From a candidate division KSB1 bacterium (GTDB lineage Bacteria; Zhuqueibacterota; Zhuqueibacteria; JANLFK01; Oleimicrobiaceae): 64,000 nt of DNA. Location of the stretch: assembly GCA_024655945.1 (NCBI GenBank), contig JANLFK010000001.1, forward strand, positions 310,001 through 374,000, given 5' to 3'. How positions within the stretch are numbered: the first letter of the stretch is position 1; every line of letters starts with the position of its first letter. A program made the position numbers and the translations under genes. This document shows, in pieces, positions 1 to 64,000 of the stretch. The notes below the pieces were generated by a model. That model made no database searches, was not told where the DNA came from, and saw only the letters and a list, made by a program, of their open reading frames with translations.

Positions 1-3000
1 GAGGAAAGTAAGGTCGACCAGGGGATGGCCTGGCCGGATCTCCACCCAAAAACCCTCGCCGGTACGCAGCTTCATCTTGCTCAAGGAGCCGCCGGACTGG
101 GAGAACCACTTGCCATCGTACGGGGTGCCGGTGCCGCCCGCCAACCACGCAACCTCGTAGCCGCTGCCGGTCCATTTGAGCACCCGATCGGCCTGGGTGG
201 CGTTCGATCCGCCGGTCAGCCGAGCCCCGAGTATCTCGCCCAAGGAGGAGTCGGCAGGGATCAGGGGGAGAGAGACCAGATTGAGGCCGGGACTCAACCG
301 GCGGCGCATTTTGCCGATGCGGCATACAGCCTCTTTGGCGCCAGCAGGACGCTTAGCCTTTATGACGTAGAAACGGTCCACCTCCTCCGAGGCAGCGCCT
401 ACGTCCGTCCACTCGGTGCCGCGAATGGAGGCGATGGGATTCTGCGGCTCAAAATAGGGGGAGTCTCCGCGATAGACGTAGTACGCCTCAGCACGGGGCA
501 CTTCCTTCCATCGTAAGGTGAGGTCGCCACCCACCGTGGTGGCGCGAGGCTGCAGATCCGGCGGTTTGCTCGTGCAGCGCACCATGACCACGTACATGCT
601 CCCCGTGCCTGATGTGCTTCCGTTTGGACCAAGCGTGATCGCCTCCCCGGGAGCATATGTCCGCCGCGAGCTCCAGATACGAAAATTGCTGCAACCCGGA
701 TCAGTCACTCCCAGCCGGTCACTTGTCTGCACAAAGCCAGTGGTCAGCCACGAGGGCACCGGCACGCGCGCGTCATGGACCACGTAGACGGTCACGGAGT
801 CCCCAGCGGTGAAAGACACGGCCAGGTCGCTCTTCGTTTTGTCATTGTTGACGGTCTTGATCCAGAGCAGACCCTCATAGCCTTGGGGAATGCTTGTTAC
901 CCGGTAATCCCGGTCGGCGTAGTAGGCATCGCCCACGTTGACGTAAGCGGGTAAGTAGGTGCTCGGCGTAATGGAGTGAACGACTCCTTCGCCGGCAATT
1001 GCCGCTACCTGGATGTAGACGAAGGTCATCGAGGTCTGCCCCTGGTCGTCAGTCACGTAGAGGCGTGGCTCATAACCTCCGTCCTCCAAATAGGTGTGGG
1101 TTACCACCGGCGACCAGGAGCTGTCCCCGTCGCCAAATTCCCACAGGTAGGACACGATGCGCCCGTCCAGGTCGTAGGAAGTGGTCGCGTCGAACCTCAC
1201 GGTGAGCGGCATAGTCCCAGAAGTGGGCGTGGCCTGGATCACCGGCATGGGGGCGTACCCCCTGCTCTCTATCACTGGGATTTCACCCAGAATGCGATGG
1301 AACAGACTCCCACGCTTGTCCATCCACACCACGTGCGCACAGTTTTGGCCGGCAGCCACTGCTGGGTGTCCGCATCCGGTGGGGGCCGCCGGGTCGATGA
1401 GCTGCGCCTGGCCCCACCCAGTTGTGGGGTCGGAGACGTTGTAGATAACCCGGTCAGTGTCGGTGAAGAGGGTCTTGTCCCCTTGGTGACTGACCACGTA
1501 GATGCGCCCTTGTCCGTCAATAGCTATGCGAGGATAATGGCTGCCGTACACCTGGCTCCACTCCAAGCCTGGCACGCGCTGGCGCTGCCAATTGCTCGCA
1601 CCCACCCGCTTGGCAACCCAGGCAGCCCTGTCCCAATAGCTCACGTACGGAGTACCGTCTGGGTGCACGGCGATGAACAGACCCTCGCCAATCTTGCCTT
1701 CGGAGTTGTCGATGTTTTCGACCCCTTGCCAGGTGCCATTGCGATAGAGGCGGTACAGGGGGTCATAATCCTCGCCCATGTTATCCCACCGCCAGAGAAG
1801 GTGGATGTCGCCGCCCGGCCCAGAGGCAATGTCGCAATACGCGTGTGTGCGGTCGGTGACCGTGTAGTAGACGAGCACCGAATCGCCAAAGCTGGTGGCG
1901 TCGGCGGTCTTCATGCGATAGAACGGGGCTTCGCTCCCAAGGTACTTGCCCCGATAGAGCACCCAGAGGTTGTCGCAGGTGTCTGTGGTGATGGCGAACT
2001 TTTCGGCAGTGGCCACGTACACGGGCTGCGACCAGTTTTCGCCAAGGCGCGCCGAGTACTTCACCTTGCTTCCGTCGTACCAGGCCACATGCGGCAGGCC
2101 TCGACTATCCGCCGCGATGTCCAGAGAGTTGTGGCACCTGGCCCAGGCGCCCCCGCTCCCAGGGATGCGCTCCGGTTCACTCCAGCTGGAGAGATTGAAG
2201 CGCATGTAGTATACCCCCTCGGGCCCCAGGAAGACCAGGTGTGCGCGTCCGTACTTGTCCACTGCCATGGCGGGGAACCTGCCGTCCACGCCCAGGGGCA
2301 ACGGGTGCCCGGCTTGTGTGCCGGCATAGAGGGTGAGACTCTTGCTCTTCGTCTGACCGGCACAGTTGACCCTCATGCGCAATTGGTAAGTGCCAGGCAT
2401 GCTGAAAGTGACGGTCCCGGAACGGCCAGTGCCCAGCGCCACATTCTCAGAACCACCCACTCTGTCGTAGAACCAACTGTACGCCGATGCATCGGTGATG
2501 AGCTGACCCTCGCTGTCGTAAGCCTCCCCTTCATAAGGAATCGCCTGTCCCAAGTCGAAGCGGTTCTGCGTCGGCTGGGTGATCACCAGAGAGAGCTTAT
2601 TGCTCACGGAAGCGAAAAAGTCCAACATCCAGCCATCGCCAGGATTGGCCTCGGTACCACTCCCGGTGAGGGTGAAATTGAAGGGGTAGTACTGAATCCA
2701 AGCGCTGTGCCAGAACCAGTAGTTGCCATTTTCGCGCTCAAACACCGCCTCGCTCGTGATCTGCTGCTTCAGGTCCTCGGTGTAGACGCCATTGGATCCG
2801 CGGTTCAATTGCTCATTGTTGACCTGCGGCCTATTGCCGGACAGGTGCGGCTGCGGGTGGCCGTGCGTGTAGCAGATGTCAGCAGTGGGCACATCGATAA
2901 TCCCCTCGTCGGACATGGGACTGATGCCACATAGCCTCTGCGGGTCGACCGCATGCACCGTGTCCACCAGCGCCTTTGCCAGCGGCACGCGCTCAGACGG

Positions 3001-3594
3001 CCTCTTGGCCGTCGAAAAGACCTCCGGGTATTGATAGCCGCCGTGCCCGTACTCGTTGGCGATGTCCAAAAACACATGGCGGTAGGGACGCAGCCACTCC
3101 GTGGCGTTGCGCACCGCCCGATAGATTGCTGCAGGGCTATCCCAATGGTCGCGGGTCAAATTTGGGGTCAAAGCTGCCTTGCGGCACTGCCGCTGGTAGA
3201 AATAACCCACGTTGACCACCATGTCCAGTTCACGCGCCCGCTCCAGTATGGCCCGTAGCCGCTCCATGTACTCGGGTTTCAGCGACCCATCGGAGCGAAA
3301 GGCGCTATTGGAGTACCATTTGCCATTGGCATCAATCTCAAAACCGGGGCTCCCACCTTGCAGGTTGACGCCGATCGTGTTAATGCCGTAGGCACGATAT
3401 TGCGACATGGCAACCAGTAACTCCTGGGTCTGTTGGTCATCCCACAAGGCATTGACGACACGGATACCCCACATTTCGAAGGGCTTGCCGTCAAGCAGAA
3501 AACGTGTGCCTTGCACGCTCAAAACGTCGCCTCCCTGAAGTGGCGCAACAGACCCGACGAACACCATCAGCGCGATCGTCAGGCCGCGTAGCAT
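1..3594 (-). CDS. Secreted multidomain glycoside-hydrolase-like surface protein (partial, runs off left edge)
   Basis: One frame stays open for 1,198 codons from the ATG at 3594 to base 1, so the C-terminus is missing. The N-terminus has a signal peptide (hydrophobic core LTIALMVFVG). Residues about 24-330 look like a clan GH-A TIM barrel: the start 'GTRFLLDGKPFEMWGIR' is typical of GH5-like enzymes, and 'DIANEYGH' puts an Asn-Glu pair (acid/base Glu near residue 181) where that clan has it. I could not place the nucleophile. Residues about 430-770 hold repeated beta-propeller-like units ('AMAVDKYGRAHLVF', 'IAVHPDGTPYVSYW'). A PKD domain ('WEFGDGDSSW') lies at about 780-865 and an FnIII-like domain near 1010-1080. 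Such proteins are exported and act on, or bind, polysaccharides at the cell surface. Upstream GTG codons (3660, 3651) are in frame, but the ATG gives the better signal peptide. The substrate cannot be read. Confidence 0.8.
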   Translation of the reverse strand, partial: MLRGLTIALMVFVGSVAPLQGGDVLSVQGTRFLLDGKPFEMWGIRVVNALWDDQQTQELLVAMSQYRAYGINTIGVNLQGGSPGFEIDANGKWYSNSAFRSDGSLKPEYMERLRAILERARELDMVVNVGYFYQRQCRKAALTPNLTRDHWDSPAAIYRAVRNATEWLRPYRHVFLDIANEYGHGGYQYPEVFSTAKRPSERVPLAKALVDTVHAVDPQRLCGISPMSDEGIIDVPTADICYTHGHPQPHLSGNRPQVNNEQLNRGSNGVYTEDLKQQITSEAVFERENGNYWFWHSAWIQYYPFNFTLTGSGTEANPGDGWMLDFFASVSNKLSLVITQPTQNRFDLGQAIPYEGEAYDSEGQLITDASAYSWFYDRVGGSENVALGTGRSGTVTFSMPGTYQLRMRVNCAGQTKSKSLTLYAGTQAGHPLPLGVDGRFPAMAVDKYGRAHLVFLGPEGVYYMRFNLSSWSEPERIPGSGGAWARCHNSLDIAADSRGLPHVAWYDGSKVKYSARLGENWSQPVYVATAEKFAITTDTCDNLWVLYRGKYLGSEAPFYRMKTADATSFGDSVLVYYTVTDRTHAYCDIASGPGGDIHLLWRWDNMGEDYDPLYRLYRNGTWQGVENIDNSEGKIGEGLFIAVHPDGTPYVSYWDRAAWVAKRVGASNWQRQRVPGLEWSQVYGSHYPRIAIDGQGRIYVVSHQGDKTLFTDTDRVIYNVSDPTTGWGQAQLIDPAAPTGCGHPAVAAGQNCAHVVWMDKRGSLFHRILGEIPVIESRGYAPMPVIQATPTSGTMPLTVRFDATTSYDLDGRIVSYLWEFGDGDSSWSPVVTHTYLEDGGYEPRLYVTDDQGQTSMTFVYIQVAAIAGEGVVHSITPSTYLPAYVNVGDAYYADRDYRVTSIPQGYEGLLWIKTVNNDKTKSDLAVSFTAGDSVTVYVVHDARVPVPSWLTTGFVQTSDRLGVTDPGCSNFRIWSSRRTYAPGEAITLGPNGSTSGTGSMYVVMVRCTSKPPDLQPRATTVGGDLTLRWKEVPRAEAYYVYRGDSPYFEPQNPIASIRGTEWTDVGAASEEVDRFYVIKAKRPAGAKEAVCRIGKMRRRLSPGLNLVSLPLIPADSSLGEILGARLTGGSNATQADRVLKWTGSGYEVAWLAGGTGTPYDGKWFSQSGGSLSKMKLRTGEGFWVEIRPGHPLVDLTFL

Positions 3595-3929
3595 GCCGTT
3601 TGCCTTGCCGACTCCGATTGCCGTAGCACTGCACAGGCTGCTCTTTGTCACGTCTTTCACCTCGCCTCGTCCTTGGAAAGAAAAGCAGTGCGCCACTTTT
3701 GCGCAGCAGGACCAACGGCTGCGCTTTCGCTGTGCTTGGCTGGTAGAGCGCGACCACCGCATAGGTGTCTCGTTGCCCGGCCAACATCTCCTCTCTCCAC
3801 TGCTTCTCTCCTGCCCTGCCGAGGCTCACCCCTTCCCCTTCGTCGTTGAACCAAGCTTGCAGCGCCTCTCTCTCCTCATTCGCTTGTCGTGGTGACCGAT
3901 CAAACCGTGCATCCGGCCAAGCCGCGGCT
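3595..3929. other. Intergenic, 335 bp
   Basis: This lies between the receiver-domain gene and the large secreted protein on the same strand. A minus-strand open frame crosses it (3491-3967), but its product matches nothing I recognise and it overlaps both neighbours. I treat it as non-coding and see no convincing promoter or hairpin. Confidence 0.5.
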
Positions 3930-4319
3930 CTATGCCAGGAGGCTGCGGGCGGTGGAAATGACCTCATTCACTTCCCGCATGTCTACCGGCTTGAAGATCT
4001 GGTAGGTGACGCCCTCCTGGGCTACCATCTGGCGGACCTGATAGTTGAAATCGCGCGAGATGACCACAACGGGAAGGCGCGGTCTGCTTCGCCGTACAAT
4101 GGGCACCAAGTCGATGCCATGTATCCCCGACAGGTCCAGGTCAACAATGAGCAAGTCGACCTTGTCCTCCAGGATGCGGAGCAGCACATCACCCGCCTTG
4201 CGCAGGCAAGTGACCTGAAACCGCGCGTCGGCCATGTCGCGCGCGAAGATCGCCTCTATTTCCGGATCAACTGTCGCCACCACGATCTGCTTCTTGCGTG
4301 ATGCTGGTCTCGTCTGCAT
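3930..4319 (-). CDS. Stand-alone response-regulator receiver domain protein
   Basis: The 129-residue product is a single REC domain (CheY-like) with no output domain. The probable phosphoacceptor is Asp60 in 'LLIVDLDLSG', the conserved Lys is in 'IFKPVD', and the acidic pocket after strand 1 ('ATVDPE') has one Asp instead of the usual two. The frame is open upstream to 4424, but the ATG at 4319 follows a GAGAG ribosome site and begins just before the fold, so I chose it. It lies 545 bp downstream of the kinase/NtrC operon and may take phosphate from those kinases, which is an inference from proximity. A role as a phosphorelay intermediate or protein-interaction switch fits the family. Confidence 0.85.
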   Translation of the reverse strand: MQTRPASRKKQIVVATVDPEIEAIFARDMADARFQVTCLRKAGDVLLRILEDKVDLLIVDLDLSGIHGIDLVPIVRRSRPRLPVVVISRDFNYQVRQMVAQEGVTYQIFKPVDMREVNEVISTARSLLA

Positions 4320-4526
4320 CGTCTCTCTGCCAGAATGAACCCGTTCCGCGTCGCTCGCTGCTGGAATACCTGCCTTGGCATCCCCGGTTTTACAAAGGCT
4401 ATGCCATGCGCGGGGCAACACCACGTCACCTGAGGAGAGCGTTGCATCTCATTGACATTACACAATGTTAGGCGACACACTGGCGGGAGCAATTTGGCGG
4501 GGAATTTCTGAACATTTAGCTCAGAC

Positions 4527-4544
4527 TGTGGCACGCATGCCACA
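4527..4544. promoter_or_regulatory. Perfect 7-bp-arm palindrome, possible operator
   Basis: TGTGGCA and TGCCACA are separated by four bases, about 210 bp upstream of the receiver-domain gene. The symmetry suits a dimeric DNA-binding protein. It contains TGGCAC, as in a sigma-54 -24 box, but no TTGC-type -12 element follows, so I do not call a sigma-54 promoter. Confidence 0.35.
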
Positions 4545-4785
4545 CTCGGAAGGCAAGAGAATTGCTAACCGTTTGTGGCTAAGAGAATTGTGTCTATGTG
4601 GCGTGAGCTACACAAAGGGGCAAGAAAAGCAGTTCCCGGGGACACAAGACTGGCGCGCGCGCACCACAACCTCGCGCACGGCGGGTGGAACGCGCTGTCC
4701 AGTCTTCCGTGCCCAGGCGGAGAAATGGGTTGGGGGGAGCACGCTCTCAAGACAAGACAGGTTGCGGGAGGGGAGCTCAGCGGGA

Positions 4786-4814
4786 GAAAGAAAATCCGTC
4801 CTGTGGGACGGATT
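4786..4814 (-). terminator. Rho-independent terminator of the NtrC operon
   Basis: AATCCGTCC and GGACGGATT form a perfect 9-bp stem with a 4-nt loop (4793-4814). On the minus strand it is followed by TTTTCTTTCTCCC. It sits about 50 bp after the stop of the NtrC-type regulator. Confidence 0.85.
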
Positions 4815-4863
4815 GGGTTACTTGCGCCAGTGCAGAGGACGAGGGTACGGCTCTGGAGCGCGC

Positions 4864-6282
4864 TCACTCCTCCCCTCGTACGTCCCCTGCGTAGATGGCT
4901 TCCTTGCTCAGGTTATGCTCCTCGAGCATGCGGTAGATGGTCTTGCGGTTCAACCCTGCGGCCTCTGCGGCGCGGGAGATGTTACCGCCATGTCTGCGGA
5001 TCAGCCGCTCCAGATACTCACGCTCAAAGCGCTGCACCACTTGCTCCTTCGCCTCGTGGAAGGGCAGATCTGTGGGAGTCGGCGGGTAGGAGGTCTTCCC
5101 CACAGAGCGGACCTTCTCCGGCAGGTCGCGCAGCTCCAAGGTACCCGTGGTGGACATGGATACGGCATGCTCAATGGCATTCTGCAGCTCTCTGACGTTG
5201 CCCGGCCAGTGGTAGCGCTGCAGCGCCAGAAGAGCCTCATTCGAAATCTTGCCCACCTCAATCTGGTTGGACTTGCTGAATTCGCGCAGAAAGTGGTAGG
5301 CTAAGAGCGGAATGTCCTCGGCCCGTTCGCGAAGTGGCGGCACCTTGATGTTCACCACGCAGAGGCGGTAGTACAGCTCGTGGCGAAGCCGTTTGCTGGC
5401 CACCGCTTCTTCCGGGTCGATGTTGGTGGCCGACACCACGCGGATGTCCACCCCGATGAGCTTCTTACCGCCGAGGCGCCGGAATTCCAGCTCTTCCAGC
5501 ACGCGCAGCAGCTTCCCTTGGAGGTTGTAGCTCATCTCGGCAATTTCATCGAGGAAAAGAGTGCCGCCGTGGGCGATCTCTATCAGACCCTCCTTCGTCG
5601 TCACTGCGCCGGTGAAGGCACCGCGCTCATACCCAAAAAGCTCGCTCTCAAGGAGATTCTCGGGCAGGGCTGCACAGTCCACAGCCACGAATGGTCGCGC
5701 AGCCCGGCTGCTATAGTAGTGAATGGCGCGCGCCACGAGCTCCTTTCCTGTGCCCGACTCGCCGGTGACCATGACGTTGGCACTGGTGCGCGCAACCTTC
5801 CTCACCTGCTCCAGGATCTTCTTGATGGCATCGCTGGTGCCCACAATCTTATCCGGGCGAGGCCCCGCCTCTATCTGTGAGCGCAAAGCGGAGTTCTCGC
5901 GGGTCAACTCGGCGTACTTCAGCGCTCGTTCCACCACGATGCGCAGATCATCGCTGGAAAAGGGCTTGGGGATGTAGTCAAACGCCCCTTCGCGGATGGC
6001 CTTCTTGGCACTGTCGATAGAAGCGTACCCCGTGTAGATGACCACCACGACGTCCGGGTCCTCCTCCAGCGCCGCCTTCAGTAACTCAATGCCACTCATA
6101 TGCGGCATGACCAAGTCGGCGAGAATGACCCACGGTTTCTTCTCTCTGAGCACGGTGAGCGCCTGGTGACCGCTGTTGACGCCGATGCACCCATAACCCA
6201 GATTGCGCAACAACTCCAGGCGACTGCTCAGAGAGTCCTCTTCGTCGTCGACGACGAGAATCAGTCGCTCCTTCTCATTCAT
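4864..6282 (-). CDS. NtrC-family sigma-54-dependent response regulator
   Basis: The 472-residue protein has the classical order. A receiver domain (about 7-120) has the acidic pair at Asp12/Asp13, phosphoacceptor Asp56 ('ILADLVMP') and Lys in 'YIPKPF'. The AAA+ sigma-54 activation domain has Walker A GESGTGKE, the sigma-54 contact motif GAFTGA and Walker B 'LFLDEIAEM'. A Fis-type helix-turn-helix ends the protein ('SRAAEAAGLNRKTIYRM'). The start is the ATG at 6282, which overlaps the stop of the upstream kinase as ATGA, so the two are translationally coupled. It should activate sigma-54 promoters once phosphorylated by the kinase(s) before it. I found no clear sigma-54 promoter in this window, so its targets are probably elsewhere. 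Confidence 0.95.
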   Translation of the reverse strand: MNEKERLILVVDDEEDSLSSRLELLRNLGYGCIGVNSGHQALTVLREKKPWVILADLVMPHMSGIELLKAALEEDPDVVVVIYTGYASIDSAKKAIREGAFDYIPKPFSSDDLRIVVERALKYAELTRENSALRSQIEAGPRPDKIVGTSDAIKKILEQVRKVARTSANVMVTGESGTGKELVARAIHYYSSRAARPFVAVDCAALPENLLESELFGYERGAFTGAVTTKEGLIEIAHGGTLFLDEIAEMSYNLQGKLLRVLEELEFRRLGGKKLIGVDIRVVSATNIDPEEAVASKRLRHELYYRLCVVNIKVPPLRERAEDIPLLAYHFLREFSKSNQIEVGKISNEALLALQRYHWPGNVRELQNAIEHAVSMSTTGTLELRDLPEKVRSVGKTSYPPTPTDLPFHEAKEQVVQRFEREYLERLIRRHGGNISRAAEAAGLNRKTIYRMLEEHNLSKEAIYAGDVRGEE

Positions 6283-8204
6283 GCGCGCGCTCCTATGGAC
6301 TGCGGTTCCATGACCATAGCCGGCAGGGAAACAATCACTGTGGCCCCTCGTCCAGGTTGGCTCCTCACCTCGATGTGACCGCCATGGTCGCTGACAATGC
6401 CGTAGCAAAGGGAAAGCCCAAGGCCCGCCTGCCTGCTCACCTTCTTGGTGGTAAAGAAGGGCTCAAAAACATGCGGCAATATGTGCTCCGGGATTCCTAC
6501 GCCCGTGTCGCTCACTTCCACCTCAACCTGCCCGCTGTACGGATTGTGACGTGCTGCGATCCGTATCACCCCCTTGTCCACGATGGCCTCGGCAGCGTTC
6601 CGCAATATGTTCACGAAGCAGCGTTCGAGGTCGCTCTCGCTCCCCAGAATCTTGGGCAAGTCCGGCCTGATGTCCGTCTCCACGGTGAGGTCAGCCGGCG
6701 ATCGCGTAATCTCGGAGACGGCGGCGGCATTGCGCAGCACCGTGGCGAGGTCCACGGGTGCGTACTCTTCTGGAGAGCCTCTGGTGAACCCCACCAGGAG
6801 GCTTGTGACATTGGCGATTTGCCGAATCTGCTTCTGGATGGCTTCCAACTCCGCACGCACTCCGGCCACATCAGCCCCCTTGGCAATTTCGATCTCCAAA
6901 AGGCTGACATGGTTCTGCAGGGCTTCCAAAGGATTGTTGATTTCGTGGGCGATGCGCCCTGCAAGCTGCGCTAAGCTGTCCATCTTTTCCTGGAACACCT
7001 GCCGGGCGCGCGCACGTACCATCTCGCTCACATCCCGGGCGCATAAGGCGACAACCCGCGTGCCGTCTGCCAGTACCTGGGCCTGGAACTCATAGTCAAG
7101 GTGGCATTCACCTTTGTCTGGACTCCGCCAGCTCAGTCTGCCGCGCACTGTGTTGTCCGCGCCCAAAGCTTTGCGGAACTCCGTCTCCAGACGGTCCCAA
7201 GGAATTTCCCCGCCGAGGTTTGACAACGCGCTGCCGACGAGCTTGTCCGCGCTTTGCTCTGCCGATGCCGCAAGAGCCCGATTGCAGAAAAGCACCTTGC
7301 CCTCGGTGGAAAGGACCGCCACGAGCTCCTCGATGGTGTTGAGCACCCCCTCGGCATAGGCCGCCCGCACCCGCATCTGGGCGACTTGGCGCGCGATCTC
7401 TTTGCGGAGCAGGTCCTTCTGGGCGGTGGGCAGCTCCGGACCGGGTCGGCCCTCAACTGCAAGACCCTCGGCGAGCAACAGGGTCTCGCCTTTGCCGCCG
7501 GGCAGCGGCAGCGCGGAAACGGCGACCGTGGCACCTCCCCCCTGCTGCTGGGGGGTGTTCAACTCCGCGCGCACCCACTTGCCGCTGCGTCGAGCTTCTG
7601 GCACCGGGCAGTCTTCACATACCGCGCGACGTCCCCGAAGGACCACGTAGCAGCGTTGGCCGACAAGCCCCTCATGCGACTCGACGGCAAAAAGCCGTGC
7701 GTAGGCGCTACTTGCCCGCACGATCTGGAAATCAGCATCGATGACCATGACGGGCGCAGGCAGAGAGTCCAGAACCGCTTGCAGGTGAGAATAGGCTTGG
7801 TGGCGTTCCCGCCAGAGCCTGAGCTCCTCGTTCACCGGGATGCTCAGGATGAGCGCGCCCACTACCTTGTCGTTGCTGCGCAGGGGAACTACCTCGTCGC
7901 GGAAGGCCTGCACAGTCTCCCCATCAGGGGCTTGCAGAGGCACCTCGATCGGTTGCCCCCGCCAGGGAGTGCCTGTGGATAGCACCTGGCGCACCACCTG
8001 GTCCAGACCGCTTGCCCTTACGGAAGGGCTATCGAACAGGCACCGACCCAGGACCTCCGTGCGTTTCACCGCCGACAGGCGCTCTTGGAAGCGGTTCAGC
8101 AGAAGAATGCGCCCCTGGCTGTCGACCACGCAGACTCCCCAGGGGAGGTGGTCCAGGACCCCGGCGTAAAGCTTGTCGCGTTCGCGCTCCTTATCTGACT
8201 CCAC
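6279..8204 (-). CDS. Soluble multi-PAS sensor histidine kinase
   Basis: The 641-residue protein has no membrane segments. Three PAS-like modules (about 12-120, 140-260, 290-400) precede the kinase core. The phosphorylated His is near residue 420 in 'RIAHEINNPLEAL', followed by the N box ('NILRNAAEAI') and G boxes ('DTGVGIP', 'GLGLSLCYGIV'). The second PAS carries the pattern C-x10-C-x2-C ('CEDCP'), shared with the upstream kinase and suggesting a metal, heme or redox sensor; that is an inference. The GTG start at 8204 follows a TAGGAG ribosome site and overlaps the end of the upstream kinase by 14 bases. It most likely phosphorylates the NtrC-type regulator immediately downstream. Confidence 0.93.
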   Translation of the reverse strand: MESDKERERDKLYAGVLDHLPWGVCVVDSQGRILLLNRFQERLSAVKRTEVLGRCLFDSPSVRASGLDQVVRQVLSTGTPWRGQPIEVPLQAPDGETVQAFRDEVVPLRSNDKVVGALILSIPVNEELRLWRERHQAYSHLQAVLDSLPAPVMVIDADFQIVRASSAYARLFAVESHEGLVGQRCYVVLRGRRAVCEDCPVPEARRSGKWVRAELNTPQQQGGGATVAVSALPLPGGKGETLLLAEGLAVEGRPGPELPTAQKDLLRKEIARQVAQMRVRAAYAEGVLNTIEELVAVLSTEGKVLFCNRALAASAEQSADKLVGSALSNLGGEIPWDRLETEFRKALGADNTVRGRLSWRSPDKGECHLDYEFQAQVLADGTRVVALCARDVSEMVRARARQVFQEKMDSLAQLAGRIAHEINNPLEALQNHVSLLEIEIAKGADVAGVRAELEAIQKQIRQIANVTSLLVGFTRGSPEEYAPVDLATVLRNAAAVSEITRSPADLTVETDIRPDLPKILGSESDLERCFVNILRNAAEAIVDKGVIRIAARHNPYSGQVEVEVSDTGVGIPEHILPHVFEPFFTTKKVSRQAGLGLSLCYGIVSDHGGHIEVRSQPGRGATVIVSLPAMVMEPQSIGARA

Positions 8205-10200
8205 CGCGCTCGCTCCTATCGCTCACCATCCCAGGGATCGGGAAAGGGCCCATTGGTACCTTCTTGTCGGCGCCATGTGGAATGCCTCGGCTCACGCTGC
8301 GGTCGCCGGCCTGGAGGGTCACCGTCACCCTTGTGCCGCGCGGGGCAACGTTCTCGATCTGCAAATCGCCGCCATGGCGCAAGGCGACCTGATAGGCCGT
8401 CGCAAGACCAAGGCCCAAGGCCCGCCTGTACTTTCTGGTGGTGAAGAACGGCTCTCGGGCGCGATCCAAGTGCGCGGCCGGAATGCCCTCGCCTGTGTCG
8501 GTGACAGAGACCTCCACCTCGCCGGTTTCAGGAATCCAGCGTGTAGCCACGGCAAGCCTCCCCTCGCCGCCCATGGCTTCCACGGCGTTATCCACGATGT
8601 TGCGGATACAGCGCTCCAAGTCTGTCTCCCACCCCCAGACGGCAGGGATGTCAGGCCGAAGAGCCTTGCTCAGAACCAGGCTGCACTCCGGCGCTGCCGC
8701 CTGCGAGGTGGCTAGCGCCCGCAAGACCACGCTGTTGATGTCTACTGGGGAAGGCTCCTCGGAAGCCGGGGTGGCAATCTGGAGTAACTCCTTGGTGGCA
8801 AAGGCGATGCGACGAACATCCTCCTTGACCAGCGCCACTTCCGCTTCCGCCTTTGCTTCATCAATACCGTCGCTCAGCTCGATCCGCAGACAATCGATGC
8901 GATGCGCGATAGCGTTGAGGGCATTGTTCACCTCATGGGCCAGTGCTGCTCCGAGCTCTGCGAAGCAGGTGAGCCTCTGCAAAAGTGAATCGCGGTCCAC
9001 CATGCCTTCTTCGTTCACCGGCTTCGCATTGAGCGCCACCACCGCGCCGCTCTTGTCGTCAGGGAAGAGCACGGGAAGCACCACTGTTCTTGCTGACCCT
9101 GGTCTGGGGGTACCGACGAATGGCCTCCCGTGGCTGATGGCTGCTTTCACCACTGCTGCTCCTTCCGCCCCCAGCCACCTTTCCAGGAGGCTCGCCTCTT
9201 GATGCACATCCGCACGCACTGTGACATGTCCAAACTGGTCCACGACGCGTGCGGCCCTCTCGACCACCAAGACGGCTATGCCACAGGCTCGGAGCGCTGC
9301 CTCGCCCAGCTCGAAGGAGCGTCCTGGGCCCACACGAGCACGGTCCTGCGGTCCGTCCTTAGGCGTCGAGAGGATGTGGGCCGCGGTAGGCCCGGTCAGC
9401 ACCTCCACCAGGGCGCTGCACATCGGACCGCTGGCAGCACCGATGGGTCGGGCAATTATCGTCGAGCTGCTGCTTGCGCCATGACGGCTCGTGGCGGCGT
9501 TGGTGCCAATAGCAGTCACTGCAGTCCTGATGGCACAACCCCCGCAGGACCACTCTCCCCGGCAGAGCAGGTCCCGACATGACGGGCGCGCGGTGCCAAA
9601 GTTTGCTGCCGGCGTGAGGGCTTGCAACGTGCGGCTCCAGGCATGCACTTGACAATGGTCATCAACAAGTGCGATCGGCCGAGGAAAAACGGCAATGACC
9701 CTCTGCACCAAGTCAGACTCGTCAAGTCCGCTACTTTCCCGCGTCGGTTCCGTGACCGCGAGGAAACCGCTGAGGTCGCCGGCATCGCAGATGGGCCACA
9801 CCCTCACTTGGCCTCGGCTGGTGGGAAAAATCCACTCCCTCTGACCAGGCTCTGGAGTATGATCCTTTGGCTTGCACGGATCGGCAGCCGTCCTGAAGCG
9901 AGGGGGCCAATCGACTTCAGCAAAGGGCAAAACCTCGCCTATCGAGCAACCAATAAGCGAATCGCGCCTCTGGCCGGCAAGTTGTTCCTGGCAGGCATTC
10001 ATCGCCAGCAGGCGCCCGCGTGGGTCAATGATTGCGATTGCCGCCGGTATCCGCTCGATGACCTCACTCAGGAGCCAGTCAGCACGCAGGATGTCGCCGC
10101 TGCTGTCGCCCAACCCTTCCTCCCACAAGCACCACATCCCACGGCCCAAAAAAAGAACAAGGACACCGGAGCAGTCCAGGTCCTTGCCGTCAGTCGCCAT
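8191..10200 (-). CDS. PAS-containing sensor histidine kinase (first gene of the operon)
   Basis: The 669-residue cytoplasmic kinase has an N-terminal PAS (about 42-150), a second PAS-like stretch with the cysteine pattern C-x10-C-x2-C ('WSCGGC'), a divergent GAF-like region (about 285-395) and a kinase core. The His is near residue 422 in 'ALAHEVNNALNAI', with N box 'NIVDNAVEAM' and G boxes 'DTGEGIP' and 'GLGLATAYQVAL'. The ATG at 10200 follows CAGGAG. It leads the HK-HK-RR operon read from the promoter at 10356-10384. Two kinases of similar design feeding one regulator suggest integration of two signals, or a kinase plus a modulating partner. Confidence 0.92.
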   Translation of the reverse strand: MATDGKDLDCSGVLVLFLGRGMWCLWEEGLGDSSGDILRADWLLSEVIERIPAAIAIIDPRGRLLAMNACQEQLAGQRRDSLIGCSIGEVLPFAEVDWPPRFRTAADPCKPKDHTPEPGQREWIFPTSRGQVRVWPICDAGDLSGFLAVTEPTRESSGLDESDLVQRVIAVFPRPIALVDDHCQVHAWSRTLQALTPAANFGTARPSCRDLLCRGEWSCGGCAIRTAVTAIGTNAATSRHGASSSSTIIARPIGAASGPMCSALVEVLTGPTAAHILSTPKDGPQDRARVGPGRSFELGEAALRACGIAVLVVERAARVVDQFGHVTVRADVHQEASLLERWLGAEGAAVVKAAISHGRPFVGTPRPGSARTVVLPVLFPDDKSGAVVALNAKPVNEEGMVDRDSLLQRLTCFAELGAALAHEVNNALNAIAHRIDCLRIELSDGIDEAKAEAEVALVKEDVRRIAFATKELLQIATPASEEPSPVDINSVVLRALATSQAAAPECSLVLSKALRPDIPAVWGWETDLERCIRNIVDNAVEAMGGEGRLAVATRWIPETGEVEVSVTDTGEGIPAAHLDRAREPFFTTRKYRRALGLGLATAYQVALRHGGDLQIENVAPRGTRVTVTLQAGDRSVSRGIPHGADKKVPMGPFPIPGMVSDRSERGGVR

Positions 10201-10355
10201 CGTCTCCTGACTGGATACACGCCATCACAGGCCACCCTTCGCAATGTCGCCTGCACCTCCGCCACACCAGCCACCTCCCGAAAAGCCGCCATGCCTCCGT
10301 TGCGTGTCGCAACGCACCGAAGTCGAATCCCAACCCTCAGGAGTTTTTCGGCTTA

Positions 10356-10384
10356 ATGATAACAATTTCTTTCATTAATTTCAA
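10356..10384 (-). promoter_or_regulatory. Sigma-70 promoter of the histidine-kinase operon
   Basis: The -35 is TTGAAA (10379-10384) and the -10 is TATCAT (10356-10361), with a 17-base A+T-rich spacer. It lies about 155 bp upstream of the kinase ATG. Confidence 0.75.
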
Positions 10385-10626
10385 GGCTTTTTTGCAATTA
10401 GTCTTGCCTCGCTTCGAGGCGGCGATGCCCCACTAGACGCGGGCGCAGGGCACCATGGGCGGCACGATTCACGACAGCGAGAGCGGATCCTTGTTGGCAC
10501 GATTTCTCGCCGGGGCAGGGCCCCTCGTGGTGTGGGGAGCGCCAACCAAGGCACGCCCAGGTCGGCTCTTGATGCCCGGCTCAGACGGCCCGGCAAAGGG
10601 CTTTGGGCGCACGCAGCAGAAACTTC

Positions 10627-10654
10627 TTGACATTTGCCCGAAAAACGCTAAATT
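10627..10654 (+). promoter_or_regulatory. Sigma-70 promoter of the lipid-kinase/PlsC operon
   Basis: The -35 is the consensus TTGACA (10627-10632), the spacer is 16 bases and the -10 is TAAATT (10649-10654). The predicted leader is about 40 nt. It supports the GTG start at 10701 over the longer frame, because it lies inside that frame. Confidence 0.75.
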
Positions 10655-10700
10655 TCGCCCACAGCTATCTCCGCAAACAGCCAACAAGGAGAGACTCTTC

Positions 10701-11600
10701 GTGACAGTGGCGCTGATTATCAACCCGGTGGCAGGCAACGGGCGAGGTCGCAAAGCAGGACAGCGGACGGTCGCCGCGCTGACGCAGAAAGGCGTCGAGT
10801 GCAAGACGCTTGTGTCTGAGTATTCCGGCCATGCAGTGCGTCTTGCAGAGGAGCTCGACCCCTCCGCCTTCGAGGCCGTCGTCTGCGTGGGCGGCGATGG
10901 AACGGTCTTCGAGGTGGTCAACGGCCTCCTCCATGCGGAAGCACCACCCTCCACCACGTTGGGCGTAGTGCCGGTGGGCAGCGGCAACTCTTTGTCGCAG
11001 GACCTCGGCGTCTTCGGCGACTTTGCCGGGGCAATCGAGGCGCTTCTCGACAAGCAGAGCAGAGCTGTCGATGTGGCTTGGTTTAGTGCCGATGGGCAAC
11101 GCTACTTCTTCCTCAACATGCTCGGCTTTGGCTTCGTCTCGGATGTCTGCTATGCAGCTGCCCGTTACAAGGTAGTGCGCCACTTTAGCTACGTCCTGGG
11201 CGTCTTTCAGATTACGGCGTCGCTCTCGCACTACCACCTCGAACTCACGGTGGACGGAAAGACTTACGAGAGGACCAACTGCTTCGTGGAGATATGCAAC
11301 TCCCGCTACACTGCCGGCACCATGCTGATGGCGCCACAAGCAGCCATCGATGACGGTCATCTGGATGTGGTCATCCTGAATCGCATCTCCCGCCGCAAAC
11401 TGCTTCGCTCTTTTCCTCGCATCTTTCGCGGCACACACCTGGAGCTGCCAGAGGTGGAGACTTTTCGAGGGCAGCACATCGTCGCGGTCACCGACCGCCC
11501 AAAGGTGCTCGCCCCTGATGGCGAACTGCTCGGCTCCACGCCCATCGAGGTCGGTATCCTTCCCAAACGCTTGCAGGTGTTGGGCAAGTGGCACAGATAG
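10701..11600 (+). CDS. Diacylglycerol/sphingosine-kinase-family lipid kinase (YegS/BmrU-like)
   Basis: The 299-residue protein has the DAGK catalytic domain: 'LIINPVAGNGRG' at the N-terminus and the nucleotide-binding GGDGT in 'VCVGGDGTVFEVVNG', then 'PVGSGNSLSQDLG'. The frame is open back to 10455. The GTG at 10701 is preceded by AAGGAGAG at good spacing and gives the usual family length. These enzymes phosphorylate diacylglycerol or related lipids at the membrane face. The next gene is a PlsC-type acyltransferase overlapping by 13 bp, so the pair probably works in phosphatidic-acid or lipid remodelling. The exact lipid substrate is not readable. Confidence 0.9.
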   Translation: MTVALIINPVAGNGRGRKAGQRTVAALTQKGVECKTLVSEYSGHAVRLAEELDPSAFEAVVCVGGDGTVFEVVNGLLHAEAPPSTTLGVVPVGSGNSLSQDLGVFGDFAGAIEALLDKQSRAVDVAWFSADGQRYFFLNMLGFGFVSDVCYAAARYKVVRHFSYVLGVFQITASLSHYHLELTVDGKTYERTNCFVEICNSRYTAGTMLMAPQAAIDDGHLDVVILNRISRRKLLRSFPRIFRGTHLELPEVETFRGQHIVAVTDRPKVLAPDGELLGSTPIEVGILPKRLQVLGKWHR

Positions 11601-12304
11601 TCTCAGCGCTGCTGTGGATGTGGGGCGGGCTGCTCCTGGGAGTCTTCGGGAGCACCATTGTGCTTGCCAGCTTCGTTCTTCCCATGCGCACCTATGACCC
11701 GCTGCTCAAATGGATGTGTCGTACTTTGCTAAAGGCCATCGGCATTCGCGTATGCGTCCAAGGTTTGGAGCAGATCCGTCGGGACAAAACCTATCTCTTC
11801 ATGAGCAACCACGTGAACATCTTCGACGTCTTCGTGCTCGGTGGTTACCTGCCCCAGCTGGTGCGGGGCGTTGAGCTGGAGAGCCATTTCCGATGGTTAT
11901 TCTACGGGATGGTCATCAAGCGGATCGGCAACATTCCCATCAGCCATCATCAACCCTTCAGGGCCATGCACAGCCTGCGCCGGGCCGAGGAGGCGCTCCG
12001 CAAAGGTATCTCCATCGTCCTGCTCCCCGAAGGGCATCGCACTCTCGATGGCCGCCTCCGGCCCTTCAAGCGGGCACCGTTCGACATGGCGCGCCATGCA
12101 GGCGTGGATCTGGTGCCCGTGGCCATGGTCAACGCGTTCAGCATCAACCGCAAGGGGAGCTGGTTGATTCGTCCTGGCAGTCTCACGCTGCGCATAGGCG
12201 AGCCTCTCCCCTACCCAAAGCTGCATGCCATGAGCAGCGTCTCCCTCAAGGAGGCAGTGCGCGACAAGATCGCCCAGCTCCTAAATGCAAACGAGCCAGG
12301 ATGA
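11588..12304 (+). CDS. plsC: 1-acyl-sn-glycerol-3-phosphate acyltransferase (PlsC family)
   Basis: The 238-residue membrane protein has an N-terminal hydrophobic segment, the HX4D acyltransferase motif in 'SNHVNIFD' and the second motif 'PEGHRT'. The family transfers an acyl chain to lysophosphatidic acid to make phosphatidic acid. The GTG start lies inside the end of the lipid-kinase gene (13-bp overlap), which implies translational coupling. Length and motifs are normal. Specificity for lysophosphatidate over other lysolipids is assumed from the family. Confidence 0.9.
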   Translation: MAQIVSALLWMWGGLLLGVFGSTIVLASFVLPMRTYDPLLKWMCRTLLKAIGIRVCVQGLEQIRRDKTYLFMSNHVNIFDVFVLGGYLPQLVRGVELESHFRWLFYGMVIKRIGNIPISHHQPFRAMHSLRRAEEALRKGISIVLLPEGHRTLDGRLRPFKRAPFDMARHAGVDLVPVAMVNAFSINRKGSWLIRPGSLTLRIGEPLPYPKLHAMSSVSLKEAVRDKIAQLLNANEPG

Positions 12305-12626
12305 GCAGGGTGCTGAACGCCTTTTTGCGTGAGCTCTGCAAGCAGTGGCGACAATCGCCTTGACTTTTTCAGCACATCTTCGTAGATTGGAGCGAGAACA
12401 AGGACCGGAGCAACCGGCCTTCGTCAGGCGCGGAAGGGGTAAACTCGTTGCCGGTCCTCTTTCGTGGGGAACTGACGTTTCCGCAATGGGCGCATGTGGA
12501 CTATGCTCCTTTGCACGGCGCGATGGCGCTTAGGGGCCGAGCAGGACCGCGCCAGCGCAAACACCACGGCAAGGGCGGGTGCCTGGTCCAGAATCCTTTG
12601 AGTGCCACAGCGCAAGGAGGGGAGAT
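12305..12626. other. Intergenic, 322 bp
   Basis: This holds a candidate promoter (12360-12388) for the methyltransferase gene. No coding frame here is convincing. Confidence 0.5.
12360..12388 (+). promoter_or_regulatory. Candidate sigma-70 promoter for the methyltransferase gene
   Basis: TTGACT (12360-12365), 17-base spacer, TAGATT (12383-12388). The leader would be about 230 nt, which lowers confidence. Confidence 0.4.
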
Positions 12627-13427
12627 GTGGGCACGAGCGAGCAGATTTGCCTTGGATTGAACCGCCTCTTTCCACGGCGCAAGCTTCCGGGCAGGGAATC
12701 GCCGAAGAGTTACTTCGAAGCCGATCTCGGTGAGGCAGAGGAAATCCTCTCGTCGTATGAGCCGCACCTCCACCTGGCGGGGCAAACTATCCTGGATGGA
12801 GGATGCGGACTCGGTGGCAAGACCCTGTACTGCGCCCAGCGCGGGGCACGATATGTCGTGGGACTCGAGAATGACCTCTACCACGTCCGGTACGCTGCAA
12901 AGTTCACGCAGGCCAAGAGAGCTCACCACCTCCGGTTCATGGTGGGAAACCTGCGCACGCTCCCCTTCCCTCCAGACTTGTTCGACGTCGTTTTGCTCAA
13001 TGGCGTCGTGGAGCACATCAGGAGACCGGACCTTCAACCGGCCCTGGTGGAGTGCAGAAGGGTCCTCAAACCCGGGGGTGTGCTCTGCGCCCTCTTCCCC
13101 CCATGGACAAGCCCCAGCGCCGGTCATGTCTACGACTATATCCACATCCCTTGGTGCCAGCTCTTTTTTTCGCGCGCGACGATTGTGGCAGCGCTCCAAA
13201 AGCTGAACCCTGCACCTCGCTTCGGGAGGCTCTCGTACGTGGAGCACTTCTTGGAGCTCAACGGGATCACCATCGGTGAATTCAAACGGCTGGTAAGCGA
13301 AGTGGGCTACGAGGTGCTCGCATTTCGTCTGAAGATGGTCAAAGGCCTTAATTTCATGAGCAAGATCCCCGTGGTGAACAAGTACCTCACTTCGCATGTG
13401 GTCGCGGTGCTGCGCAAGAGCACGTAG
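12627..13427 (+). CDS. Class I SAM-dependent methyltransferase
   Basis: The 266-residue Rossmann-fold methyltransferase has SAM motif I 'ILDGGCGLGGKT', the acidic end of strand 2 ('VVGLENDLY') and a motif IV-like 'FDVVLLNGVVEHI' followed by 'VLKPGGVL', as in Methyltransf_11/25 families. The GTG at 12627 is preceded by AAGGAGGGGAG at ideal distance, so I chose it over the longer frame from 12579. It stands alone between the lipid genes and an exporter. The substrate is unknown; small molecules, quinones or sugars are possible. Confidence 0.85.
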   Translation: MGTSEQICLGLNRLFPRRKLPGRESPKSYFEADLGEAEEILSSYEPHLHLAGQTILDGGCGLGGKTLYCAQRGARYVVGLENDLYHVRYAAKFTQAKRAHHLRFMVGNLRTLPFPPDLFDVVLLNGVVEHIRRPDLQPALVECRRVLKPGGVLCALFPPWTSPSAGHVYDYIHIPWCQLFFSRATIVAALQKLNPAPRFGRLSYVEHFLELNGITIGEFKRLVSEVGYEVLAFRLKMVKGLNFMSKIPVVNKYLTSHVVAVLRKST

Positions 13428-13458
13428 CGGGGACGGCCAAGGTTGAGGCAGCTGCAAG

Positions 13459-13501
13459 CCTGCGGCTCGGCCTGTGGCACGCGGACATGCCGAGCCGCAG
13501 G
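13459..13501. terminator. Strong 13-bp-stem hairpin after the methyltransferase gene
   Basis: A perfect 13-bp inverted repeat (13459-13471 with 13489-13501, arm CCTGCGGCTCGGC) has a 17-base loop. No T-run follows, so it may be a Rho-dependent 3' end or an RNA-stabilising structure. Confidence 0.5.
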
Positions 13502-13576
13502 GCAGCCCAACGGCAGCAATACCGATTCGACCCGCGGAGGTGTGGTTCCTCTAGCTGATAGACGGAAAGGAACAGA

Positions 13577-15007
13577 GTGGAACAAACAGTTCACGCCCAA
13601 ATCAGTTCAACCAAGGAGGTCGGGGAAGAACGCGGTCACCCCTACCAGGTGTTGGCCGCCGTGATGTTGGGAGGCATCATGGGGCCCATCGACGGGAGCA
13701 TCGTCAACGTCGTCTTGCCGACTATCGGCGCTTCCTTCGGTGTGCCGATCTCGACGGTGCAGTGGGTGCCCATGAGCTACTTGCTGACCATAAGCAGCCT
13801 GCTGATGTTCTTCGGTCGGCTTGGCGTCATCGTAGGTTACAGGCGGGTGTACCTATGGGGCCTGGGCGGGTTCGTGCTGGCTTCCGTCATGTGTGGGTTG
13901 GCCCCAACTGCCCCCTGGCTCATCGGTTGCCGGGCTCTACAGGGACTGGCCGCCGGCATGATGATGGCCGTTCCTTTCGCAATCATCACCGCGTCGTTCC
14001 CCCCGGAGGAGCGAGGCAAGGCTTTGGGCATCAATGCCATCAGCATCTCCGCCGGTCTGGCCATTGGCCCTTCGTTGGGTAGCCTCATCACCTCGTTGCT
14101 CGGCTGGCGGTTCGTGTTCTTAGTCAACCTTCCCATTGGCATTGCCGGACTTTTTTTCGCCGCAAGGACCTTGCCGTCAATCAGAGGTGAGTCGGGCGGA
14201 ATCGACTGGACAGGGGCGATTAGCGGCTCCTTGGCCCTGCTGGGCTTACTGCTCTTTGTCAACCGGGCGCAGACGGGCGACCCTTCAGTGCTCGCCTGGT
14301 GCACACTTGTCTTGGCAATCCTCGCCGGTGCGTTTTTCCTTGGCGCCGAGAAGAAAGCCCCGTCGCCCCTGCTGGACCTTGGTCTGTTTGCCAATGTCGT
14401 CTTCAGCCTGGGGCTCCTTGCCGCCCTGTTGAGCTTCATGTCCCAATATGTGCTCGTTTTCCTGACGCCCTTTTATTTGCACCGGGTCCTCTCTTTGCCG
14501 CCGAACAAAGTGGGGTTGGTGATGACGGCCTCCCCTTTGGCAGTGATGCTCATCGCTGCCTTCAGCGGGTGGCTCTCCGATCGGGTGGGCACCAGGACGC
14601 TGGCCTGCGTGGGTGCTGGGGTCTCCAGCATAGCCCTCGCCCTCATGGCACAGCTACCGGCCAATGCGCTGCCCCGTGAGGTGGCTTTGCGGCTGGCTCT
14701 GTTCGGGCTCGGAACGGGGATCTTCCAATCCCCCAACAACAGCGCGGTGATGGGCAGTGTGCCCAAGCCGCGACTGGGGACGGCATCTGGGATGTTGGCT
14801 ACGATGCGCAATGTGGGGATGGTGCTGGGCGTTGCCCTTGCCGGGCTGGTGGTGTATGCCCTTGCGCCGCCGGAAGTGCTGCGCAAAGCTTCCCTGACGC
14901 CCATGGAGGCGCAGACTTTTCTGCACGCATTCCGTCACGCCCTTGCGGTGGGAAGCCTGCTCAGCGCCGGAGCCGCCGTGGTTTCTCTCGCCCGGCGCGC
15001 CCGCTAA
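13577..15007 (+). CDS. DHA2-family MFS multidrug/drug:H+ antiporter
   Basis: The 476-residue integral membrane protein has about 14 predicted helices, the count of the DHA2 (EmrB/QacA) branch. Diagnostic stretches are 'DGSIVNVVLPTI' in helix 1, motif A-like 'GRLGVIVGYRRVY', and 'GWRFVFLVNLPIG' after helix 6. The GTG start follows AAAGGAACAGA. The family exports lipophilic drugs or metabolites using the proton gradient. It is followed 100 bp later by a CMD-fold protein. Specificity is unknown. Confidence 0.9.
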   Translation: MEQTVHAQISSTKEVGEERGHPYQVLAAVMLGGIMGPIDGSIVNVVLPTIGASFGVPISTVQWVPMSYLLTISSLLMFFGRLGVIVGYRRVYLWGLGGFVLASVMCGLAPTAPWLIGCRALQGLAAGMMMAVPFAIITASFPPEERGKALGINAISISAGLAIGPSLGSLITSLLGWRFVFLVNLPIGIAGLFFAARTLPSIRGESGGIDWTGAISGSLALLGLLLFVNRAQTGDPSVLAWCTLVLAILAGAFFLGAEKKAPSPLLDLGLFANVVFSLGLLAALLSFMSQYVLVFLTPFYLHRVLSLPPNKVGLVMTASPLAVMLIAAFSGWLSDRVGTRTLACVGAGVSSIALALMAQLPANALPREVALRLALFGLGTGIFQSPNNSAVMGSVPKPRLGTASGMLATMRNVGMVLGVALAGLVVYALAPPEVLRKASLTPMEAQTFLHAFRHALAVGSLLSAGAAVVSLARRAR

Positions 15008-15109
15008 GGCTGGATTGAGGCAAGTTGCGCCGCAACGCCCCTTTGAGTGTCCCTCTTCGCCCACTACTTGGCAGCAGGTCGAAAAGAAAACCGCAGGAGG
15101 TGAAACGCC

Positions 15110-15412
15110 ATGCCAGAACATCCGCTTTCAGTATTCGAGAAGCTCGACCCCGAGGTGCTTGCCCATGTGCGGCGCATGGACGATTTTGTCTTTGCCTCAG
15201 GCGCCCTGCCGCGCAAGGTGAAGCTCCTCATTGCCATGGCCTTCGACGCCGCGCATGGGGCAGTCAACGGCGTGCGGGCGCTGGCGACTGCGGCCATGCA
15301 GGAAGGGGCAACACCGGCAGAGATCGCCGAGGTGTTGCGCGTGGCGTGCCATCTGGCGGGAGTTGGCGCCTTCTACACCGCAGCCATCGCGCTGCGGGAG
15401 GTGGTGGAGTAG
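15110..15412 (+). CDS. Carboxymuconolactone-decarboxylase-fold protein lacking the CxxC redox motif
   Basis: The 100-residue protein starts after a perfect AGGAGGTG ribosome site. 'PRKVKLLIAMAFDAAHGAVNG' and 'EGATPAEIAEVLRVA' match the AhpD/CMD fold. AhpD-type members carry a CxxC on the first of these helices for disulfide reduction. Here that helix has no cysteine, and the only Cys is in 'RVACHLAG'. It is therefore unlikely to be a peroxidase of the AhpD kind, and may be a CMD-like decarboxylase/isomerase or a binding protein. Small proteins of this type are often gamma-CMD homologues of unknown role. Confidence 0.8.
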   Translation: MPEHPLSVFEKLDPEVLAHVRRMDDFVFASGALPRKVKLLIAMAFDAAHGAVNGVRALATAAMQEGATPAEIAEVLRVACHLAGVGAFYTAAIALREVVE

Positions 15413-15746
15413 GCGGGGGAGGGCGGCGGCCACGCGTCCCGGACCGTGTTCGCGCAACAGAAGCAGCTGTCCCTTCGACTTGAGGACGGGCAGCCCCGGC
15501 GGCTGGAGTCGCGCATCGGCCGCAAGCTCGACATCCCCTTGCCGGCCATGGACCTTCGTCCCTCAGGGGGCCAGCGCTGCTCGCCCGAAGGCAGAGTTCT
15601 CACAACGCGGGATGGCGACTTGTGGTTAAACGCTCCGGGCACAGCGAGAATTCCGGCCGACATGGACGCCGCAAGACCAGCCCGTGGCCTGGTTCGATAG
15701 GGCGCAAGGAAGCGTGGCCCAGAGAGGCGCTGTGAAGGTCGAGTCG
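15413..15746. other. Intergenic, 334 bp
   Basis: This separates the CMD-fold gene from the convergent ClpB-D1-like gene. A plus-strand frame (15446-15700) resembles nothing and is not supported. I see no terminator with a T-run. Confidence 0.4.
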
Positions 15747-16484
15747 TCAGTCCGTCTCCCACTTGTCATTACCGTCTTCCTCAGAGGGAAAACCACCCCT
15801 GTTGGCCGCGGCCACGAGGTCATCGGGTGTGAGTACTTCCCCTCTTTTCTGGGCGAGCTCTGCACATGCGAGATCAAGCAGCTCCACGGACTTCCCCGGA
15901 AGAACACCGGGCTTTCGCAGCGACAGCCGGACACACAACTCTACCATTGTCTCGGGGATTCTGAGGTGGTGATGTCGCTCAAGCAATGATCTCAGAGCAA
16001 GAAGGACTTGCTTCGTCTGCTCACAACTCAGCTCTTCCAGCACCACGGGAAGGTATCTCCGACGGATGGCCGGGGAGTCAACCACATGCAGAAAAGCAGG
16101 CAGGGCTGTGGCGACAGCGGGCACTCTGAAGTCTGCGAGCCGCTGCAGAACAGCGTCTTTCAGAGAGCAGACTGCCAGAAGAGCGTCCAGACCATCTACC
16201 GCCAGCATAGTGTCGGGTTGCCCTTCCAGCTCTTCCAAGATTTTGCAAAATCCCCTCTCTGCTTGGCCAGGGAGGTTGTACTCCGTGATGAGCTTGGCCA
16301 CATCGAGGACAAGGAAACGCTTCTGGAGGCCAAGTGAGCGCGCCTTCTTGGAAAGACCAAAGAGCAAGTTCGTCTTACCCGACCCCGGCTCGCCTACGAT
16401 GAGCGGCACCGCCGGACTATCCCACATGTGCACCACCGCGAGCACTTGGTCGATCTCTCTGTCTCGGGCGATGGTCGGAGGCAA
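15747..16484 (-). CDS. ClpA/ClpB D1-like AAA+ domain protein, single module, probably 5'-truncated
   Basis: The 245-residue product aligns by eye with the first AAA+ domain of ClpB. It begins at the equivalent of 'PVIGRDREI' ('PTIARDREI'), has Walker A 'GEPGSGKTN' and ends after the small helical domain ('LPGKSVELLDLACAEL'). The Clp N-domain, middle domain and D2 are absent. Walker B is degenerate: 'MLAVDGLDAL' where ClpB has 'FIDELHTM', so the catalytic Glu is missing. The only upstream start is TTG at 16484, and a stop codon lies 15 bases before it. ATP binding without normal hydrolysis would be expected. It may be a decayed fragment or a regulatory ATPase. Confidence 0.7.
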   Translation of the reverse strand: MPPTIARDREIDQVLAVVHMWDSPAVPLIVGEPGSGKTNLLFGLSKKARSLGLQKRFLVLDVAKLITEYNLPGQAERGFCKILEELEGQPDTMLAVDGLDALLAVCSLKDAVLQRLADFRVPAVATALPAFLHVVDSPAIRRRYLPVVLEELSCEQTKQVLLALRSLLERHHHLRIPETMVELCVRLSLRKPGVLPGKSVELLDLACAELAQKRGEVLTPDDLVAAANRGGFPSEEDGNDKWETD

Positions 16485-16489
16485 TCGAC

Positions 16490-18043
16490 GTGAAGGCTAC
16501 TCCTGACGGCCACTGGGCCTATGTGAGCAGTGCCGCCACCCGGCAGGTGTTCGTGGTGAACCTGGTCTTGCGCAAGGTCGAAAAGGTGCTCCAGGTACGT
16601 TACGGCCCTACCGAGTTGGCCATCAGCCCGGATGGTTCCTTTGTCTACGTCAGCTGCTCACTTTCCGGCTACGACCAGATGGAGTACATCTCGGTCATCG
16701 CCACCAAGGATCACACTCCGTTCCACGAAATCCCCACGGGGGTGGCGCCATTGGGAATTGCTTTCACGCCGGATGGCAAGTGGGCGCTGGTGACCAACCC
16801 TGCAGTAGGTGACGCAGCGGGCGGCACCGTGACCCTCATCGATGCCACCACCCACTCCATCCAGGGGACGCTTACCATCGGTGGCACGCCAGCCGGGGTA
16901 GCGGTGGAGCCGACGGGTCACTACGCCTACGTCACCAACACCATCGGTGGCTCCGTGGCGGTGATCGACCTCCAGGCTACCCCACCGGCAGTGGTGGGCA
17001 CGGTTGACCTGGGGGCGCTGACCACGCCTACGGCCATCGCCGTGTCGCCGGACGGAAGCGAGGCGCAGCTCACCAATAGCTTCTTGGGAATGGTCACCAT
17101 CCTGGACCTCAGCAACCCTGCGGCACCGGTGGTGAAAGGGCAGGTTGCGGTGGGCACCCTTCCCACCGACGTCCTCTATTCCCCCAACCCTCACTACTCC
17201 TACGTGAGCAACACCGGGAGCAACACGTTGTCGGTAATCGACAACACGGCCGTGCCACCCGCAGTGGTGGCAACCGTCGATTTGGGCGATGTGCACCCGC
17301 GCGGGATTGACGTCGTTCGCCAAGGGCCGGCCGAGGTGGATCTGCGACCGACGGGTGGCCTTCCGAACATGTTCATGTGGATTCCAGCATCGCAACGCTC
17401 TTACACGTGGCACATCGAGATCCCCATCGATCCCTCCTCGGCTGTGGAGGCAGAGCTCATCCTCACAGCTCGGGACATCGATGGGACCGGTGAGGCGAAC
17501 CTCGTGGTGAACGGTCATGCAATTCCACTGACCGCGGACATAGTCTCGCACGGCTACGCAGCTGCAGCAACCGCGTACCTGCCACTGGACATCAGCTACC
17601 TTCTGCCGGGAAACAACTTCGTCACCATGAGCATGCCCGCGCTGAGCGATGGGTTCCTGGTGCAGGACGTCGTCATCAGGCTGCGCTTTGCCGGTTCGAC
17701 GGCGCTGCTCAAGAGACTCTCACAGCCGCCAGAGGTCCAGCCCAACGCTTTGCCTGGACTGGTCGAGAACTTTGTGCTCTCGGGCAACTTCCCGAACCCG
17801 TTCAACCCCTCGACCACCATCGATTTCCAGATCCCGAAGGACTCGCGCGTCACGATCACGGTCTTTAACAGCAACGGGCAGCTCATCCGCACGCTGGTCG
17901 ACGGGGACCTCCAGGCAGGGGCCCACAGGGTGCAGTGGGATGGTCTGGACGACCAAGGCAATCATGTGGCCGCCGGCATCCACCTCTGCCGCATGAAGGC
18001 CGGGGACTTTATGGACACCAAGCGCATGATCATGGTGAAGTAG
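16490..18043 (+). CDS. Beta-propeller surface protein with C-terminal FlgD-like sorting domain, 5'-truncated
   Basis: The 517-residue frame starts at GTG inside a propeller blade ('KATPDGHWAYVSS') and lacks the signal peptide such proteins need. YncE-like blades fill residues 1-275 (repeats of 'PDGSFVYVSC', 'PTGHYAYVTN'). A beta-sandwich region follows to about 400. The C-terminus (about 430-517, from 'FPNPFNPST') is the FlgD-Ig-like/type A sorting domain found on secreted proteins of FCB bacteria. It should be cell-surface or extracellular. The 5' end abuts the truncated ClpB-like gene on the other strand with five bases between them, so the N-terminal part seems lost in a rearrangement or misassembly. 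Confidence 0.8.
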   Translation: MKATPDGHWAYVSSAATRQVFVVNLVLRKVEKVLQVRYGPTELAISPDGSFVYVSCSLSGYDQMEYISVIATKDHTPFHEIPTGVAPLGIAFTPDGKWALVTNPAVGDAAGGTVTLIDATTHSIQGTLTIGGTPAGVAVEPTGHYAYVTNTIGGSVAVIDLQATPPAVVGTVDLGALTTPTAIAVSPDGSEAQLTNSFLGMVTILDLSNPAAPVVKGQVAVGTLPTDVLYSPNPHYSYVSNTGSNTLSVIDNTAVPPAVVATVDLGDVHPRGIDVVRQGPAEVDLRPTGGLPNMFMWIPASQRSYTWHIEIPIDPSSAVEAELILTARDIDGTGEANLVVNGHAIPLTADIVSHGYAAAATAYLPLDISYLLPGNNFVTMSMPALSDGFLVQDVVIRLRFAGSTALLKRLSQPPEVQPNALPGLVENFVLSGNFPNPFNPSTTIDFQIPKDSRVTITVFNSNGQLIRTLVDGDLQAGAHRVQWDGLDDQGNHVAAGIHLCRMKAGDFMDTKRMIMVK

Positions 18044-18444
18044 CCCAGGGCAAGGTCGAAAACGCGCTGGCCGAGGCTGGCTGCCCTAGTTCGCCCGCCC
18101 CAGGGGAATTGAGAGGTCGGTCCTCACCAACGACTCACCCGGGTTCTGCTCCGCCCACTGGAGTCTTAACACGGCGGGAGGTCGAGGCGCTGCATGCGCC
18201 TTCGACCTCCCGTTCGTCGTTTCTTCCTGGCAAAAAGGGGCAAATGAAGGTCAGCTGGGGAGCGGCTACTGATGAGGCGGCAAGCGCGGTGAGGCCCTGA
18301 CGGCGCAAGTCAAGCGGCTTGCCTCCTCGCCCCGACTGCGCCGTTGGGCCTGCCCAACGCAACCCGGGAGGGTTCCGGCCTCGCCATGAGCGAAGGTGGC
18401 GCGGAGAGACCGATTCGCCTGGAAGACAGAATGCGGCCGGCGCC
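18044..18444. other. Convergent intergenic region, 401 bp
   Basis: This lies between the propeller gene and the convergent ttcA. It contains a strong hairpin (18175-18212) and a second imperfect one (about 18301-18348, arms CGGCGCAAGTC/GACTGCGCCG). No gene was seen. Confidence 0.55.
18175..18212. terminator. Long hairpin, probable bidirectional terminator
   Basis: A 16/17-base inverted repeat with one bulge (arms 18175-18190 and 18196-18212, CGGGAGGTCGA...) has a 5-base loop. It is followed on the plus strand by TTCGTCGTTTCTTCC. It lies between convergent genes. Confidence 0.7.
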
Positions 18445-19188
18445 TTAGCCGAGCAGGTAGCCGGTGCGCACATGCCCAAGTGCCTTGAAGATATTCTCCT
18501 TGGTGCCGCGGTGGTCGCGCTCCAGCTGCGCCAGCAGTTTCTTCACATAGGCCCGCTTGGAGAGGGGCTCATTGGGACAGCCTTCCTCGATGGTAGGAAA
18601 GTGCTGCTCCCGGGCAAGGGCTTTGAGGCCGCGTTCCCACACATAGGCCAGCGGGCGCACTATGTAGAACCGCCCCCGAAAGACTTCTTGCCTGGGGACC
18701 ATGGTGCTGAGTTCCCGACCGTACAAGACGTTTATCAAAAAGGTCTCGATGATGTCGTCCTTGTGGTGGCCGAGGGCGATCTTGTTGCATCCCTGGGCCT
18801 CGGCGATCTCGAAGAGGCGCTTGCGGCGCAGGCGCGAACAGAGGAAGCAGGGATTCTTTCCGGCCCCCTCCCTGTTGGCTTCCGGCCCGAAACGTGTGCT
18901 CTCGGCGTGATAGGAGCTTGTAAACCGAGAGAAGAAAGAGGACATGCGCGCCACATTCTCTGCGGCGGCTGGGGTGAAACCCATGTCCAAGTAGACCGGC
19001 ACCAGGCTGATGCTCAGCCCGTACACGGCCACCCGCTCTGCGAGCAGAAAGAGCATGCTCATCGAGTCCGCCCCGCCGGACACGGCGACCAGTATCCGAT
19101 CTCCAGAAGAGATCAGTTGATAGTCGCGCACCGCCTTGTCGACAAGGCCGATCAGTTTGTGGTGCAGTTTGCTGCGACGCTCGGTCAT
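18445..19188 (-). CDS. ttcA: TtcA-like tRNA 2-thiolation enzyme (PP-loop ATPase)
   Basis: The 247-residue protein has the PP-loop 'VAVSGGADS', the CxxC pair in 'NPCFLCSRLRRK' and a third Cys in 'EEGCPNEP'. This is the arrangement of TtcA, where the three cysteines hold the iron-sulfur cluster used to make 2-thiocytidine in tRNA. The ATG at 19188 was chosen because the longer frame would run back into the TPR gene. It lies 70 bp downstream of that gene and probably shares its transcript. Archaeal-type TtuA or other TtcA paralogues with different tRNA positions remain possible. Confidence 0.87.
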   Translation of the reverse strand: MTERRSKLHHKLIGLVDKAVRDYQLISSGDRILVAVSGGADSMSMLFLLAERVAVYGLSISLVPVYLDMGFTPAAAENVARMSSFFSRFTSSYHAESTRFGPEANREGAGKNPCFLCSRLRRKRLFEIAEAQGCNKIALGHHKDDIIETFLINVLYGRELSTMVPRQEVFRGRFYIVRPLAYVWERGLKALAREQHFPTIEEGCPNEPLSKRAYVKKLLAQLERDHRGTKENIFKALGHVRTGYLLG

Positions 19189-19258
19189 GGGGTATCGGGG
19201 CAAACGGAATGGGGTCAAGCAGTCAGACTTAGTCTTGCTGACCGTGCAAGCTGCCAGC

Positions 19259-21394
19259 CTAAGGCTCCCCGCTGATGATTTGGCGGAGGCGGCGAAGAAA
19301 CTCTCGTTGCGGCGCAAATTCCTGGGGTTCCACGGACTCGCCCAGGCGCACGGCTCGCTCCAGCAAGGCGTAACCGTCGCTGATCTTCCCTGACTTCAGG
19401 CGCAGCAAGCCGAGAGCAAAGAGCGAGAGGGCCTCGCCATGCACGTCGCCGTTGCTCTTTGCCGAATTGAGCGCCCGGTTGTACCCCTCTGCCGCCTGGG
19501 CGAAGTTTTGGCCGTCGCGACACAAGTCACCAAGGTTGAGAAGCACGCGGGTGGTCAGGACATTGTCCCCCAGCTCCTCTGCGGCCCGCAGGCTCTCGCC
19601 GTAGAAACGCGCGGCACGAGCACTATCCCCCTGCTCATGGTAGATCGAGCCGAGGTTGTTCAACGCCCGCGCCATGCCGGGCATGTCGCCCATCAGGCGC
19701 ATCTGCTCCAAACTGGCCTGGAAGTGCACAAGCGCCGAGTCCAGACGGTTGTCGGCGCGCAGGAGGAGGCCGAGGTGGAAGTGGCCTTTGGCCAACAACG
19801 GCTCGCTGCGCAACTCCTGGGCCAGAGCAATCTGCCGTGCAAAGTGGCAGCGTGCAGAGTCTGCCTCGCCCACACGTCGAAATGCGGCGCCAATCCTCCC
19901 CTCGAGCTCTGCGACGCCGTAAGGATTGCCCACCAGACGATAGACTTCCAATCCCCGGCGGTAGGCCTGCAGCGCACTATCGGCCTGCCCTTCCACTTCG
20001 AGGAGCATGCCCAAGCTTTCGCATGCCTCGCCCATGGTGAGTGCATCGCCTGTGCCTTGGGCGATGGCGACGACCCGGTTGCACATGGCCCGCGCCGCCG
20101 ACCATGCTCCCTGCGACCTGTGCAGCTCTTCACGTGCCTTGTATGCCAGGATTTCCTCTCGCCAGGCATTCTGCGCGGCAAAGCCCGATGCCGCCTGCCC
20201 ACACTCCGCCACAGCCTTGTCAACCTCTCCGCGGAGCCGGTGCAAGTCGGCAATGTTGAACAGCAGGTACGGCACGGCAAGGGAATCGTCGGCGGTGTTG
20301 CTCACTGCCAGACACGCGGCATAGTCGTCTAAAGCCTGGGCGGCGCGCTCGCCCCGGACGTTGCCCGACCGCACCAGGGCGTGATTGGCCTGCGCCCGCA
20401 CCAATTGCAGCCACAGGCGCCCAGCAGCCGGGCCGGACGGCGCTTTCAGCCAGGCGGTGGCCAGAGCAACCGCCTCCGCGTGGCGTCCTGCAGCGTACAG
20501 TGCCCGCACGGCGAAGAGGGCTGCTCCCTCGCCCGCCGCGGACTCTCCCCCGTTCTCCAGCTGCACCCGCACGCACGGTCCAGTCGCCGGCAGCAAGGGA
20601 ATGCGTACCTTGGCGGCGCTCACTGCAGGCGGGGTGGTTGCCAGCAGCACTGGGCCGGCGGCTTGCGAGCAATCGATCGCCAGGTGTGAGCGCACGAGCT
20701 GGGCTGCGCGCGCTGCTTCCTGCTCGAGCCAGGGGTCGCCCTGCCGCACGGTCTTCAGTCTGGCGTTCTCCAGGCCCAACTCCGCCAAGCGGCTCTCCGT
20801 CGCTTCGGCGAGCGCGTGCCAGTGGTTGGTAGAGTCGGAGACGAGGAATAGCAGACCCACTTCTTCCTCGGCGAACGGGTAGCCACAGGGGGTACCCTCG
20901 CTAAGCAGGCGCGCGCTCAGTCTGGCCAGTGCCTCGTCCAACGGCTCGAGGCTACCTTTGTAGCCATCGGCGAGGGCCAGGTCGCCGACTTCTCGGCCGA
21001 CGGTGATGCCTGAGCCCAGTTCCACGGCAGCGCAGTCGTAGCGCAGCAGGCTGTCGCGGAACGTGATTCTGAAATCGAGCACCGCCGCGATGGCGCACTC
21101 GAGGGCCAAGGAGTCTGCTAAAGGAGGCGAGAACCTGCCGCGTCGCCGGTCAAATGTGGACGCCAAACCCTCACGCCCCTCCCAGGGGTTGAGGAGCGCC
21201 AGACCACGCACGGAGCCGATTCGCTCCCGCACCTGCGCAAAAAAGCTGTGGGCGAAGGCAAGCCGAGCGGTGTCGGCTACGCCATCAACCTGGGTGGCAA
21301 AAACTATTCTCACCTCTTGTTGCGCCTGGGCAACACCCAAGGCAACCGTCCAAAGCAACACCAGAACTGACGCAACCTTGCCTGCTTTCTTCAT
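19259..21394 (-). CDS. Exported tetratricopeptide-repeat protein
   Basis: The 711-residue protein begins with a clear signal peptide ('VASVLVLLWTVALG', cleavage near AQA/QQ). The N-terminal half (about 27-300) is unassigned and may be a periplasmic partner-binding domain. Residues about 340-690 are tandem TPR units ('AYRRGLEVYRLVGNPYGVAE', 'ALNNLGSIYHEQGDSARAAR'). The ATG at 21394 follows AGGCGG; a GTG two codons earlier is possible. It should act as a scaffold in the cell envelope. The promoter at 21449-21476 precedes it, and ttcA follows. Confidence 0.8.
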   Translation of the reverse strand: MKKAGKVASVLVLLWTVALGVAQAQQEVRIVFATQVDGVADTARLAFAHSFFAQVRERIGSVRGLALLNPWEGREGLASTFDRRRGRFSPPLADSLALECAIAAVLDFRITFRDSLLRYDCAAVELGSGITVGREVGDLALADGYKGSLEPLDEALARLSARLLSEGTPCGYPFAEEEVGLLFLVSDSTNHWHALAEATESRLAELGLENARLKTVRQGDPWLEQEAARAAQLVRSHLAIDCSQAAGPVLLATTPPAVSAAKVRIPLLPATGPCVRVQLENGGESAAGEGAALFAVRALYAAGRHAEAVALATAWLKAPSGPAAGRLWLQLVRAQANHALVRSGNVRGERAAQALDDYAACLAVSNTADDSLAVPYLLFNIADLHRLRGEVDKAVAECGQAASGFAAQNAWREEILAYKAREELHRSQGAWSAARAMCNRVVAIAQGTGDALTMGEACESLGMLLEVEGQADSALQAYRRGLEVYRLVGNPYGVAELEGRIGAAFRRVGEADSARCHFARQIALAQELRSEPLLAKGHFHLGLLLRADNRLDSALVHFQASLEQMRLMGDMPGMARALNNLGSIYHEQGDSARAARFYGESLRAAEELGDNVLTTRVLLNLGDLCRDGQNFAQAAEGYNRALNSAKSNGDVHGEALSLFALGLLRLKSGKISDGYALLERAVRLGESVEPQEFAPQREFLRRLRQIISGEP

Positions 21395-21448
21395 GAGCAC
21401 CGCCTGACCGCCTGGAAAGCTGAACTGGACACGCGAAACCCTTTTTTC

Positions 21449-21476
21449 AATCTACCATTCGCAGCCGGAAAATCAA
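21449..21476 (-). promoter_or_regulatory. Sigma-70 promoter of the TPR/ttcA unit
   Basis: TTGATT (21471-21476), 16-base spacer, TAGATT (21449-21454), in the 85-bp gap after dinB. Confidence 0.55.
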
Positions 21477-21479
21477 GTG

Positions 21480-22685
21480 TCATTTCTGTAATTTCCCGGA
21501 GTGCCGCCGGCCCTGGCCTCTGCGTGGCCGGATGGAGCTTGCCCGAAAGATGGCCTCCTCGCCAAAGCGGTCGCGCACAAGGTCGATGGCCTCGTCGATC
21601 TTGCTGCGCGGACCCTCATCGAACAGGCCGAGCTGTGTGGTACCCTCCCTCACCAGTGCGGAGACTCCCACGCCCAACAGGCGCACCTTCTTGGTGCCAC
21701 GGTCGAAGCTGCGCAGCAACTCCGCTGCCGTGGCACTGATGAGCTCCGAGGAATTCGTCGGCTCCTCCAAGGTGCGGCTGCGCATGAAGGTTGTAAAGTC
21801 CTCGAGCCTAATCTTCAGCGTCACCGTGCAGCCGCGCAGCTTTTCCTGCCGCAAACCCCGCGCCACAGCGTCCGCCAAAGCAATCAGTGTGGCATGCAAA
21901 AGTTCTCCGTCGTCGGTATCGCGCTCGAAGGTCGTCTCCTTGCTCATGGACTTGGCGGCCGTTGTGGGTACCACGGGCCGGTCGTCGATGCCGTTGGCCA
22001 GTCGCCACAGATGCAATCCATTCGCTCCAAACCTTTCCTGCAAGAACGAGGCTGATTGCCGCGCCACATCACCAATAGTGCGCAGTCCCAAGCGTTCCAG
22101 GTGTGGCCGCGTTTTCTCACCGACGCCCCACAGTTTGCCCACCGGCAGCGGCCAGAGGAAATCCCTGACTTCGTGCTCTTCCACCACCACGAGGCCGTCC
22201 GGTTTGCGCAGGTCGGAGGCAATTTTGGCCACAAACTTGTTCGGGGCAATCCCCACCGAGGCAGTCAGCCCTGTGCGCCGGCGTACCTCCTGCTTGATGC
22301 GCATGCCCACTTCTCGCGGCGGACCGAGTAGCTTCTCGGTGCCCGAGAGGTCCACAAAGGCCTCGTCGATCGAAACCTGTTCAATCAGCGGGCTGAATTC
22401 GCCCAACACCTCCATCACCTGCGCGGAGACCTCCGCGGAGCGTTCCCCGCGCACCGGCAGGAACACTGCATGCGGGCAGAGACGGTAGGCCTGCGAGATC
22501 GGCATGGCCGAGCGGAGACCAAAGGCCCGCGCCTCGTAGCTGCAGGTGGCGACCACGCCGCGTCCCTTGCCACCCTTGGGATCCGCACCGACCACCACCG
22601 GCTTGCCGCGCAGCTCCGGATGGTCCAGCTGCTCGATGGCAGCAAAGAACGCGTCCATGTCCAAATGGAGAATCATCCGGCGCAT
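21480..22685 (-). CDS. dinB: DNA polymerase IV (DinB, Y-family)
   Basis: The 401-residue translesion polymerase has catalytic carboxylates in 'LHLDMDAFFAAIEQ' and 'VSIDEAFVDLSG', thumb and little-finger domains of normal length, and a beta-clamp-binding motif 'QLGLFD' near the C-terminus. The ATG at 22685 follows AGGAGG at seven bases; the in-frame TTG two codons earlier is less likely. It copies past damaged bases with low fidelity. It lies 80 bp downstream of a DNPH1-like nucleotide hydrolase on the same strand. No LexA-type operator is evident in the gap. Confidence 0.96.
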   Translation of the reverse strand: MRRMILHLDMDAFFAAIEQLDHPELRGKPVVVGADPKGGKGRGVVATCSYEARAFGLRSAMPISQAYRLCPHAVFLPVRGERSAEVSAQVMEVLGEFSPLIEQVSIDEAFVDLSGTEKLLGPPREVGMRIKQEVRRRTGLTASVGIAPNKFVAKIASDLRKPDGLVVVEEHEVRDFLWPLPVGKLWGVGEKTRPHLERLGLRTIGDVARQSASFLQERFGANGLHLWRLANGIDDRPVVPTTAAKSMSKETTFERDTDDGELLHATLIALADAVARGLRQEKLRGCTVTLKIRLEDFTTFMRSRTLEEPTNSSELISATAAELLRSFDRGTKKVRLLGVGVSALVREGTTQLGLFDEGPRSKIDEAIDLVRDRFGEEAIFRASSIRPRRGQGRRHSGKLQK

Positions 22686-22765
22686 GGGCAATCCTCCTCA
22701 TCAGCCGAGGGCAATTCGCGCATGCGGCGTGCGAGGGAGTTATCTACCACGAGAGAATGCACTGC

Positions 22766-23200
22766 TCAGCCGCTTCCTCTGGCTTCCACCATCTCCAGAA
22801 ACTTGTCCACCTCGGCGAGGAGCTGACGTTGGTCCAGGTATGCCCGGACCTGCAGGCCTGGGCATGTGTTGCCCACGATGATGCGCGAGATGAACAGCCC
22901 CGCCCGGTGCAGACACAGAATCGGCTTGCCGAGATGCGTCGCCTGGCAGATCTCATAGCCCACGCCCAGCGACGGATTGGAAACCTCCGCCACCACGGCG
23001 TCGCACTCCCGCAACCAGGCCATGTCGCGCTGAAAAATCTCCTGGGGCGAAATCGTCCTCTCCAGGTCGAGAACCCCAGGGTTGGCCACGTGTTCGGTCA
23101 GCACCTGGTGGCCTTGCGCCTTGAGGTGCGCGACGATGGCCACATAGGTTGCCAAGTCATTTCGCCCGCCAGCGATTGAGCCGGAGAAGTAGATGCGCAT
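22766..23200 (-). CDS. DNPH1/Rcl-like 2'-deoxynucleoside 5'-phosphate N-hydrolase
   Basis: The 144-residue protein matches the nucleoside 2-deoxyribosyltransferase superfamily, specifically the Rcl/DNPH1 branch. The N-terminus 'MRIYFSGSIAGGR' has the substrate-phosphate-binding loop, followed by 'LTEHVA' and 'CDAVVAEVSNPSLGVGYE' carrying the conserved Asp and Glu. The family cleaves the glycosidic bond of deoxynucleoside monophosphates, including damaged ones, giving base plus deoxyribose 5-phosphate. The ATG at 23200 fits the fold start; the frame upstream is not homologous. Neighbouring dinB suggests a shared role in nucleotide damage, which is an inference. Confidence 0.88.
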   Translation of the reverse strand: MRIYFSGSIAGGRNDLATYVAIVAHLKAQGHQVLTEHVANPGVLDLERTISPQEIFQRDMAWLRECDAVVAEVSNPSLGVGYEICQATHLGKPILCLHRAGLFISRIIVGNTCPGLQVRAYLDQRQLLAEVDKFLEMVEARGSG

Positions 23201-23508
23201 GTCTTCAGAACGTACCTGAAAAGGTCCGAAAGCAAAAAAGCACGCGAACAAGCAGAAACCGCATCCGTCATCTCACCACACGCGCTGCGAGCACGTCATC
23301 CGGCGCACGCAGGCTCGCCCAGTGGGCTGTGCGCCTTTTCCTGCAAAGCCACCCCCTGCCTGGCCACCGGGAACGATCCTTGCGCCATGCCAGAAGCCCG
23401 CGCAAGACGCCTGAACTGCTCACAGGTGATGACCGCGGCCTCTGGCCAATGAGCCGCTCGCTGCAGCCTCTGTGGCCACCGCGGCTCCCCTTCCGTTTCG
23501 CCGCACTG
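23201..23508. other. Intergenic, 308 bp
   Basis: This lies between the end of the six-gene operon and the DNPH1-like gene, all on the minus strand. No reliable promoter or T-tailed hairpin was found, and open frames here are shadows. Confidence 0.45.
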
Positions 23509-24939
23509 CTAATGGTGCTTGAGGTAGTCGAGCACGATGCGCGTCGCCAGCCTGGGTCGCCGCAGCGCCTGGAGCACATAGTGCGCCGAGAGGTTCCGCA
23601 GAATGCCCGGCAAACGACGGCTGCCGGCGATCTCCACGGTCTGCCGCACCAACTTCTGGAACTCGGCAAAGGGGATCTCTTCGTTCACGTAAAAGTCCGG
23701 CTGCAGGCTCAGCTCCGGGTTCAGGCTGAACTGTCGCCAATCCACCGGGGTGCTGATGATCCCGCGCGCGACCGCGTACTCCCACAGCCCTGTGCCCGGG
23801 AGCGGCGTGGTTACCGAGACTTGGCAGAAGTTCTGCGGGTGGGCGTCCAGAATCTCTTTGATGAGCTCCTGAGTCAACCGGATATCCTCGCGCGTCTCAT
23901 TGGGCGCGCCGAGCATGAAGCAGCAGTAGCAGCCGATGCCATGCCGATTGGCAATAGCCACCGCTTCCCGGTTCTGGGCCACGGTGACGTCGCCCCTTTT
24001 CAGATAGGCGAGCACCCTGTCCGACCCGGACTCCAGACCCAGGGAGATTTTCACCACTCCCATCTCGCGCAGCAAGGCCATCAGCCGGTCGTTGACCAAG
24101 TTGGCGCGCAGGTCGGCGAAGAAGCGCACCTTGCCCAGCACGCCGCGCTCGTCAAGGCCGGCGATGATGTGCTGCACGCGCGTCGGATTGGCGGTGAAAA
24201 GGTCATCGGCAATGTAGATCCCCTGCACGCCGTAGCGCTTGACCAGCAGCTCCACCTCCTCGGCAACGCGCTCGGCGGAATGGAAGCGCGGCCGCCCCCA
24301 CTTGGCTGCCACATGGCAGTAGATGCACTTGAATGGGCAGCCGCGTGAGGTCAGCATCGTCGTGCCCCGCAGGTATTCGTTGTTCATGAGGATGGGGCTT
24401 GGCTTCAGGAAGCGCTCGATGTGCAGCGCCTCGCGGTCCGGCATGGGAATAGCGTCGAGGGGAAAGATCGGGGCGCGCGGTGCAGTGACCCGCACCCCGC
24501 CATCTGCATGGAAGGCAATCCCTGCAATCGAGGCCAGGTCCGCCGCTGCGAGTCTACCCCTGTCCAGGTACAGGCGCGTCAGCTCCAGCAGCGTCTGCTC
24601 CCCTTCGCCGATCACGCCCACGTCCACGCAGGGGTCCAGGCTCTGCGGCAGGGCGGTCAGGTGCGGACCGCCCATGAGGGTCACCACGCCCAGTTCGTCT
24701 TTGACCCGCCGCACCAAGCGCAGGACGGCAGCATAGTTGGCAGAGTAGGCGGTGAAGCCGACCAGCTCCGGGCGGGCAGCACGAATCTGTTCGAACACAC
24801 CGGCCCCGGTATTGACTACCTCCACGTCCGCGAAGCCTAAGTAGCGCTTCAGGTAGGAAACGAGGTAGCCCAGGCCTAACGGGGGCTTGTTGTTGCTAAT
24901 CCCTTCAACCCACTGGTTCACCAACACCAGGCGCGCCAC
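23509..24939 (-). CDS. B12-binding-domain radical SAM protein
   Basis: The 476-residue protein has an N-terminal cobalamin-binding-like domain ('KPPLGLGYLVSYL', 'VGFTAYSANY', 'GGPHLTALP', 'VIGEGEQTLLEL') and a radical SAM core with the cluster motif 'SRGCPFKCIYC' (CxxxCxxC). Residues 'CYCCFMLGAPNET' follow in the barrel. Such enzymes perform methylations or ring rearrangements on lipids, sugars and antibiotics. The GTG at 24939 follows GGAGG and trims an upstream stretch that lies in the flippase gene; the overlap is then 35 bp. It is the last gene of the six-gene operon. The substrate is unknown. Confidence 0.87.
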   Translation of the reverse strand: MARLVLVNQWVEGISNNKPPLGLGYLVSYLKRYLGFADVEVVNTGAGVFEQIRAARPELVGFTAYSANYAAVLRLVRRVKDELGVVTLMGGPHLTALPQSLDPCVDVGVIGEGEQTLLELTRLYLDRGRLAAADLASIAGIAFHADGGVRVTAPRAPIFPLDAIPMPDREALHIERFLKPSPILMNNEYLRGTTMLTSRGCPFKCIYCHVAAKWGRPRFHSAERVAEEVELLVKRYGVQGIYIADDLFTANPTRVQHIIAGLDERGVLGKVRFFADLRANLVNDRLMALLREMGVVKISLGLESGSDRVLAYLKRGDVTVAQNREAVAIANRHGIGCYCCFMLGAPNETREDIRLTQELIKEILDAHPQNFCQVSVTTPLPGTGLWEYAVARGIISTPVDWRQFSLNPELSLQPDFYVNEEIPFAEFQKLVRQTVEIAGSRRLPGILRNLSAHYVLQALRRPRLATRIVLDYLKHH

Positions 24940-26416
24940 GACCTGCGCCTCCAAAAAGGGAACGAACCTTGGCCACTTCCCGCGGGTCGAAAAAGCCAAC
25001 TACCTTCAGCAGCACGGGGAACAATGCCATGAGCACCAGGTGGAAGGCAAATCCCCAGGGCACATGAACCCGCGTGCCGGCAAGAAAGATGACGGCAACC
25101 ACCGCGCCCAGCTTAGCGACTCTGCCAAACTCGTACGACACAGGGTAGAGATGTTGGCCAATCGGGTAGAGCACCGCCGCCATGACCGTGTAGGCAATGA
25201 CCCGCGCCCAAGCGGCACCCATCATGCCCATCAGCGGGATGAGCAGGAAGTTAGCCGCAAGATTGGCCGCCATCCCCAAGCCTGTTGACAGCGGCAGGTA
25301 ACCCGTCCTTTTCTCAAGGTAGATGCCGATGAGAAAGTTAACGTGCGCGGCATACGGGATGTAGGCGAGCATCAGAACCGGGACTACCGTGGTGCACTCC
25401 CAGAACTCCTTGCCGAAAAGCGTAATGCCCCTGATCTTGACGCGCAGCAGATGATCGATGAAAAGGGACACAAGCAGGAAGACGCCCAGGCACACCACCA
25501 TCACGTAGGTCAGTACCTTGGAGAAAATCTCCTTGGCGTTCTCCTCCTTGACCGTGGACAGAAAGAAGGGGTGCCAGGCAAAGCTGAACGCGGAAACCAG
25601 CAGGTTCATGACAATAGCGATGCGCGCCCCTGCGCCATAGAGGCCGGCTACGTCCACGCCGGCCAGACGCTCAAGCAGGGGCCGGTCGATGGTGTCCAAA
25701 ATCACCACCGAGAGCGTGGACGGCATGTAGGGCAGGCCAAAGGCCAACAAGTCCCGCAGGTCACTGCGCGAAAAAGTGAGCCGCATCCTGCTCACCACTA
25801 AAGGCATGAGCACTGCCAAGGTGAACGCAGAGGAAAGGACATTGGCTAAGAAGATCCCCTCCACCTTGCGGCCCATCTTGGCAACCAACACCACATTGAG
25901 AAGGATGTTCACCAGGACATTGAATGACTTGAAAAGCACAAAGCGCCCGGAGCGTTCCTCAGCCCGGAGCACGAGGAAAGGCAAAATGGCCAACGAGTCG
26001 CAAAAAAGAATCATTGCCCCGTAGCGGACCACCGTGTCCACCGGCACGCCGGTGGCTCTTGACTCAGCACTAAAGAGCAGCGTTGCCACGGGATTGGCCG
26101 CAAGGTAGAGAACCAAAGAGAAGCAAAAACTGCTCGCCAGCAGGGTCAGAAAAGCGGTGGAGAAAATCCGCTTCTTGCCCGGCTCGGTCTCCTCCATGAT
26201 GTAGAAACGCAAGAAAGCCGAGTTCAGCCCGTAGGTGTAGAGGATCGTGAAGATGGCAAGGTAGGTGAACATGATGGTAGTGACACCCATTTCCTCCCGC
26301 GTGAGGAAATGCGTGTACAGGGGCAAGAGGAGAAAGGCCATAAACCTCGAGATGATGTAGCCCACTCCGTAGACTGCCGAATGCTTTGCCAATCGTTTGA
26401 TGCTAGCGAAGACCAT
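24905..26416 (-). CDS. Wzx/MATE-superfamily polysaccharide or lipid-linked glycan flippase
   Basis: The 503-residue protein has 12-14 hydrophobic helices and the polysaccharide-biosynthesis transporter pattern ('YGVGYIISRFMAFLLLPLYTHFL' region at the N-terminus, 'GFGLPYMPSTL'-like fifth segment). The ATG at 26416 gives 'MVFASIKRLAKHS' and overlaps the nitrilase gene by 14 bp, so translation is coupled; the longer frame to 26665 is antisense noise. The family moves undecaprenyl-linked oligosaccharides across the inner membrane. Its presence in an operon of catabolic-looking enzymes is unexpected. Confidence 0.88.
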   Translation of the reverse strand: MVFASIKRLAKHSAVYGVGYIISRFMAFLLLPLYTHFLTREEMGVTTIMFTYLAIFTILYTYGLNSAFLRFYIMEETEPGKKRIFSTAFLTLLASSFCFSLVLYLAANPVATLLFSAESRATGVPVDTVVRYGAMILFCDSLAILPFLVLRAEERSGRFVLFKSFNVLVNILLNVVLVAKMGRKVEGIFLANVLSSAFTLAVLMPLVVSRMRLTFSRSDLRDLLAFGLPYMPSTLSVVILDTIDRPLLERLAGVDVAGLYGAGARIAIVMNLLVSAFSFAWHPFFLSTVKEENAKEIFSKVLTYVMVVCLGVFLLVSLFIDHLLRVKIRGITLFGKEFWECTTVVPVLMLAYIPYAAHVNFLIGIYLEKRTGYLPLSTGLGMAANLAANFLLIPLMGMMGAAWARVIAYTVMAAVLYPIGQHLYPVSYEFGRVAKLGAVVAVIFLAGTRVHVPWGFAFHLVLMALFPVLLKVVGFFDPREVAKVRSLFGGAGRGAPGVGEPVG

Positions 26417-27215
26417 GTGCACGTCCGCCCAGTTCGTAGAGTTCGGGGCGCCGGTCGGCGAGGAGGTCGTTTCTGGGGGTGAGCAGCTTGTCCCGTGCTG
26501 CGTTCGGGTCGATGTCAACGACCCCCACCGTTTCTGCGATGTCATCGGCGGCGAGGAGCAGCTGGCCGCGCGGGTCAACAACCTGACTGCCGCCCGTGAA
26601 CCGGAGGCGCACGCCGTCGCGCTCCTCCACGCCGATGCGGTTGGCGGTGATGGCATAGACCCCATTCTCCAGCGCCCTCGTGGTCATCGCCTTCTGGCAG
26701 TACGGGAAGACCAGGTTTGAGGGATGGCAGAGGATGTCCGCCCCTTTGAGGGCAAGGGTCCTTGCCGCCTCCGGAAAGATCCAGTCGAAGCAGATCATCA
26801 GCCCGAGGCGCGCCTGGCCGATGTCGGCGGCGACGAAACCGGTATCGCCGGGCGCAAACCACAAAGCCTCTTCAGAAAAGAGATGAGTCTTGCGGTACAG
26901 AGCAACAACCCCCTGTGGCCCCACCAGAACCGCGGAATTGTAAACTTTGTCCGCTGCCGCTTCTGCCACTCCTGCCACGATGTGGCACCGCTTGCGTGCC
27001 GCCAGCGTCGCCAGCATGCGAACCGTAGGCCCAGAGGGAACCTGCTCGGCGGCGGCAACCACCTCCTGGCGGCTGCGAAAGAGATAGCCAGAGGAAAAGA
27101 GCTCCGGCAGGACAAAAAGGTCCGCCTCGTGCGCGGAGATGAGCGCTTCAGCTTTGGCGAGGTTCTCCTCTCGCCGGCCGAAGAGGCAATCCATCTGCAC
27201 GAAAGCCACCCGCAT
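26403..27215 (-). CDS. Nitrilase-superfamily (C-N hydrolase) amidase
   Basis: The 270-residue protein has the Glu-Lys-Cys triad of the superfamily: Glu in 'LFVLPELFSSGY', Lys in 'LYRKTHLF' and Cys in 'LMICFDWIFPE'. The start is 'MRVAFVQMD' at 27215, overlapping nothing downstream of itself and starting 9 bp after the UroD-like stop. Enzymes of this branch hydrolyse amides or carbamoyl groups, for example omega-amidase or N-carbamoyl amino acid hydrolase. The exact substrate is not readable. It is the fourth gene of the six-gene operon. Confidence 0.9.
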   Translation of the reverse strand: MRVAFVQMDCLFGRREENLAKAEALISAHEADLFVLPELFSSGYLFRSRQEVVAAAEQVPSGPTVRMLATLAARKRCHIVAGVAEAAADKVYNSAVLVGPQGVVALYRKTHLFSEEALWFAPGDTGFVAADIGQARLGLMICFDWIFPEAARTLALKGADILCHPSNLVFPYCQKAMTTRALENGVYAITANRIGVEERDGVRLRFTGGSQVVDPRGQLLLAADDIAETVGVVDIDPNAARDKLLTPRNDLLADRRPELYELGGRAHGLR

Positions 27216-27223
27216 CGCTACCC

Positions 27224-28279
27224 CTATGCCTCCAGCGGATAGCGACCAAACTTGTGCACAGTCTCCACCATCGCCGCGAAGTTTTCCACCGGCACATAGT
27301 TGGGCACGGTGTTGCCGGAGCCGACGCAATAGCCGCCGCCTGGTCCGACGTCGCGAATGAGCTCCCGCGTGACCTTGGCCACCTCCTCCGGTGTGCCGCG
27401 CGCCAGGAGGTCGACGTCCACATTGCCCACCAGGCAGAGACGATGCCCATAGCGCGCCTTCACCTCGCGAATGTCCATGGCTTTCGGCTCGATGGGCTGC
27501 AGGGCATTCACACCACGCTCAATGAGGTCATCCATCACCTCCCAGAGGCGGCCGTCCGTGTGGTAGATGAACGGCATCTGTCGCTGGCGGCATAGGTCGG
27601 CGATCTTGCGCATCCAGGGGAAAAGATAGGTCCGCAATACGCCTGGGGAACAGAGCAGCCCAGAGTAGAAAGCGATGTCGTCGCTGTAGAACAAGGCCCC
27701 GACATTGGGGATATCCGCCATGGTGGCGAACATCCCGTACACAATCCCGCCAATGGTGTCGAAGAGTCGCGCCACCAGCTCTGGGTTCTCGATGAGCGCG
27801 TAGGAAAAAGTCTCAAAGCCCATCCGCTCCCAGACCATGGTGAAGATGTCCCCATACTGGCCGATAATCTTCATGCCGTCCGGGAGGAGCTTCTGCACGA
27901 GCTCGAAGTTGCGGTAATCGATTTCCTCCGGGCGCGGCCAGCGGTAGCGCTCGAACTCTTCCATGGTGGTGATGACGCCGGCACCCTCGGCACTCCAAGT
28001 GCGCTCGCGATCGCTCTGCGAGGCGGAGCTCTGGCGCAACCCCTCCTTAGGTTGGATCTTCGCCGGGTTAAAGTCCACGATCGGAGCAAGGCGGATATAG
28101 TCGTAGCCGGCCGCCACGAAAAAGTCCACCTGATCCTTGAGCGTCTCCACCTTGCGCCCTATGTAGCCGCCCATCACGCCCAGGTCGATGGCCAGCTCCA
28201 GCAGCGGCACGCGATCCGCCTGTCCGCCAAACAGCGTTCTACGCAGCCGCTCAAAGTCTGGTCCCCAACTCTTGGTCAT
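27224..28279 (-). CDS. Uroporphyrinogen-decarboxylase-family protein (methyltransferase-like branch)
   Basis: The 351-residue TIM-barrel protein is related to UroD and the corrinoid methyltransferases MtaA/CmuA. Recognisable stretches are 'GYDYIRLAP', 'GQYGDIFTMVWERMGF', 'LFYSDDIAF' and 'HTDGRLWEVMDDLIERGV'. MtaA-type enzymes have a zinc-binding His-x-Cys-Gly at the last position; here it is His-Thr-Asp-Gly, so zinc methyltransferase chemistry is uncertain. An in-frame GTG at 28297 is an alternative start. Housekeeping heme synthesis is unlikely given the operon (FAH-family enzyme, symporter, amidase). Confidence 0.82.
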   Translation of the reverse strand: MTKSWGPDFERLRRTLFGGQADRVPLLELAIDLGVMGGYIGRKVETLKDQVDFFVAAGYDYIRLAPIVDFNPAKIQPKEGLRQSSASQSDRERTWSAEGAGVITTMEEFERYRWPRPEEIDYRNFELVQKLLPDGMKIIGQYGDIFTMVWERMGFETFSYALIENPELVARLFDTIGGIVYGMFATMADIPNVGALFYSDDIAFYSGLLCSPGVLRTYLFPWMRKIADLCRQRQMPFIYHTDGRLWEVMDDLIERGVNALQPIEPKAMDIREVKARYGHRLCLVGNVDVDLLARGTPEEVAKVTRELIRDVGPGGGYCVGSGNTVPNYVPVENFAAMVETVHKFGRYPLEA

Positions 28280-28303
28280 GACTCTCTCGCCACTCACAAG
28301 TTC

Positions 28304-30055
28304 CTAACGCGCTACCGCCGCGAAGCCCCGGCGCTGCAGGTCACGGTAGAGCAGTACTGCCGCCCCGAGACTGGCCGCCACCAGAAGCAGACCAACGGTA
28401 GTGTGCCCGAGTATCAACTTGCCGATGCCGAAAAGGGCTGTGTAAACCAGCGCACAGCCGGCGAGCCAATCCACAAAGTCGCGCCAGAGCGGCTCTGCCG
28501 GCCCCGGGTTGCCCAGCTTGTGGCGAATGGGGCCCCAAAGAGGGCCACCCGGCCTTGCCTTTTGGTAAAAGGCCACAAGCCTCTTCTCGTCCACCGGGGG
28601 CGTCAGCAGCGTCACGGTCACCCACACTATCGTCGAACAGGCCACCGTGAGGAGCATCAGCACCGCAAAGTCCTGGGGCTGGTCAGCGTTGAGACCAAAT
28701 CCCAGCTGCAACACCAGCGCCACTGCCAACGAGGCGACCATGGCCGAAATCTCTGACCAGGCGTTGATCCGCCACCAGAACCAGCGCAGGATGTAGACGC
28801 CGCCGGTGCCGGCGCCTATGGCGAGCAGCACGCGCCAGGCACCGGAGACGGTATCCATAAAGCTGGTAATCACTGCGGCGATGACCATCATCAACACCGT
28901 CGCCCCGCGCGACACGAGTACATAGTGCCGCTCGCTTGCCTCGGGTTTGAGGAAGCGCCGGTAGAAATCGTTGACGATGTAGCTCGCGCCCCAGTTGATG
29001 GCCGTGCTGATCGTGGACATGAAGGCAGCGCCAAATGCCATCAGCAGCAGCCCTCTGAAGCCAACTGGGAGCACGCGCACCATAACGTGCACATACCCGG
29101 CTTCTTTGTCGGCAAGTCCGGGAAAGAGCACCATCGAAACCAACGCCACGATGATCCACGGCCAAGGCCGCAACGCGTAGTGGGCCACGTTGAACCACAG
29201 TGTGGCCAGCAGAGCGTGCTTCTCGTCTCTCGTGGAAAGCATGCGCTGTGCGACCGAGCCGCCACCCCCTGGCTCAGCGCCCGGGTACCACGCCGCCCAC
29301 CACTGCACGCCAATGTAGACCAGGAAGGCGGACATGGGCATCCATGCCGAGCCAACCCTCGGGAAAAAATCGAGCAGAGCGTGCTCAGCCCCGTACTGCG
29401 CCGCCAACTTCTGGGTGAGGCCGGACATCCCTCCTACCTCGTGCAAGGCGAAAAACGCTAAGGCAATGGTTCCCCCCATGGCCAGGCCGAACTGCACAAA
29501 GTCGGTGATGACCACGCCCCAGAGGCCGGACATTGTCGAATAGAGAACCGTGAGAGCCACGCAGATGCCCACTGCCACCCAGCGGTCGACGCCAAGACAG
29601 ATGCCCAGGATCTTGGCCATGGCCAACGTGACCCAGCCGATAACAATGCAGTTGATGGGGACTGCCAAGTACAGGGCACGGAAGGCGCGGAGAATGGCCG
29701 CAGGCCTGCCGGCGTAGCGAACCTCGGTGAACTCCACGTCGGTGAGCACCCCCACCCGACGCCAGAGGCGCGCGTAGAAAAAGACGGTGAGCATGCCGCT
29801 CATCACAAAGTTCCACCACAGCCAGTTGCCGGCGATGCCATTACGAGCCACCAAGCCGGTGACCGCCAACGGCGTGTCCGAGGCAAAGCTGGTCGCCACC
29901 ATGGAGGTGCCAGCCAGCCACCAGGGGAGACTTCTTCCGGAGACGAAAAAGTCCGCCATGCTGCTTCCCGCCCTGTCCCGGTAGCGGAGGCCGATAGCCG
30001 TGACAAAGACGAAGTAGGCGATGACCAGCGTCCAATCGATCCAGTGCACGGTCAT
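28304..30055 (-). CDS. Sodium:solute symporter (SSS family)
   Basis: The 583-residue membrane protein has at least 13 helices. Family signatures include 'SMADFFVSGRSLPWWLAGTS', 'SFASDTPL' and the later 'AFMSTISTAINWGASY', which contains the sodium-site region of the LeuT fold. The ATG overlaps the stop of the FAH-family gene as ATGA, so they are coupled. It probably imports the compound processed by the flanking enzymes. SSS members carry sugars, carboxylates, amino acids or ureides, and the sequence does not decide among them. Confidence 0.92.
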   Translation of the reverse strand: MTVHWIDWTLVIAYFVFVTAIGLRYRDRAGSSMADFFVSGRSLPWWLAGTSMVATSFASDTPLAVTGLVARNGIAGNWLWWNFVMSGMLTVFFYARLWRRVGVLTDVEFTEVRYAGRPAAILRAFRALYLAVPINCIVIGWVTLAMAKILGICLGVDRWVAVGICVALTVLYSTMSGLWGVVITDFVQFGLAMGGTIALAFFALHEVGGMSGLTQKLAAQYGAEHALLDFFPRVGSAWMPMSAFLVYIGVQWWAAWYPGAEPGGGGSVAQRMLSTRDEKHALLATLWFNVAHYALRPWPWIIVALVSMVLFPGLADKEAGYVHVMVRVLPVGFRGLLLMAFGAAFMSTISTAINWGASYIVNDFYRRFLKPEASERHYVLVSRGATVLMMVIAAVITSFMDTVSGAWRVLLAIGAGTGGVYILRWFWWRINAWSEISAMVASLAVALVLQLGFGLNADQPQDFAVLMLLTVACSTIVWVTVTLLTPPVDEKRLVAFYQKARPGGPLWGPIRHKLGNPGPAEPLWRDFVDWLAGCALVYTALFGIGKLILGHTTVGLLLVAASLGAAVLLYRDLQRRGFAAVAR

Positions 30056-30990
30056 GCGGAGCCTCTCTGTTCACCGGCAGCCACTCGATTGCGCAATACG
30101 CCCAACCCTTCGATGGCCGCCTCGACGATGTCGCCGGCTTGCAGAGGCAAGGTGCCCTCCGGCGTTCCAGTGCAGAGGATATCCCCAGGGGAAAGCGTCA
30201 TGTAGCGGGAGACGTAGCTCACCAACTCCGGGATGGAAAAGACCATCATGCCCACGGTGCTCTGCTGCCGCGTCTGGCCGTTGACGCGCAACTCCATGTG
30301 CGCCTGCTGGATGGCGGGCATCTCGTCCCTTGGCACCAGGTAGGGGCCGATGGGACAAAAGGTATCAAAGCTCTTGGAGCGCAACCATGGACGCTTGGCC
30401 TCCATGTCGCGGCGCTGCAGATCGCGCGCGGTCACGTCGTTGGCAATGGTGTAACCGGCTACATAGTCCCACGCGGCCGATGCCGGGATATTCTTGCCTC
30501 CTTTGCCAATGACCACGGCCAGCTCCAGCTCGTGGTCAACCCGACCCACTCCTGGCGGCAACACAATCGTCCCCTCGTGCGGCAGGAGCGCTGATGGCAT
30601 TTTTGCGAAAAAGATGGGTTCTTCCGGCACCTGGGCACCCCACTCCTCGGCATGCGCCTTGAAGTTGCGCCCGATGCACAGGATCTTCTGCGGGCGCGCT
30701 ATGGGCACCTGAAAGCGAATTGCATTATCCAGGCACAGGTCGTCGAGCGGACGGATGCGACGCAGGGTGGCCAGCACTTCGCGGAACGTCTCGCCACTGA
30801 AAAAGTCCAGCTCCACCATCAGCTGCAAGAAGTGAAAATCGGGACCGCGCCCCTTGGCCTTGAGGTCCTTGTACATCTCCCACGCATGGGTGAAGTTGAA
30901 GCGCCCCTCCTCGGTCTCCACGCCAACGCGAATCTCACCTTTGCGGGTCTGATAGGAAAATGCCTTCACGCTCTGCCTCGACGCATCCAT
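30052..30990 (-). CDS. Fumarylacetoacetate-hydrolase-family enzyme
   Basis: The 312-residue protein carries the FAH catalytic core: 'ILCIGRNFKAHAEEWG', metal ligands in 'VDHELELAVVIGKGG', 'AGYTIANDVTARDLQ', and 'LSPGDILCTGTPEG'. Family members cleave or decarboxylate 2-oxo acids, including acylpyruvases and the HpaG/HpcE isomerase-decarboxylases. The length fits a two-domain FAHD-like enzyme with an N-terminal cap of about 100 residues. It is first in the operon, 36 bp from the -10 box of a strong promoter. Confidence 0.9.
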   Translation of the reverse strand: MDASRQSVKAFSYQTRKGEIRVGVETEEGRFNFTHAWEMYKDLKAKGRGPDFHFLQLMVELDFFSGETFREVLATLRRIRPLDDLCLDNAIRFQVPIARPQKILCIGRNFKAHAEEWGAQVPEEPIFFAKMPSALLPHEGTIVLPPGVGRVDHELELAVVIGKGGKNIPASAAWDYVAGYTIANDVTARDLQRRDMEAKRPWLRSKSFDTFCPIGPYLVPRDEMPAIQQAHMELRVNGQTRQQSTVGMMVFSIPELVSYVSRYMTLSPGDILCTGTPEGTLPLQAGDIVEAAIEGLGVLRNRVAAGEQRGSA

Positions 30991-31417
30991 GGGTCAGAAG
31001 TTGCCTGACGGCACGCAACGTTGCCAAGTATAGCAATTTGCCGACTAAGTTGCAAGCGGAAAATGGCAAGCGGGTGGCCATGCACGCAGGCTTACCCACA
31101 AGCGAAGGGGAAAAGGCAGTCCGAGGCTATCCCTGTGGCGCGGGGCGGAACGACGGTGAACAGCATGGCCCAAAATGTCTCGTCCAGGTGCCAGGACGTT
31201 CAGGCTGAGGGCCTACATAAGTCAGGACCCCCAGTCCATGCTGCGCGCCGTCGCTCACAGGCGAGCGAGCCCTCTCAGCCAGACGCGTGCACTGCGAGGC
31301 GGAGGTCCCGGCTTCTTCCCACTGCGCAACAGGTGTGAGCCATTGCACGTTTCCGGCCACAAGGCAGGCAAAGAGCGGCCTGCTGGCTTTCTCCGGCAAA
31401 GGAACGGCCGCGCCTCT
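30991..31417. other. Intergenic, 427 bp
   Basis: This holds the promoter of the six-gene operon (31027-31055). The rest, up to the stop of the threonine aldolase gene, shows no gene or clear repeat. Confidence 0.5.
31027..31055 (-). promoter_or_regulatory. Strong sigma-70 promoter of the six-gene operon
   Basis: TTGCAA (31050-31055), 17-base spacer, TATACT (31027-31032), with a leader of about 30 nt to the FAH-family ATG. Confidence 0.8.
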
Positions 31418-32461
31418 TCAGCTTCTCTTCTTCTTCAGCACCGCCTTGAAGGCAGCGATGGCTAAGTCAATGCCTTCGTCGTCCACATCGAGATGGGTGA
31501 CCAGACGAATGACGGAGGGGCCGAGGGCTAGACACAGGACACCGTGCTCACGCACCTTGACCACCACCTCAGCCGCACTCAGCCCGGAAGCGCCCACGTC
31601 GACGAAAACCATGTTGGTCTGGACGCTTGCCAAATCCACTGCGGCGCCGGGCATTTCCGCCAAGGCCTCGGCCAGTCGTCGCGCGCGCCGATGGTCATCG
31701 GCCAGGCGCTCGCGGTGGTGGGCAAGAGCGTACAACCCCGCGGCGGCCATGATACCCACCTGGCGCATCCCTCCACCGAATACCTTCCGATAACGATGCG
31801 CCAGCTCGATGAGCTCTCGCGACCCGACGATGAGCGAGCCCACCGGGGCACCCAGCCCCTTAGAGAGGCACACCGAGACCGAATCGAAGGGCGCCGCAAA
31901 CTCGCGCTCCTTAATGCCGCTGGCCACTGCCGCGTTCCACAGGCGGGCACCGTCCAGGTGCATGCGCAGCCCGGAGCGGTCCGCCACCTCCCGAATCTCA
32001 CGGATGGTCCGCAGGGGGAAAATGGTCCCCCCTGCCCTGTTGTGGGTGTTCTCGATGCACACCAGCCTGCTGCACGGATAGTGGTGGTCGCCGGGACGCA
32101 CCGCCCCTGCCACCTGCGCCGCGCTGATCACCCCCCGCACGCCAGGGATGGGGTGGAGCTGCACGCCGGAGAGCATCGCCGGCCCGCCGCCCTCGTAGTG
32201 AAAGCTGTGGCTGTCAGCCTCAAGGATCACCTCGTCGCCCGGCTGCGTGTGGCACTTGATGGCAATCTGGTTGCTCATCGTGCCGCTAGGCACGAACAGC
32301 GCCGCCTCTTTGCCCAGGAGCTCGGCCACCACCTCCTGCAGTCGGTTGACCGTGGGGTCTTCGCCAAACACGTCATCGCCCACCTCGGCGCGAGCCATCG
32401 CCTCGCGCATGCCAGGTGTGGGCTTGGTCACTGTGTCGCTGCGCAAGTCTACCACTTTCAC
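31418..32461 (-). CDS. ltaE: Low-specificity L-threonine aldolase
   Basis: The 347-residue PLP enzyme of fold type I starts with the family signature '[18 protein letters not shown]' and '[14 protein letters not shown]'. The PLP lysine is in '[13 protein letters not shown]', and the PLP-stacking region has 'SGTMSNQIA'. It cleaves L-threonine or allo-threonine to glycine and acetaldehyde. The GTG at 32461 is preceded by GGAGG at five bases and begins the conserved domain, so the longer frame to 32515 was rejected. A promoter (32504-32532) lies within that rejected extension. Confidence 0.93.
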
Positions 32462-32503
32462 ACACTCCTCCGACCTCGCGTGTTGCGCTCCTTGTTTGCG
32501 GCA

Positions 32504-32532
32504 ATTGTAACACATTCCAGGCTAAATAGCAA
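32504..32532 (-). promoter_or_regulatory. Sigma-70 promoter of ltaE
   Basis: TTGCTA (32527-32532), 17-base spacer, TACAAT (32504-32509), about 35 bp before the ltaE GTG. Confidence 0.75.
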
Positions 32533-32729
32533 GGAGTTTTCCCAGAGCATTGTGGGCCCACCTGGATCGTGCCCTCGGCCGGCGACGGCATGGCGTCATG
32601 CCTCATTCTCTTCCTTTTTCGTGCCCAAAGGCTCGCGGTAGTGTGGTACGTGCCTCCGCCCACCCCGTATCGCCCTTCGCAGCTCTGCCCTTGGCACGGG
32701 CGAACTGCCAAGCACGGCGGATTTTCCCC

Positions 32730-32758
32730 TTGATTTTGTGCCGCAAAATGGTTAAGCT
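32730..32758 (+). promoter_or_regulatory. Weak promoter candidate for the dipeptidase gene
   Basis: TTGATT (32730-32735), 17-base spacer, TAAGCT (32753-32758). The -10 match is poor. Confidence 0.3.
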
Positions 32759-32862
32759 ATTGACCGCGCAACGGCGGAGGCCTGCAATGAACAGGCCCGC
32801 CAATACAGGGTCCCTTTGACCTCACCTGAGGCCAAGGGCTCAGAAACACGAGGAGACTGCTC

Positions 32863-34938
32863 ATGGGAAAGGGAATTCTGGCCGTTCACGTCGCCACGAT
32901 AGCGGCCATGCTCGGGTGGAGCCAAGCACTGCTTCCCCAGGAGGACATCAAGGCCAGGGCGAGGTTGATTCACGAGCGCGTCTTGACCATCGACACCCAC
33001 TGCGACACACCCCTCAACCTGCTGCGTGGCAACTGGGACGTGGGGCAACGCCACCAGCCAGGCAGCCGAGGGAGTGGCAAGATCGACCTGCCGCGCATGA
33101 AAGAGGGCGGCCTTGACGCGGAGTTCTTTGCCGTGTTCGTGGCCCAAGGTCCGAGGACGCCCGAGGGGTACGCCAAGGCGCAGGAACGCGCCTTGCAGCT
33201 TTTCGAGGCAATTCACGCCGTCTGCGCCCGCTACCCAGAGATGGCCGAATTGGCAACCACCCCCGACGATGCCTACCGCCTGGAGAAGGCAGGCAAGCGG
33301 GCCATCTACATCGGCATCGAAAACGGCTATGCCATCGGCAAGGACCTGTCGCTCATCAAGAAGTACTACGACCTCGGGGCGCGCTACATCACCCTGTGCC
33401 ACACCGCCAACAACGACATCTGCGACTCTTCCACCGATCGCAACGGGCCGGAGCACCACGGACTCAGCGAATTCGGCAAGCAGGTGGTGGCGGAGATGAA
33501 TCGCCTGGGCATGATGGTCGATGTCTCGCACATTTCCGACGATGCTTTCTACGATGTCCTCGAGGTGAGCAGGGCTCCGGTGATTGCCTCGCACTCCTGT
33601 GCTCGCGCCCTGTGCAACAACCCGCGCAATCTGAGCGATGACATGCTGGTCAAATTGGCGCAAAAAGGCGGGGTGATGCAGCTGTGCATCCTGAGCGCCT
33701 ACGTCAAGGAGACGCCGCCCAGTCCGGAGCGGGAGGCAGCCTTGCGCAAGCTGCGGGAAAAGTATGGCTCATGGGGCCAAATTAGGGACGAAAAGCTGCG
33801 TGAGCAACTCCGCCAGGACTGGGAAGCCCTGGACGCCCAGTATCCCGAGCCCAAGGCGACCGTGCAGGACGTGGTGGACCACATCGACCACGTGGTGAAG
33901 TTGGTGGGCATCGACCATGTGGGCATCGGCACCGACTTTGACGGCGGAGGTGGCGTGATTGGCTGCGACGACGTCTCGGAGATGCCCAACATCACCCTTG
34001 AGCTCCTCAAGCGGGGGTATTCGGAGGAGGACATTGCCAAAATCTGGGGCGGCAACTTCATGCGCGTGTTTAGAGAAGTGATCCAGGAGGCAAAGAGAAA
34101 GGGCGGAGTGAGGCCTCATCTGCCTCTGACGATCCAGGACGCAAGCGTGGACACAGGGAAAAGACCGAGAGAGGGCCGACACATGCCGCGGAGAAGGACT
34201 CCAGCAGCAGGGGACGACGGGGTGCAGGACTTTCGCCACGGGCAGGCGCGGCGTACGAACAACCCCCCTGCAGGCATTGCGCCCACCTACGAGGTGCGTG
34301 AACGCCGCACCACCACCTATGCCTACGACCCCCACCTCGACCCGCAACTGGTCTGGGCGGGCAAACCCGAGCATACCGGGTTCGATGTGGATGTTGTGTC
34401 GCTACACATTCACGAGCGGATTTCGGCGCGTGCGATCCTGGATGCTGTCCGTCGGCCCCAGCCGCCGCAGCTTGAGCTGTTCGGCGAGACGCCGCTGCCC
34501 GCAGATCAGCAGATTGAGTTTTATCGGCATGAGGTAGACTGGGCCAACCGCCTCATCCTGGGCGATTCCCTCCTAGTGATGAACTCGCTCCTGGTCAAAG
34601 AAGGCATGGCGGGCAAGGTGCAGATGATTTACGTGGACCCGCCCTACGGCATCAAGTATGCCTCCAACTTCCAGCCCCGAATCGACCGGCGGGACGTGAA
34701 GGACAAGGACGAGGGCCTCACCCACGAACCGGAGCAGATCAAGGCCTACCGGGACACCTGGAAGCTCGGCATCCACTCCTACCTGACCTACCTGCGGGAC
34801 CGCCTGCTCCTGGCCCGCGAGCTCCTCCACGAGTCCGGCTCCATCTTCGTTCAGATCAACGACGAGAACCTGCACCTGGTGCGGTGTCTGCTGGACGAGG
34901 TGTTCGGACGGGAGAACTTTGGCGGTGGTGGCGTTTAG
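32863..34938 (+). CDS. Exported membrane-dipeptidase-family (M19) enzyme, reading in frame into the methyltransferase
   Basis: Residues 1-about 420 are a complete M19 (renal) dipeptidase. There is a signal peptide at 1-22, the metal-binding pair in '[12 protein letters not shown]', the bridging Glu in 'YIGIENGYA', His ligands in 'TLCHTANN' and '[10 protein letters not shown]', and Asp in '[10 protein letters not shown]'. The fold normally ends soon after '[11 protein letters not shown]'. Here no stop follows; the frame continues through about 25 unassigned residues into '[11 protein letters not shown]' (ATG 34183) and then type III-like Mod sequence as far as 'VFGRENF'. A good ribosome site (GAGGAGA) precedes the ATG at 32863. 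An exported peptidase joined to a DNA methylase makes no topological sense, so the island probably replaced the dipeptidase 3' end. Confidence 0.85.
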
Positions 34939-34959
34939 GAAGACGGGTAGCTTGGTCTC

Positions 34960-35400
34960 GAGAACGATTGATTCTATATCTGATTACCTCCTCTGGTATG
35001 CTAAGAACAAGGAACAACTAAAATTCAATCCTGTGTTCTTGTCTGAGGATACGTCGGGAACAGCCGCGCAGTATCGCTATGTAGAGTTGCCCGATGGCCA
35101 ACGCACTCGCTATGAATTAGGCAGGAGCGTGCCACACGGCTCCAAATCTTTTCAGCCTACTGCTTTACACTCGGCTGAGGCTACCCAAGCCGGTGCGTTT
35201 GAATTTGAACTTGACGGGCTAACCTTCGCACCTCCTCTAAATAGACATTGGTCAACCAGTAACGAGGGTATAGCACGGCTGAAAGCCGCAGACCGGATAT
35301 GGGTTGCTGGCAAGACTCCCAGGTATGTCAGGTACTTGGATGACTACCCTGTGTCGTCATTGACCAATGTCTGGGACGACACAATGGGTGCTGAGGATAT
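34960..35400 (+). other. Target-recognition segment of mod with foreign base composition
   Basis: Counting six lines (34981-35340) gives about 51% G+C, with 37% in 34981-35040, against about 70% in 35461-35520. Codon choice shifts too (TCT, ATT, AAA and TTG are frequent). It sits exactly between motif IV and motif I, where specificity cassettes are exchanged among type III methylases. Confidence 0.7.
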
Positions 35401-35803
35401 GGTCTACGCCGTCCAGACCAACACGAAGGTTGTCGAGCGTTGCATCCTGATGACCACCGACCCGGGCGACCTGGTCTTCGACTCCACCTGCGGCTCCGAC
35501 ACCACCGCCTACTGTGCCGAGAAGTGGGGCCGGCGCTGGATCACCTGCGACACCTCCCGCGTGGCCTTGGCCATCGCCCGCCAGCGGCTCATGACCGCGA
35601 AGTTCGACTACTACGAACTGCGCGAGCCCGAGCGCGGTCCTGCCGGCGGCCTCATCTACGAGACCGTGCCGCACATCACCCTGGAGTCCATTGCCAAAAA
35701 CACCGAGATTGACGCCATCGCCGCCGAATATCAACCGCAGATTGACCAGGCGCTGGCAGATTTGAATGATGCCCTCGTTGGGGTAATTCAACACACGGAA
35801 CAC

Positions 35804-35829
35804 GTAGGGGCGACCCGGCGGGTCGCCCC
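35804..35829. repeat. REP-like palindrome inside mod
   Basis: GTAGGGGCGACCC, GGC, GGGTCGCCCC: 10-bp arms (35807-35816 and 35820-35829) with a 3-base loop. The reading frame of mod changes across it. It shares the head GTAGGGGC with the element at 37385. Confidence 0.75.
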
Positions 35830-37120
35830 CCCGGGGCCGGCCACGCCCCAGATGAATTCACGAGATTGCGCGAATGGGAGGTGCCGCGAGAGGTGCCCCA
35901 TCCGGTTTGGCCGGGGGAAGGCCAGGAGGCATACCAGAAGCTCCTTGCCCTGAAGCGCTCCGGGAAGCTGGGTGCCGAGAAGGAGGCAGAACCGCTCCTG
36001 GAGACGGTCTATCGCTTGACCGGGCACCGTTGGGAGAGCCTGGGCGAGGTGCCCGACCCGATGCCGCCGGAGGACTGGCCCGAAGAGGCCCAAAACGCCC
36101 TGTGCCGCTTCTGGGAGCTCAAGCGCCGGAAGCGCCGGGAGATTGACGAGAGCATCCAGCGCAACGCCCCGCAGGAGGTGCTCTACGACCGTCCGAAGGT
36201 CGTGCGGGGTGTAGTGCGGGTTTCTGGCCCGTTCACGGTGGAGGCCATCCCCGTGCCGGCGGTGGAGGACCCCACCCAGGCGCCCATCCCGCAGTTTGAG
36301 ACCGAAGAGGCCCAGGTCCGTGTCTCCGACCGGGGCGGAGATTATCTGACCACCATGATCAACCTGCTCAAGCAGCAGGGCGGGGTGCTCTTCCCCGGCG
36401 GCAAGCGGCTGGAGCTCCAGAACCTCCGCCCGCTGAATCTGGGTTACCTCCACGCGGAAGCTGAATCCAGGCAGAACGGCAAGGCCCACCGCGTGGCCGT
36501 CAGTTTCGGACCCCAGCACGGGCCGGTCATCGCTCACCAAGTGCAGGAGGCGATCCCTGCGGCCAAGATGAACGGTTACCAGATGCTCATCTTCGCTGGC
36601 TTCGCCTTCGACCCGGAGGCGCAGGCGCTCATCCAGAAGGCGCCGGTGGCGGGACTTCAGGTGCATTTTGCCAACATCGCGCCGGACGTCCTGGTGGGCG
36701 CTCTCCTCAAGACCACCCGCGCCAGCCAGATCTTCACCGTCTTCGGCCAGCCGGATGTGCGGGTGGAGAAGCGGAAGGACGGCACCTATGTGGTGGAGCT
36801 GCGAGGCGTAGACGTTTACGACCCGCTGACGGGTGAGGCACAGTCTACCCGCGGCGAGGATGTCGCCGCCTGGTTCCTGGACACCGACTACGACGGCAAG
36901 ACCTTCAAGATCGCCCAGGCCTTCTTTCCCGGCGATCCAGACGCCTGGGACAAACTCCAGCGGGCGCTGAAGGCGCAGATTGACCCAGAAGCGTTTGAGA
37001 AGATGCGTGGCACCATCTCCTTCCCCTTCCAGGCCGGCGAGCACGGGCGGATCGCGGTGAAGGTGATTGATTTTCGGGGGAACGAGGTGATGAGGGTGGT
37101 AGCGTTGGATGGAGGGTACG

Positions 37121-37692
37121 ATGGCCTTTGACCCAGAACGCCACCACCGTCGCACCATTCGGCTCAAGGGCTACGATTATAGCCAGCCCGGGGCGTATTT
37201 TGTGACGATTTGCATACAAGATCGTGCGTACCTCTTTGGCGAGATCGTCGATGGGGAGATGCGATTAAACGACGCGGGCCGGATGGTGCATGGGGTGTGG
37301 CACGATATGCCCCATCATTATCGGGGTGTGGACATAGACGCATTCGTCGTCATGCCCAACCACATCCACGGCATTATCATCCTCGTAGGGGCAGGCCCCT
37401 CTGCCTGCCCCGGGACACGGGGCAACCACGGGGGGTTGTCCCTACGTTGTCATTGCCGGATGGGGTGCACCGGTTCAAAACGATGACGACCAAACGGTAC
37501 ATTGATGGCGTCAGACATTTCGGGTGGACACCATTTCGTGGGCGTCTTTGGCTACGCAACTATTACGAGCACATGATCCGCAGCGAGGAATCGCTGCACC
37601 GCATCCGGGAATATATCCTGACCAACCCACTGCGCTGGGCGCTGGATCGGGAAAACCTCAACCGCTCCGGTGCAGACGCCTTCGATGCATAG
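37121..37692 (+). mobile_element. REP-associated tyrosine transposase-like (RAYT, Y1/HUH) gene, frame-shifted
   Basis: The N-terminal part ('HHRRTIRLKGYDYSQPGAYFV') and the HUH motif in 'VVMPNHIHGI' define an IS200-like/RAYT transposase. The C-terminal part is in another frame ('VHRFKTMTTKRYIDGV', catalytic Tyr in 'LRNYYEHMI', 'REYILTNPLRW'). The frame change falls within a 61-bp palindromic element at 37385-37445. The gene starts inside the last codons of mod and ends 32 bp before the res start, so it is inserted precisely between the two R-M genes. RAYTs are single-copy domesticated transposases that act on REP palindromes. Confidence 0.82.
37385..37445. repeat. Double-hairpin REP/BIME-like element inside the RAYT gene
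   Basis: The ends GTAGGG/CCCTAC are inverted. Inside are two hairpins: GGGGCAGGC with GCCTGCCCC (37388-37396, 37403-37411), and GGGGCAACC with GGTTGTCCC (37419-37427, 37434-37442, one G-T pair). The layout resembles a pair of REP units. Confidence 0.75.
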
Positions 37693-37723
37693 CTGGATAG
37701 TTTCACCAAAGGAGACGGTCTCC

Positions 37724-40407
37724 ATGCTCGTGGATAGCCCCATCCTCAACTCGCCCTTTGAAGAGCCCAGTCGTTACTGGGCATACGAGGAAGGACAACC
37801 TGTGCTCAAGGAAGGGCGGCGCGCGGCGGGCTATTACCTCAAGGCGCGCACCCGTGGGCCGCAGACGGCGCTACTTGAGGAAGAGTTCGTCCCGCTGGAC
37901 CTAGTCAACACGATCCGCGAGCGGATCAAGGCGTGGCGCGAGCGGGGATACCTGGGCGTGACTCCCATCACGCGGCAACTCGTCAACCATTGGAACAACC
38001 CCGAGCGGGAGCGCAAGCTCTTCTTCTGCAGGCGGGAGGCCGCCGAGACCCTCATCTGGCTGATGGAAGCCTCCCCGGCAGAAAAGCAGGGGATCGCCAT
38101 CCCCAGGGACAACGGCCTGGCCCGCTACGCCTGCAAAATGGCCACTGGCTCCGGCAAGACGGTGGTCATGGGTATGGTCATCGCCTGGCAGGTGCTGAAC
38201 AAGCTCGCCAACCCGCAAGACCGGCGCTTCTCCGACGCGGTGCTCCTGGTCTGCCCCAACCTGACCATCCGGGAGCGCCTGCAGGTGCTGCTCCCCTGGA
38301 GGCCCGGCAACTACTACGACAAGTTTGACCTGGTGCCGCGGGGGTTGCTGGAGCGGCTGCAGCAGGGCAAGTTCGAGATCACCAACTGGCATCTCTTCCA
38401 GCCCCAGGACGACAGCCGCTCCCGCAGCGTGGTCCAGCGGGGGGTTGAAAGCCATGCCGCCTTCTGCCGCCGGGTGCTCAAAGAACTGGGCAGCAAGCAG
38501 AACATCCTGGTGGTCAACGACGAGGCCCACCGCGCCTACCGCCCGGCGCCGCTGCCGGAAGAGGTGAAGGCGCAGCTTTCTGCAGACGAGATCGCGGAGC
38601 GGGAAGAGGCCACGGTATGGGGCAGCGGCTATGAGGAAGGCGCCCCGTTTCCTTGGGTCGTGTCGGATTTCGGCCTGGTCGATGCCATCGAGTCGGGCAT
38701 CGTCAAGATTCCACGCGTACCCGTTGACGACAATACCGGGGCGCTTATCCCCAAATACTTCTGCCTGTGGGAGGCGATCAACCAGGCGCTGCCCGCCTCC
38801 GAGCGCCAAACCGCCCGCCGTCGCGCCAAGCCCGAGTCGGTGCTTCGGGAGGCGGAGGGGGCGCTGGCCACTTTAGCGTCGGAGTGGAAGAGGACCTTCG
38901 ACGCATTCCAGCGCGCCGGATCGCCTGTGCCTCCTGTGCCCATCGCCGTTTGCGACAACACCGACCTATCCAAGCTCATTCACGAGCACATCGCTCGGAG
39001 CAACACTCTGCCGGAACTCGCCAACGGCCCAAAAGGAGAGGTCACGTTCCGCATCGACACCAAACTTCTCGCCGAAGCCGAGACGGCCATCGAGGGTGAG
39101 ACGAAGGCGGAGGCGGCAGAGCGGCTGCGCAAGGTCATGGACACGATCGGCAAGATAGAATGGGAGGGCGAAGGCGATCCTCCCGGCAAACACATCAGGT
39201 GTGTGGTCTCGGTCGGCATGCTGAACGAGGGGTGGGATGCCCAGAACGTCACCCAGATTCTGGGCCTGCGGGCTTTCACCTCGCAACTGTTGTGCGAGCA
39301 GGTGGTGGGACGGGGCTTGAGGCGGCTCAATTGCGACGACTTCTCGGAGCCCGAATACGTGGATGTCTACGGTGTCCCCTTCGAGGTCATCCCGGTCAAA
39401 AAGAAGCCCCTGAGCCATACCGAGGTGCCGAAGGTCGCCACGCTCGTGAGGGCGCTGCCGGAACGGAAGGACCTCGAAATCACCTTCCCGCGCGTGGAAG
39501 GGTACATCGTTGATGTACGAAGCCGTATCCGGCTCAACCTGGACGGCGTTCCCTATCTGGAAATCGACCCAGGGAGCGAGCCGACAGAAGTGACAGTCAA
39601 GCCGGCGGTGGGCTATCGGATCGGGCGGCCCGACCGGCTGGGGCCGGGGCCGGAGGTGGAGCAGGACCGGAATCCGTTCCACCGCGAGAGGAGGCTCCAG
39701 GCGACAGTGTACGAGATTGCGGCGGAGCTTGTGCAGCGGCTCAAAAAGAAGCGCGAGGATTGGGGAGCGAGGCATACCCTCTTTCACCAGGTGCTCAACG
39801 CCGTGTGGCAGTATCTGGAAGAGCGCGTCATCCTCAAGCAGGACGTTCCGCTCGAGGAAGTCGCGCTACTCAAGTACAAGCAGCGGATCCTCGAGCGCCT
39901 GACCGGCGCCATCGAACCGGATACCGAAACAGGGGAGCCACCCATCCTCCCGGTGATTGAGAGATTCCGCCCGGTTGGTTCGACGAAGTCCTCTTCCGCA
40001 CCGTGCGCCCCTGCGTCGGCACCACCAAAAGCCACGTCAGCCACGTGGTGCTGGATGCTCCCCAGTGGGAGCACTCGGTGGCGTATCAGTTTGAGCAGAT
40101 GCCGCAGGTGGTCGCTTACGTTCGCAACGACCACCTGGACTTCACCATCCCCTACGAGTGGCATGGCGTGCAGCACGAGTACCGTCCGGATTACCTCATC
40201 CGCTGGCGTTGTCAGGACGGGCCAGAGGTGAAGGTGATCCTGGAGGTAAAGGGCTTCGAAACGGAGCTGGACCGGCAGAAGGAGGCTGCGGCCAGGCGGT
40301 GGGTGCGCGCGGTGAACCACCACGGGGAGTTCGGTCTATGGGCATTCCTGCTGTGCCGGGAGCCGGCCAGATTGGGGCAAGTGCTATTGACCGAGGTCAG
40401 GACGTGA
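37724..40407 (+). pseudogene. res: Type III-like restriction endonuclease subunit (res), frameshifted before the nuclease domain
   Basis: The first frame (37724-about 39977) encodes the superfamily 2 helicase part: Walker A 'MATGSGKTVVM', DEAH box 'VVNDEAHRAY' and a later motif VI-like 'EQVVGRGLRRL'. The ATG at 37724 has AAAGGAG upstream. Near 39977 (tandem GGTT) a one-base deletion shifts the frame. The continuation (to 40407) encodes 'FDEVLFRTVRPCVG' and a PD-(D/E)xK nuclease: Asp in 'YRPDYLI' and Glu-Val-Lys in 'VILEVKGF'. The downstream frame has its own possible start at 40003, so a free nuclease fragment is conceivable. With its mod partner also broken, the system is probably inactive. 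Confidence 0.85.
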
Positions 40408-40490
40408 AGTGCGACCACCGCCCGTCTCATGTGGCTGCACATCGGTCGGCCACAGGATTAAGAGCCGTTAACCAAACCAGGAGGTGAAAA

Positions 40491-41672
40491 ATGAAACCCA
40501 ACTGGCTGCCTGTTGTCCTCGGCGTGCTTTTGTTTGCAGGAACCGGGAGCTGCCTGGCCCAGGTGGCGCCCGACACGGTGGTCTATAAGGTCACCGAGTT
40601 TCAGGGGAAGGAACGTCTCACACTGACCCTCGATTTCTCCACCCTCGCCAAGCCAAGCTCTGTTGAATCCTTCGCCCCACTTTTCCATCTGCCGCCGCTG
40701 AGCCAGGGGCGCACCGGCACCTGCTGGGCATTTGCCGCGACCTCGTTCTTTGAGTCAGAGCTCAGGAGGCTGGGACGCGCGGAGACAAAGCTCTCCGAAA
40801 TGTACACCGTTTACCACGAGTACATCGAAAAAGCCCGCCGTTTCGTGCGCGAGAAAGGAGACTCGAACTTTGCCCAGGGCTCCGAGCTCAATGCGGTGAT
40901 CGAGCGGATGAAGCAGTACGGAGCGGTCCCTGCCTCTGCCTACCCCGGGCGCAAAGCAGACCAGGAACAACACGACCACAGCAAGTTAGAGCGGGAGATG
41001 GCCGACTACCTGCAGTTTGTGAAAAGCCATGAGCTGTGGGACGAAGAGCAGGTGCTCACCCACATCAAGATGACCTTGAACAAGTACTTGGGCGAGCCGC
41101 CGACGACCATCACCGTGGGCAAGAAGCGCATGACGCCGCGTGAGTTTCTTGCCAACGTGCTGCGGCTCCCCCTGGACGAGTATGTCTCAGTGATGTCCAC
41201 CAAGCCGGAGCCCTTCTACACCAAGGCCGAATATAAGGCGCCCGACAACTGGTGGCATTCCAAGGACTACTACAATGCGCCGTTGGATGAGTTCTACGCG
41301 GCGCTGAAGAAGGCGCTCGAGCGCGGCTACACCGCTGCCTTAGCGGCCGACACCTCCGAGCCGGGCAAAAGCGGCGAAAACGACGTGGCCATCGTCCCCA
41401 CCTTCGACATCCCACCCTCCTACATCAACCAAGACTCACGTGAGTTTCGCATCTACAACCGGACCACCACCGATGACCACGCCATCCATGCGGTGGGCTA
41501 CCAGCGCATAGGCGATCACGACTGGTTTCTGATCAAGGACTCTGGCTCCGCCGCCTTCCGTGGCGAGCACAAGGGCTACTTCTTCTTCCGCGACGATTAT
41601 GTGCGCCTGAAGGTCCTGGTCTTCATGGTGCACAAGGATGCCATTCCGGAGTTGCTGGCGAAATTCCGGTGA
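40491..41672 (+). CDS. Exported papain-fold (C1B, bleomycin-hydrolase-like) cysteine peptidase
   Basis: The 393-residue protein starts after a perfect AGGAGGTGA. A signal peptide (1-about 23) precedes a C1-type core. The nucleophile is Cys78 in 'QGRTGTCWAFAATS', the oxyanion Gln lies just before it, and the catalytic His is in 'DDHAIHAVGY'. The third residue, normally Asn in 'KNSWG', appears as Asp in 'IKDSGS'. Bleomycin hydrolases are normally cytosolic aminopeptidases, and export is characteristic of a subset in Bacteroidota-like bacteria. Periplasmic peptide trimming is a fair guess. Confidence 0.87.
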   Translation: MKPNWLPVVLGVLLFAGTGSCLAQVAPDTVVYKVTEFQGKERLTLTLDFSTLAKPSSVESFAPLFHLPPLSQGRTGTCWAFAATSFFESELRRLGRAETKLSEMYTVYHEYIEKARRFVREKGDSNFAQGSELNAVIERMKQYGAVPASAYPGRKADQEQHDHSKLEREMADYLQFVKSHELWDEEQVLTHIKMTLNKYLGEPPTTITVGKKRMTPREFLANVLRLPLDEYVSVMSTKPEPFYTKAEYKAPDNWWHSKDYYNAPLDEFYAALKKALERGYTAALAADTSEPGKSGENDVAIVPTFDIPPSYINQDSREFRIYNRTTTDDHAIHAVGYQRIGDHDWFLIKDSGSAAFRGEHKGYFFFRDDYVRLKVLVFMVHKDAIPELLAKFR

Positions 41673-41688
41673 GATAGCGTTTGTGCGC

Positions 41689-41714
41689 AGGCAGGCGATA
41701 GCTCCGGCCTGCCT
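41689..41714. terminator. Hairpin after the peptidase gene
   Basis: AGGCAGGC (41689-41696) pairs perfectly with GCCTGCCT (41707-41714). No T-run follows. A second hairpin is 13 bp away. Confidence 0.5.
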
Positions 41715-41726
41715 GACGACGCCACG

Positions 41727-41761
41727 CGCGGGGGTGTCGGGAAGTGACCGGCGCCCCCGCG
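41727..41761. terminator. Second G+C-rich hairpin in tandem
   Basis: CGCGGGGG (41727-41734) pairs with CCCCCGCG (41754-41761). Together with the preceding hairpin it probably insulates the peptidase gene from the activase gene. Confidence 0.45.
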
Positions 41762-41810
41762 TGCTCCGTCTGCCCATGGAGAGAACGACTGCTACTGAAA
41801 GGTGAAGCCT

Positions 41811-44800
41811 ATGTGGTGCGGAATTGATGTAGGCTCCTCGCATGTAAAGATCGCAGTGTTGGATGACCGCGGCGACATCAAGGTAGCTCTGTCCAGGCCG
41901 GCCAAGGGCCGCCCTTTGCCAACTTTGGCAAAGATGCTGCTTCAGGTGGAACGGCGCATCAAGACGCAGGACGCCGCCTTGGTGGTAACCGGCGTGGGGA
42001 AGGAACTCCTCTCCACGCTCCTTGAGCTGCCGGTGGAAAACGAGCTCCTGGCTGCTGCGCGTGGCGCCGGCCAACTTTGCCCGGAGGCCGCCTCGCTGAT
42101 CGAAGTGGGCGGACAGTTTACCAAGTGGATCCAGTTGGAACCGTCTCAAGGGGCTGAGCACGTGGGCATTGGCGATTACGCCATGAACGAGCTTTGTGCT
42201 GCCGGCTCGGGGGCCTTCTTGGAGGAGCAGGCGGCGCGCCTGCAGATCAGCGTAGAGGAACTGGGCGAGCTGGCGGCCCAGGCTCCTCGCGGCGCGACCA
42301 TCGCCGGCCGGTGCAGCGTCTTCGCCAAGTCGGACATGATCCACCTGCAGCAGAAAGGGACGCCGCTGGCAGAGATCGCCTATGGCCTCTGTCTGGCGCT
42401 TGCCCGCAACTTTGTCACCACGGTGCTGGCAGGACGGCAACTTGCGCTGCCGGTGGCACTCATCGGCGGGGCAATGGCCAACAAAGGACTGGTAAGGGCA
42501 TTTCGCGAAGTGTTGCGCCTCGAAGCGGAGAAGGCAGGGGTGCCTCCCTATCACGAGTTCTTCCCTGCCATTGGCGCGGCCCTCGCGGCCCAGGAGCAGC
42601 ATGCGCCCGTGCTGCGCCTGCGCACCTTGCGCCGCAACCTGATGGCGGCGACGGAGAGCGCAGAGGCGCGCGACCATCGGCTGCCACCCTTGTCGCCGCC
42701 CGCGACGAGGGCCATCCCAGAGCCCAAAGGCGAAAAGCTGCTTTCGGCACCCACGCCGGCGTTTCTGGGCGTGGATGTGGGCTCGGTGAGCACCAATCTC
42801 GTCCTGCTGGACGAGCGCGGTCAGGTGCTGGCTGGGGTGTACCTGCCCACGCGCGGCCGCCCCATTGAGGCCTTGCAGGAGGGCTTTGCCCAACTGCGCC
42901 AGCAGTGTGGGCGGCGCGTGCAGGTCTTGGCGGCCGGCACCACAGGAAGCGGCCGGCACTTAGCGGGCCGCTTTGTCGGCGCCGACGTGGTGAAGAACGA
43001 AATCACCGCGCAGATGGTGAGCACCCTCTTCTACTTCCCAGAAGCCGATACCATCTTCGAGATCGGCGGCCAGGATTCCAAGTACATCAGCATCCAGGAG
43101 GGGCGGATCGCCGATTTCACCATGAACAAGAGCTGCGCTGCCGGCACCGGCTCGTTTCTGGAGGAACAAGCGCAGCGGCTGGGCATCAGCATCATCGACG
43201 AGTTCGCGGAACTGGCCTTTGCCAGCAGCCGCCCAGTCGACTTGGGCAGCCGGTGTACGGTATTCATGGACGGCGAGGTGGCGCACAGCCAGGCGCGGGG
43301 AGTGCCCTTGCCGGATATGGCCGCCGGGCTCGCCTATTCCATCGCCAGGAACTACCTGGAGAAGGTCGTCGGCAACCGCCGCATCGGCAATGCCATTGTC
43401 TTCCAGGGGGGCGTCGCCTCCAACCAAGCAGTGATAGCCGCCTTTTCGTCCATTCTCGGCAAGGAGGTGAAAGTCCATCCCTACAACCGGATTTCCGGTG
43501 CAATTGGCGCCGCGCTCCTGGCGCAACGCCACTACCAGAAGGAAGGGCGCCCCATGCGCTTTCGCGGCATGGAGCTCGTTCAGGAGTACACCGTATCGAG
43601 CTTTGAGTGCGCTCACTGCGCGAACCGCTGCCAGGTCAACCGCATCCACTTCGGGACGGAGGTGGTGCATTTTGGCGACACCTGCGAGCGCTACACCAGC
43701 CGCGAGACCTCGAAGACAAGCCGTACGCCACAGCCGGACCTTTTTGCGGAATACGTGACTCTGCTCGAATCCCACCTGCCGCCGGAGGGCGGTGAAGTTC
43801 GCGGCCGCGTCGGGCTGCCGCGAGCTTCGCTCTTTCACGAGCTCCTGCCCTTCTGGGCAAGCCTGTTCAGCGAGCTTCGCTTCCAGCCGGTGCTGTCGGG
43901 GCGGAGCTCTCCCACCCTGTTGGCGCGCGCCATGGCCGCGCTCCCCTCGGAAAGCTGCCTACCCGTGAAGGTGACCTTTGGGCACGTTCTGGAGCTGCTG
44001 GACAACGACGTCGACCTGGTGGTACTCCCCTCCGTGCTGGAGTTGCCACCCACCGAGTCGGCAGAAACTGACCACAGCCACGCCTGTCTGTACACGCAGG
44101 CGCTCCCCTACATGGTCGAAGCGTCGGTGCGCGCGCGAGAGCTGACCCCGCAGATGCGCTTCACCGAGGAATTCGAGGGCCTGGCCGAAGGGCTGCAGGC
44201 GCTGCGCGAGCAACTGGGCGTAGAGGAGGACGAATTGGTGGCAGCCTACCGCCACGCCAAGCGAACCTACGCCGAATTCAAGGCGCGCCTGGAAAGACGG
44301 GGCAAGGAGATCCTCAAGGGCAGGTTCGAGCGAGCAGTCGTGGTACTCGGCCGCCCCTACAACACGTTTGACCCCTTTCTCAATCTCAATTTGGCGGCGC
44401 ACCTGAACCGCCTTGGCATCCTCGCCATCCCCATGAGCTATTTGCCGCTGAGAAGCATACGCCTGGGCGAGCAGTGGCGCGACCTGCCCTGGAAGTTCCC
44501 GCGCGACATGGTGCGCGCCGCCCTGTTCACGCTACAGGACGAGCGTCTCTTCCCGATCATCGTGTCCAACTTTGGCTGCGGACCGGACGGCTTCACCCAG
44601 AAGCACTTGGAGCGCGTGCTCCGCGGCAAGCCCCACTTGTTCCTCGAGTTCGACGAACACCGAGGTGAAGCTGGCCTGATCACGCGTCTTGAGGCCTTCT
44701 TGGAGGAAATCGAGGCGGCACCACGTTCGCTGCGGGCACCAGGGGTCCTCAGGGCGGGTGAGAAGGAAGAGCGAGCTGCCAAGGTGCGCCACTTTTTCAT

Positions 44801-45983
44801 CCCCTACTTCGCAGACCACGCCCATGCGTTTGCCGGGGTGCTGCGGGCTGCCGGTCACCAGGTGGATCTTCTCCCGCCTCCTGATGAGGAGAGCCGCCGC
44901 CTCGGCACACAATTGAGCTCCGGCAAAGAATGCCATCCCTTCTCCCTGCTGGTCGGTGATATGGCAAAGCTCATCCAGAGCAGGAAGCTGCCGGAGGACA
45001 GCGTCTTCTTCTTCCCAGGGACTTCTATGCCGTGCTTGCTGGCCCAGTACGGCTCGGCACACGGCCTTGCCCTGAAGGAGTTGGCCGTGGACCGCATTGA
45101 GGTCATGACGCCCGACACCGCCGGCTTCTTCACCCTTCTCAAGCCTGCGGGGATGCTCAATCTGTGGCGCGGGCTGGTGATCATCGATCTGTTGCTGAAA
45201 GCCACGTGTGAGGTGCGTCCCTACGAAAAGGTGCCGGGGAGTGCCGACCACGCCTACCAGCAGAGCCTCAAGGAGATCGAGCTCGCTTTGGCTGGAGAAG
45301 TGAATCTCGGCTTTGCCTTGGAGCACTGCATTGCGCGCTTGGAAAGCGTGGAGCTCCGGCCGCACAAGCCGCGGCCGATTGTAGGCGTGGCAGGCGACAT
45401 TTACACGCGGGTTAACCCCTTTGCCAATGACGAGCTCTTCTACCGCCTCGAGGCCATGGGGTGTGAGGTGTGGCCATCGCCGTTCCTGGTGGATACGACC
45501 GAATTCGGCGCTCGGCATGCCCTGGAGCGTGGCCTGAGCAGGCGCAAAGCTGCCGAAGTGCTCAAGTCCACGGCGCTGGTCTTGGCAGAGGAGCACGAGG
45601 CCAAGCTCATTCGCGAGCGCTTCCACGAGCGGCTGGGCCTGGCGCCCGATGCAGGCTATGACGAGATTCAGGCCATGGTGCGGCCCTACCTGGGCGCAGA
45701 TACCACCAGCATCCTCTTGCTCAACGTGGCGAAAGTAGTGGAGTTCGCCCGGCGTGGGGTAAACGGGGTCATCAACGCCTACTGCTTCAATTGCATGGTG
45801 GGCAACGCCACTGCCGCACTGATTAAGCGGATCGGCAGGGAACGTGGCAACCTGCCCATCACCAGCTTAGTGTACGGCGACGCAAGCGCCGCGGCGCTCA
45901 CCACGCGCTTAGAGGCCTTTGTGCACCAGGTGAAGCGCCATTACTGCCGCACCCGCATGCGCGCGGCCAAGGCGCCCGTCTAA
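41811..45983 (+). CDS. Giant acyl-CoA-dehydratase-activase-related protein (double HgdC-type ATPase plus DUF2229 and HgdB-like parts)
   Basis: The 1,390-residue protein contains two ASKHA ATPase modules of the BcrA/BadF/HgdC family (about 1-250 and 310-570). Each has the cluster-binding cysteines: Cys129 in 'ELCAAGSGAF' with 'GRCSVF', and Cys442 in 'KSCAAGTGSF' with 'SRCTVF'. In HgdC the cluster bridges two identical subunits; here the dimer may be built into one chain. The rest resembles the DUF2229 and HgdB-type dehydratase-like regions, with cysteines in 'CAHCANRC', 'NFGCGPDG', 'GKECHPFS' and 'CFNCMVGN'. The ATG at 41811 has AAAGGTGA upstream. It should couple ATP hydrolysis to low-potential electron transfer in an oxygen-sensitive reaction, but the substrate of this family is unknown. 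Confidence 0.88.
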   Translation: MWCGIDVGSSHVKIAVLDDRGDIKVALSRPAKGRPLPTLAKMLLQVERRIKTQDAALVVTGVGKELLSTLLELPVENELLAAARGAGQLCPEAASLIEVGGQFTKWIQLEPSQGAEHVGIGDYAMNELCAAGSGAFLEEQAARLQISVEELGELAAQAPRGATIAGRCSVFAKSDMIHLQQKGTPLAEIAYGLCLALARNFVTTVLAGRQLALPVALIGGAMANKGLVRAFREVLRLEAEKAGVPPYHEFFPAIGAALAAQEQHAPVLRLRTLRRNLMAATESAEARDHRLPPLSPPATRAIPEPKGEKLLSAPTPAFLGVDVGSVSTNLVLLDERGQVLAGVYLPTRGRPIEALQEGFAQLRQQCGRRVQVLAAGTTGSGRHLAGRFVGADVVKNEITAQMVSTLFYFPEADTIFEIGGQDSKYISIQEGRIADFTMNKSCAAGTGSFLEEQAQRLGISIIDEFAELAFASSRPVDLGSRCTVFMDGEVAHSQARGVPLPDMAAGLAYSIARNYLEKVVGNRRIGNAIVFQGGVASNQAVIAAFSSILGKEVKVHPYNRISGAIGAALLAQRHYQKEGRPMRFRGMELVQEYTVSSFECAHCANRCQVNRIHFGTEVVHFGDTCERYTSRETSKTSRTPQPDLFAEYVTLLESHLPPEGGEVRGRVGLPRASLFHELLPFWASLFSELRFQPVLSGRSSPTLLARAMAALPSESCLPVKVTFGHVLELLDNDVDLVVLPSVLELPPTESAETDHSHACLYTQALPYMVEASVRARELTPQMRFTEEFEGLAEGLQALREQLGVEEDELVAAYRHAKRTYAEFKARLERRGKEILKGRFERAVVVLGRPYNTFDPFLNLNLAAHLNRLGILAIPMSYLPLRSIRLGEQWRDLPWKFPRDMVRAALFTLQDERLFPIIVSNFGCGPDGFTQKHLERVLRGKPHLFLEFDEHRGEAGLITRLEAFLEEIEAAPRSLRAPGVLRAGEKEERAAKVRHFFIPYFADHAHAFAGVLRAAGHQVDLLPPPDEESRRLGTQLSSGKECHPFSLLVGDMAKLIQSRKLPEDSVFFFPGTSMPCLLAQYGSAHGLALKELAVDRIEVMTPDTAGFFTLLKPAGMLNLWRGLVIIDLLLKATCEVRPYEKVPGSADHAYQQSLKEIELALAGEVNLGFALEHCIARLESVELRPHKPRPIVGVAGDIYTRVNPFANDELFYRLEAMGCEVWPSPFLVDTTEFGARHALERGLSRRKAAEVLKSTALVLAEEHEAKLIRERFHERLGLAPDAGYDEIQAMVRPYLGADTTSILLLNVAKVVEFARRGVNGVINAYCFNCMVGNATAALIKRIGRERGNLPITSLVYGDASAAALTTRLEAFVHQVKRHYCRTRMRAAKAPV

Positions 45984-46011
45984 ACGAGGGGTAGGCCGGC
46001 GTCGCCAGAGG

Positions 46012-47835
46012 TCAACGCCTCCTCCTGGCGCGTTCGTGTTCCCCCCTGCGTCGCAGCAGTTCGCGATTGTAGGCCTCGATGAGGCCCTCGTGCGAAAGCA
46101 GACCCACGATGCGGGTGGGGTCCCGCTCATCAACAACGGGAATTTGTCCATAGCCGCTGGCCACGAATTTCTGCAGGGCGCTGTGCAGATTCTCGTTGAG
46201 CGTGACTATCACCGGCGGGACCATCAGGTCGCGGGCGATGAGGGCACGGTCCAAATCCTCGGCGAAGAGCACCGAGTGCACATTGCGCAGCGAAATGATC
46301 CCCACAATCCTCTTGTGGCGATCGACCACGGGGAAGTAGGACTCCTCGTGCTGGGCCACCAGGCGGCGAAATTCCGGCATGCGCATGTCCTCGCGCACCA
46401 CGACCACCTTTTCGGCGGGCCGCCAGGCATCCCGAACACTCAGCTCCTCTAACACATTGAGCGTAAAGTCCCCCAGGTGCGCCGGCGAATCGGCCATGCG
46501 CATCGGCTGTTTCTCGTAGATGCTCGTCTGCCCGGTGAGCAGATAGGCCAGCGAGGCGGCGCCCATCATGGGGACTAAGAGCTGGTAGCCGCCGGTCATT
46601 TCGCAAACCATCAGCATGGAGCTAATCGGCGTCTTGGCGACGCCGGCAAAGAAGGCTCCCATTCCCACCAGAACGAAGACGTTGGGGTCAGCGATCAAGT
46701 GTGGAAAGAGCTGTTTGGCCGCCTGCCCGAAGGCTCCGCCCAACATGCCACCGATGACCATGGAGGGCGCGAACACTCCGCCGCTCCCGCCGGAGCTGAC
46801 CGTGAAGGCGGTCGCCAGTATTTTGGCGCAGGCCAGCACCGCCAACGTCTTGAAGGCCAGGCTCCCGTCCATTGCCATCTGCAGGAAGCCGTAGCCGCCG
46901 GAGAGCACTTCGGGCAGAAACCAGGCCAAGGCCCCCAACATGAGCCCGCCGATTGCCGGCTTCAAGTAGCGGGGCACCGGCAGCCGCCCGTAGAACCGGT
47001 CTCGCATGCCGTAGAACACCCGCACGAAGACGATGCCCAAGCCGGCGCAGACCACTCCTAAGCCCAGGTGAAACAGGAGCTCCGCCGGCCGTTCGAAAGG
47101 CGCCACGTGCGCGGCAAACAAGTGGCCAAACCCGAACCGGTAGGTGAACACCGAATAAGCAAGGATGGAGGAAATGAGCGAAGGGATGAGGGCCCCAGCT
47201 TCGAAGTCGCGCTTGTAGAGGACTTCCACACTGAAGAGCGCTCCGCCCAAAGGAGAGCGGAAGATGGCACCCACGCCAGCGGCCATGCCCGAGGTGAGCA
47301 GAGTCCGTCGCTCCGCATCGGTGAGACGGAGCAAGGAAGCCAGCACCGAGCCGAAACCGGCGGCAATCTGCGCGATGGGGCCCTCACGACCGGCACTTCC
47401 CCCTGAGCCGATGGTGATGATGGAGGCGATAGCTTTCACCAGAGGCACTTGGGAGCGAATGCGCCCGCGATGGCGATGAAATGCCTCAATCACCGCATCG
47501 GTACCATGGCCCTCCGCCTCAGGAGCAAGAAAGAACACGATCCCCCCTGCCAGCAGTCCACCCAGGGCAGGCATGAGCACCAGAAGCCAGCGCACAGGCA
47601 ATGTCGCGCCAGGTAGCCCCGGCGTCGCCTCGCCCGCGGGAGCCGGAGGGCGATAGTGGCAGAGTGTGCCGAGGAAAAGACCGCTGGACAGCTGGAGGAG
47701 CTCAAAAAAGGCGATGGCTGCCAGTCCCCCCACCACACCCATGAGCACGCTCAGCAGCACCCACTTGCCGGTGTGCCAAAGGGGGCGGAGGTGCGCCACC
47801 GGGGGTTGTTGCGCCCCTTGCTGGGCAGAATCCAT
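46012..47835 (-). CDS. ClC-family chloride channel/antiporter with CBS pair
   Basis: The 607-residue protein has ClC selectivity-filter motifs 'GSGGSAGREGP' (with the gating Glu), 'GGVFAPSMVIGG' and 'GMGAFFAGVAKTPIS', in a fold of about 18 membrane helices. A C-terminal CBS-domain pair (about 455-595) follows and in homologues senses adenine nucleotides. It starts directly after the stop of the EIIA-like gene, so the two are one unit. Chloride or fluoride/proton exchange cannot be separated by eye. Confidence 0.92.
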   Translation of the reverse strand: MDSAQQGAQQPPVAHLRPLWHTGKWVLLSVLMGVVGGLAAIAFFELLQLSSGLFLGTLCHYRPPAPAGEATPGLPGATLPVRWLLVLMPALGGLLAGGIVFFLAPEAEGHGTDAVIEAFHRHRGRIRSQVPLVKAIASIITIGSGGSAGREGPIAQIAAGFGSVLASLLRLTDAERRTLLTSGMAAGVGAIFRSPLGGALFSVEVLYKRDFEAGALIPSLISSILAYSVFTYRFGFGHLFAAHVAPFERPAELLFHLGLGVVCAGLGIVFVRVFYGMRDRFYGRLPVPRYLKPAIGGLMLGALAWFLPEVLSGGYGFLQMAMDGSLAFKTLAVLACAKILATAFTVSSGGSGGVFAPSMVIGGMLGGAFGQAAKQLFPHLIADPNVFVLVGMGAFFAGVAKTPISSMLMVCEMTGGYQLLVPMMGAASLAYLLTGQTSIYEKQPMRMADSPAHLGDFTLNVLEELSVRDAWRPAEKVVVVREDMRMPEFRRLVAQHEESYFPVVDRHKRIVGIISLRNVHSVLFAEDLDRALIARDLMVPPVIVTLNENLHSALQKFVASGYGQIPVVDERDPTRIVGLLSHEGLIEAYNRELLRRRGEHERARRRR

Positions 47836-48306
47836 CTACTCCTCCTCCGCCGCGCTGTCTGCCTGATCGATCGCCCGGAGCACCTCGGGGGCGGAGGTGG
47901 CGCGCAGCAGGCGTTCGCGCAATGCCTGCTGCCGCATGAGAGCGGCAAACCGCGCCAGTAGCTTCAAGTAGCGAGCTATGTCCTTGGGTGGTGTGCCCAT
48001 GAGCACCACCAGGCGCACTCTCTTCCCGTCCTCCGCGCCGAAATCCACGCTATTCTTCAGGCGCCCCACCGCGACGACGATCTGGCTGACAGCTTCGCTG
48101 CGCGCGTGGGGGAAGGCGACCCCCTCGCCCACAGCGGTGGTACCCAACTTCTCGCGCGCCAATACTTCGCGCAGGAACCGCTCCGGGTCGCGCACCGCGG
48201 CGCTCTTTGCCGCCAGACGCACCAAGTGGCGGATGGCTTCGTTCCGGCTCCTCGCCTTCACATCCAAGGCGATAAGGCTACTGTCCATGAACTCCGTCAA
48301 CCTCAC
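47836..48306 (-). CDS. ptsN: PtsN-like PTS EIIA domain protein
   Basis: The 156-residue protein is a fructose/mannitol-type EIIA domain. The phosphorylatable His is in 'GVAFPHARSEAV', flanked by the usual 'GEG' and 'VVLMGTPPKD' segments. The GTG start follows GGAGG. No EIIB or EIIC lies nearby, as for nitrogen-PTS regulators, which control potassium and other transporters by binding. The abutting ClC gene suggests it regulates that channel, which is an inference. Confidence 0.85.
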   Translation of the reverse strand: MRLTEFMDSSLIALDVKARSRNEAIRHLVRLAAKSAAVRDPERFLREVLAREKLGTTAVGEGVAFPHARSEAVSQIVVAVGRLKNSVDFGAEDGKRVRLVVLMGTPPKDIARYLKLLARFAALMRQQALRERLLRATSAPEVLRAIDQADSAAEEE

Positions 48307-48345
48307 GATCTCCTCCTGTCCCTTGGTGGCAGTAGCGCTCGACGC

Positions 48346-48996
48346 TCAAAAGGGCCGAATGTTCAGCCCCAAGGAGAAGAAAAAGCCGCCGATGCTGGAG
48401 CCTTCGAATCCGGTGCGGCCGCCCACCCCGGCGGAGGTGATCTCCAGCTCGGAAGCTACGCCAAGCCAGGGTCTCCATGAATAGTCTATGCTCACGCTGA
48501 GGAAAAAGCCCCTGCCCGTCTGATGGGTCGCCTCGCCTTGCGGTGGCGCCAGCACCGCTCGATGAGGATTCTCCTCGACCCAAAAGAAGGCATAGCCCAG
48601 TCCCACCGCTGACCCCCAGCGGCGCTCGCCAAAACTCCATCGTCTGATGCCCAGCAGCAGCCACTTCTCGCGCCAATATGCGTCGGACGAAAGGACATCC
48701 TGAGGCCAAGAAGCCTCCTTGCCGGCCTTTTCGAAACGGCGGCCACCGCAAAAGGCATACAGGTTGCCGTAGACCCGCAGCGCGGCATCAGCGCCATAGC
48801 ATGGCCCCCAGCGGCTGGCATACACCTCCTCGAAGCGGTCCAGCGAAACGCGGAACTCGCCGCCTTTCAGGCCTACCACAAAATGCGGCTCCTCCGTCGG
48901 CACCTGACAGGCCCCTTCGTTTGTCATGGGCACAAAGAGTGCGAAGGACATCAGAAAGACAATGCCAGAAGGGGAAAACAGTCCGCTTACTCGCAT
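48346..48996 (-). CDS. Small outer-membrane beta-barrel-like protein
   Basis: The 216-residue product has a signal peptide ('GIVFLMSFALFVP') followed by alternating-hydrophobicity strands and a terminal 'FSLGLNIRPF' ending in Phe, as outer-membrane barrels do. The ATG at 48996 follows GGCGGAGAT. No family was recognised. It precedes the ptsN-ClC pair by 39 bp. Confidence 0.65.
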   Translation of the reverse strand: MRVSGLFSPSGIVFLMSFALFVPMTNEGACQVPTEEPHFVVGLKGGEFRVSLDRFEEVYASRWGPCYGADAALRVYGNLYAFCGGRRFEKAGKEASWPQDVLSSDAYWREKWLLLGIRRWSFGERRWGSAVGLGYAFFWVEENPHRAVLAPPQGEATHQTGRGFFLSVSIDYSWRPWLGVASELEITSAGVGGRTGFEGSSIGGFFFSLGLNIRPF

Positions 48997-49060
48997 ATCT
49001 CCGCCGCCTATGACACGCACCCGGCTTCGACTGCTGCTGCGGGACGTGCTGGTGGAATGT

Positions 49061-49519
49061 TCAGCGCTCCTTTGCCCGCGGCCCTGCGGCCCGTCCGGAT
49101 GAAGAAGTTTCATGGGCTCCACTTGCAGCTTCGGGCACAATCTGGGCGCGCAGGCGACTCCGGTACCAGCGCAGATAGACGAACAGACCAACCATCACGC
49201 CCAGCGTATCGGCGATGGCATCCTCCACCGTGGCAAAACGCCCAGGCACAAATTTCTGGTGAAACTCGTCAAGGACAGCATAGGCGACCCCCAAGATTCC
49301 CGCCGTGACCAGGCTTCGCCGAATCGGGCGGTGCCCGGAGGAATGCGCGAAAGCGCCAGCCAGCAGCAGGCCGAAGACAAAGTACTCCACGAAATGGGCT
49401 ACCTTGTCAATGGGCCGAAACCCCGTTGGGATGGTCGGGATCTTTGGCAGGGACGAGAGCACGAAGATGAGCAGCGCCCAGCCGATGGCGCCCATCTGTG
49501 CCGATGTCAGGCCTCTCAC
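49061..49519 (-). CDS. VanZ-like membrane protein
   Basis: The 152-residue protein has four hydrophobic helices and VanZ signatures: 'DKVAHFVEYFVFG' and 'DEFHQKFVPGR', then 'DAIADTLGVM'. The GTG start overlaps the upstream stop as GTGA. VanZ proteins confer low-level teicoplanin resistance in some bacteria, but most members have no known role; they lie in the inner membrane. Confidence 0.82.
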   Translation of the reverse strand: MRGLTSAQMGAIGWALLIFVLSSLPKIPTIPTGFRPIDKVAHFVEYFVFGLLLAGAFAHSSGHRPIRRSLVTAGILGVAYAVLDEFHQKFVPGRFATVEDAIADTLGVMVGLFVYLRWYRSRLRAQIVPEAASGAHETSSSGRAAGPRAKER

Positions 49520-51066
49520 GTGCGGGCGTCCTCCGTGCGTCGGAGGGCAGCAGGCACCTGCCGCATGATGTCGCCTGCCAGCATCCCCCTCTCCCCGAGT
49601 TCGTCCCTTGCCAAATCGCCCGCCAACCCGTGCAGGTAGACGCCAGCCACCGCCGCCTGTTCGGGCGAAAGTCCCTGGGCCAAGAGCCCGGTAATCAGCC
49701 CGGTGAGGACATCACCTGAGCCCCCCGTGGCCATCCCTGCATTGCCCGTGGAGTTGATGAAGACTTTGCCCTCAGGCGTGGCGACCACCGTGGGCGCTCC
49801 CTTCAGCACCAGCACCTCCCCCCAACGCCCTGCCCACTCGCGCGCCGTGTCCACGGGGTTGGCAACGATGGCATCCCGCGCCTGGCCGGTCAGGCGCGCC
49901 AACTCTCCAGGATGAGGAGTGAGAACGACTCGTCCTGTCTTGCGGAGCAGCAACTCCGGCTTCTTGGCCAGCGCGTTAAGGCCGTCGGCGTCCACCACCA
50001 GCGGCCGAGGACAAGACGCTACCATCGCCCACACTGCTTCCACGGTCTCCCCCTCTGTGCCCAAGCCTGGGCCGATTGCCACTGCGTCCACCTGCCGCAA
50101 GAGCGCCTCTATCTGCTCTACCGCCGCTCTACCTAAGTGCCCCGGCGTCACCTCCGCCATTGGCTTGCTGATGACTTCGGTCGCCTTTTCCTCGATGATG
50201 GCGTTCAGGCTCTCCGGTATCGCCAGGTAGGCGAGCCCAGCTCCGGCGCGGAGCACGGTCTCGGCGCTGAGCACGGCCGCACCCGTCATCCCTGTGGACC
50301 CCGCAACCACGAGCGCCACGCCGCACTGGTTCTTGTAGGCATTGGGAGCACGCCTCGGCAACATCTGGCGCACATCTTCTGCCTCAACCTGCCAGGTGTT
50401 GACCAGTTCATCCGTGAAAAGGTCCTTCGGCATGCCGATGTCGATGACTTTTACCGTGCCGGCGTGCTCCCGCCCGGGGGCAAAGAGCAGACCGCGCTTC
50501 AGAGCGCCCATAGTTCCCGTGGCAGTGGCACGACTGGCAACACCAAGCGTGCTCCCGCTGTCTGCATCCAGGCCAGATGGAACATCAATTGCCAGGATAG
50601 GAGCATGAGAACCACTCAGGACTTCGATAACCTCGGCCAACAGCCCCAGTACCCGGCCTTGCAGGCCGGTGCCTAGGAGCGCGTCGACCACAAGGTCTGT
50701 GCTCCGCAGGTCAGGGATGTGCTCCGAGGTGGCAATCTCCTGCAGGTCCAGGCCCATCTTTTCCACGATACAAAGGTTCGTGGCGGCATCTCCCCTCACT
50801 TCGCTACGCTTGCCGACAAGGAACAGGCGCACCCGTGCTCCCCGGTTGGCAAGGTGCCTGGCAACCACGTAACCGTCGCCGCCATTGTTGCCCTTGCCGC
50901 AGAAGATTGCCACCTGCTTTTCCGCAACATTCCCGAGGAGTTCCCCAGCCAGCTCGGCCACTCCTCGCCCGGCGTTCTCCATGAGCACCACGCCAGGGAT
51001 GCCGTACTCCTGGATGGCCCGTCGGTCACACTCGGCCATCTGGCGTGCCGTCAGCACGGGGCGCAT
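49516..51066 (-). CDS. nnr: Bifunctional NAD(P)H-hydrate epimerase / ADP-dependent dehydratase
   Basis: The 516-residue fusion has an N-terminal YjeF/NnrE epimerase ('NAGRGVAEL', 'CGKGNNGGDGYVVARHL', 'DALLGTG', 'IDVPSGLDADSG') and a C-terminal ribokinase-fold NnrD dehydratase ('PHPGELARLTG', 'NAGMATGGSGDVLTG'). Together they repair hydrated NADH/NADPH. The length is normal for bacterial fusions. Its stop overlaps the VanZ-like start. Confidence 0.95.
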   Translation of the reverse strand: MRPVLTARQMAECDRRAIQEYGIPGVVLMENAGRGVAELAGELLGNVAEKQVAIFCGKGNNGGDGYVVARHLANRGARVRLFLVGKRSEVRGDAATNLCIVEKMGLDLQEIATSEHIPDLRSTDLVVDALLGTGLQGRVLGLLAEVIEVLSGSHAPILAIDVPSGLDADSGSTLGVASRATATGTMGALKRGLLFAPGREHAGTVKVIDIGMPKDLFTDELVNTWQVEAEDVRQMLPRRAPNAYKNQCGVALVVAGSTGMTGAAVLSAETVLRAGAGLAYLAIPESLNAIIEEKATEVISKPMAEVTPGHLGRAAVEQIEALLRQVDAVAIGPGLGTEGETVEAVWAMVASCPRPLVVDADGLNALAKKPELLLRKTGRVVLTPHPGELARLTGQARDAIVANPVDTAREWAGRWGEVLVLKGAPTVVATPEGKVFINSTGNAGMATGGSGDVLTGLITGLLAQGLSPEQAAVAGVYLHGLAGDLARDELGERGMLAGDIMRQVPAALRRTEDART

Positions 51067-51136
51067 GCTTCGCCCTCCGGTTCACCTGGTACTGCCATTG
51101 GTTTGCACCTCTTGCGCTGCCCCATGACACCGTCGC

Positions 51137-51382
51137 TCATTCCTGCTCAAAGTAATCGGCATCGACGCGCTTGGTCTCGTAGGAAGCCATCCTTGTCACC
51201 CCTACGTCGTGATCGATCATCAGCTCGGCCAGCTGATTGCCATCCACAAGCACGGTGCGCATGTCGATACGGTCGGAGGAACCCACGCCATCCTTCACGA
51301 GACGGGCTCGCTGCAGGGCCAGGCTGCCGCGCGCAGACCTCGTCCGGAAGGCCTCAGACTGATACCTCGCTCCGGCGCTCAC
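51137..51382 (-). pseudogene. Remnant of an Mrr-type restriction endonuclease C-terminus
   Basis: The last 45 or so residues ('VLVDGNQLAELMIDHDVGV', 'YETKRVDADYF') match the C-terminal tail of Mrr endonucleases, which normally follows the catalytic domain. That domain (Gly-Asp...Gln-x-Lys) is absent, and the preceding 35 residues are unrelated. The GTG overlaps the stop of the upstream gene as GTGA. I read it as a deletion remnant. Confidence 0.7.
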
Positions 51383-52275
51383 TCCCCTCCCCGAATGTTC
51401 AGTAGGCCCAATGTCTCAAGAATACCCTTCAGGTCCTGCAAGTGGGAAAGTGCGCGCTGCAAGTCATTGACCTCGAAGTGCGCAACGGAGTTCCGAAAAC
51501 CCTGGTCGAGGGAAGCTATCTCGCGCCTGAAGCTTTCCAACTCTGCCCGCGACGAGACAAGGACGACTTTCTGAACCGTGGGATCTCGTCTGATCCGCTG
51601 CAAGTTCAGGATGGCGGAATCGCGGCTTCCTCTTCTGTGCACCTCAAAGGCGTACGAGATGCTGCCCAGATTTGCGCTCCGGCTCCGCCAGATTGCGTCG
51701 ATGCGGCAACCTGGCATCAGCGTGAATTCTTTCTGCACTTCAAAGCCAAGTCCATCACCCAGCTCCACCACCTGGTCGACTACTTCATCATGCTCAAAAT
51801 CCTCAGACTCCTGATCCGACGAGCCGACAATTCCCTCGGGCGTTTGTTGCAATGAAGCGTAGTATGGCAGAAAGTCGAGCTTGAAGAGGTCGTCAAACTC
51901 GGGTGCCACGCGGGCTATCTGAGCCCTCACGTCTTGCATGAGCGCGCAGAAAGACTGGTACTGGACGCCGCTGATCTGCGACGAACGGGGCAGAAGTCTC
52001 TCTTCGACGCCCAAAAGCACCAGGCCTCTCTTGCTCCTCGTATTCCAGATGGCGTACTTCGCATGGTCGTGGTGTGCGAGGATCTCTGAGATGCAGGCGG
52101 CGCCCATCATCCGTACATGCTTTTTCATGTCGTCGAAACGCGCGGCAATTGGTTCGCTGCCGTAGAGTAGTCGCTTAAACGCCGAGCGGATCGAGGGCAA
52201 TCCGGAGCGCAGCATTTCCTGGAGGAGCCAGTCTTTGTTAGTCCAGCCAGCAAAGGCCCAAAGTGAGCGGATCAT
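51379..52275 (-). CDS. Nuclease-like protein of a decayed restriction locus, probably 5'-truncated
   Basis: The 298-residue frame has an N-terminal helical domain ('AFAGWTNKDWLLQEML', 'FKRLLYGSEPIAARFD', 'MGAACISEILAHHDHAKYAIWNT') of a kind I associate with restriction proteins. A C-terminal alpha/beta domain has Asp in 'GCRIDAIW' and 'YAFEVHRRGS', reminiscent of PD-(D/E)xK with His for Lys. The open frame continues upstream, still protein-like ('FFARYFAEGQIDKLDEGIL'), to a stop at 52387-52389, but offers no ATG, GTG or TTG. The true 5' end therefore seems lost against the kinase gene. Function is not established. Confidence 0.55.
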   Translation of the reverse strand: MIRSLWAFAGWTNKDWLLQEMLRSGLPSIRSAFKRLLYGSEPIAARFDDMKKHVRMMGAACISEILAHHDHAKYAIWNTRSKRGLVLLGVEERLLPRSSQISGVQYQSFCALMQDVRAQIARVAPEFDDLFKLDFLPYYASLQQTPEGIVGSSDQESEDFEHDEVVDQVVELGDGLGFEVQKEFTLMPGCRIDAIWRSRSANLGSISYAFEVHRRGSRDSAILNLQRIRRDPTVQKVVLVSSRAELESFRREIASLDQGFRNSVAHFEVNDLQRALSHLQDLKGILETLGLLNIRGGE

Positions 52276-52381
52276 TTCGCGAAGTATTCCTTCGTCAAGC
52301 TTGTCAATTTGCCCCTCCGCAAAATACCGAGCAAAAAACCCATCCTTCGCCTCCCGCTCACGCTGCCAGCGCGGCCCCTCC

Positions 52382-53602
52382 TCAGCTCAGCCCATCCGCC
52401 GGGCCGACCCATACGTCACTTGCCTCGTCCCAGTGCCAGCCTGGCTCTTCGACCTTCAGCGGGTTCATGCGCAGGAGGCCGCTCTTGAGCTGCGCGGTGG
52501 TCTCTTCCCAACTGCGGATGCCGCTCAAAGCATCCAACTCGTGCAGATTCTGGTAGCCGAGGCAATTGGCGTACTTGAGCGTGCTCACCGGGTCAAAGCC
52601 GCGCACAAACGCGGCGAGAAAGCCCGCTATGGCCGAGTCCCCCGAGCCTGTGGCACTGGCAATGCGCGGCACATAGAAGGAGGGGCACCAGAGTTCGCGC
52701 TCCGACCACTCGTCCGGTTGCCCGGGGAGCTTGGCGTCCGTGTACCCTAAGGCGCCAACCCTCCCCGTGCGCAAGTACGTCCCCTTGACTGCCGCCTTGA
52801 GCATCACAACCTTAGCCCCCATGGCTAAGAACTGCGCGGCCAAGTCCGAATAGGTGCGGGCGGAGAGGCTCTCCACCACATCGCCTCCGGCGGCGCGTCC
52901 TTTCTCGGCGAGAAATTCCTCCGGCGCCATCATGTAGTATGCTTCGCTCACGCTTGGTAAAAGGAGGTCGACATAGGGCAGCAGGTGCTCCAAGATCTCG
53001 CGCCACGGCGCCCGGCCGGATTCACTTGCCGGGTCGGGCAAGGACATATCCAGGGAGGTGATGGTTCCTGCGTCGTGCACGCGGCGAAAGATTTCCACCA
53101 GTTCGGCGCCGCCGTCAGCAAACAGCCGCCGCATGAGCGGTGGATAGCCAAGGTGGAACACCTTTGCCTGGTCCACCACCGTATAGTCCACATCGTCGGC
53201 GCCGAAGGTATCGTTCGTACCGGGATTGTGCAGAAAGATGCGGTCGATCCCAGGGGGCGCGATGGCCACGGTGTAGGACGAGGCCTCTCCTGCCGCCACA
53301 GCGATGCCGGCGTCGCTCCCTTCACGGCGCAGACGCTCGCGAATAAGCCGCCCAAACTCGTCATCGCCCACCTTGGCCATGAACGCCACGTTGAGGCCCA
53401 GCTTCTTCATCGCCAAACCCGTGTTGGAGACCGGTCCACCGGTGCTTATGGCCGCCGGCCCAACGTTCACCAACTTGCCCGGGCGGAGCAAGGCGCCAAT
53501 GTCCTGAACCTTGGTGTCCGGAAAAGCCGGGATGATGTCCAGGCAGATGTGCCCGGCCGCGATCACGTCGTAGATGCGTTGTGTTTCCTGTGTGCTCCTC
53601 AT
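52382..53602 (-). CDS. PfkB-family carbohydrate kinase
   Basis: The 406-residue protein has the ribokinase fold: 'STGGPVSNTGLAMKKLG' at the first PfkB signature and the catalytic-base/anion-hole motif 'ATGSGDSAIAGFLAAF' near the C-terminus. It starts 99 bp after the pullulanase stop, in the same direction. It phosphorylates a sugar or nucleoside; the exact one is not evident. Its 3' end abuts the truncated nuclease-like gene. Confidence 0.9.
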   Translation of the reverse strand: MRSTQETQRIYDVIAAGHICLDIIPAFPDTKVQDIGALLRPGKLVNVGPAAISTGGPVSNTGLAMKKLGLNVAFMAKVGDDEFGRLIRERLRREGSDAGIAVAAGEASSYTVAIAPPGIDRIFLHNPGTNDTFGADDVDYTVVDQAKVFHLGYPPLMRRLFADGGAELVEIFRRVHDAGTITSLDMSLPDPASESGRAPWREILEHLLPYVDLLLPSVSEAYYMMAPEEFLAEKGRAAGGDVVESLSARTYSDLAAQFLAMGAKVVMLKAAVKGTYLRTGRVGALGYTDAKLPGQPDEWSERELWCPSFYVPRIASATGSGDSAIAGFLAAFVRGFDPVSTLKYANCLGYQNLHELDALSGIRSWEETTAQLKSGLLRMNPLKVEEPGWHWDEASDVWVGPADGLS

Positions 53603-53701
53603 GGTTGCTCACTCGCAGTTTGTCCTCGACAGAGCCGTGCGTCGTCCTTCGCTTCCACCATCCAGAGTTCTCTGCCCGAGTACGAGCCACGGAAATCCGG
53701 G

Positions 53702-56068
53702 TCATTCGCCGGAGGCTCGTCGCAAAACCATCCCCGAAGTCGGCGGCACCTTCACCAGCCCACGCACGGGTGGACCGAAAGGTTCCAGGCCAGCTGTACG
53801 GTGGTCCACCACGGTCCACCATGTCCCTTCCGGCAACGCCATGGCAGCTTCCTGCTGCGGGTCCCCGTTAAGCACTACTACAAAGTCGTGGCTGTCGCCC
53901 AGCCAGCGGCCGTCGACCAGGTAGCCGAAGGAAAAGAGCAGCGGTCCGTTGAAGAAATGGATCTCGTCCTTGCTGGCGCGCCGAAAAGAGGGATGGGCCT
54001 TGCGCAGGGCGATGAGGCCACGGTAGTAGTCCACCAGCTCGCGATTGATGTCCGCGTGCCGATAGTTTAAATAATTGGTCTCGTCGTCTTTGTTGTAGCT
54101 GTTGTGGTCGATGGTGCCGCAGCGTACGTCAGGGAGGTCGCAGCGGGCAATGACCTTGCTGCGCGCAAACTCCTGCCCTTCGGCCATCATCACCATGCCC
54201 TGTGAAGTGAACAAAAACAGCGCCCCCAGCTTGTTCAGCCGCATCTGCCTTTCGGTGAGCCGGGCGTGAGCATCGAGGTCTACCACTACATCGTCTTCGC
54301 GGACGTCGCCGTTACCTATGCGCACAAAGTCGCCGAAGGTGTGGTCATCGTGGGACTCCAAGTAGTTGACTGCATGGGCGGGGTCAAGGTAAAGCCCCCC
54401 TTCCGAACGCAAAGTGCCGAGCACGTAGTTCTGAATGGTGTGCAAGTTGTTGCCGCCTTGCCACTTGCCAAAGATGAAGCCCAGCCCATCGTAGGGATTC
54501 TGCCCTTTGACGCCGTTCCGTATCTGGTCGTTCCAGGAGGCCCAGCCGCGGTCGGAGAAGCCGGCCAGCTCGTACTTGCCCATGCCCCATGCTTCGGCGA
54601 TGAGAATGACGTCCGGGTTGATGCCCCGCGCCTCGGCGATTATCTGCTCGCAGGTCTCCCAGTCGATAAGCGCCGCCAGATCGAAACGAAAACCATCAAT
54701 GTGGTACTCGGTCATCCAGTACTTGACGCTCTCGATGATGAGCCGGCGCGCCATGGGGCGCTCGGTCTTGAAATCGTTGCCGCACCAGCTCACTGAGGTA
54801 AAGTTTTGGTCGTCGTCCAAGCGAAAATAGTACTTCTTGTCGATGAGCTTGAAGCAGTTCCACTCGTACTGGGCCACGTGGTTGTAGACCACATCCAGCA
54901 GGACCGCGATGCCGGCTTTGTGGAATGCCTTGACCAGCTCCTTGAGTTCCCGTACCTGCCGGCCATCGATGCCACAGTACCGTCCAGGCTCCATGGTGCC
55001 GCCGGTGGCGTAGTACGACTCAGGGGCGAAAAAGTAGGAGGTCATGTACCCCCAGTGGTTGCGGGCATAAGGGTTCCAGGTGTTCGCCGGCAATATGGTG
55101 GGGTCCTTGTACGGCGGCTCCATGTTGGCAAACTCGTGCACTGGCAGCAGCTCCACCGCGTTCACCCCAAGGCTCTTGATGTAGTCGATACCCCCTGGTG
55201 CCCCCGGGTATGCTAAGCCGAGGTAAGTGCCGCGCAGCGCTTCGGGCACGCCGGAGCTCTGGTGGGCAGTCATGTCGCACACATGTAGCTCGTAAATGAT
55301 GAGGTCACGGGGCGAGACCTTCACCCAGGTGTCGCCCTCCCAGTCGAAATCGTCCTCAGGAAGGATGAGTGCCTTGCCCGGGTGGCGAAAGTGATTGAGC
55401 GTGACCACCGCGCGTGCATAGGGATCGACAATGTGCCGATGGGGATCAAACATCTCGGTGGGACTCTGCGGCCCGGCTACGCGATAGGCGTAGTACTTGC
55501 CGACGCACGGCTCTTGCACAGTGCACTCCCACACACCTTGGCTATCGCGATGCATGCGGTACTCCACGCCGCGCTCTTGGTCATGGCGTTCAAATAGCTC
55601 CAAAGTGACCTGGCGAGCGCGGGGCGCAAAAAGGCGAAAGGTTGCCTTCCCCGCTTGCACCTGACAACCGAGTGGTTTGTCAGAGTAGAACTGGTCCAGC
55701 ACGCCGTCGGGCTGGAGTTCCCTCTCACCGGCGCCGCGCACGCGGAGGGTGTAGGACTCGGTCAGCTTGAGCGGAGCTGTCGTCAGGAAGACTTTGCGCC
55801 CCTCCTGCCGAACCCCCTTGATCTTGGTAGGCGGTGAAATCTCGATGTCAGCCGCGCGCAGATTGGGCGCATCGAACCCCAACATGAATTCCACTGTGTC
55901 CAGGCGCTGGATCTTTGCCCATACGACACCCTGCCCTGCCTGTTCCATGCTGTCCTCTCCTGCTGCCACCACCGACGTAGTCAACGACCAGGCCACCAGC
56001 GCTGCACTGCAACGGAACCAGACAGCTCTGGCTCCGGGGCTTATCACCCTCCACCTTCTGCCTGGCAT
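53702..56068 (-). CDS. Exported pullulanase-like GH13 debranching enzyme
   Basis: The 788-residue protein has an N-terminal signal-like segment ('SAALVAWSLTTSVVA'), a CBM48-like domain ('ATFRLFAPRARQVTLELF'), the GH13 barrel and a C-terminal beta domain. The conserved regions are present: I 'DVVYNHV', II 'GFRFDLAALID' (nucleophile Asp), III 'ILIAEAWG' (acid/base Glu) and IV 'LESHDDHT' (stabilising Asp). It hydrolyses alpha-1,6 links in pullulan or glycogen. It starts 12 bp after the murE stop, so it is probably co-transcribed with murE. Confidence 0.92.
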   Translation of the reverse strand: MPGRRWRVISPGARAVWFRCSAALVAWSLTTSVVAAGEDSMEQAGQGVVWAKIQRLDTVEFMLGFDAPNLRAADIEISPPTKIKGVRQEGRKVFLTTAPLKLTESYTLRVRGAGERELQPDGVLDQFYSDKPLGCQVQAGKATFRLFAPRARQVTLELFERHDQERGVEYRMHRDSQGVWECTVQEPCVGKYYAYRVAGPQSPTEMFDPHRHIVDPYARAVVTLNHFRHPGKALILPEDDFDWEGDTWVKVSPRDLIIYELHVCDMTAHQSSGVPEALRGTYLGLAYPGAPGGIDYIKSLGVNAVELLPVHEFANMEPPYKDPTILPANTWNPYARNHWGYMTSYFFAPESYYATGGTMEPGRYCGIDGRQVRELKELVKAFHKAGIAVLLDVVYNHVAQYEWNCFKLIDKKYYFRLDDDQNFTSVSWCGNDFKTERPMARRLIIESVKYWMTEYHIDGFRFDLAALIDWETCEQIIAEARGINPDVILIAEAWGMGKYELAGFSDRGWASWNDQIRNGVKGQNPYDGLGFIFGKWQGGNNLHTIQNYVLGTLRSEGGLYLDPAHAVNYLESHDDHTFGDFVRIGNGDVREDDVVVDLDAHARLTERQMRLNKLGALFLFTSQGMVMMAEGQEFARSKVIARCDLPDVRCGTIDHNSYNKDDETNYLNYRHADINRELVDYYRGLIALRKAHPSFRRASKDEIHFFNGPLLFSFGYLVDGRWLGDSHDFVVVLNGDPQQEAAMALPEGTWWTVVDHRTAGLEPFGPPVRGLVKVPPTSGMVLRRASGE

Positions 56069-56080
56069 GCCGGGCCCCTC

Positions 56081-57556
56081 CTAAGCCGCGAGTTCATCCA
56101 GCAACTCGGCGGCAACCTCGGCGTCGTTGAAGGGCACCGTGCGGTCCTTCAGCGTCTGGGTGGACTCGTGCCCCTTGCCCAGCAGCATGACGATGTCCCC
56201 GGGCCGTGCCTGCCGCAGCGCATAGGCGATAGCCTCGCGCCGATCAAGGATTACCTTGTGTGGCACCGCGTCCATCCCGGCGACGATCTCCTCGGCAATC
56301 TGCGCCGGGTCCTCATTGCGCGGGTTGTCTGCAGTGACGACCACCAAGTCGCTCATCTGGCCGGCAATTCTGCCCATGATGGGGCGCTTTTCCTTGTCGC
56401 GGTCACCGCCACAGCCGAACACCGTAATCACCCTGTTCGGCTGCAGAGAGCGGGCTAAGGTCAAGACGTTGGTCATGCCGTCAGGCGTGTGCGCATAGTC
56501 CACTACCACGGTAAAATCCTGGCCCCGTTCGATGAGTTCGAACCTCCCGGCCACGCGAATTGGCCGCTCCAGTCCCTGCTTGATCGTCTCAAGATCGAAC
56601 CCCTGGCTGAAGGCCGCGCCGGCAGCAGCAAGGGCGTTGTAGACGTTGAACATGCCCAGCAGGCGCATGTGCACGGGAATCGTACCGGCCGGCGTGCAGA
56701 GCTGGTACTCGGTCCCTCGCACCGAAAGGCGAATGTCCCGCGCCATCAGGTCGGCTGGCTTCCCTACGCCGTAAGTCAAGACGTTCGCCCGCGTGGCCTG
56801 GATGAAATAGTCGGCAGACGGATCGTCCCTGTTCACCACGGCATGCTTGTCCGCTGCCAGCCATTCGAACAGGCGCATTTTGGTGCGCCGGTAGTTCTCG
56901 ATGGTGCCGTGATAGTCAAGATGGTCCTGCGTAAGGTTGGTGAACACTGCCACATCGAACTGGCAGCCGTCCACGCGATGGAAGTCGATGCCGTGGGAGG
57001 AGACCTCGAGCACGCAATAGCTCACCTTTTCGTCCACCATACGCCGGAAGATGGCATGCAGGTCCGGCGGCTCAGGCGTGGTGTCCTTGGATTGGTGAAT
57101 GACCCCGTTGATCTTGTAGTACAAGGTGCCGATCAGGCCGACCCCCGTCTTCTGCAGGAGGATGCTCTCCACGATGTGGGTGGTAGTGGTCTTGCCGTTG
57201 GTTCCGGTCACGCCGATGAGCTTCAGTGGCTGCGAAGGGTAGCCGTAGAACTTGTTTGCCAGCAAGGCGAGCGCGGCGCGGGAGTCGGTCACTTGCACCT
57301 TCACTGCGGGCGTCGGCACATGCTGGTCCCTTTGCACGACCACCACGGCGGCGCCTCTGGCCACAGCCTCGCCCATCTTGTCGTGCCCGTCAGGGATTTC
57401 TACTTTGTCCTGTTGCGTGTAGACATTGATCGCCACAAAAACAGCGCCCGGCACCACCCGGAGCGGATCGTAGACAACAGCGGGAACTTCCAGGTCGGGA
57501 AGAGCAGGCAGCCCCTTAGCCTCGGGAAGGACAGAGAGCAACTCACTGAGACGCAT
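56081..57556 (-). CDS. murE: UDP-N-acetylmuramoyl-L-alanyl-D-glutamate--2,6-diaminopimelate ligase
   Basis: The 491-residue Mur ligase has the P-loop 'GVTGTNGKTTTT', the carbamylated-Lys region 'YRRTKMRLFEWL' and the C-terminal 'TADNPRNEDP', whose DNPR motif marks enzymes adding meso-diaminopimelate. The ATG at 57556 begins the domain. The frame is open to 58093, but that extension contains the promoter at 57645-57673 and is rejected. murE stands apart from the usual dcw cluster and leads an operon with pullulanase and a PfkB kinase. Confidence 0.95.
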   Translation of the reverse strand: MRLSELLSVLPEAKGLPALPDLEVPAVVYDPLRVVPGAVFVAINVYTQQDKVEIPDGHDKMGEAVARGAAVVVVQRDQHVPTPAVKVQVTDSRAALALLANKFYGYPSQPLKLIGVTGTNGKTTTTHIVESILLQKTGVGLIGTLYYKINGVIHQSKDTTPEPPDLHAIFRRMVDEKVSYCVLEVSSHGIDFHRVDGCQFDVAVFTNLTQDHLDYHGTIENYRRTKMRLFEWLAADKHAVVNRDDPSADYFIQATRANVLTYGVGKPADLMARDIRLSVRGTEYQLCTPAGTIPVHMRLLGMFNVYNALAAAGAAFSQGFDLETIKQGLERPIRVAGRFELIERGQDFTVVVDYAHTPDGMTNVLTLARSLQPNRVITVFGCGGDRDKEKRPIMGRIAGQMSDLVVVTADNPRNEDPAQIAEEIVAGMDAVPHKVILDRREAIAYALRQARPGDIVMLLGKGHESTQTLKDRTVPFNDAEVAAELLDELAA

Positions 57557-57644
57557 CAGTAGCAGATTCCTCCAATTGCCACACCATCTTCTGGGAAGAA
57601 GAACCGGCTGACCACCCTGCCCCTTGCCGGCCCGCGTGGGCAGA

Positions 57645-57673
57645 AATATAGCAAATCCAGGACAAATTGTAAA
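57645..57673 (-). promoter_or_regulatory. Sigma-70 promoter of the murE operon
   Basis: TTTACA (57668-57673), 17-base spacer, TATATT (57645-57650), about 90 bp before the murE ATG. Confidence 0.75.
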
Positions 57674-57945
57674 GCTCTTTGTTACCTGGTTGCTGCAACG
57701 GCTTCGGGCAGCGCACGCTGCTCGCCTCCTATCCCAGGGGGGAAAGTCAGGCTCCTTTGTGCCGCTGCCCATTCCTCTCTGGGAGATGCCCCTTCGTGAG
57801 GCAACTCTTACGGACACAAGCTGATTGCGACCTTGCGCCCTGGGCACCTTTCCCTGAGGGACCGCACCTCGCAGTACGAACTTCAGGAGCCGATCGTAAT
57901 CATCAGCAAAGACCAAGCTGAGCTTCTCGCCTGCCCAGATTCCCA

Positions 57946-57973
57946 TTGACATTTTGCGGATTTGTTGTATCTT
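57946..57973 (+). promoter_or_regulatory. Sigma-70 promoter of etfBA
   Basis: Consensus TTGACA (57946-57951), 16-base spacer, TATCTT (57968-57973), about 45 bp before the etfB ATG. Confidence 0.75.
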
Positions 57974-58017
57974 TAAGCATTCAAACGTGTGGACTGAGCA
58001 ACGGCGAGGTAACGGAG

Positions 58018-58797
58018 ATGAACATTGTCGTCCTGGTGAAGCAAGTACCGGATACAGAAGCGGCGGTGCGGCCGGATAGCAGTGCGCCGGCACGCATCGT
58101 CGAGTCGGGGATCAAGTTCATCGTCAATCCTTACGACGAGTTCGCGGTTGAGGAGGCCATCCGCATCAAGGAGGCCAAAGGGGGCCATGTGCTGGTGGTG
58201 ACTGTTGGGCCGCCACGAGCCGAGGAGGCCCTGCGCACCTGCATCGCCATGGGCGCGGACGATGCCATGCGCATCGACGACAGCCAGCTTCCTGAGCTGG
58301 ATGCCCTTGGCCGCGCGCGACTGCTGTCCAAGGCGATATCGAAGTCGCCATTTGACCTCATTCTCTGCGGCAAACAGGCCATCGATGACGACCTTGCGGC
58401 AGTGGGCACCTTCGTGGCGGAGTTCCTTGAACTGCCCCACGTGGCGGTGGTCACCAAGTTGGAACTCGCCAATGGCAAAGCAATCTGCCGCAAGGAAATC
58501 GACGGCGGCGCGCAGACGGTCGAGCTTCAGCTACCGGCGGTCATTACTGCGCAAAAGGGTCTCAATGAGCCCCGCTATCCGGCGCTGCGTGGCTTGATGC
58601 TCGCCAAGAAGAAGGAAATCGCAGTCGTCACCCCTTCGTCTCTAGGAATATCGGCAGAAGAGCTGCGCCCCTCCTACAGGGTGCAGCAGCTGGAGTCGCC
58701 CCCGACCCGCGGCAAGGGCAAGATCCTGCAAGGCGAACCAGAGACGACTGCGGTTGAGCTGGTCCGTTTGCTGAGAGAAGAGGCCAAAGTATTCTGA
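58018..58797 (+). CDS. etfB: Electron transfer flavoprotein, beta subunit
   Basis: The 259-residue protein has the ETF-beta start 'MNIVVLVKQVPDTE', 'FIVNPYDEFAVEEA' and the AMP-binding-region equivalents 'LCGKQAIDDDLAAVG'. The ATG at 58018 has GGAG just upstream; the in-frame TTG at 57946 is the promoter -35. Paired with EtfA 29 bp downstream, it accepts electrons from flavin dehydrogenases. Whether it is bifurcating cannot be read here; no acyl-CoA dehydrogenase or quinone reductase gene is adjacent. Confidence 0.94.
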   Translation: MNIVVLVKQVPDTEAAVRPDSSAPARIVESGIKFIVNPYDEFAVEEAIRIKEAKGGHVLVVTVGPPRAEEALRTCIAMGADDAMRIDDSQLPELDALGRARLLSKAISKSPFDLILCGKQAIDDDLAAVGTFVAEFLELPHVAVVTKLELANGKAICRKEIDGGAQTVELQLPAVITAQKGLNEPRYPALRGLMLAKKKEIAVVTPSSLGISAEELRPSYRVQQLESPPTRGKGKILQGEPETTAVELVRLLREEAKVF

Positions 58798-58826
58798 CGT
58801 CATGGCAAGCGATCGGAGGACGATAG

Positions 58827-59810
58827 ATGGCACAGGATGATGTTCTGGTCTGGGTTGAGCTGAAAGACGGCGTGGTTCGGCGGTCCTCGCTGGAGGCAAT
58901 CGGCGCGGCAACTCAGGTCGCTGCGCAACTCAACAGCAGCGTGGCGGCAGTTGTGGTCGGCAACGCTGACCAGCAGACCCTGAAGCAACTGGGTGATGCG
59001 GGCGCGTTGCGGGTGTACAGAGTGGAAGGCGCCGATTACGTCCAGTTTGAACCCTGCCGCTATGCCGACGCGCTCCAGGCGGTGGTCAAGCAGAGCTCGC
59101 CTGGGCTCATCCTCATGGCGGCCACGGCCCTTGGCAAGGACCTCTCGGCGCGTCTGGCGGCGAGACTGCGCTCAGCCTTAGCCACCGACTGCATCGCGCT
59201 TGAGGTCAATGATGGACAGATTAGCGTCGTGAGGCCGGTGTACGCCGGCAAGTTGCGCGCCAAGGTGATATTGTCCGGCCCTTCGCCCATCGTCACCGTG
59301 CGCCCCAACACTTTCCCAGTACCAGCTGCACAGACGAACCGCCAGCCAGAGGTAACAGGCGTGACGCCCGAAGTGAGTGCGGTGTTGCGCAAGGTCGCCC
59401 TTCGCGAGACCGTCTATTCCACGGGCGAGATGCCCGATGTCTCTGAGGCAGACATCGTCGTTTCCGGGGGCCGCGGCATGAAAGGCCCGGAGAACTTTGC
59501 CATGCTCGTGGAGCTGGCGAAGTTGTTGGGTGGCGCGGTGGGCGCGTCGCGTTCCGCAGTGGACGCCGGCTGGATGGACCACCAGCACCAGGTTGGACAG
59601 ACCGGGAAGACCATCTCTCCCAATCTCTATATCGCCTGCGGCATCTCCGGCGCCACGCAGCATTTGGCTGGCATGTCTTCTTCGAAATGCATCGTGGCCA
59701 TCAACAAAGACCCCGAGGCCAACATCTTCAAGGTTGCCGACTATGGCGTGGTAGGCGACCTGTTCAAAGTCGTCCCTCTGATGACCGCAGAGATCAAGAG
59801 GCTAAAGTAG
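58827..59810 (+). CDS. etfA: Electron transfer flavoprotein, alpha subunit
   Basis: The 327-residue protein carries the C-terminal FAD domain with '[20 protein letters not shown]' and '[18 protein letters not shown]', plus an N-terminal ETF domain starting '[13 protein letters not shown]'. The ribosome site GGAGGA lies seven bases before the ATG. It forms the heterodimer with EtfB. Confidence 0.95.
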
Positions 59811-59819
59811 GCCACTGCG

Positions 59820-60356
59820 GTGTCCCCTCGGCTATCACATGGTTACCTGCAGGTCTACACCGGCGAAGGCAAGGGGAAGACCACTGCCGCCATGGGGTTG
59901 GTCTTCCGTGCGGCAGGACACGGCCTGCGTAGCCACGTCATCCAGTTCATGAAAGGCGACATTCGCTACGGAGAGATAGCCGCCGCGCGCCGCCTTGGCG
60001 GGCTGGTGACGATCACCCAGATGGGCAGATCGAGCTTCGTAGACAAGAATAACCCAGACCCGGAGGATGTGCACTTAGCGGGCCAGGCCCTCCGCCTGGC
60101 CCAACAGTCGCTGAGCTCAGGGGAGTTCGATCTCGTGGTCCTCGACGAGGTGAACGTCGCGCTCGATTTCGGGCTCATCGCCGTGGAGGACGTGCTGGCC
60201 CTCATCGCGACAAAGCCGCCGCACGTGGAGTTGATCCTCACTGGCCGCAACGCCCCGCAGGCGATCCTCGATGCTGCCGATTTGGTCACAGAGATGCGCT
60301 GCCTCAAGCACTACTATGACCGCGGGGTTGCCTCTCGCCGGGGAATCGAACTCTGA
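59820..60356 (+). CDS. cobO: Cob(I)alamin adenosyltransferase (CobO/BtuR type)
   Basis: The 178-residue protein has the P-loop 'VYTGEGKGKTTAAMG', 'VIQFMKGD' and 'LVVLDEVNVALDFGL', typical of CobO. It transfers the adenosyl group of ATP to reduced corrinoid to make coenzyme B12. The GTG starts 9 bp after the etfA stop, so it is co-transcribed. An ETF could supply low-potential electrons for corrinoid reduction, which is an inference. The window also has a B12-binding radical SAM enzyme (23509-24939). Confidence 0.92.
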   Translation: MSPRLSHGYLQVYTGEGKGKTTAAMGLVFRAAGHGLRSHVIQFMKGDIRYGEIAAARRLGGLVTITQMGRSSFVDKNNPDPEDVHLAGQALRLAQQSLSSGEFDLVVLDEVNVALDFGLIAVEDVLALIATKPPHVELILTGRNAPQAILDAADLVTEMRCLKHYYDRGVASRRGIEL

Positions 60357-60504
60357 GGAATCTGCTTTGCGACGGGGCAGACCCAAGTTTCCGTCCCGCG
60401 CTGAACACCCCTGAGAGTCGCCTGTGAGGACCATCCCGATGCATAACTGCCGGTAGCTCCCTCGTCCTGCCTACCAGTTCCTCATCTGCGCTGCGCACCC
60501 CGTC

Positions 60505-61140
60505 TTGGGAAGACCTCATAGCAAAGTCGGGGTCGTCATCGGCGGTGGTATCGCCGGCTTGAGCGCGGGCATCTGCGTGCAGCCCTGCGGCTACGGCTGC
60601 ACCATCTTTGAGATGAACAAGACCCCGGGGGCCTGTGCACTGCCTGGAACAGGGCCAGTTACACCATCGACAGCGGCGAGCGTCTCGGCTTGTCGGGTCG
60701 AGCCCGGCGAGTCCCCTTCACCAGCTGTACGACAAGGTCGTCCACCTCTGCCAGATGCATTACCTCCACTCTTGCGAACTTCCACGGGGAGGACGCGGAG
60801 GGCAAGCAGCTCGTGTTTTTCACCGATGTCGACGGGCTGGAGGAAGAACTCTTACAAAGTCCCCGAGGACGGAGGCGTGGTCAAAGCATTTGGCAAGGCA
60901 GCCAGAGACCCCACGCGCTGCGAGCTGCCGGTGCCTGTGACACCCGAGCTCATATCTTAGCGCCATGGGCTGACGGATTGCAAAGACGCTCCCCAGTCTT
61001 GATGGCCTCGCCATGGCTGGGCTTGGGTGGAGCCAGGTGGCCTGCCGCCGGCCTTGCTCTGGTGAAGGAATGTGGCGCAGTTGATCTGCCAGCGCCACGC
61101 GGCCCTCTCCCGGCACACGACCCGTATCGTAACCGCGCCT
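60505..61140 (+). pseudogene. Decayed phytoene-desaturase-like FAD/NAD(P) oxidoreductase
   Basis: Fragments of one protein lie in three frames. They are the dinucleotide-binding 'VVIGGGIAGLSAGI' and 'CTIFEMNKTPG' (about 60526-60630), 'GGLCTAWNRASYTIDSG' (about 60630-60680), 'LVGSSPASPLHQLYD' (about 60690-60740), 'GEDAEGKQLVFFTDVDGLEEELL' (split here for length, about 60790-60850) and 'RCELPVPVTPELIS' (about 60918-60957). Beyond that, homology fades by about 61140, and about two thirds of a normal protein is missing. Several indels make it a genuine pseudogene. Neighbouring genes are intact, so sequencing error is an unlikely explanation. Confidence 0.75.
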
Positions 61141-61243
61141 GCAACAAGCTGTCCACAAGCAGGAAGCGCCGCGCCTCGCACCTTGACGGTGAAGCGCACG
61201 GCGCTTCTTTCTCCGTAGGTGGCCGCTGGGCGCAGGCGGGGAA

Positions 61244-62623
61244 CTACTTCTTGGACTGGATTACCTCGCCATTGAGCGCAGGGGCCTCGGGTATGAAACC
61301 CTGCTTCATGAGCATCTGCACCTCTTCCCGCGCGCGTCGTATGGTGGCAGAAGCCTTCTCAAAGGCCTGTTCTCGGCTCAGTTTGATGCGCGCCACACCC
61401 TGCTCGATGGCCTTCTGTCCCACGGCCACGGCCTCGCGCGGGTAGACCTCCCACTCGTCCATGGTGGGGATGATGTACTCCTCGTGCAGCCCTTTGTCCT
61501 CCGCGCACTTGGCCAACTCGTAGGAAGCGGCAATGCACATCTCGTCGGTGATGGTGCTGGCGGCAACGTCAAGCGTGCCGCGGAAGATGCCTGGGAAGCC
61601 CAAGGAATTGTTGATCTGGTTGGGAAAATCCGAGCGCCCGGTGGCCACGATGCGCGCGCCGGCCTCCTTTGCCTCCCACGGCCAGATCTCGGGGATGGGA
61701 TTGGCGCACACGAACACGATGGCGTCCCGGCTCATCTTCGCGATCGACTCTTTCTTGATCACCCCTGGCCCGGAGCGCGACAGGGCGATGAGCACGTCGG
61801 CCGCTTCTATCCCCTCCTCGAAGGGTACGTCCACCCCTTCGGCATTGGTCTGCTCGCACAGATGCCACTTCTGCGGCTCCTCGTGGATGAACTCGGTGCG
61901 GGACTTGTTCAGAGGGCCTTTGCTGTCGTAGACGATCATCCGGCCGGGATTGACGCCCACGTGCATGAGCAGGCGAGCCACCGCCACATTCGATGCGCCG
62001 GCGCCATAGAGCACGATCTTGAGCTGATTGATCTTCTTGCCCACCAGCTTGACGGCATTGATGAAGCCGGCCACGGTAACGGCCGCAGTCCCCTGCTGGT
62101 CATCATGCCAGACTGGGATGTGGCACTCCTGGCGCAGACGGTCCAGGATATAGAAACACTTCGGCTTGGCAATGTCCTCGAGGTTGATGCCGCCAAAGGT
62201 GGGCTGCAAAATCTTCACCGTGCGGATGAACTCCTCGGCATCCTTAGTGTCCAGGCACAAGGGGAAGGCATCGACCCCGCCGAGGTACTTGAAAAGGATG
62301 GCCTTCCCTTCCATGACCGGCATGCCCGCCTCTGGGCCGATGTCGCCGAGACCAAGCACGCGCGTGCCATCGGTGATGACGGCCACCAGGTTGGCTTTGT
62401 TCGTGTATTCGAGAACCTTCTCCGGGTCCGATTGAATGGCCTTGCACGGTTCAGCCACGCCGGGCGTGTACCAGATGGCGAAATCATCAAAGCTGCGGAT
62501 GCAGCACTTGGGGACGATCTCGATCTTGCCCCGGTAGAAGGGGTGAAGTCGCATTGCCTCTTTGGCCGGACGGTATGCCTTCGCCAACAACTCATCGGTG
62601 TTCAGCTTCTTCGCAGTTGCCAT
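61244..62623 (-). CDS. NAD(P)-dependent malic enzyme (oxaloacetate-decarboxylating)
   Basis: The 459-residue protein has the short bacterial/archaeal malic-enzyme form. 'WYTPGVAEPCKAI' is followed by 'LGDIGPEAGMPVMEGKAILFK', the catalytic-site 'HDDQQGTAAVTVAGFINA', and the Rossmann motif 'VLYGAGASNVAVA'. It converts malate to pyruvate and CO2. The ATG at 62623 follows AAAGGCAG; the GTG eight codons earlier is less likely. No phosphotransacetylase domain is fused. It lies downstream of a structured leader or small RNA unit (62691-62867). Confidence 0.93.
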   Translation of the reverse strand: MATAKKLNTDELLAKAYRPAKEAMRLHPFYRGKIEIVPKCCIRSFDDFAIWYTPGVAEPCKAIQSDPEKVLEYTNKANLVAVITDGTRVLGLGDIGPEAGMPVMEGKAILFKYLGGVDAFPLCLDTKDAEEFIRTVKILQPTFGGINLEDIAKPKCFYILDRLRQECHIPVWHDDQQGTAAVTVAGFINAVKLVGKKINQLKIVLYGAGASNVAVARLLMHVGVNPGRMIVYDSKGPLNKSRTEFIHEEPQKWHLCEQTNAEGVDVPFEEGIEAADVLIALSRSGPGVIKKESIAKMSRDAIVFVCANPIPEIWPWEAKEAGARIVATGRSDFPNQINNSLGFPGIFRGTLDVAASTITDEMCIAASYELAKCAEDKGLHEEYIIPTMDEWEVYPREAVAVGQKAIEQGVARIKLSREQAFEKASATIRRAREEVQMLMKQGFIPEAPALNGEVIQSKK

Positions 62624-62690
62624 CGTTCTGCCTTTCTGTTGTGACACCTACCAAGCCAAGAACCCTCTTCCCCCAGCTCGTGGGCCAAAT

Positions 62691-62717
62691 AGAAAAAGCA
62701 GGCGCGCTGAAGCCTGC
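62691..62717 (-). terminator. Intrinsic terminator ahead of the malic enzyme gene
   Basis: On the minus strand GCAGGC, 8-base loop, GCCTGC is followed by TTTTTCT. It ends the RNA started at the promoter at 62874-62902 and lies 68 bp before the malic enzyme ATG. Confidence 0.8.
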
Positions 62718-62867
62718 CTACACTCTCACCCGGTCGTGGCTTCTCCCATTTTCGCACGCCTCTGGACCGCGCTCGGCTGCAGCATCCTCGCGGCAAGCCG
62801 GCCCCCCTTGGGGCGCCCTGGGTGTCAGCTTCCCCTTGCGGCACCCGATCCGTCGCGCCTATGATGG
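62691..62867 (-). ncRNA. Candidate structured small RNA or attenuating leader (about 175 nt)
   Basis: The unit runs from a sigma-70 promoter to an intrinsic terminator with no coding content. A perfect 7-bp closing helix joins 62854-62860 with 62700-62706, and an inner helix (one bulge) joins 62826-62832 with 62709-62716. Further pairing is possible (GGGTGT at 62820-62825 with 62720-62731; CGGCT/AGCCG in the middle). The 3' strands of both helices overlap the terminator stem, so the two folds exclude each other. This is the design of a riboswitch or attenuator; a 6S-like free RNA is the other reading. No known class could be assigned by eye. Confidence 0.55.
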
Positions 62868-62873
62868 CCGTCT

Positions 62874-62902
62874 ATTATACCAAAAAAATCTCTAAAAGTC
62901 AA
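62874..62902 (-). promoter_or_regulatory. Near-consensus sigma-70 promoter
   Basis: TTGACT (62897-62902), 17-base spacer, TATAAT (62874-62879). Transcription would start near 62867. Confidence 0.85.
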
Positions 62903-62984
62903 GGTGAAAACCACTTTTCTTATGCGCGCCTTGGGCGGCTCTACGGGCCAGGGACGCAAGCAGGCAATACCTTTCGCATCGCGG

Positions 62985-64000
62985 CTATCGGTAGAGCAGG
63001 GACTTCTGGCGAACTTTCATAAAGTCGTCCAGCGCCGGCTGCCATTGGCGCATGATCTCCTGGGCGCTGTGCCCCTCTAGGAGGGCCTTGCGAACCTTGT
63101 CGGTGCCCATGGCACGGTCAAAGCTATCCGGGCGGTAGCGGCTCCGATCGAAGAGGTCGACCTGCGGGTAGAGCTTGCGCAGGGCCGCCAAAATGTGCAT
63201 TTGCGTCTCCATCGGCCGGAATGCTCGGGGGTCGGTTATGTGAATCTGTACGCCATGAAGCTGCTTGTCCTTGAACCGAAAGTAGTAGGGACGGAAATAC
63301 TGCGGGCGGAAGACCACGCCAGGCAAAGCCTGGGCATTGAGATGGTCTGCCAGGGCCTGGCCATCGGTAAACTCGTCGGCAACAAGCTCAAAGGGGAGCG
63401 TGTAGCCCACTCCCTCGCAGATCCCCAGCTCGCCAAGGCAGCCAGTGGCCGGGTAGAAAAGGGCGGTCTCGGCGTGGGGGATGTGAGGAGAGGTCGGCAC
63501 CCAGGGCAACCCGGTATCCGCAAAGAGCATATCCCGTCGCCATCCCTCCATAGGCACCACCGTCAGCTCGCAGTTGATGCCAAACTCACGATTGAAAAGC
63601 ATGGCCAGCTCGCCCACCGTCATGCCGTAGGTGTACGGGATCGGGTAGCGGCCGATGCCCGATTCGAACCCATGCTCCAGAACCGGGCCTTCGACCAGCA
63701 GCCCACCCACGGGGTTCGGGCGGTCGAGCACCACAAAAGGGATTTTTTGGGCAGCAGCCGCCTCCATGGACGAGGCCATGGTGTAGATGTAGGTGTACGT
63801 GCGCGAGCCTATGTCCTGGATGTCATAGACCAACACGTCCACGTCCTTGAGCATCTCGGCAGTAGGTTTGCTGCGGCGGCCGTAGAGACTGTACACTGGC
63901 AACCCAGTGCGAGCATCGACAAAGTCGCTCACCTGCTCTCCGGCGAAGACGTCGCCGCGCACGCCATGCTCCGGGCCAAACAGGGCAACCAGCTTCACGC
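62985..64000 (-). CDS. namZ: Exo-beta-N-acetylmuramidase NamZ-like (DUF1343), partial at right edge
   Basis: At least 337 residues, with the N-terminus beyond the window. 'VALFGPEHGVRGD', 'PVYSLYG', 'VYDIQDIGSRTYTYIYTM' and 'VVLDRPNPVGG' define the DUF1343 family, of which NamZ removes terminal MurNAc from cell-wall fragments. The C-terminal domain is complete and ends 83 bp upstream of the promoter at 62874-62902. The GTG at 63998 is probably internal, because family members start about 50 residues earlier with a signal peptide. Confidence 0.88.
   Translation of the reverse strand, partial: VKLVALFGPEHGVRGDVFAGEQVSDFVDARTGLPVYSLYGRRSKPTAEMLKDVDVLVYDIQDIGSRTYTYIYTMASSMEAAAAQKIPFVVLDRPNPVGGLLVEGPVLEHGFESGIGRYPIPYTYGMTVGELAMLFNREFGINCELTVVPMEGWRRDMLFADTGLPWVPTSPHIPHAETALFYPATGCLGELGICEGVGYTLPFELVADEFTDGQALADHLNAQALPGVVFRPQYFRPYYFRFKDKQLHGVQIHITDPRAFRPMETQMHILAALRKLYPQVDLFDRSRYRPDSFDRAMGTDKVRKALLEGHSAQEIMRQWQPALDDFMKVRQKSLLYR

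Follow-up and report, generated by a model that had tools for sequence, protein, structure and literature searches.

A probable attenuator-like leader upstream of the malic enzyme gene in a candidate division KSB1 bacterium

The malic enzyme locus

The window analysed here is a 64,000-nucleotide stretch of contig JANLFK010000001.1, in which the malic enzyme gene occupies 61244-62623 on the minus strand (ATG at 62623; PF00390 and PF03949). Its upstream neighbour at 62985-63998, also on the minus strand, encodes a NamZ-type exo-beta-N-acetylmuramidase (PF07075, PF20732). Three genomes of the genus were compared, namely this one (G000), its nearest relative (G001) and a further species (G002). 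In all three, malic enzyme follows namZ, and the malic enzymes of G001 and G002 are 98% and 94% identical to that of G000. The leader of G001 was matched by a DNA search, and the matching region of G002 was located by synteny. The original prediction for this intergenic region described an orphan unit made of a promoter, a structured RNA with mutually exclusive folds and a terminator. All of the named sequences exist on the minus strand at the predicted positions, but the fold, the 7-bp helix and the competing 8-bp pairings turned out to be at the level of chance. The term orphan does not apply either, as the only detected promoter and the malic enzyme gene flank the unit directly.

The last 42 nt before the ATG (62624-62665, minus strand), which include the presumed ribosome-binding site, form a conserved part of the 5' UTR in the alignments with G001 and G002. 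All 41 aligned bases are identical between G000 and G001 (P = 1.3e-5 against the neutral rate), and 30 of 39 are identical with G002. This stretch is conserved far above the leader, perhaps beyond what a ribosome-binding site needs. In G001 a single inserted base puts an upstream GTG out of frame, which rules out a start there and makes the stretch non-coding. The motif occurs once per genome, and thus is not regulon-wide at that stringency.

Promoter and terminator-like hairpin

A sigma-70-type promoter, TTGACT-17-TATAAT, lies at 62874-62902 on the minus strand, with 11 of 12 consensus matches and an extended -10 element (TG before the -10). From its position, the transcript is expected to start at about 62867. 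The promoter's own consensus, TTGAC-N14-TTGGTATAAT, has its only perfect genome-wide match at this site; with up to two mismatches allowed it matches 53 sites in the genome, against 0 for a reversed control pattern. An 11/12 promoter with an identical spacer is found at the corresponding position in G001 (L003) and G002 (L004), and no second promoter ahead of the malic enzyme gene was detected in any of the three species. The malic enzyme promoter is above chance, and the near-consensus promoter of the original prediction was confirmed.

Downstream, the predicted hairpin AGGCAGGC-(8)-GCCTGCTT spans 62696-62719 on the minus strand and is followed by a T-rich tail that extends to about 62686. 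The malic enzyme ATG is 72 nt past the hairpin. Terminators of this kind were found in 3 of 3 real leaders, compared with 2.4, 2.0 and 6.6% of shuffled leaders in the three species, so that by its sequence the terminator-like hairpin is above chance. The stem GCAGGC/GCCTGC is kept in G000, in G001 (with one G-U pair) and in G002, and the loops differ. In every species the stem leads into a T-rich tail, in which the T-tracts of G001 and G002 are weak and interrupted. In the predicted whole-leader ensemble the terminator stem has a probability of 0.13 in G000, 0.00 in G001 and 1.00 in G002. The interrupted T-tracts and the unequal ensemble probabilities suggest that terminator strength may vary among species.

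The leader interior

The interior of the leader (62720-62873, minus strand) appears weakly constrained in the comparison with four-fold sites of G001 and in the G002 alignment. The fold of the leader is no better than that of shuffled sequence (z = +1.1; 175 of 200 shuffles fold equally well or better). Across the three species the z values were 0.52, -0.05 and -1.49, near those of shuffles in G000 and G001, and the folds of the three leaders differ from one another. The proposed 7-bp closing helix is formed by AGGCGCG at 62854-62860 and CGCGCCT at 62700-62706 (minus strand), 147 nt apart. It is judged to be a chance match, since shuffled leaders hold a mean of 1.6 perfect 7-bp helices (P of at least one = 0.71); the chance that the first 30 nt hold a 7-bp match to the terminator is P = 0.07. 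In G001 the helix survives only through two G-U wobbles, and no equivalent was found in the G002 leader.

As for the proposed mutually exclusive folds, 7 rival 8-bp pairings with the terminator were observed (counting G-U pairs) against 6.3 expected. The full-length folds of G000 and G001 bury the terminator strands. One candidate antiterminator strand, GGCTTGCC at 62792-62799 (minus strand), could pair with the 5' strand of the terminator, for which the duplex energies give a weak indication: P = 0.056 in G000, 0.022 in G001 (where the position is shifted and the value is not independent of that of G000) and 0.74 in G002, which lends the pairing no support. No conserved sensor was found in the leaders of the three species. 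Attenuation by a leader peptide was considered and rejected because inspection revealed no short reading frame common to the three leaders.

Conservation within and beyond the genus

The order of promoter, hairpin and ATG behind namZ is the same in all three species of the genus. Between G000 and G001, 108 of 148 interior positions are identical (0.73), compared with 0.76 at 212 four-fold synonymous sites, which indicates that the leader interior drifts at the neutral rate. The ungapped identity between G000 and G002 is 0.72 against 0.66 for shuffled alignments (P = 0.15), no better than chance, and the interior alignment of G001 with G002 gives P = 0.05 against shuffled sequence. Presence in related genomes was therefore borne out for the promoter and the hairpin, but not for the interior, which is unalignable with G002 beyond chance. 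In the consensus fold of G000 and G001, four two-sided changes were counted, where column shuffles give 2.9 (P = 0.28, from two alignable sequences and hence of low power), so covariation in the leader is at chance level. The energy of this consensus fold, at z = -2.4 relative to column shuffles and z = -1.8 when the terminator is left out, is somewhat low.

Outside the genus, a DNA search of 99 genomes returned no homologue of the leader, the other matches being short and mostly promoter-like. The next most similar malic enzymes are 54% identical. No terminator-like site was found upstream of malic enzyme in L006, and in L005 the roughly 240 bases upstream of malic enzyme were scanned for reading frames. 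A search against Rfam, for which the original prediction had called, gave no gathering match in the window (permissive thresholds added one chance-level snoRNA match, E = 2.6) and none in L003 or L004.

In-genome scan and the FMN riboswitch

A scan for a promoter, a terminator and a start codon in this order was run over 464 kb of the same genome, covering 152 upstream regions. It returned four units, upstream of malic enzyme, fba, ribD and one gene with a tRNA in its upstream stretch. The ribD unit is an FMN riboswitch (RF00050, 102.9 bits; G000:C1:229949-230077, minus strand, L200), which surfaced from the scan without prior knowledge. Because this unit is a genuine riboswitch, the promoter-terminator-start architecture marks attenuators in this genome. 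The FMN riboswitch has the same promoter-leader-terminator-start codon layout as the malic enzyme unit and is present in all three genomes, where its aptamer is 90-95% identical. A true aptamer is thus easily recognised at such distances, and the interior of the malic enzyme leader, which lacks this conservation, behaves otherwise.

The fba unit (fructose-bisphosphate aldolase, with gap adjoining; G000:C1:90756-91682, minus strand; L138, L154; L155, L156, L161 and L162) has a promoter with 12/12 matches and, 37 nt ahead of the ATG, a textbook terminator hairpin, both kept in the three members of the genus. Two genomes of another family have a terminator-like hairpin with a different stem at a similar place before fba (45 nt before the ATG). 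As an attenuator candidate, fba looks stronger than the malic enzyme leader.

Interpretation of the unit

Since the unit sits between the only detected promoter and the ATG in each species, its most natural reading is as a 5' leader that contains a premature terminator, and on the present sequence evidence it is probably a transcription attenuator of the malic enzyme gene. The attenuating leader of the original prediction is supported in this sense by the position, the promoter and the terminator conserved in three species. Further support comes from the preservation of the terminator stem while the interior drifts neutrally. RNA polymerase would start near 62867 from the strong housekeeping promoter, transcribe about 150 nt and then encounter the GC-rich hairpin with its T-rich tail. 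Part of the polymerase would presumably stop there and free an RNA of about 175 nt, and the remainder would continue into the malic enzyme gene. The data fit a constitutive brake and a regulated one equally well.

An ordinary built-in transcription brake looks more likely than either special RNA that the original prediction had in mind. A new class of riboswitch that controls malic enzyme and includes the long-range closing helix in its aptamer would match the layout of promoter, long leader and terminator known from terminator-type riboswitches, and the somewhat low consensus fold energy of G000 and G001 leans the same way. Such a reading is nevertheless the most improbable of those considered: the interior evolves at the neutral rate, two-sided changes are at chance level, the single-sequence folds of G000 and G001 are near shuffles, the DNA search of 99 genomes gave no homologue beyond the genus, and the FMN aptamer is strongly conserved across these three genomes. 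Scarcely more probable is an independent small RNA, 6S-like or not and about 175 nt long, whose place upstream of malic enzyme would be coincidental. In G000 and G001, the promoter and the terminator would bound a distinct transcript about as long as 6S RNA, but in G002 it is only about 130 nt long, with an unalignable interior, and a separate malic enzyme promoter was not detected. Moreover, matches to 6S RNA (RF00013) above the Rfam cut-off lie elsewhere in all three genomes. The one in G000, at C2:452180-452368, means that the malic enzyme unit is not needed as 6S RNA. The leader of G000 resembles 6S RNA in transcript length (about 175 nt), but it has no RF00013 match, and no rod with a central bubble is conserved across the three leaders.

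A 5' UTR stem, for example an mRNA-stabilising element or a processing site, in a leader that has no working terminator and no switching role, is unlikely, though a more serious competitor. The weak T-tracts of G001 and G002 and the burial of the terminator strands in the full-length folds of G000 and G001 are consistent with it; the T-rich tail after the stem in every species and the location of the hairpin far downstream of the expected 5' end argue against it. A more elaborate form of attenuation can be considered only with much reserve: a genus-specific, fast-evolving RNA attenuator that would tune malic enzyme through an antiterminator helix whose position has moved between species, possibly within a broader reliance of central carbon genes on leader terminators (malic enzyme, fba-gap).

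Relation to known attenuators and significance

An established class of uncharacterised 5' terminators is conserved by synteny, with sensors that evolve rapidly (Naville and Gautheret 2010, PMC2965389). The attenuator-like malic enzyme leader shares with them the promoter-terminator-start codon arrangement, the syntenic position and the fast-evolving upstream part, and differs in that it is known from one genus and has no identified signal. The main text of PMC2965389 has no match for 'malic', and literature searches turned up no malic enzyme attenuator. The leader is probably a lineage-restricted new instance of these uncharacterised 5'-terminator attenuators.

A promoter, a long leader, a terminator and plausible alternative folds are not by themselves evidence for a new riboswitch. 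A neutral reference from synonymous sites, together with an FMN riboswitch as a positive control within the genome, can distinguish a terminator that is conserved from an interior that is not. If the attenuation is real, premature termination may control central carbon genes in this little-studied lineage.
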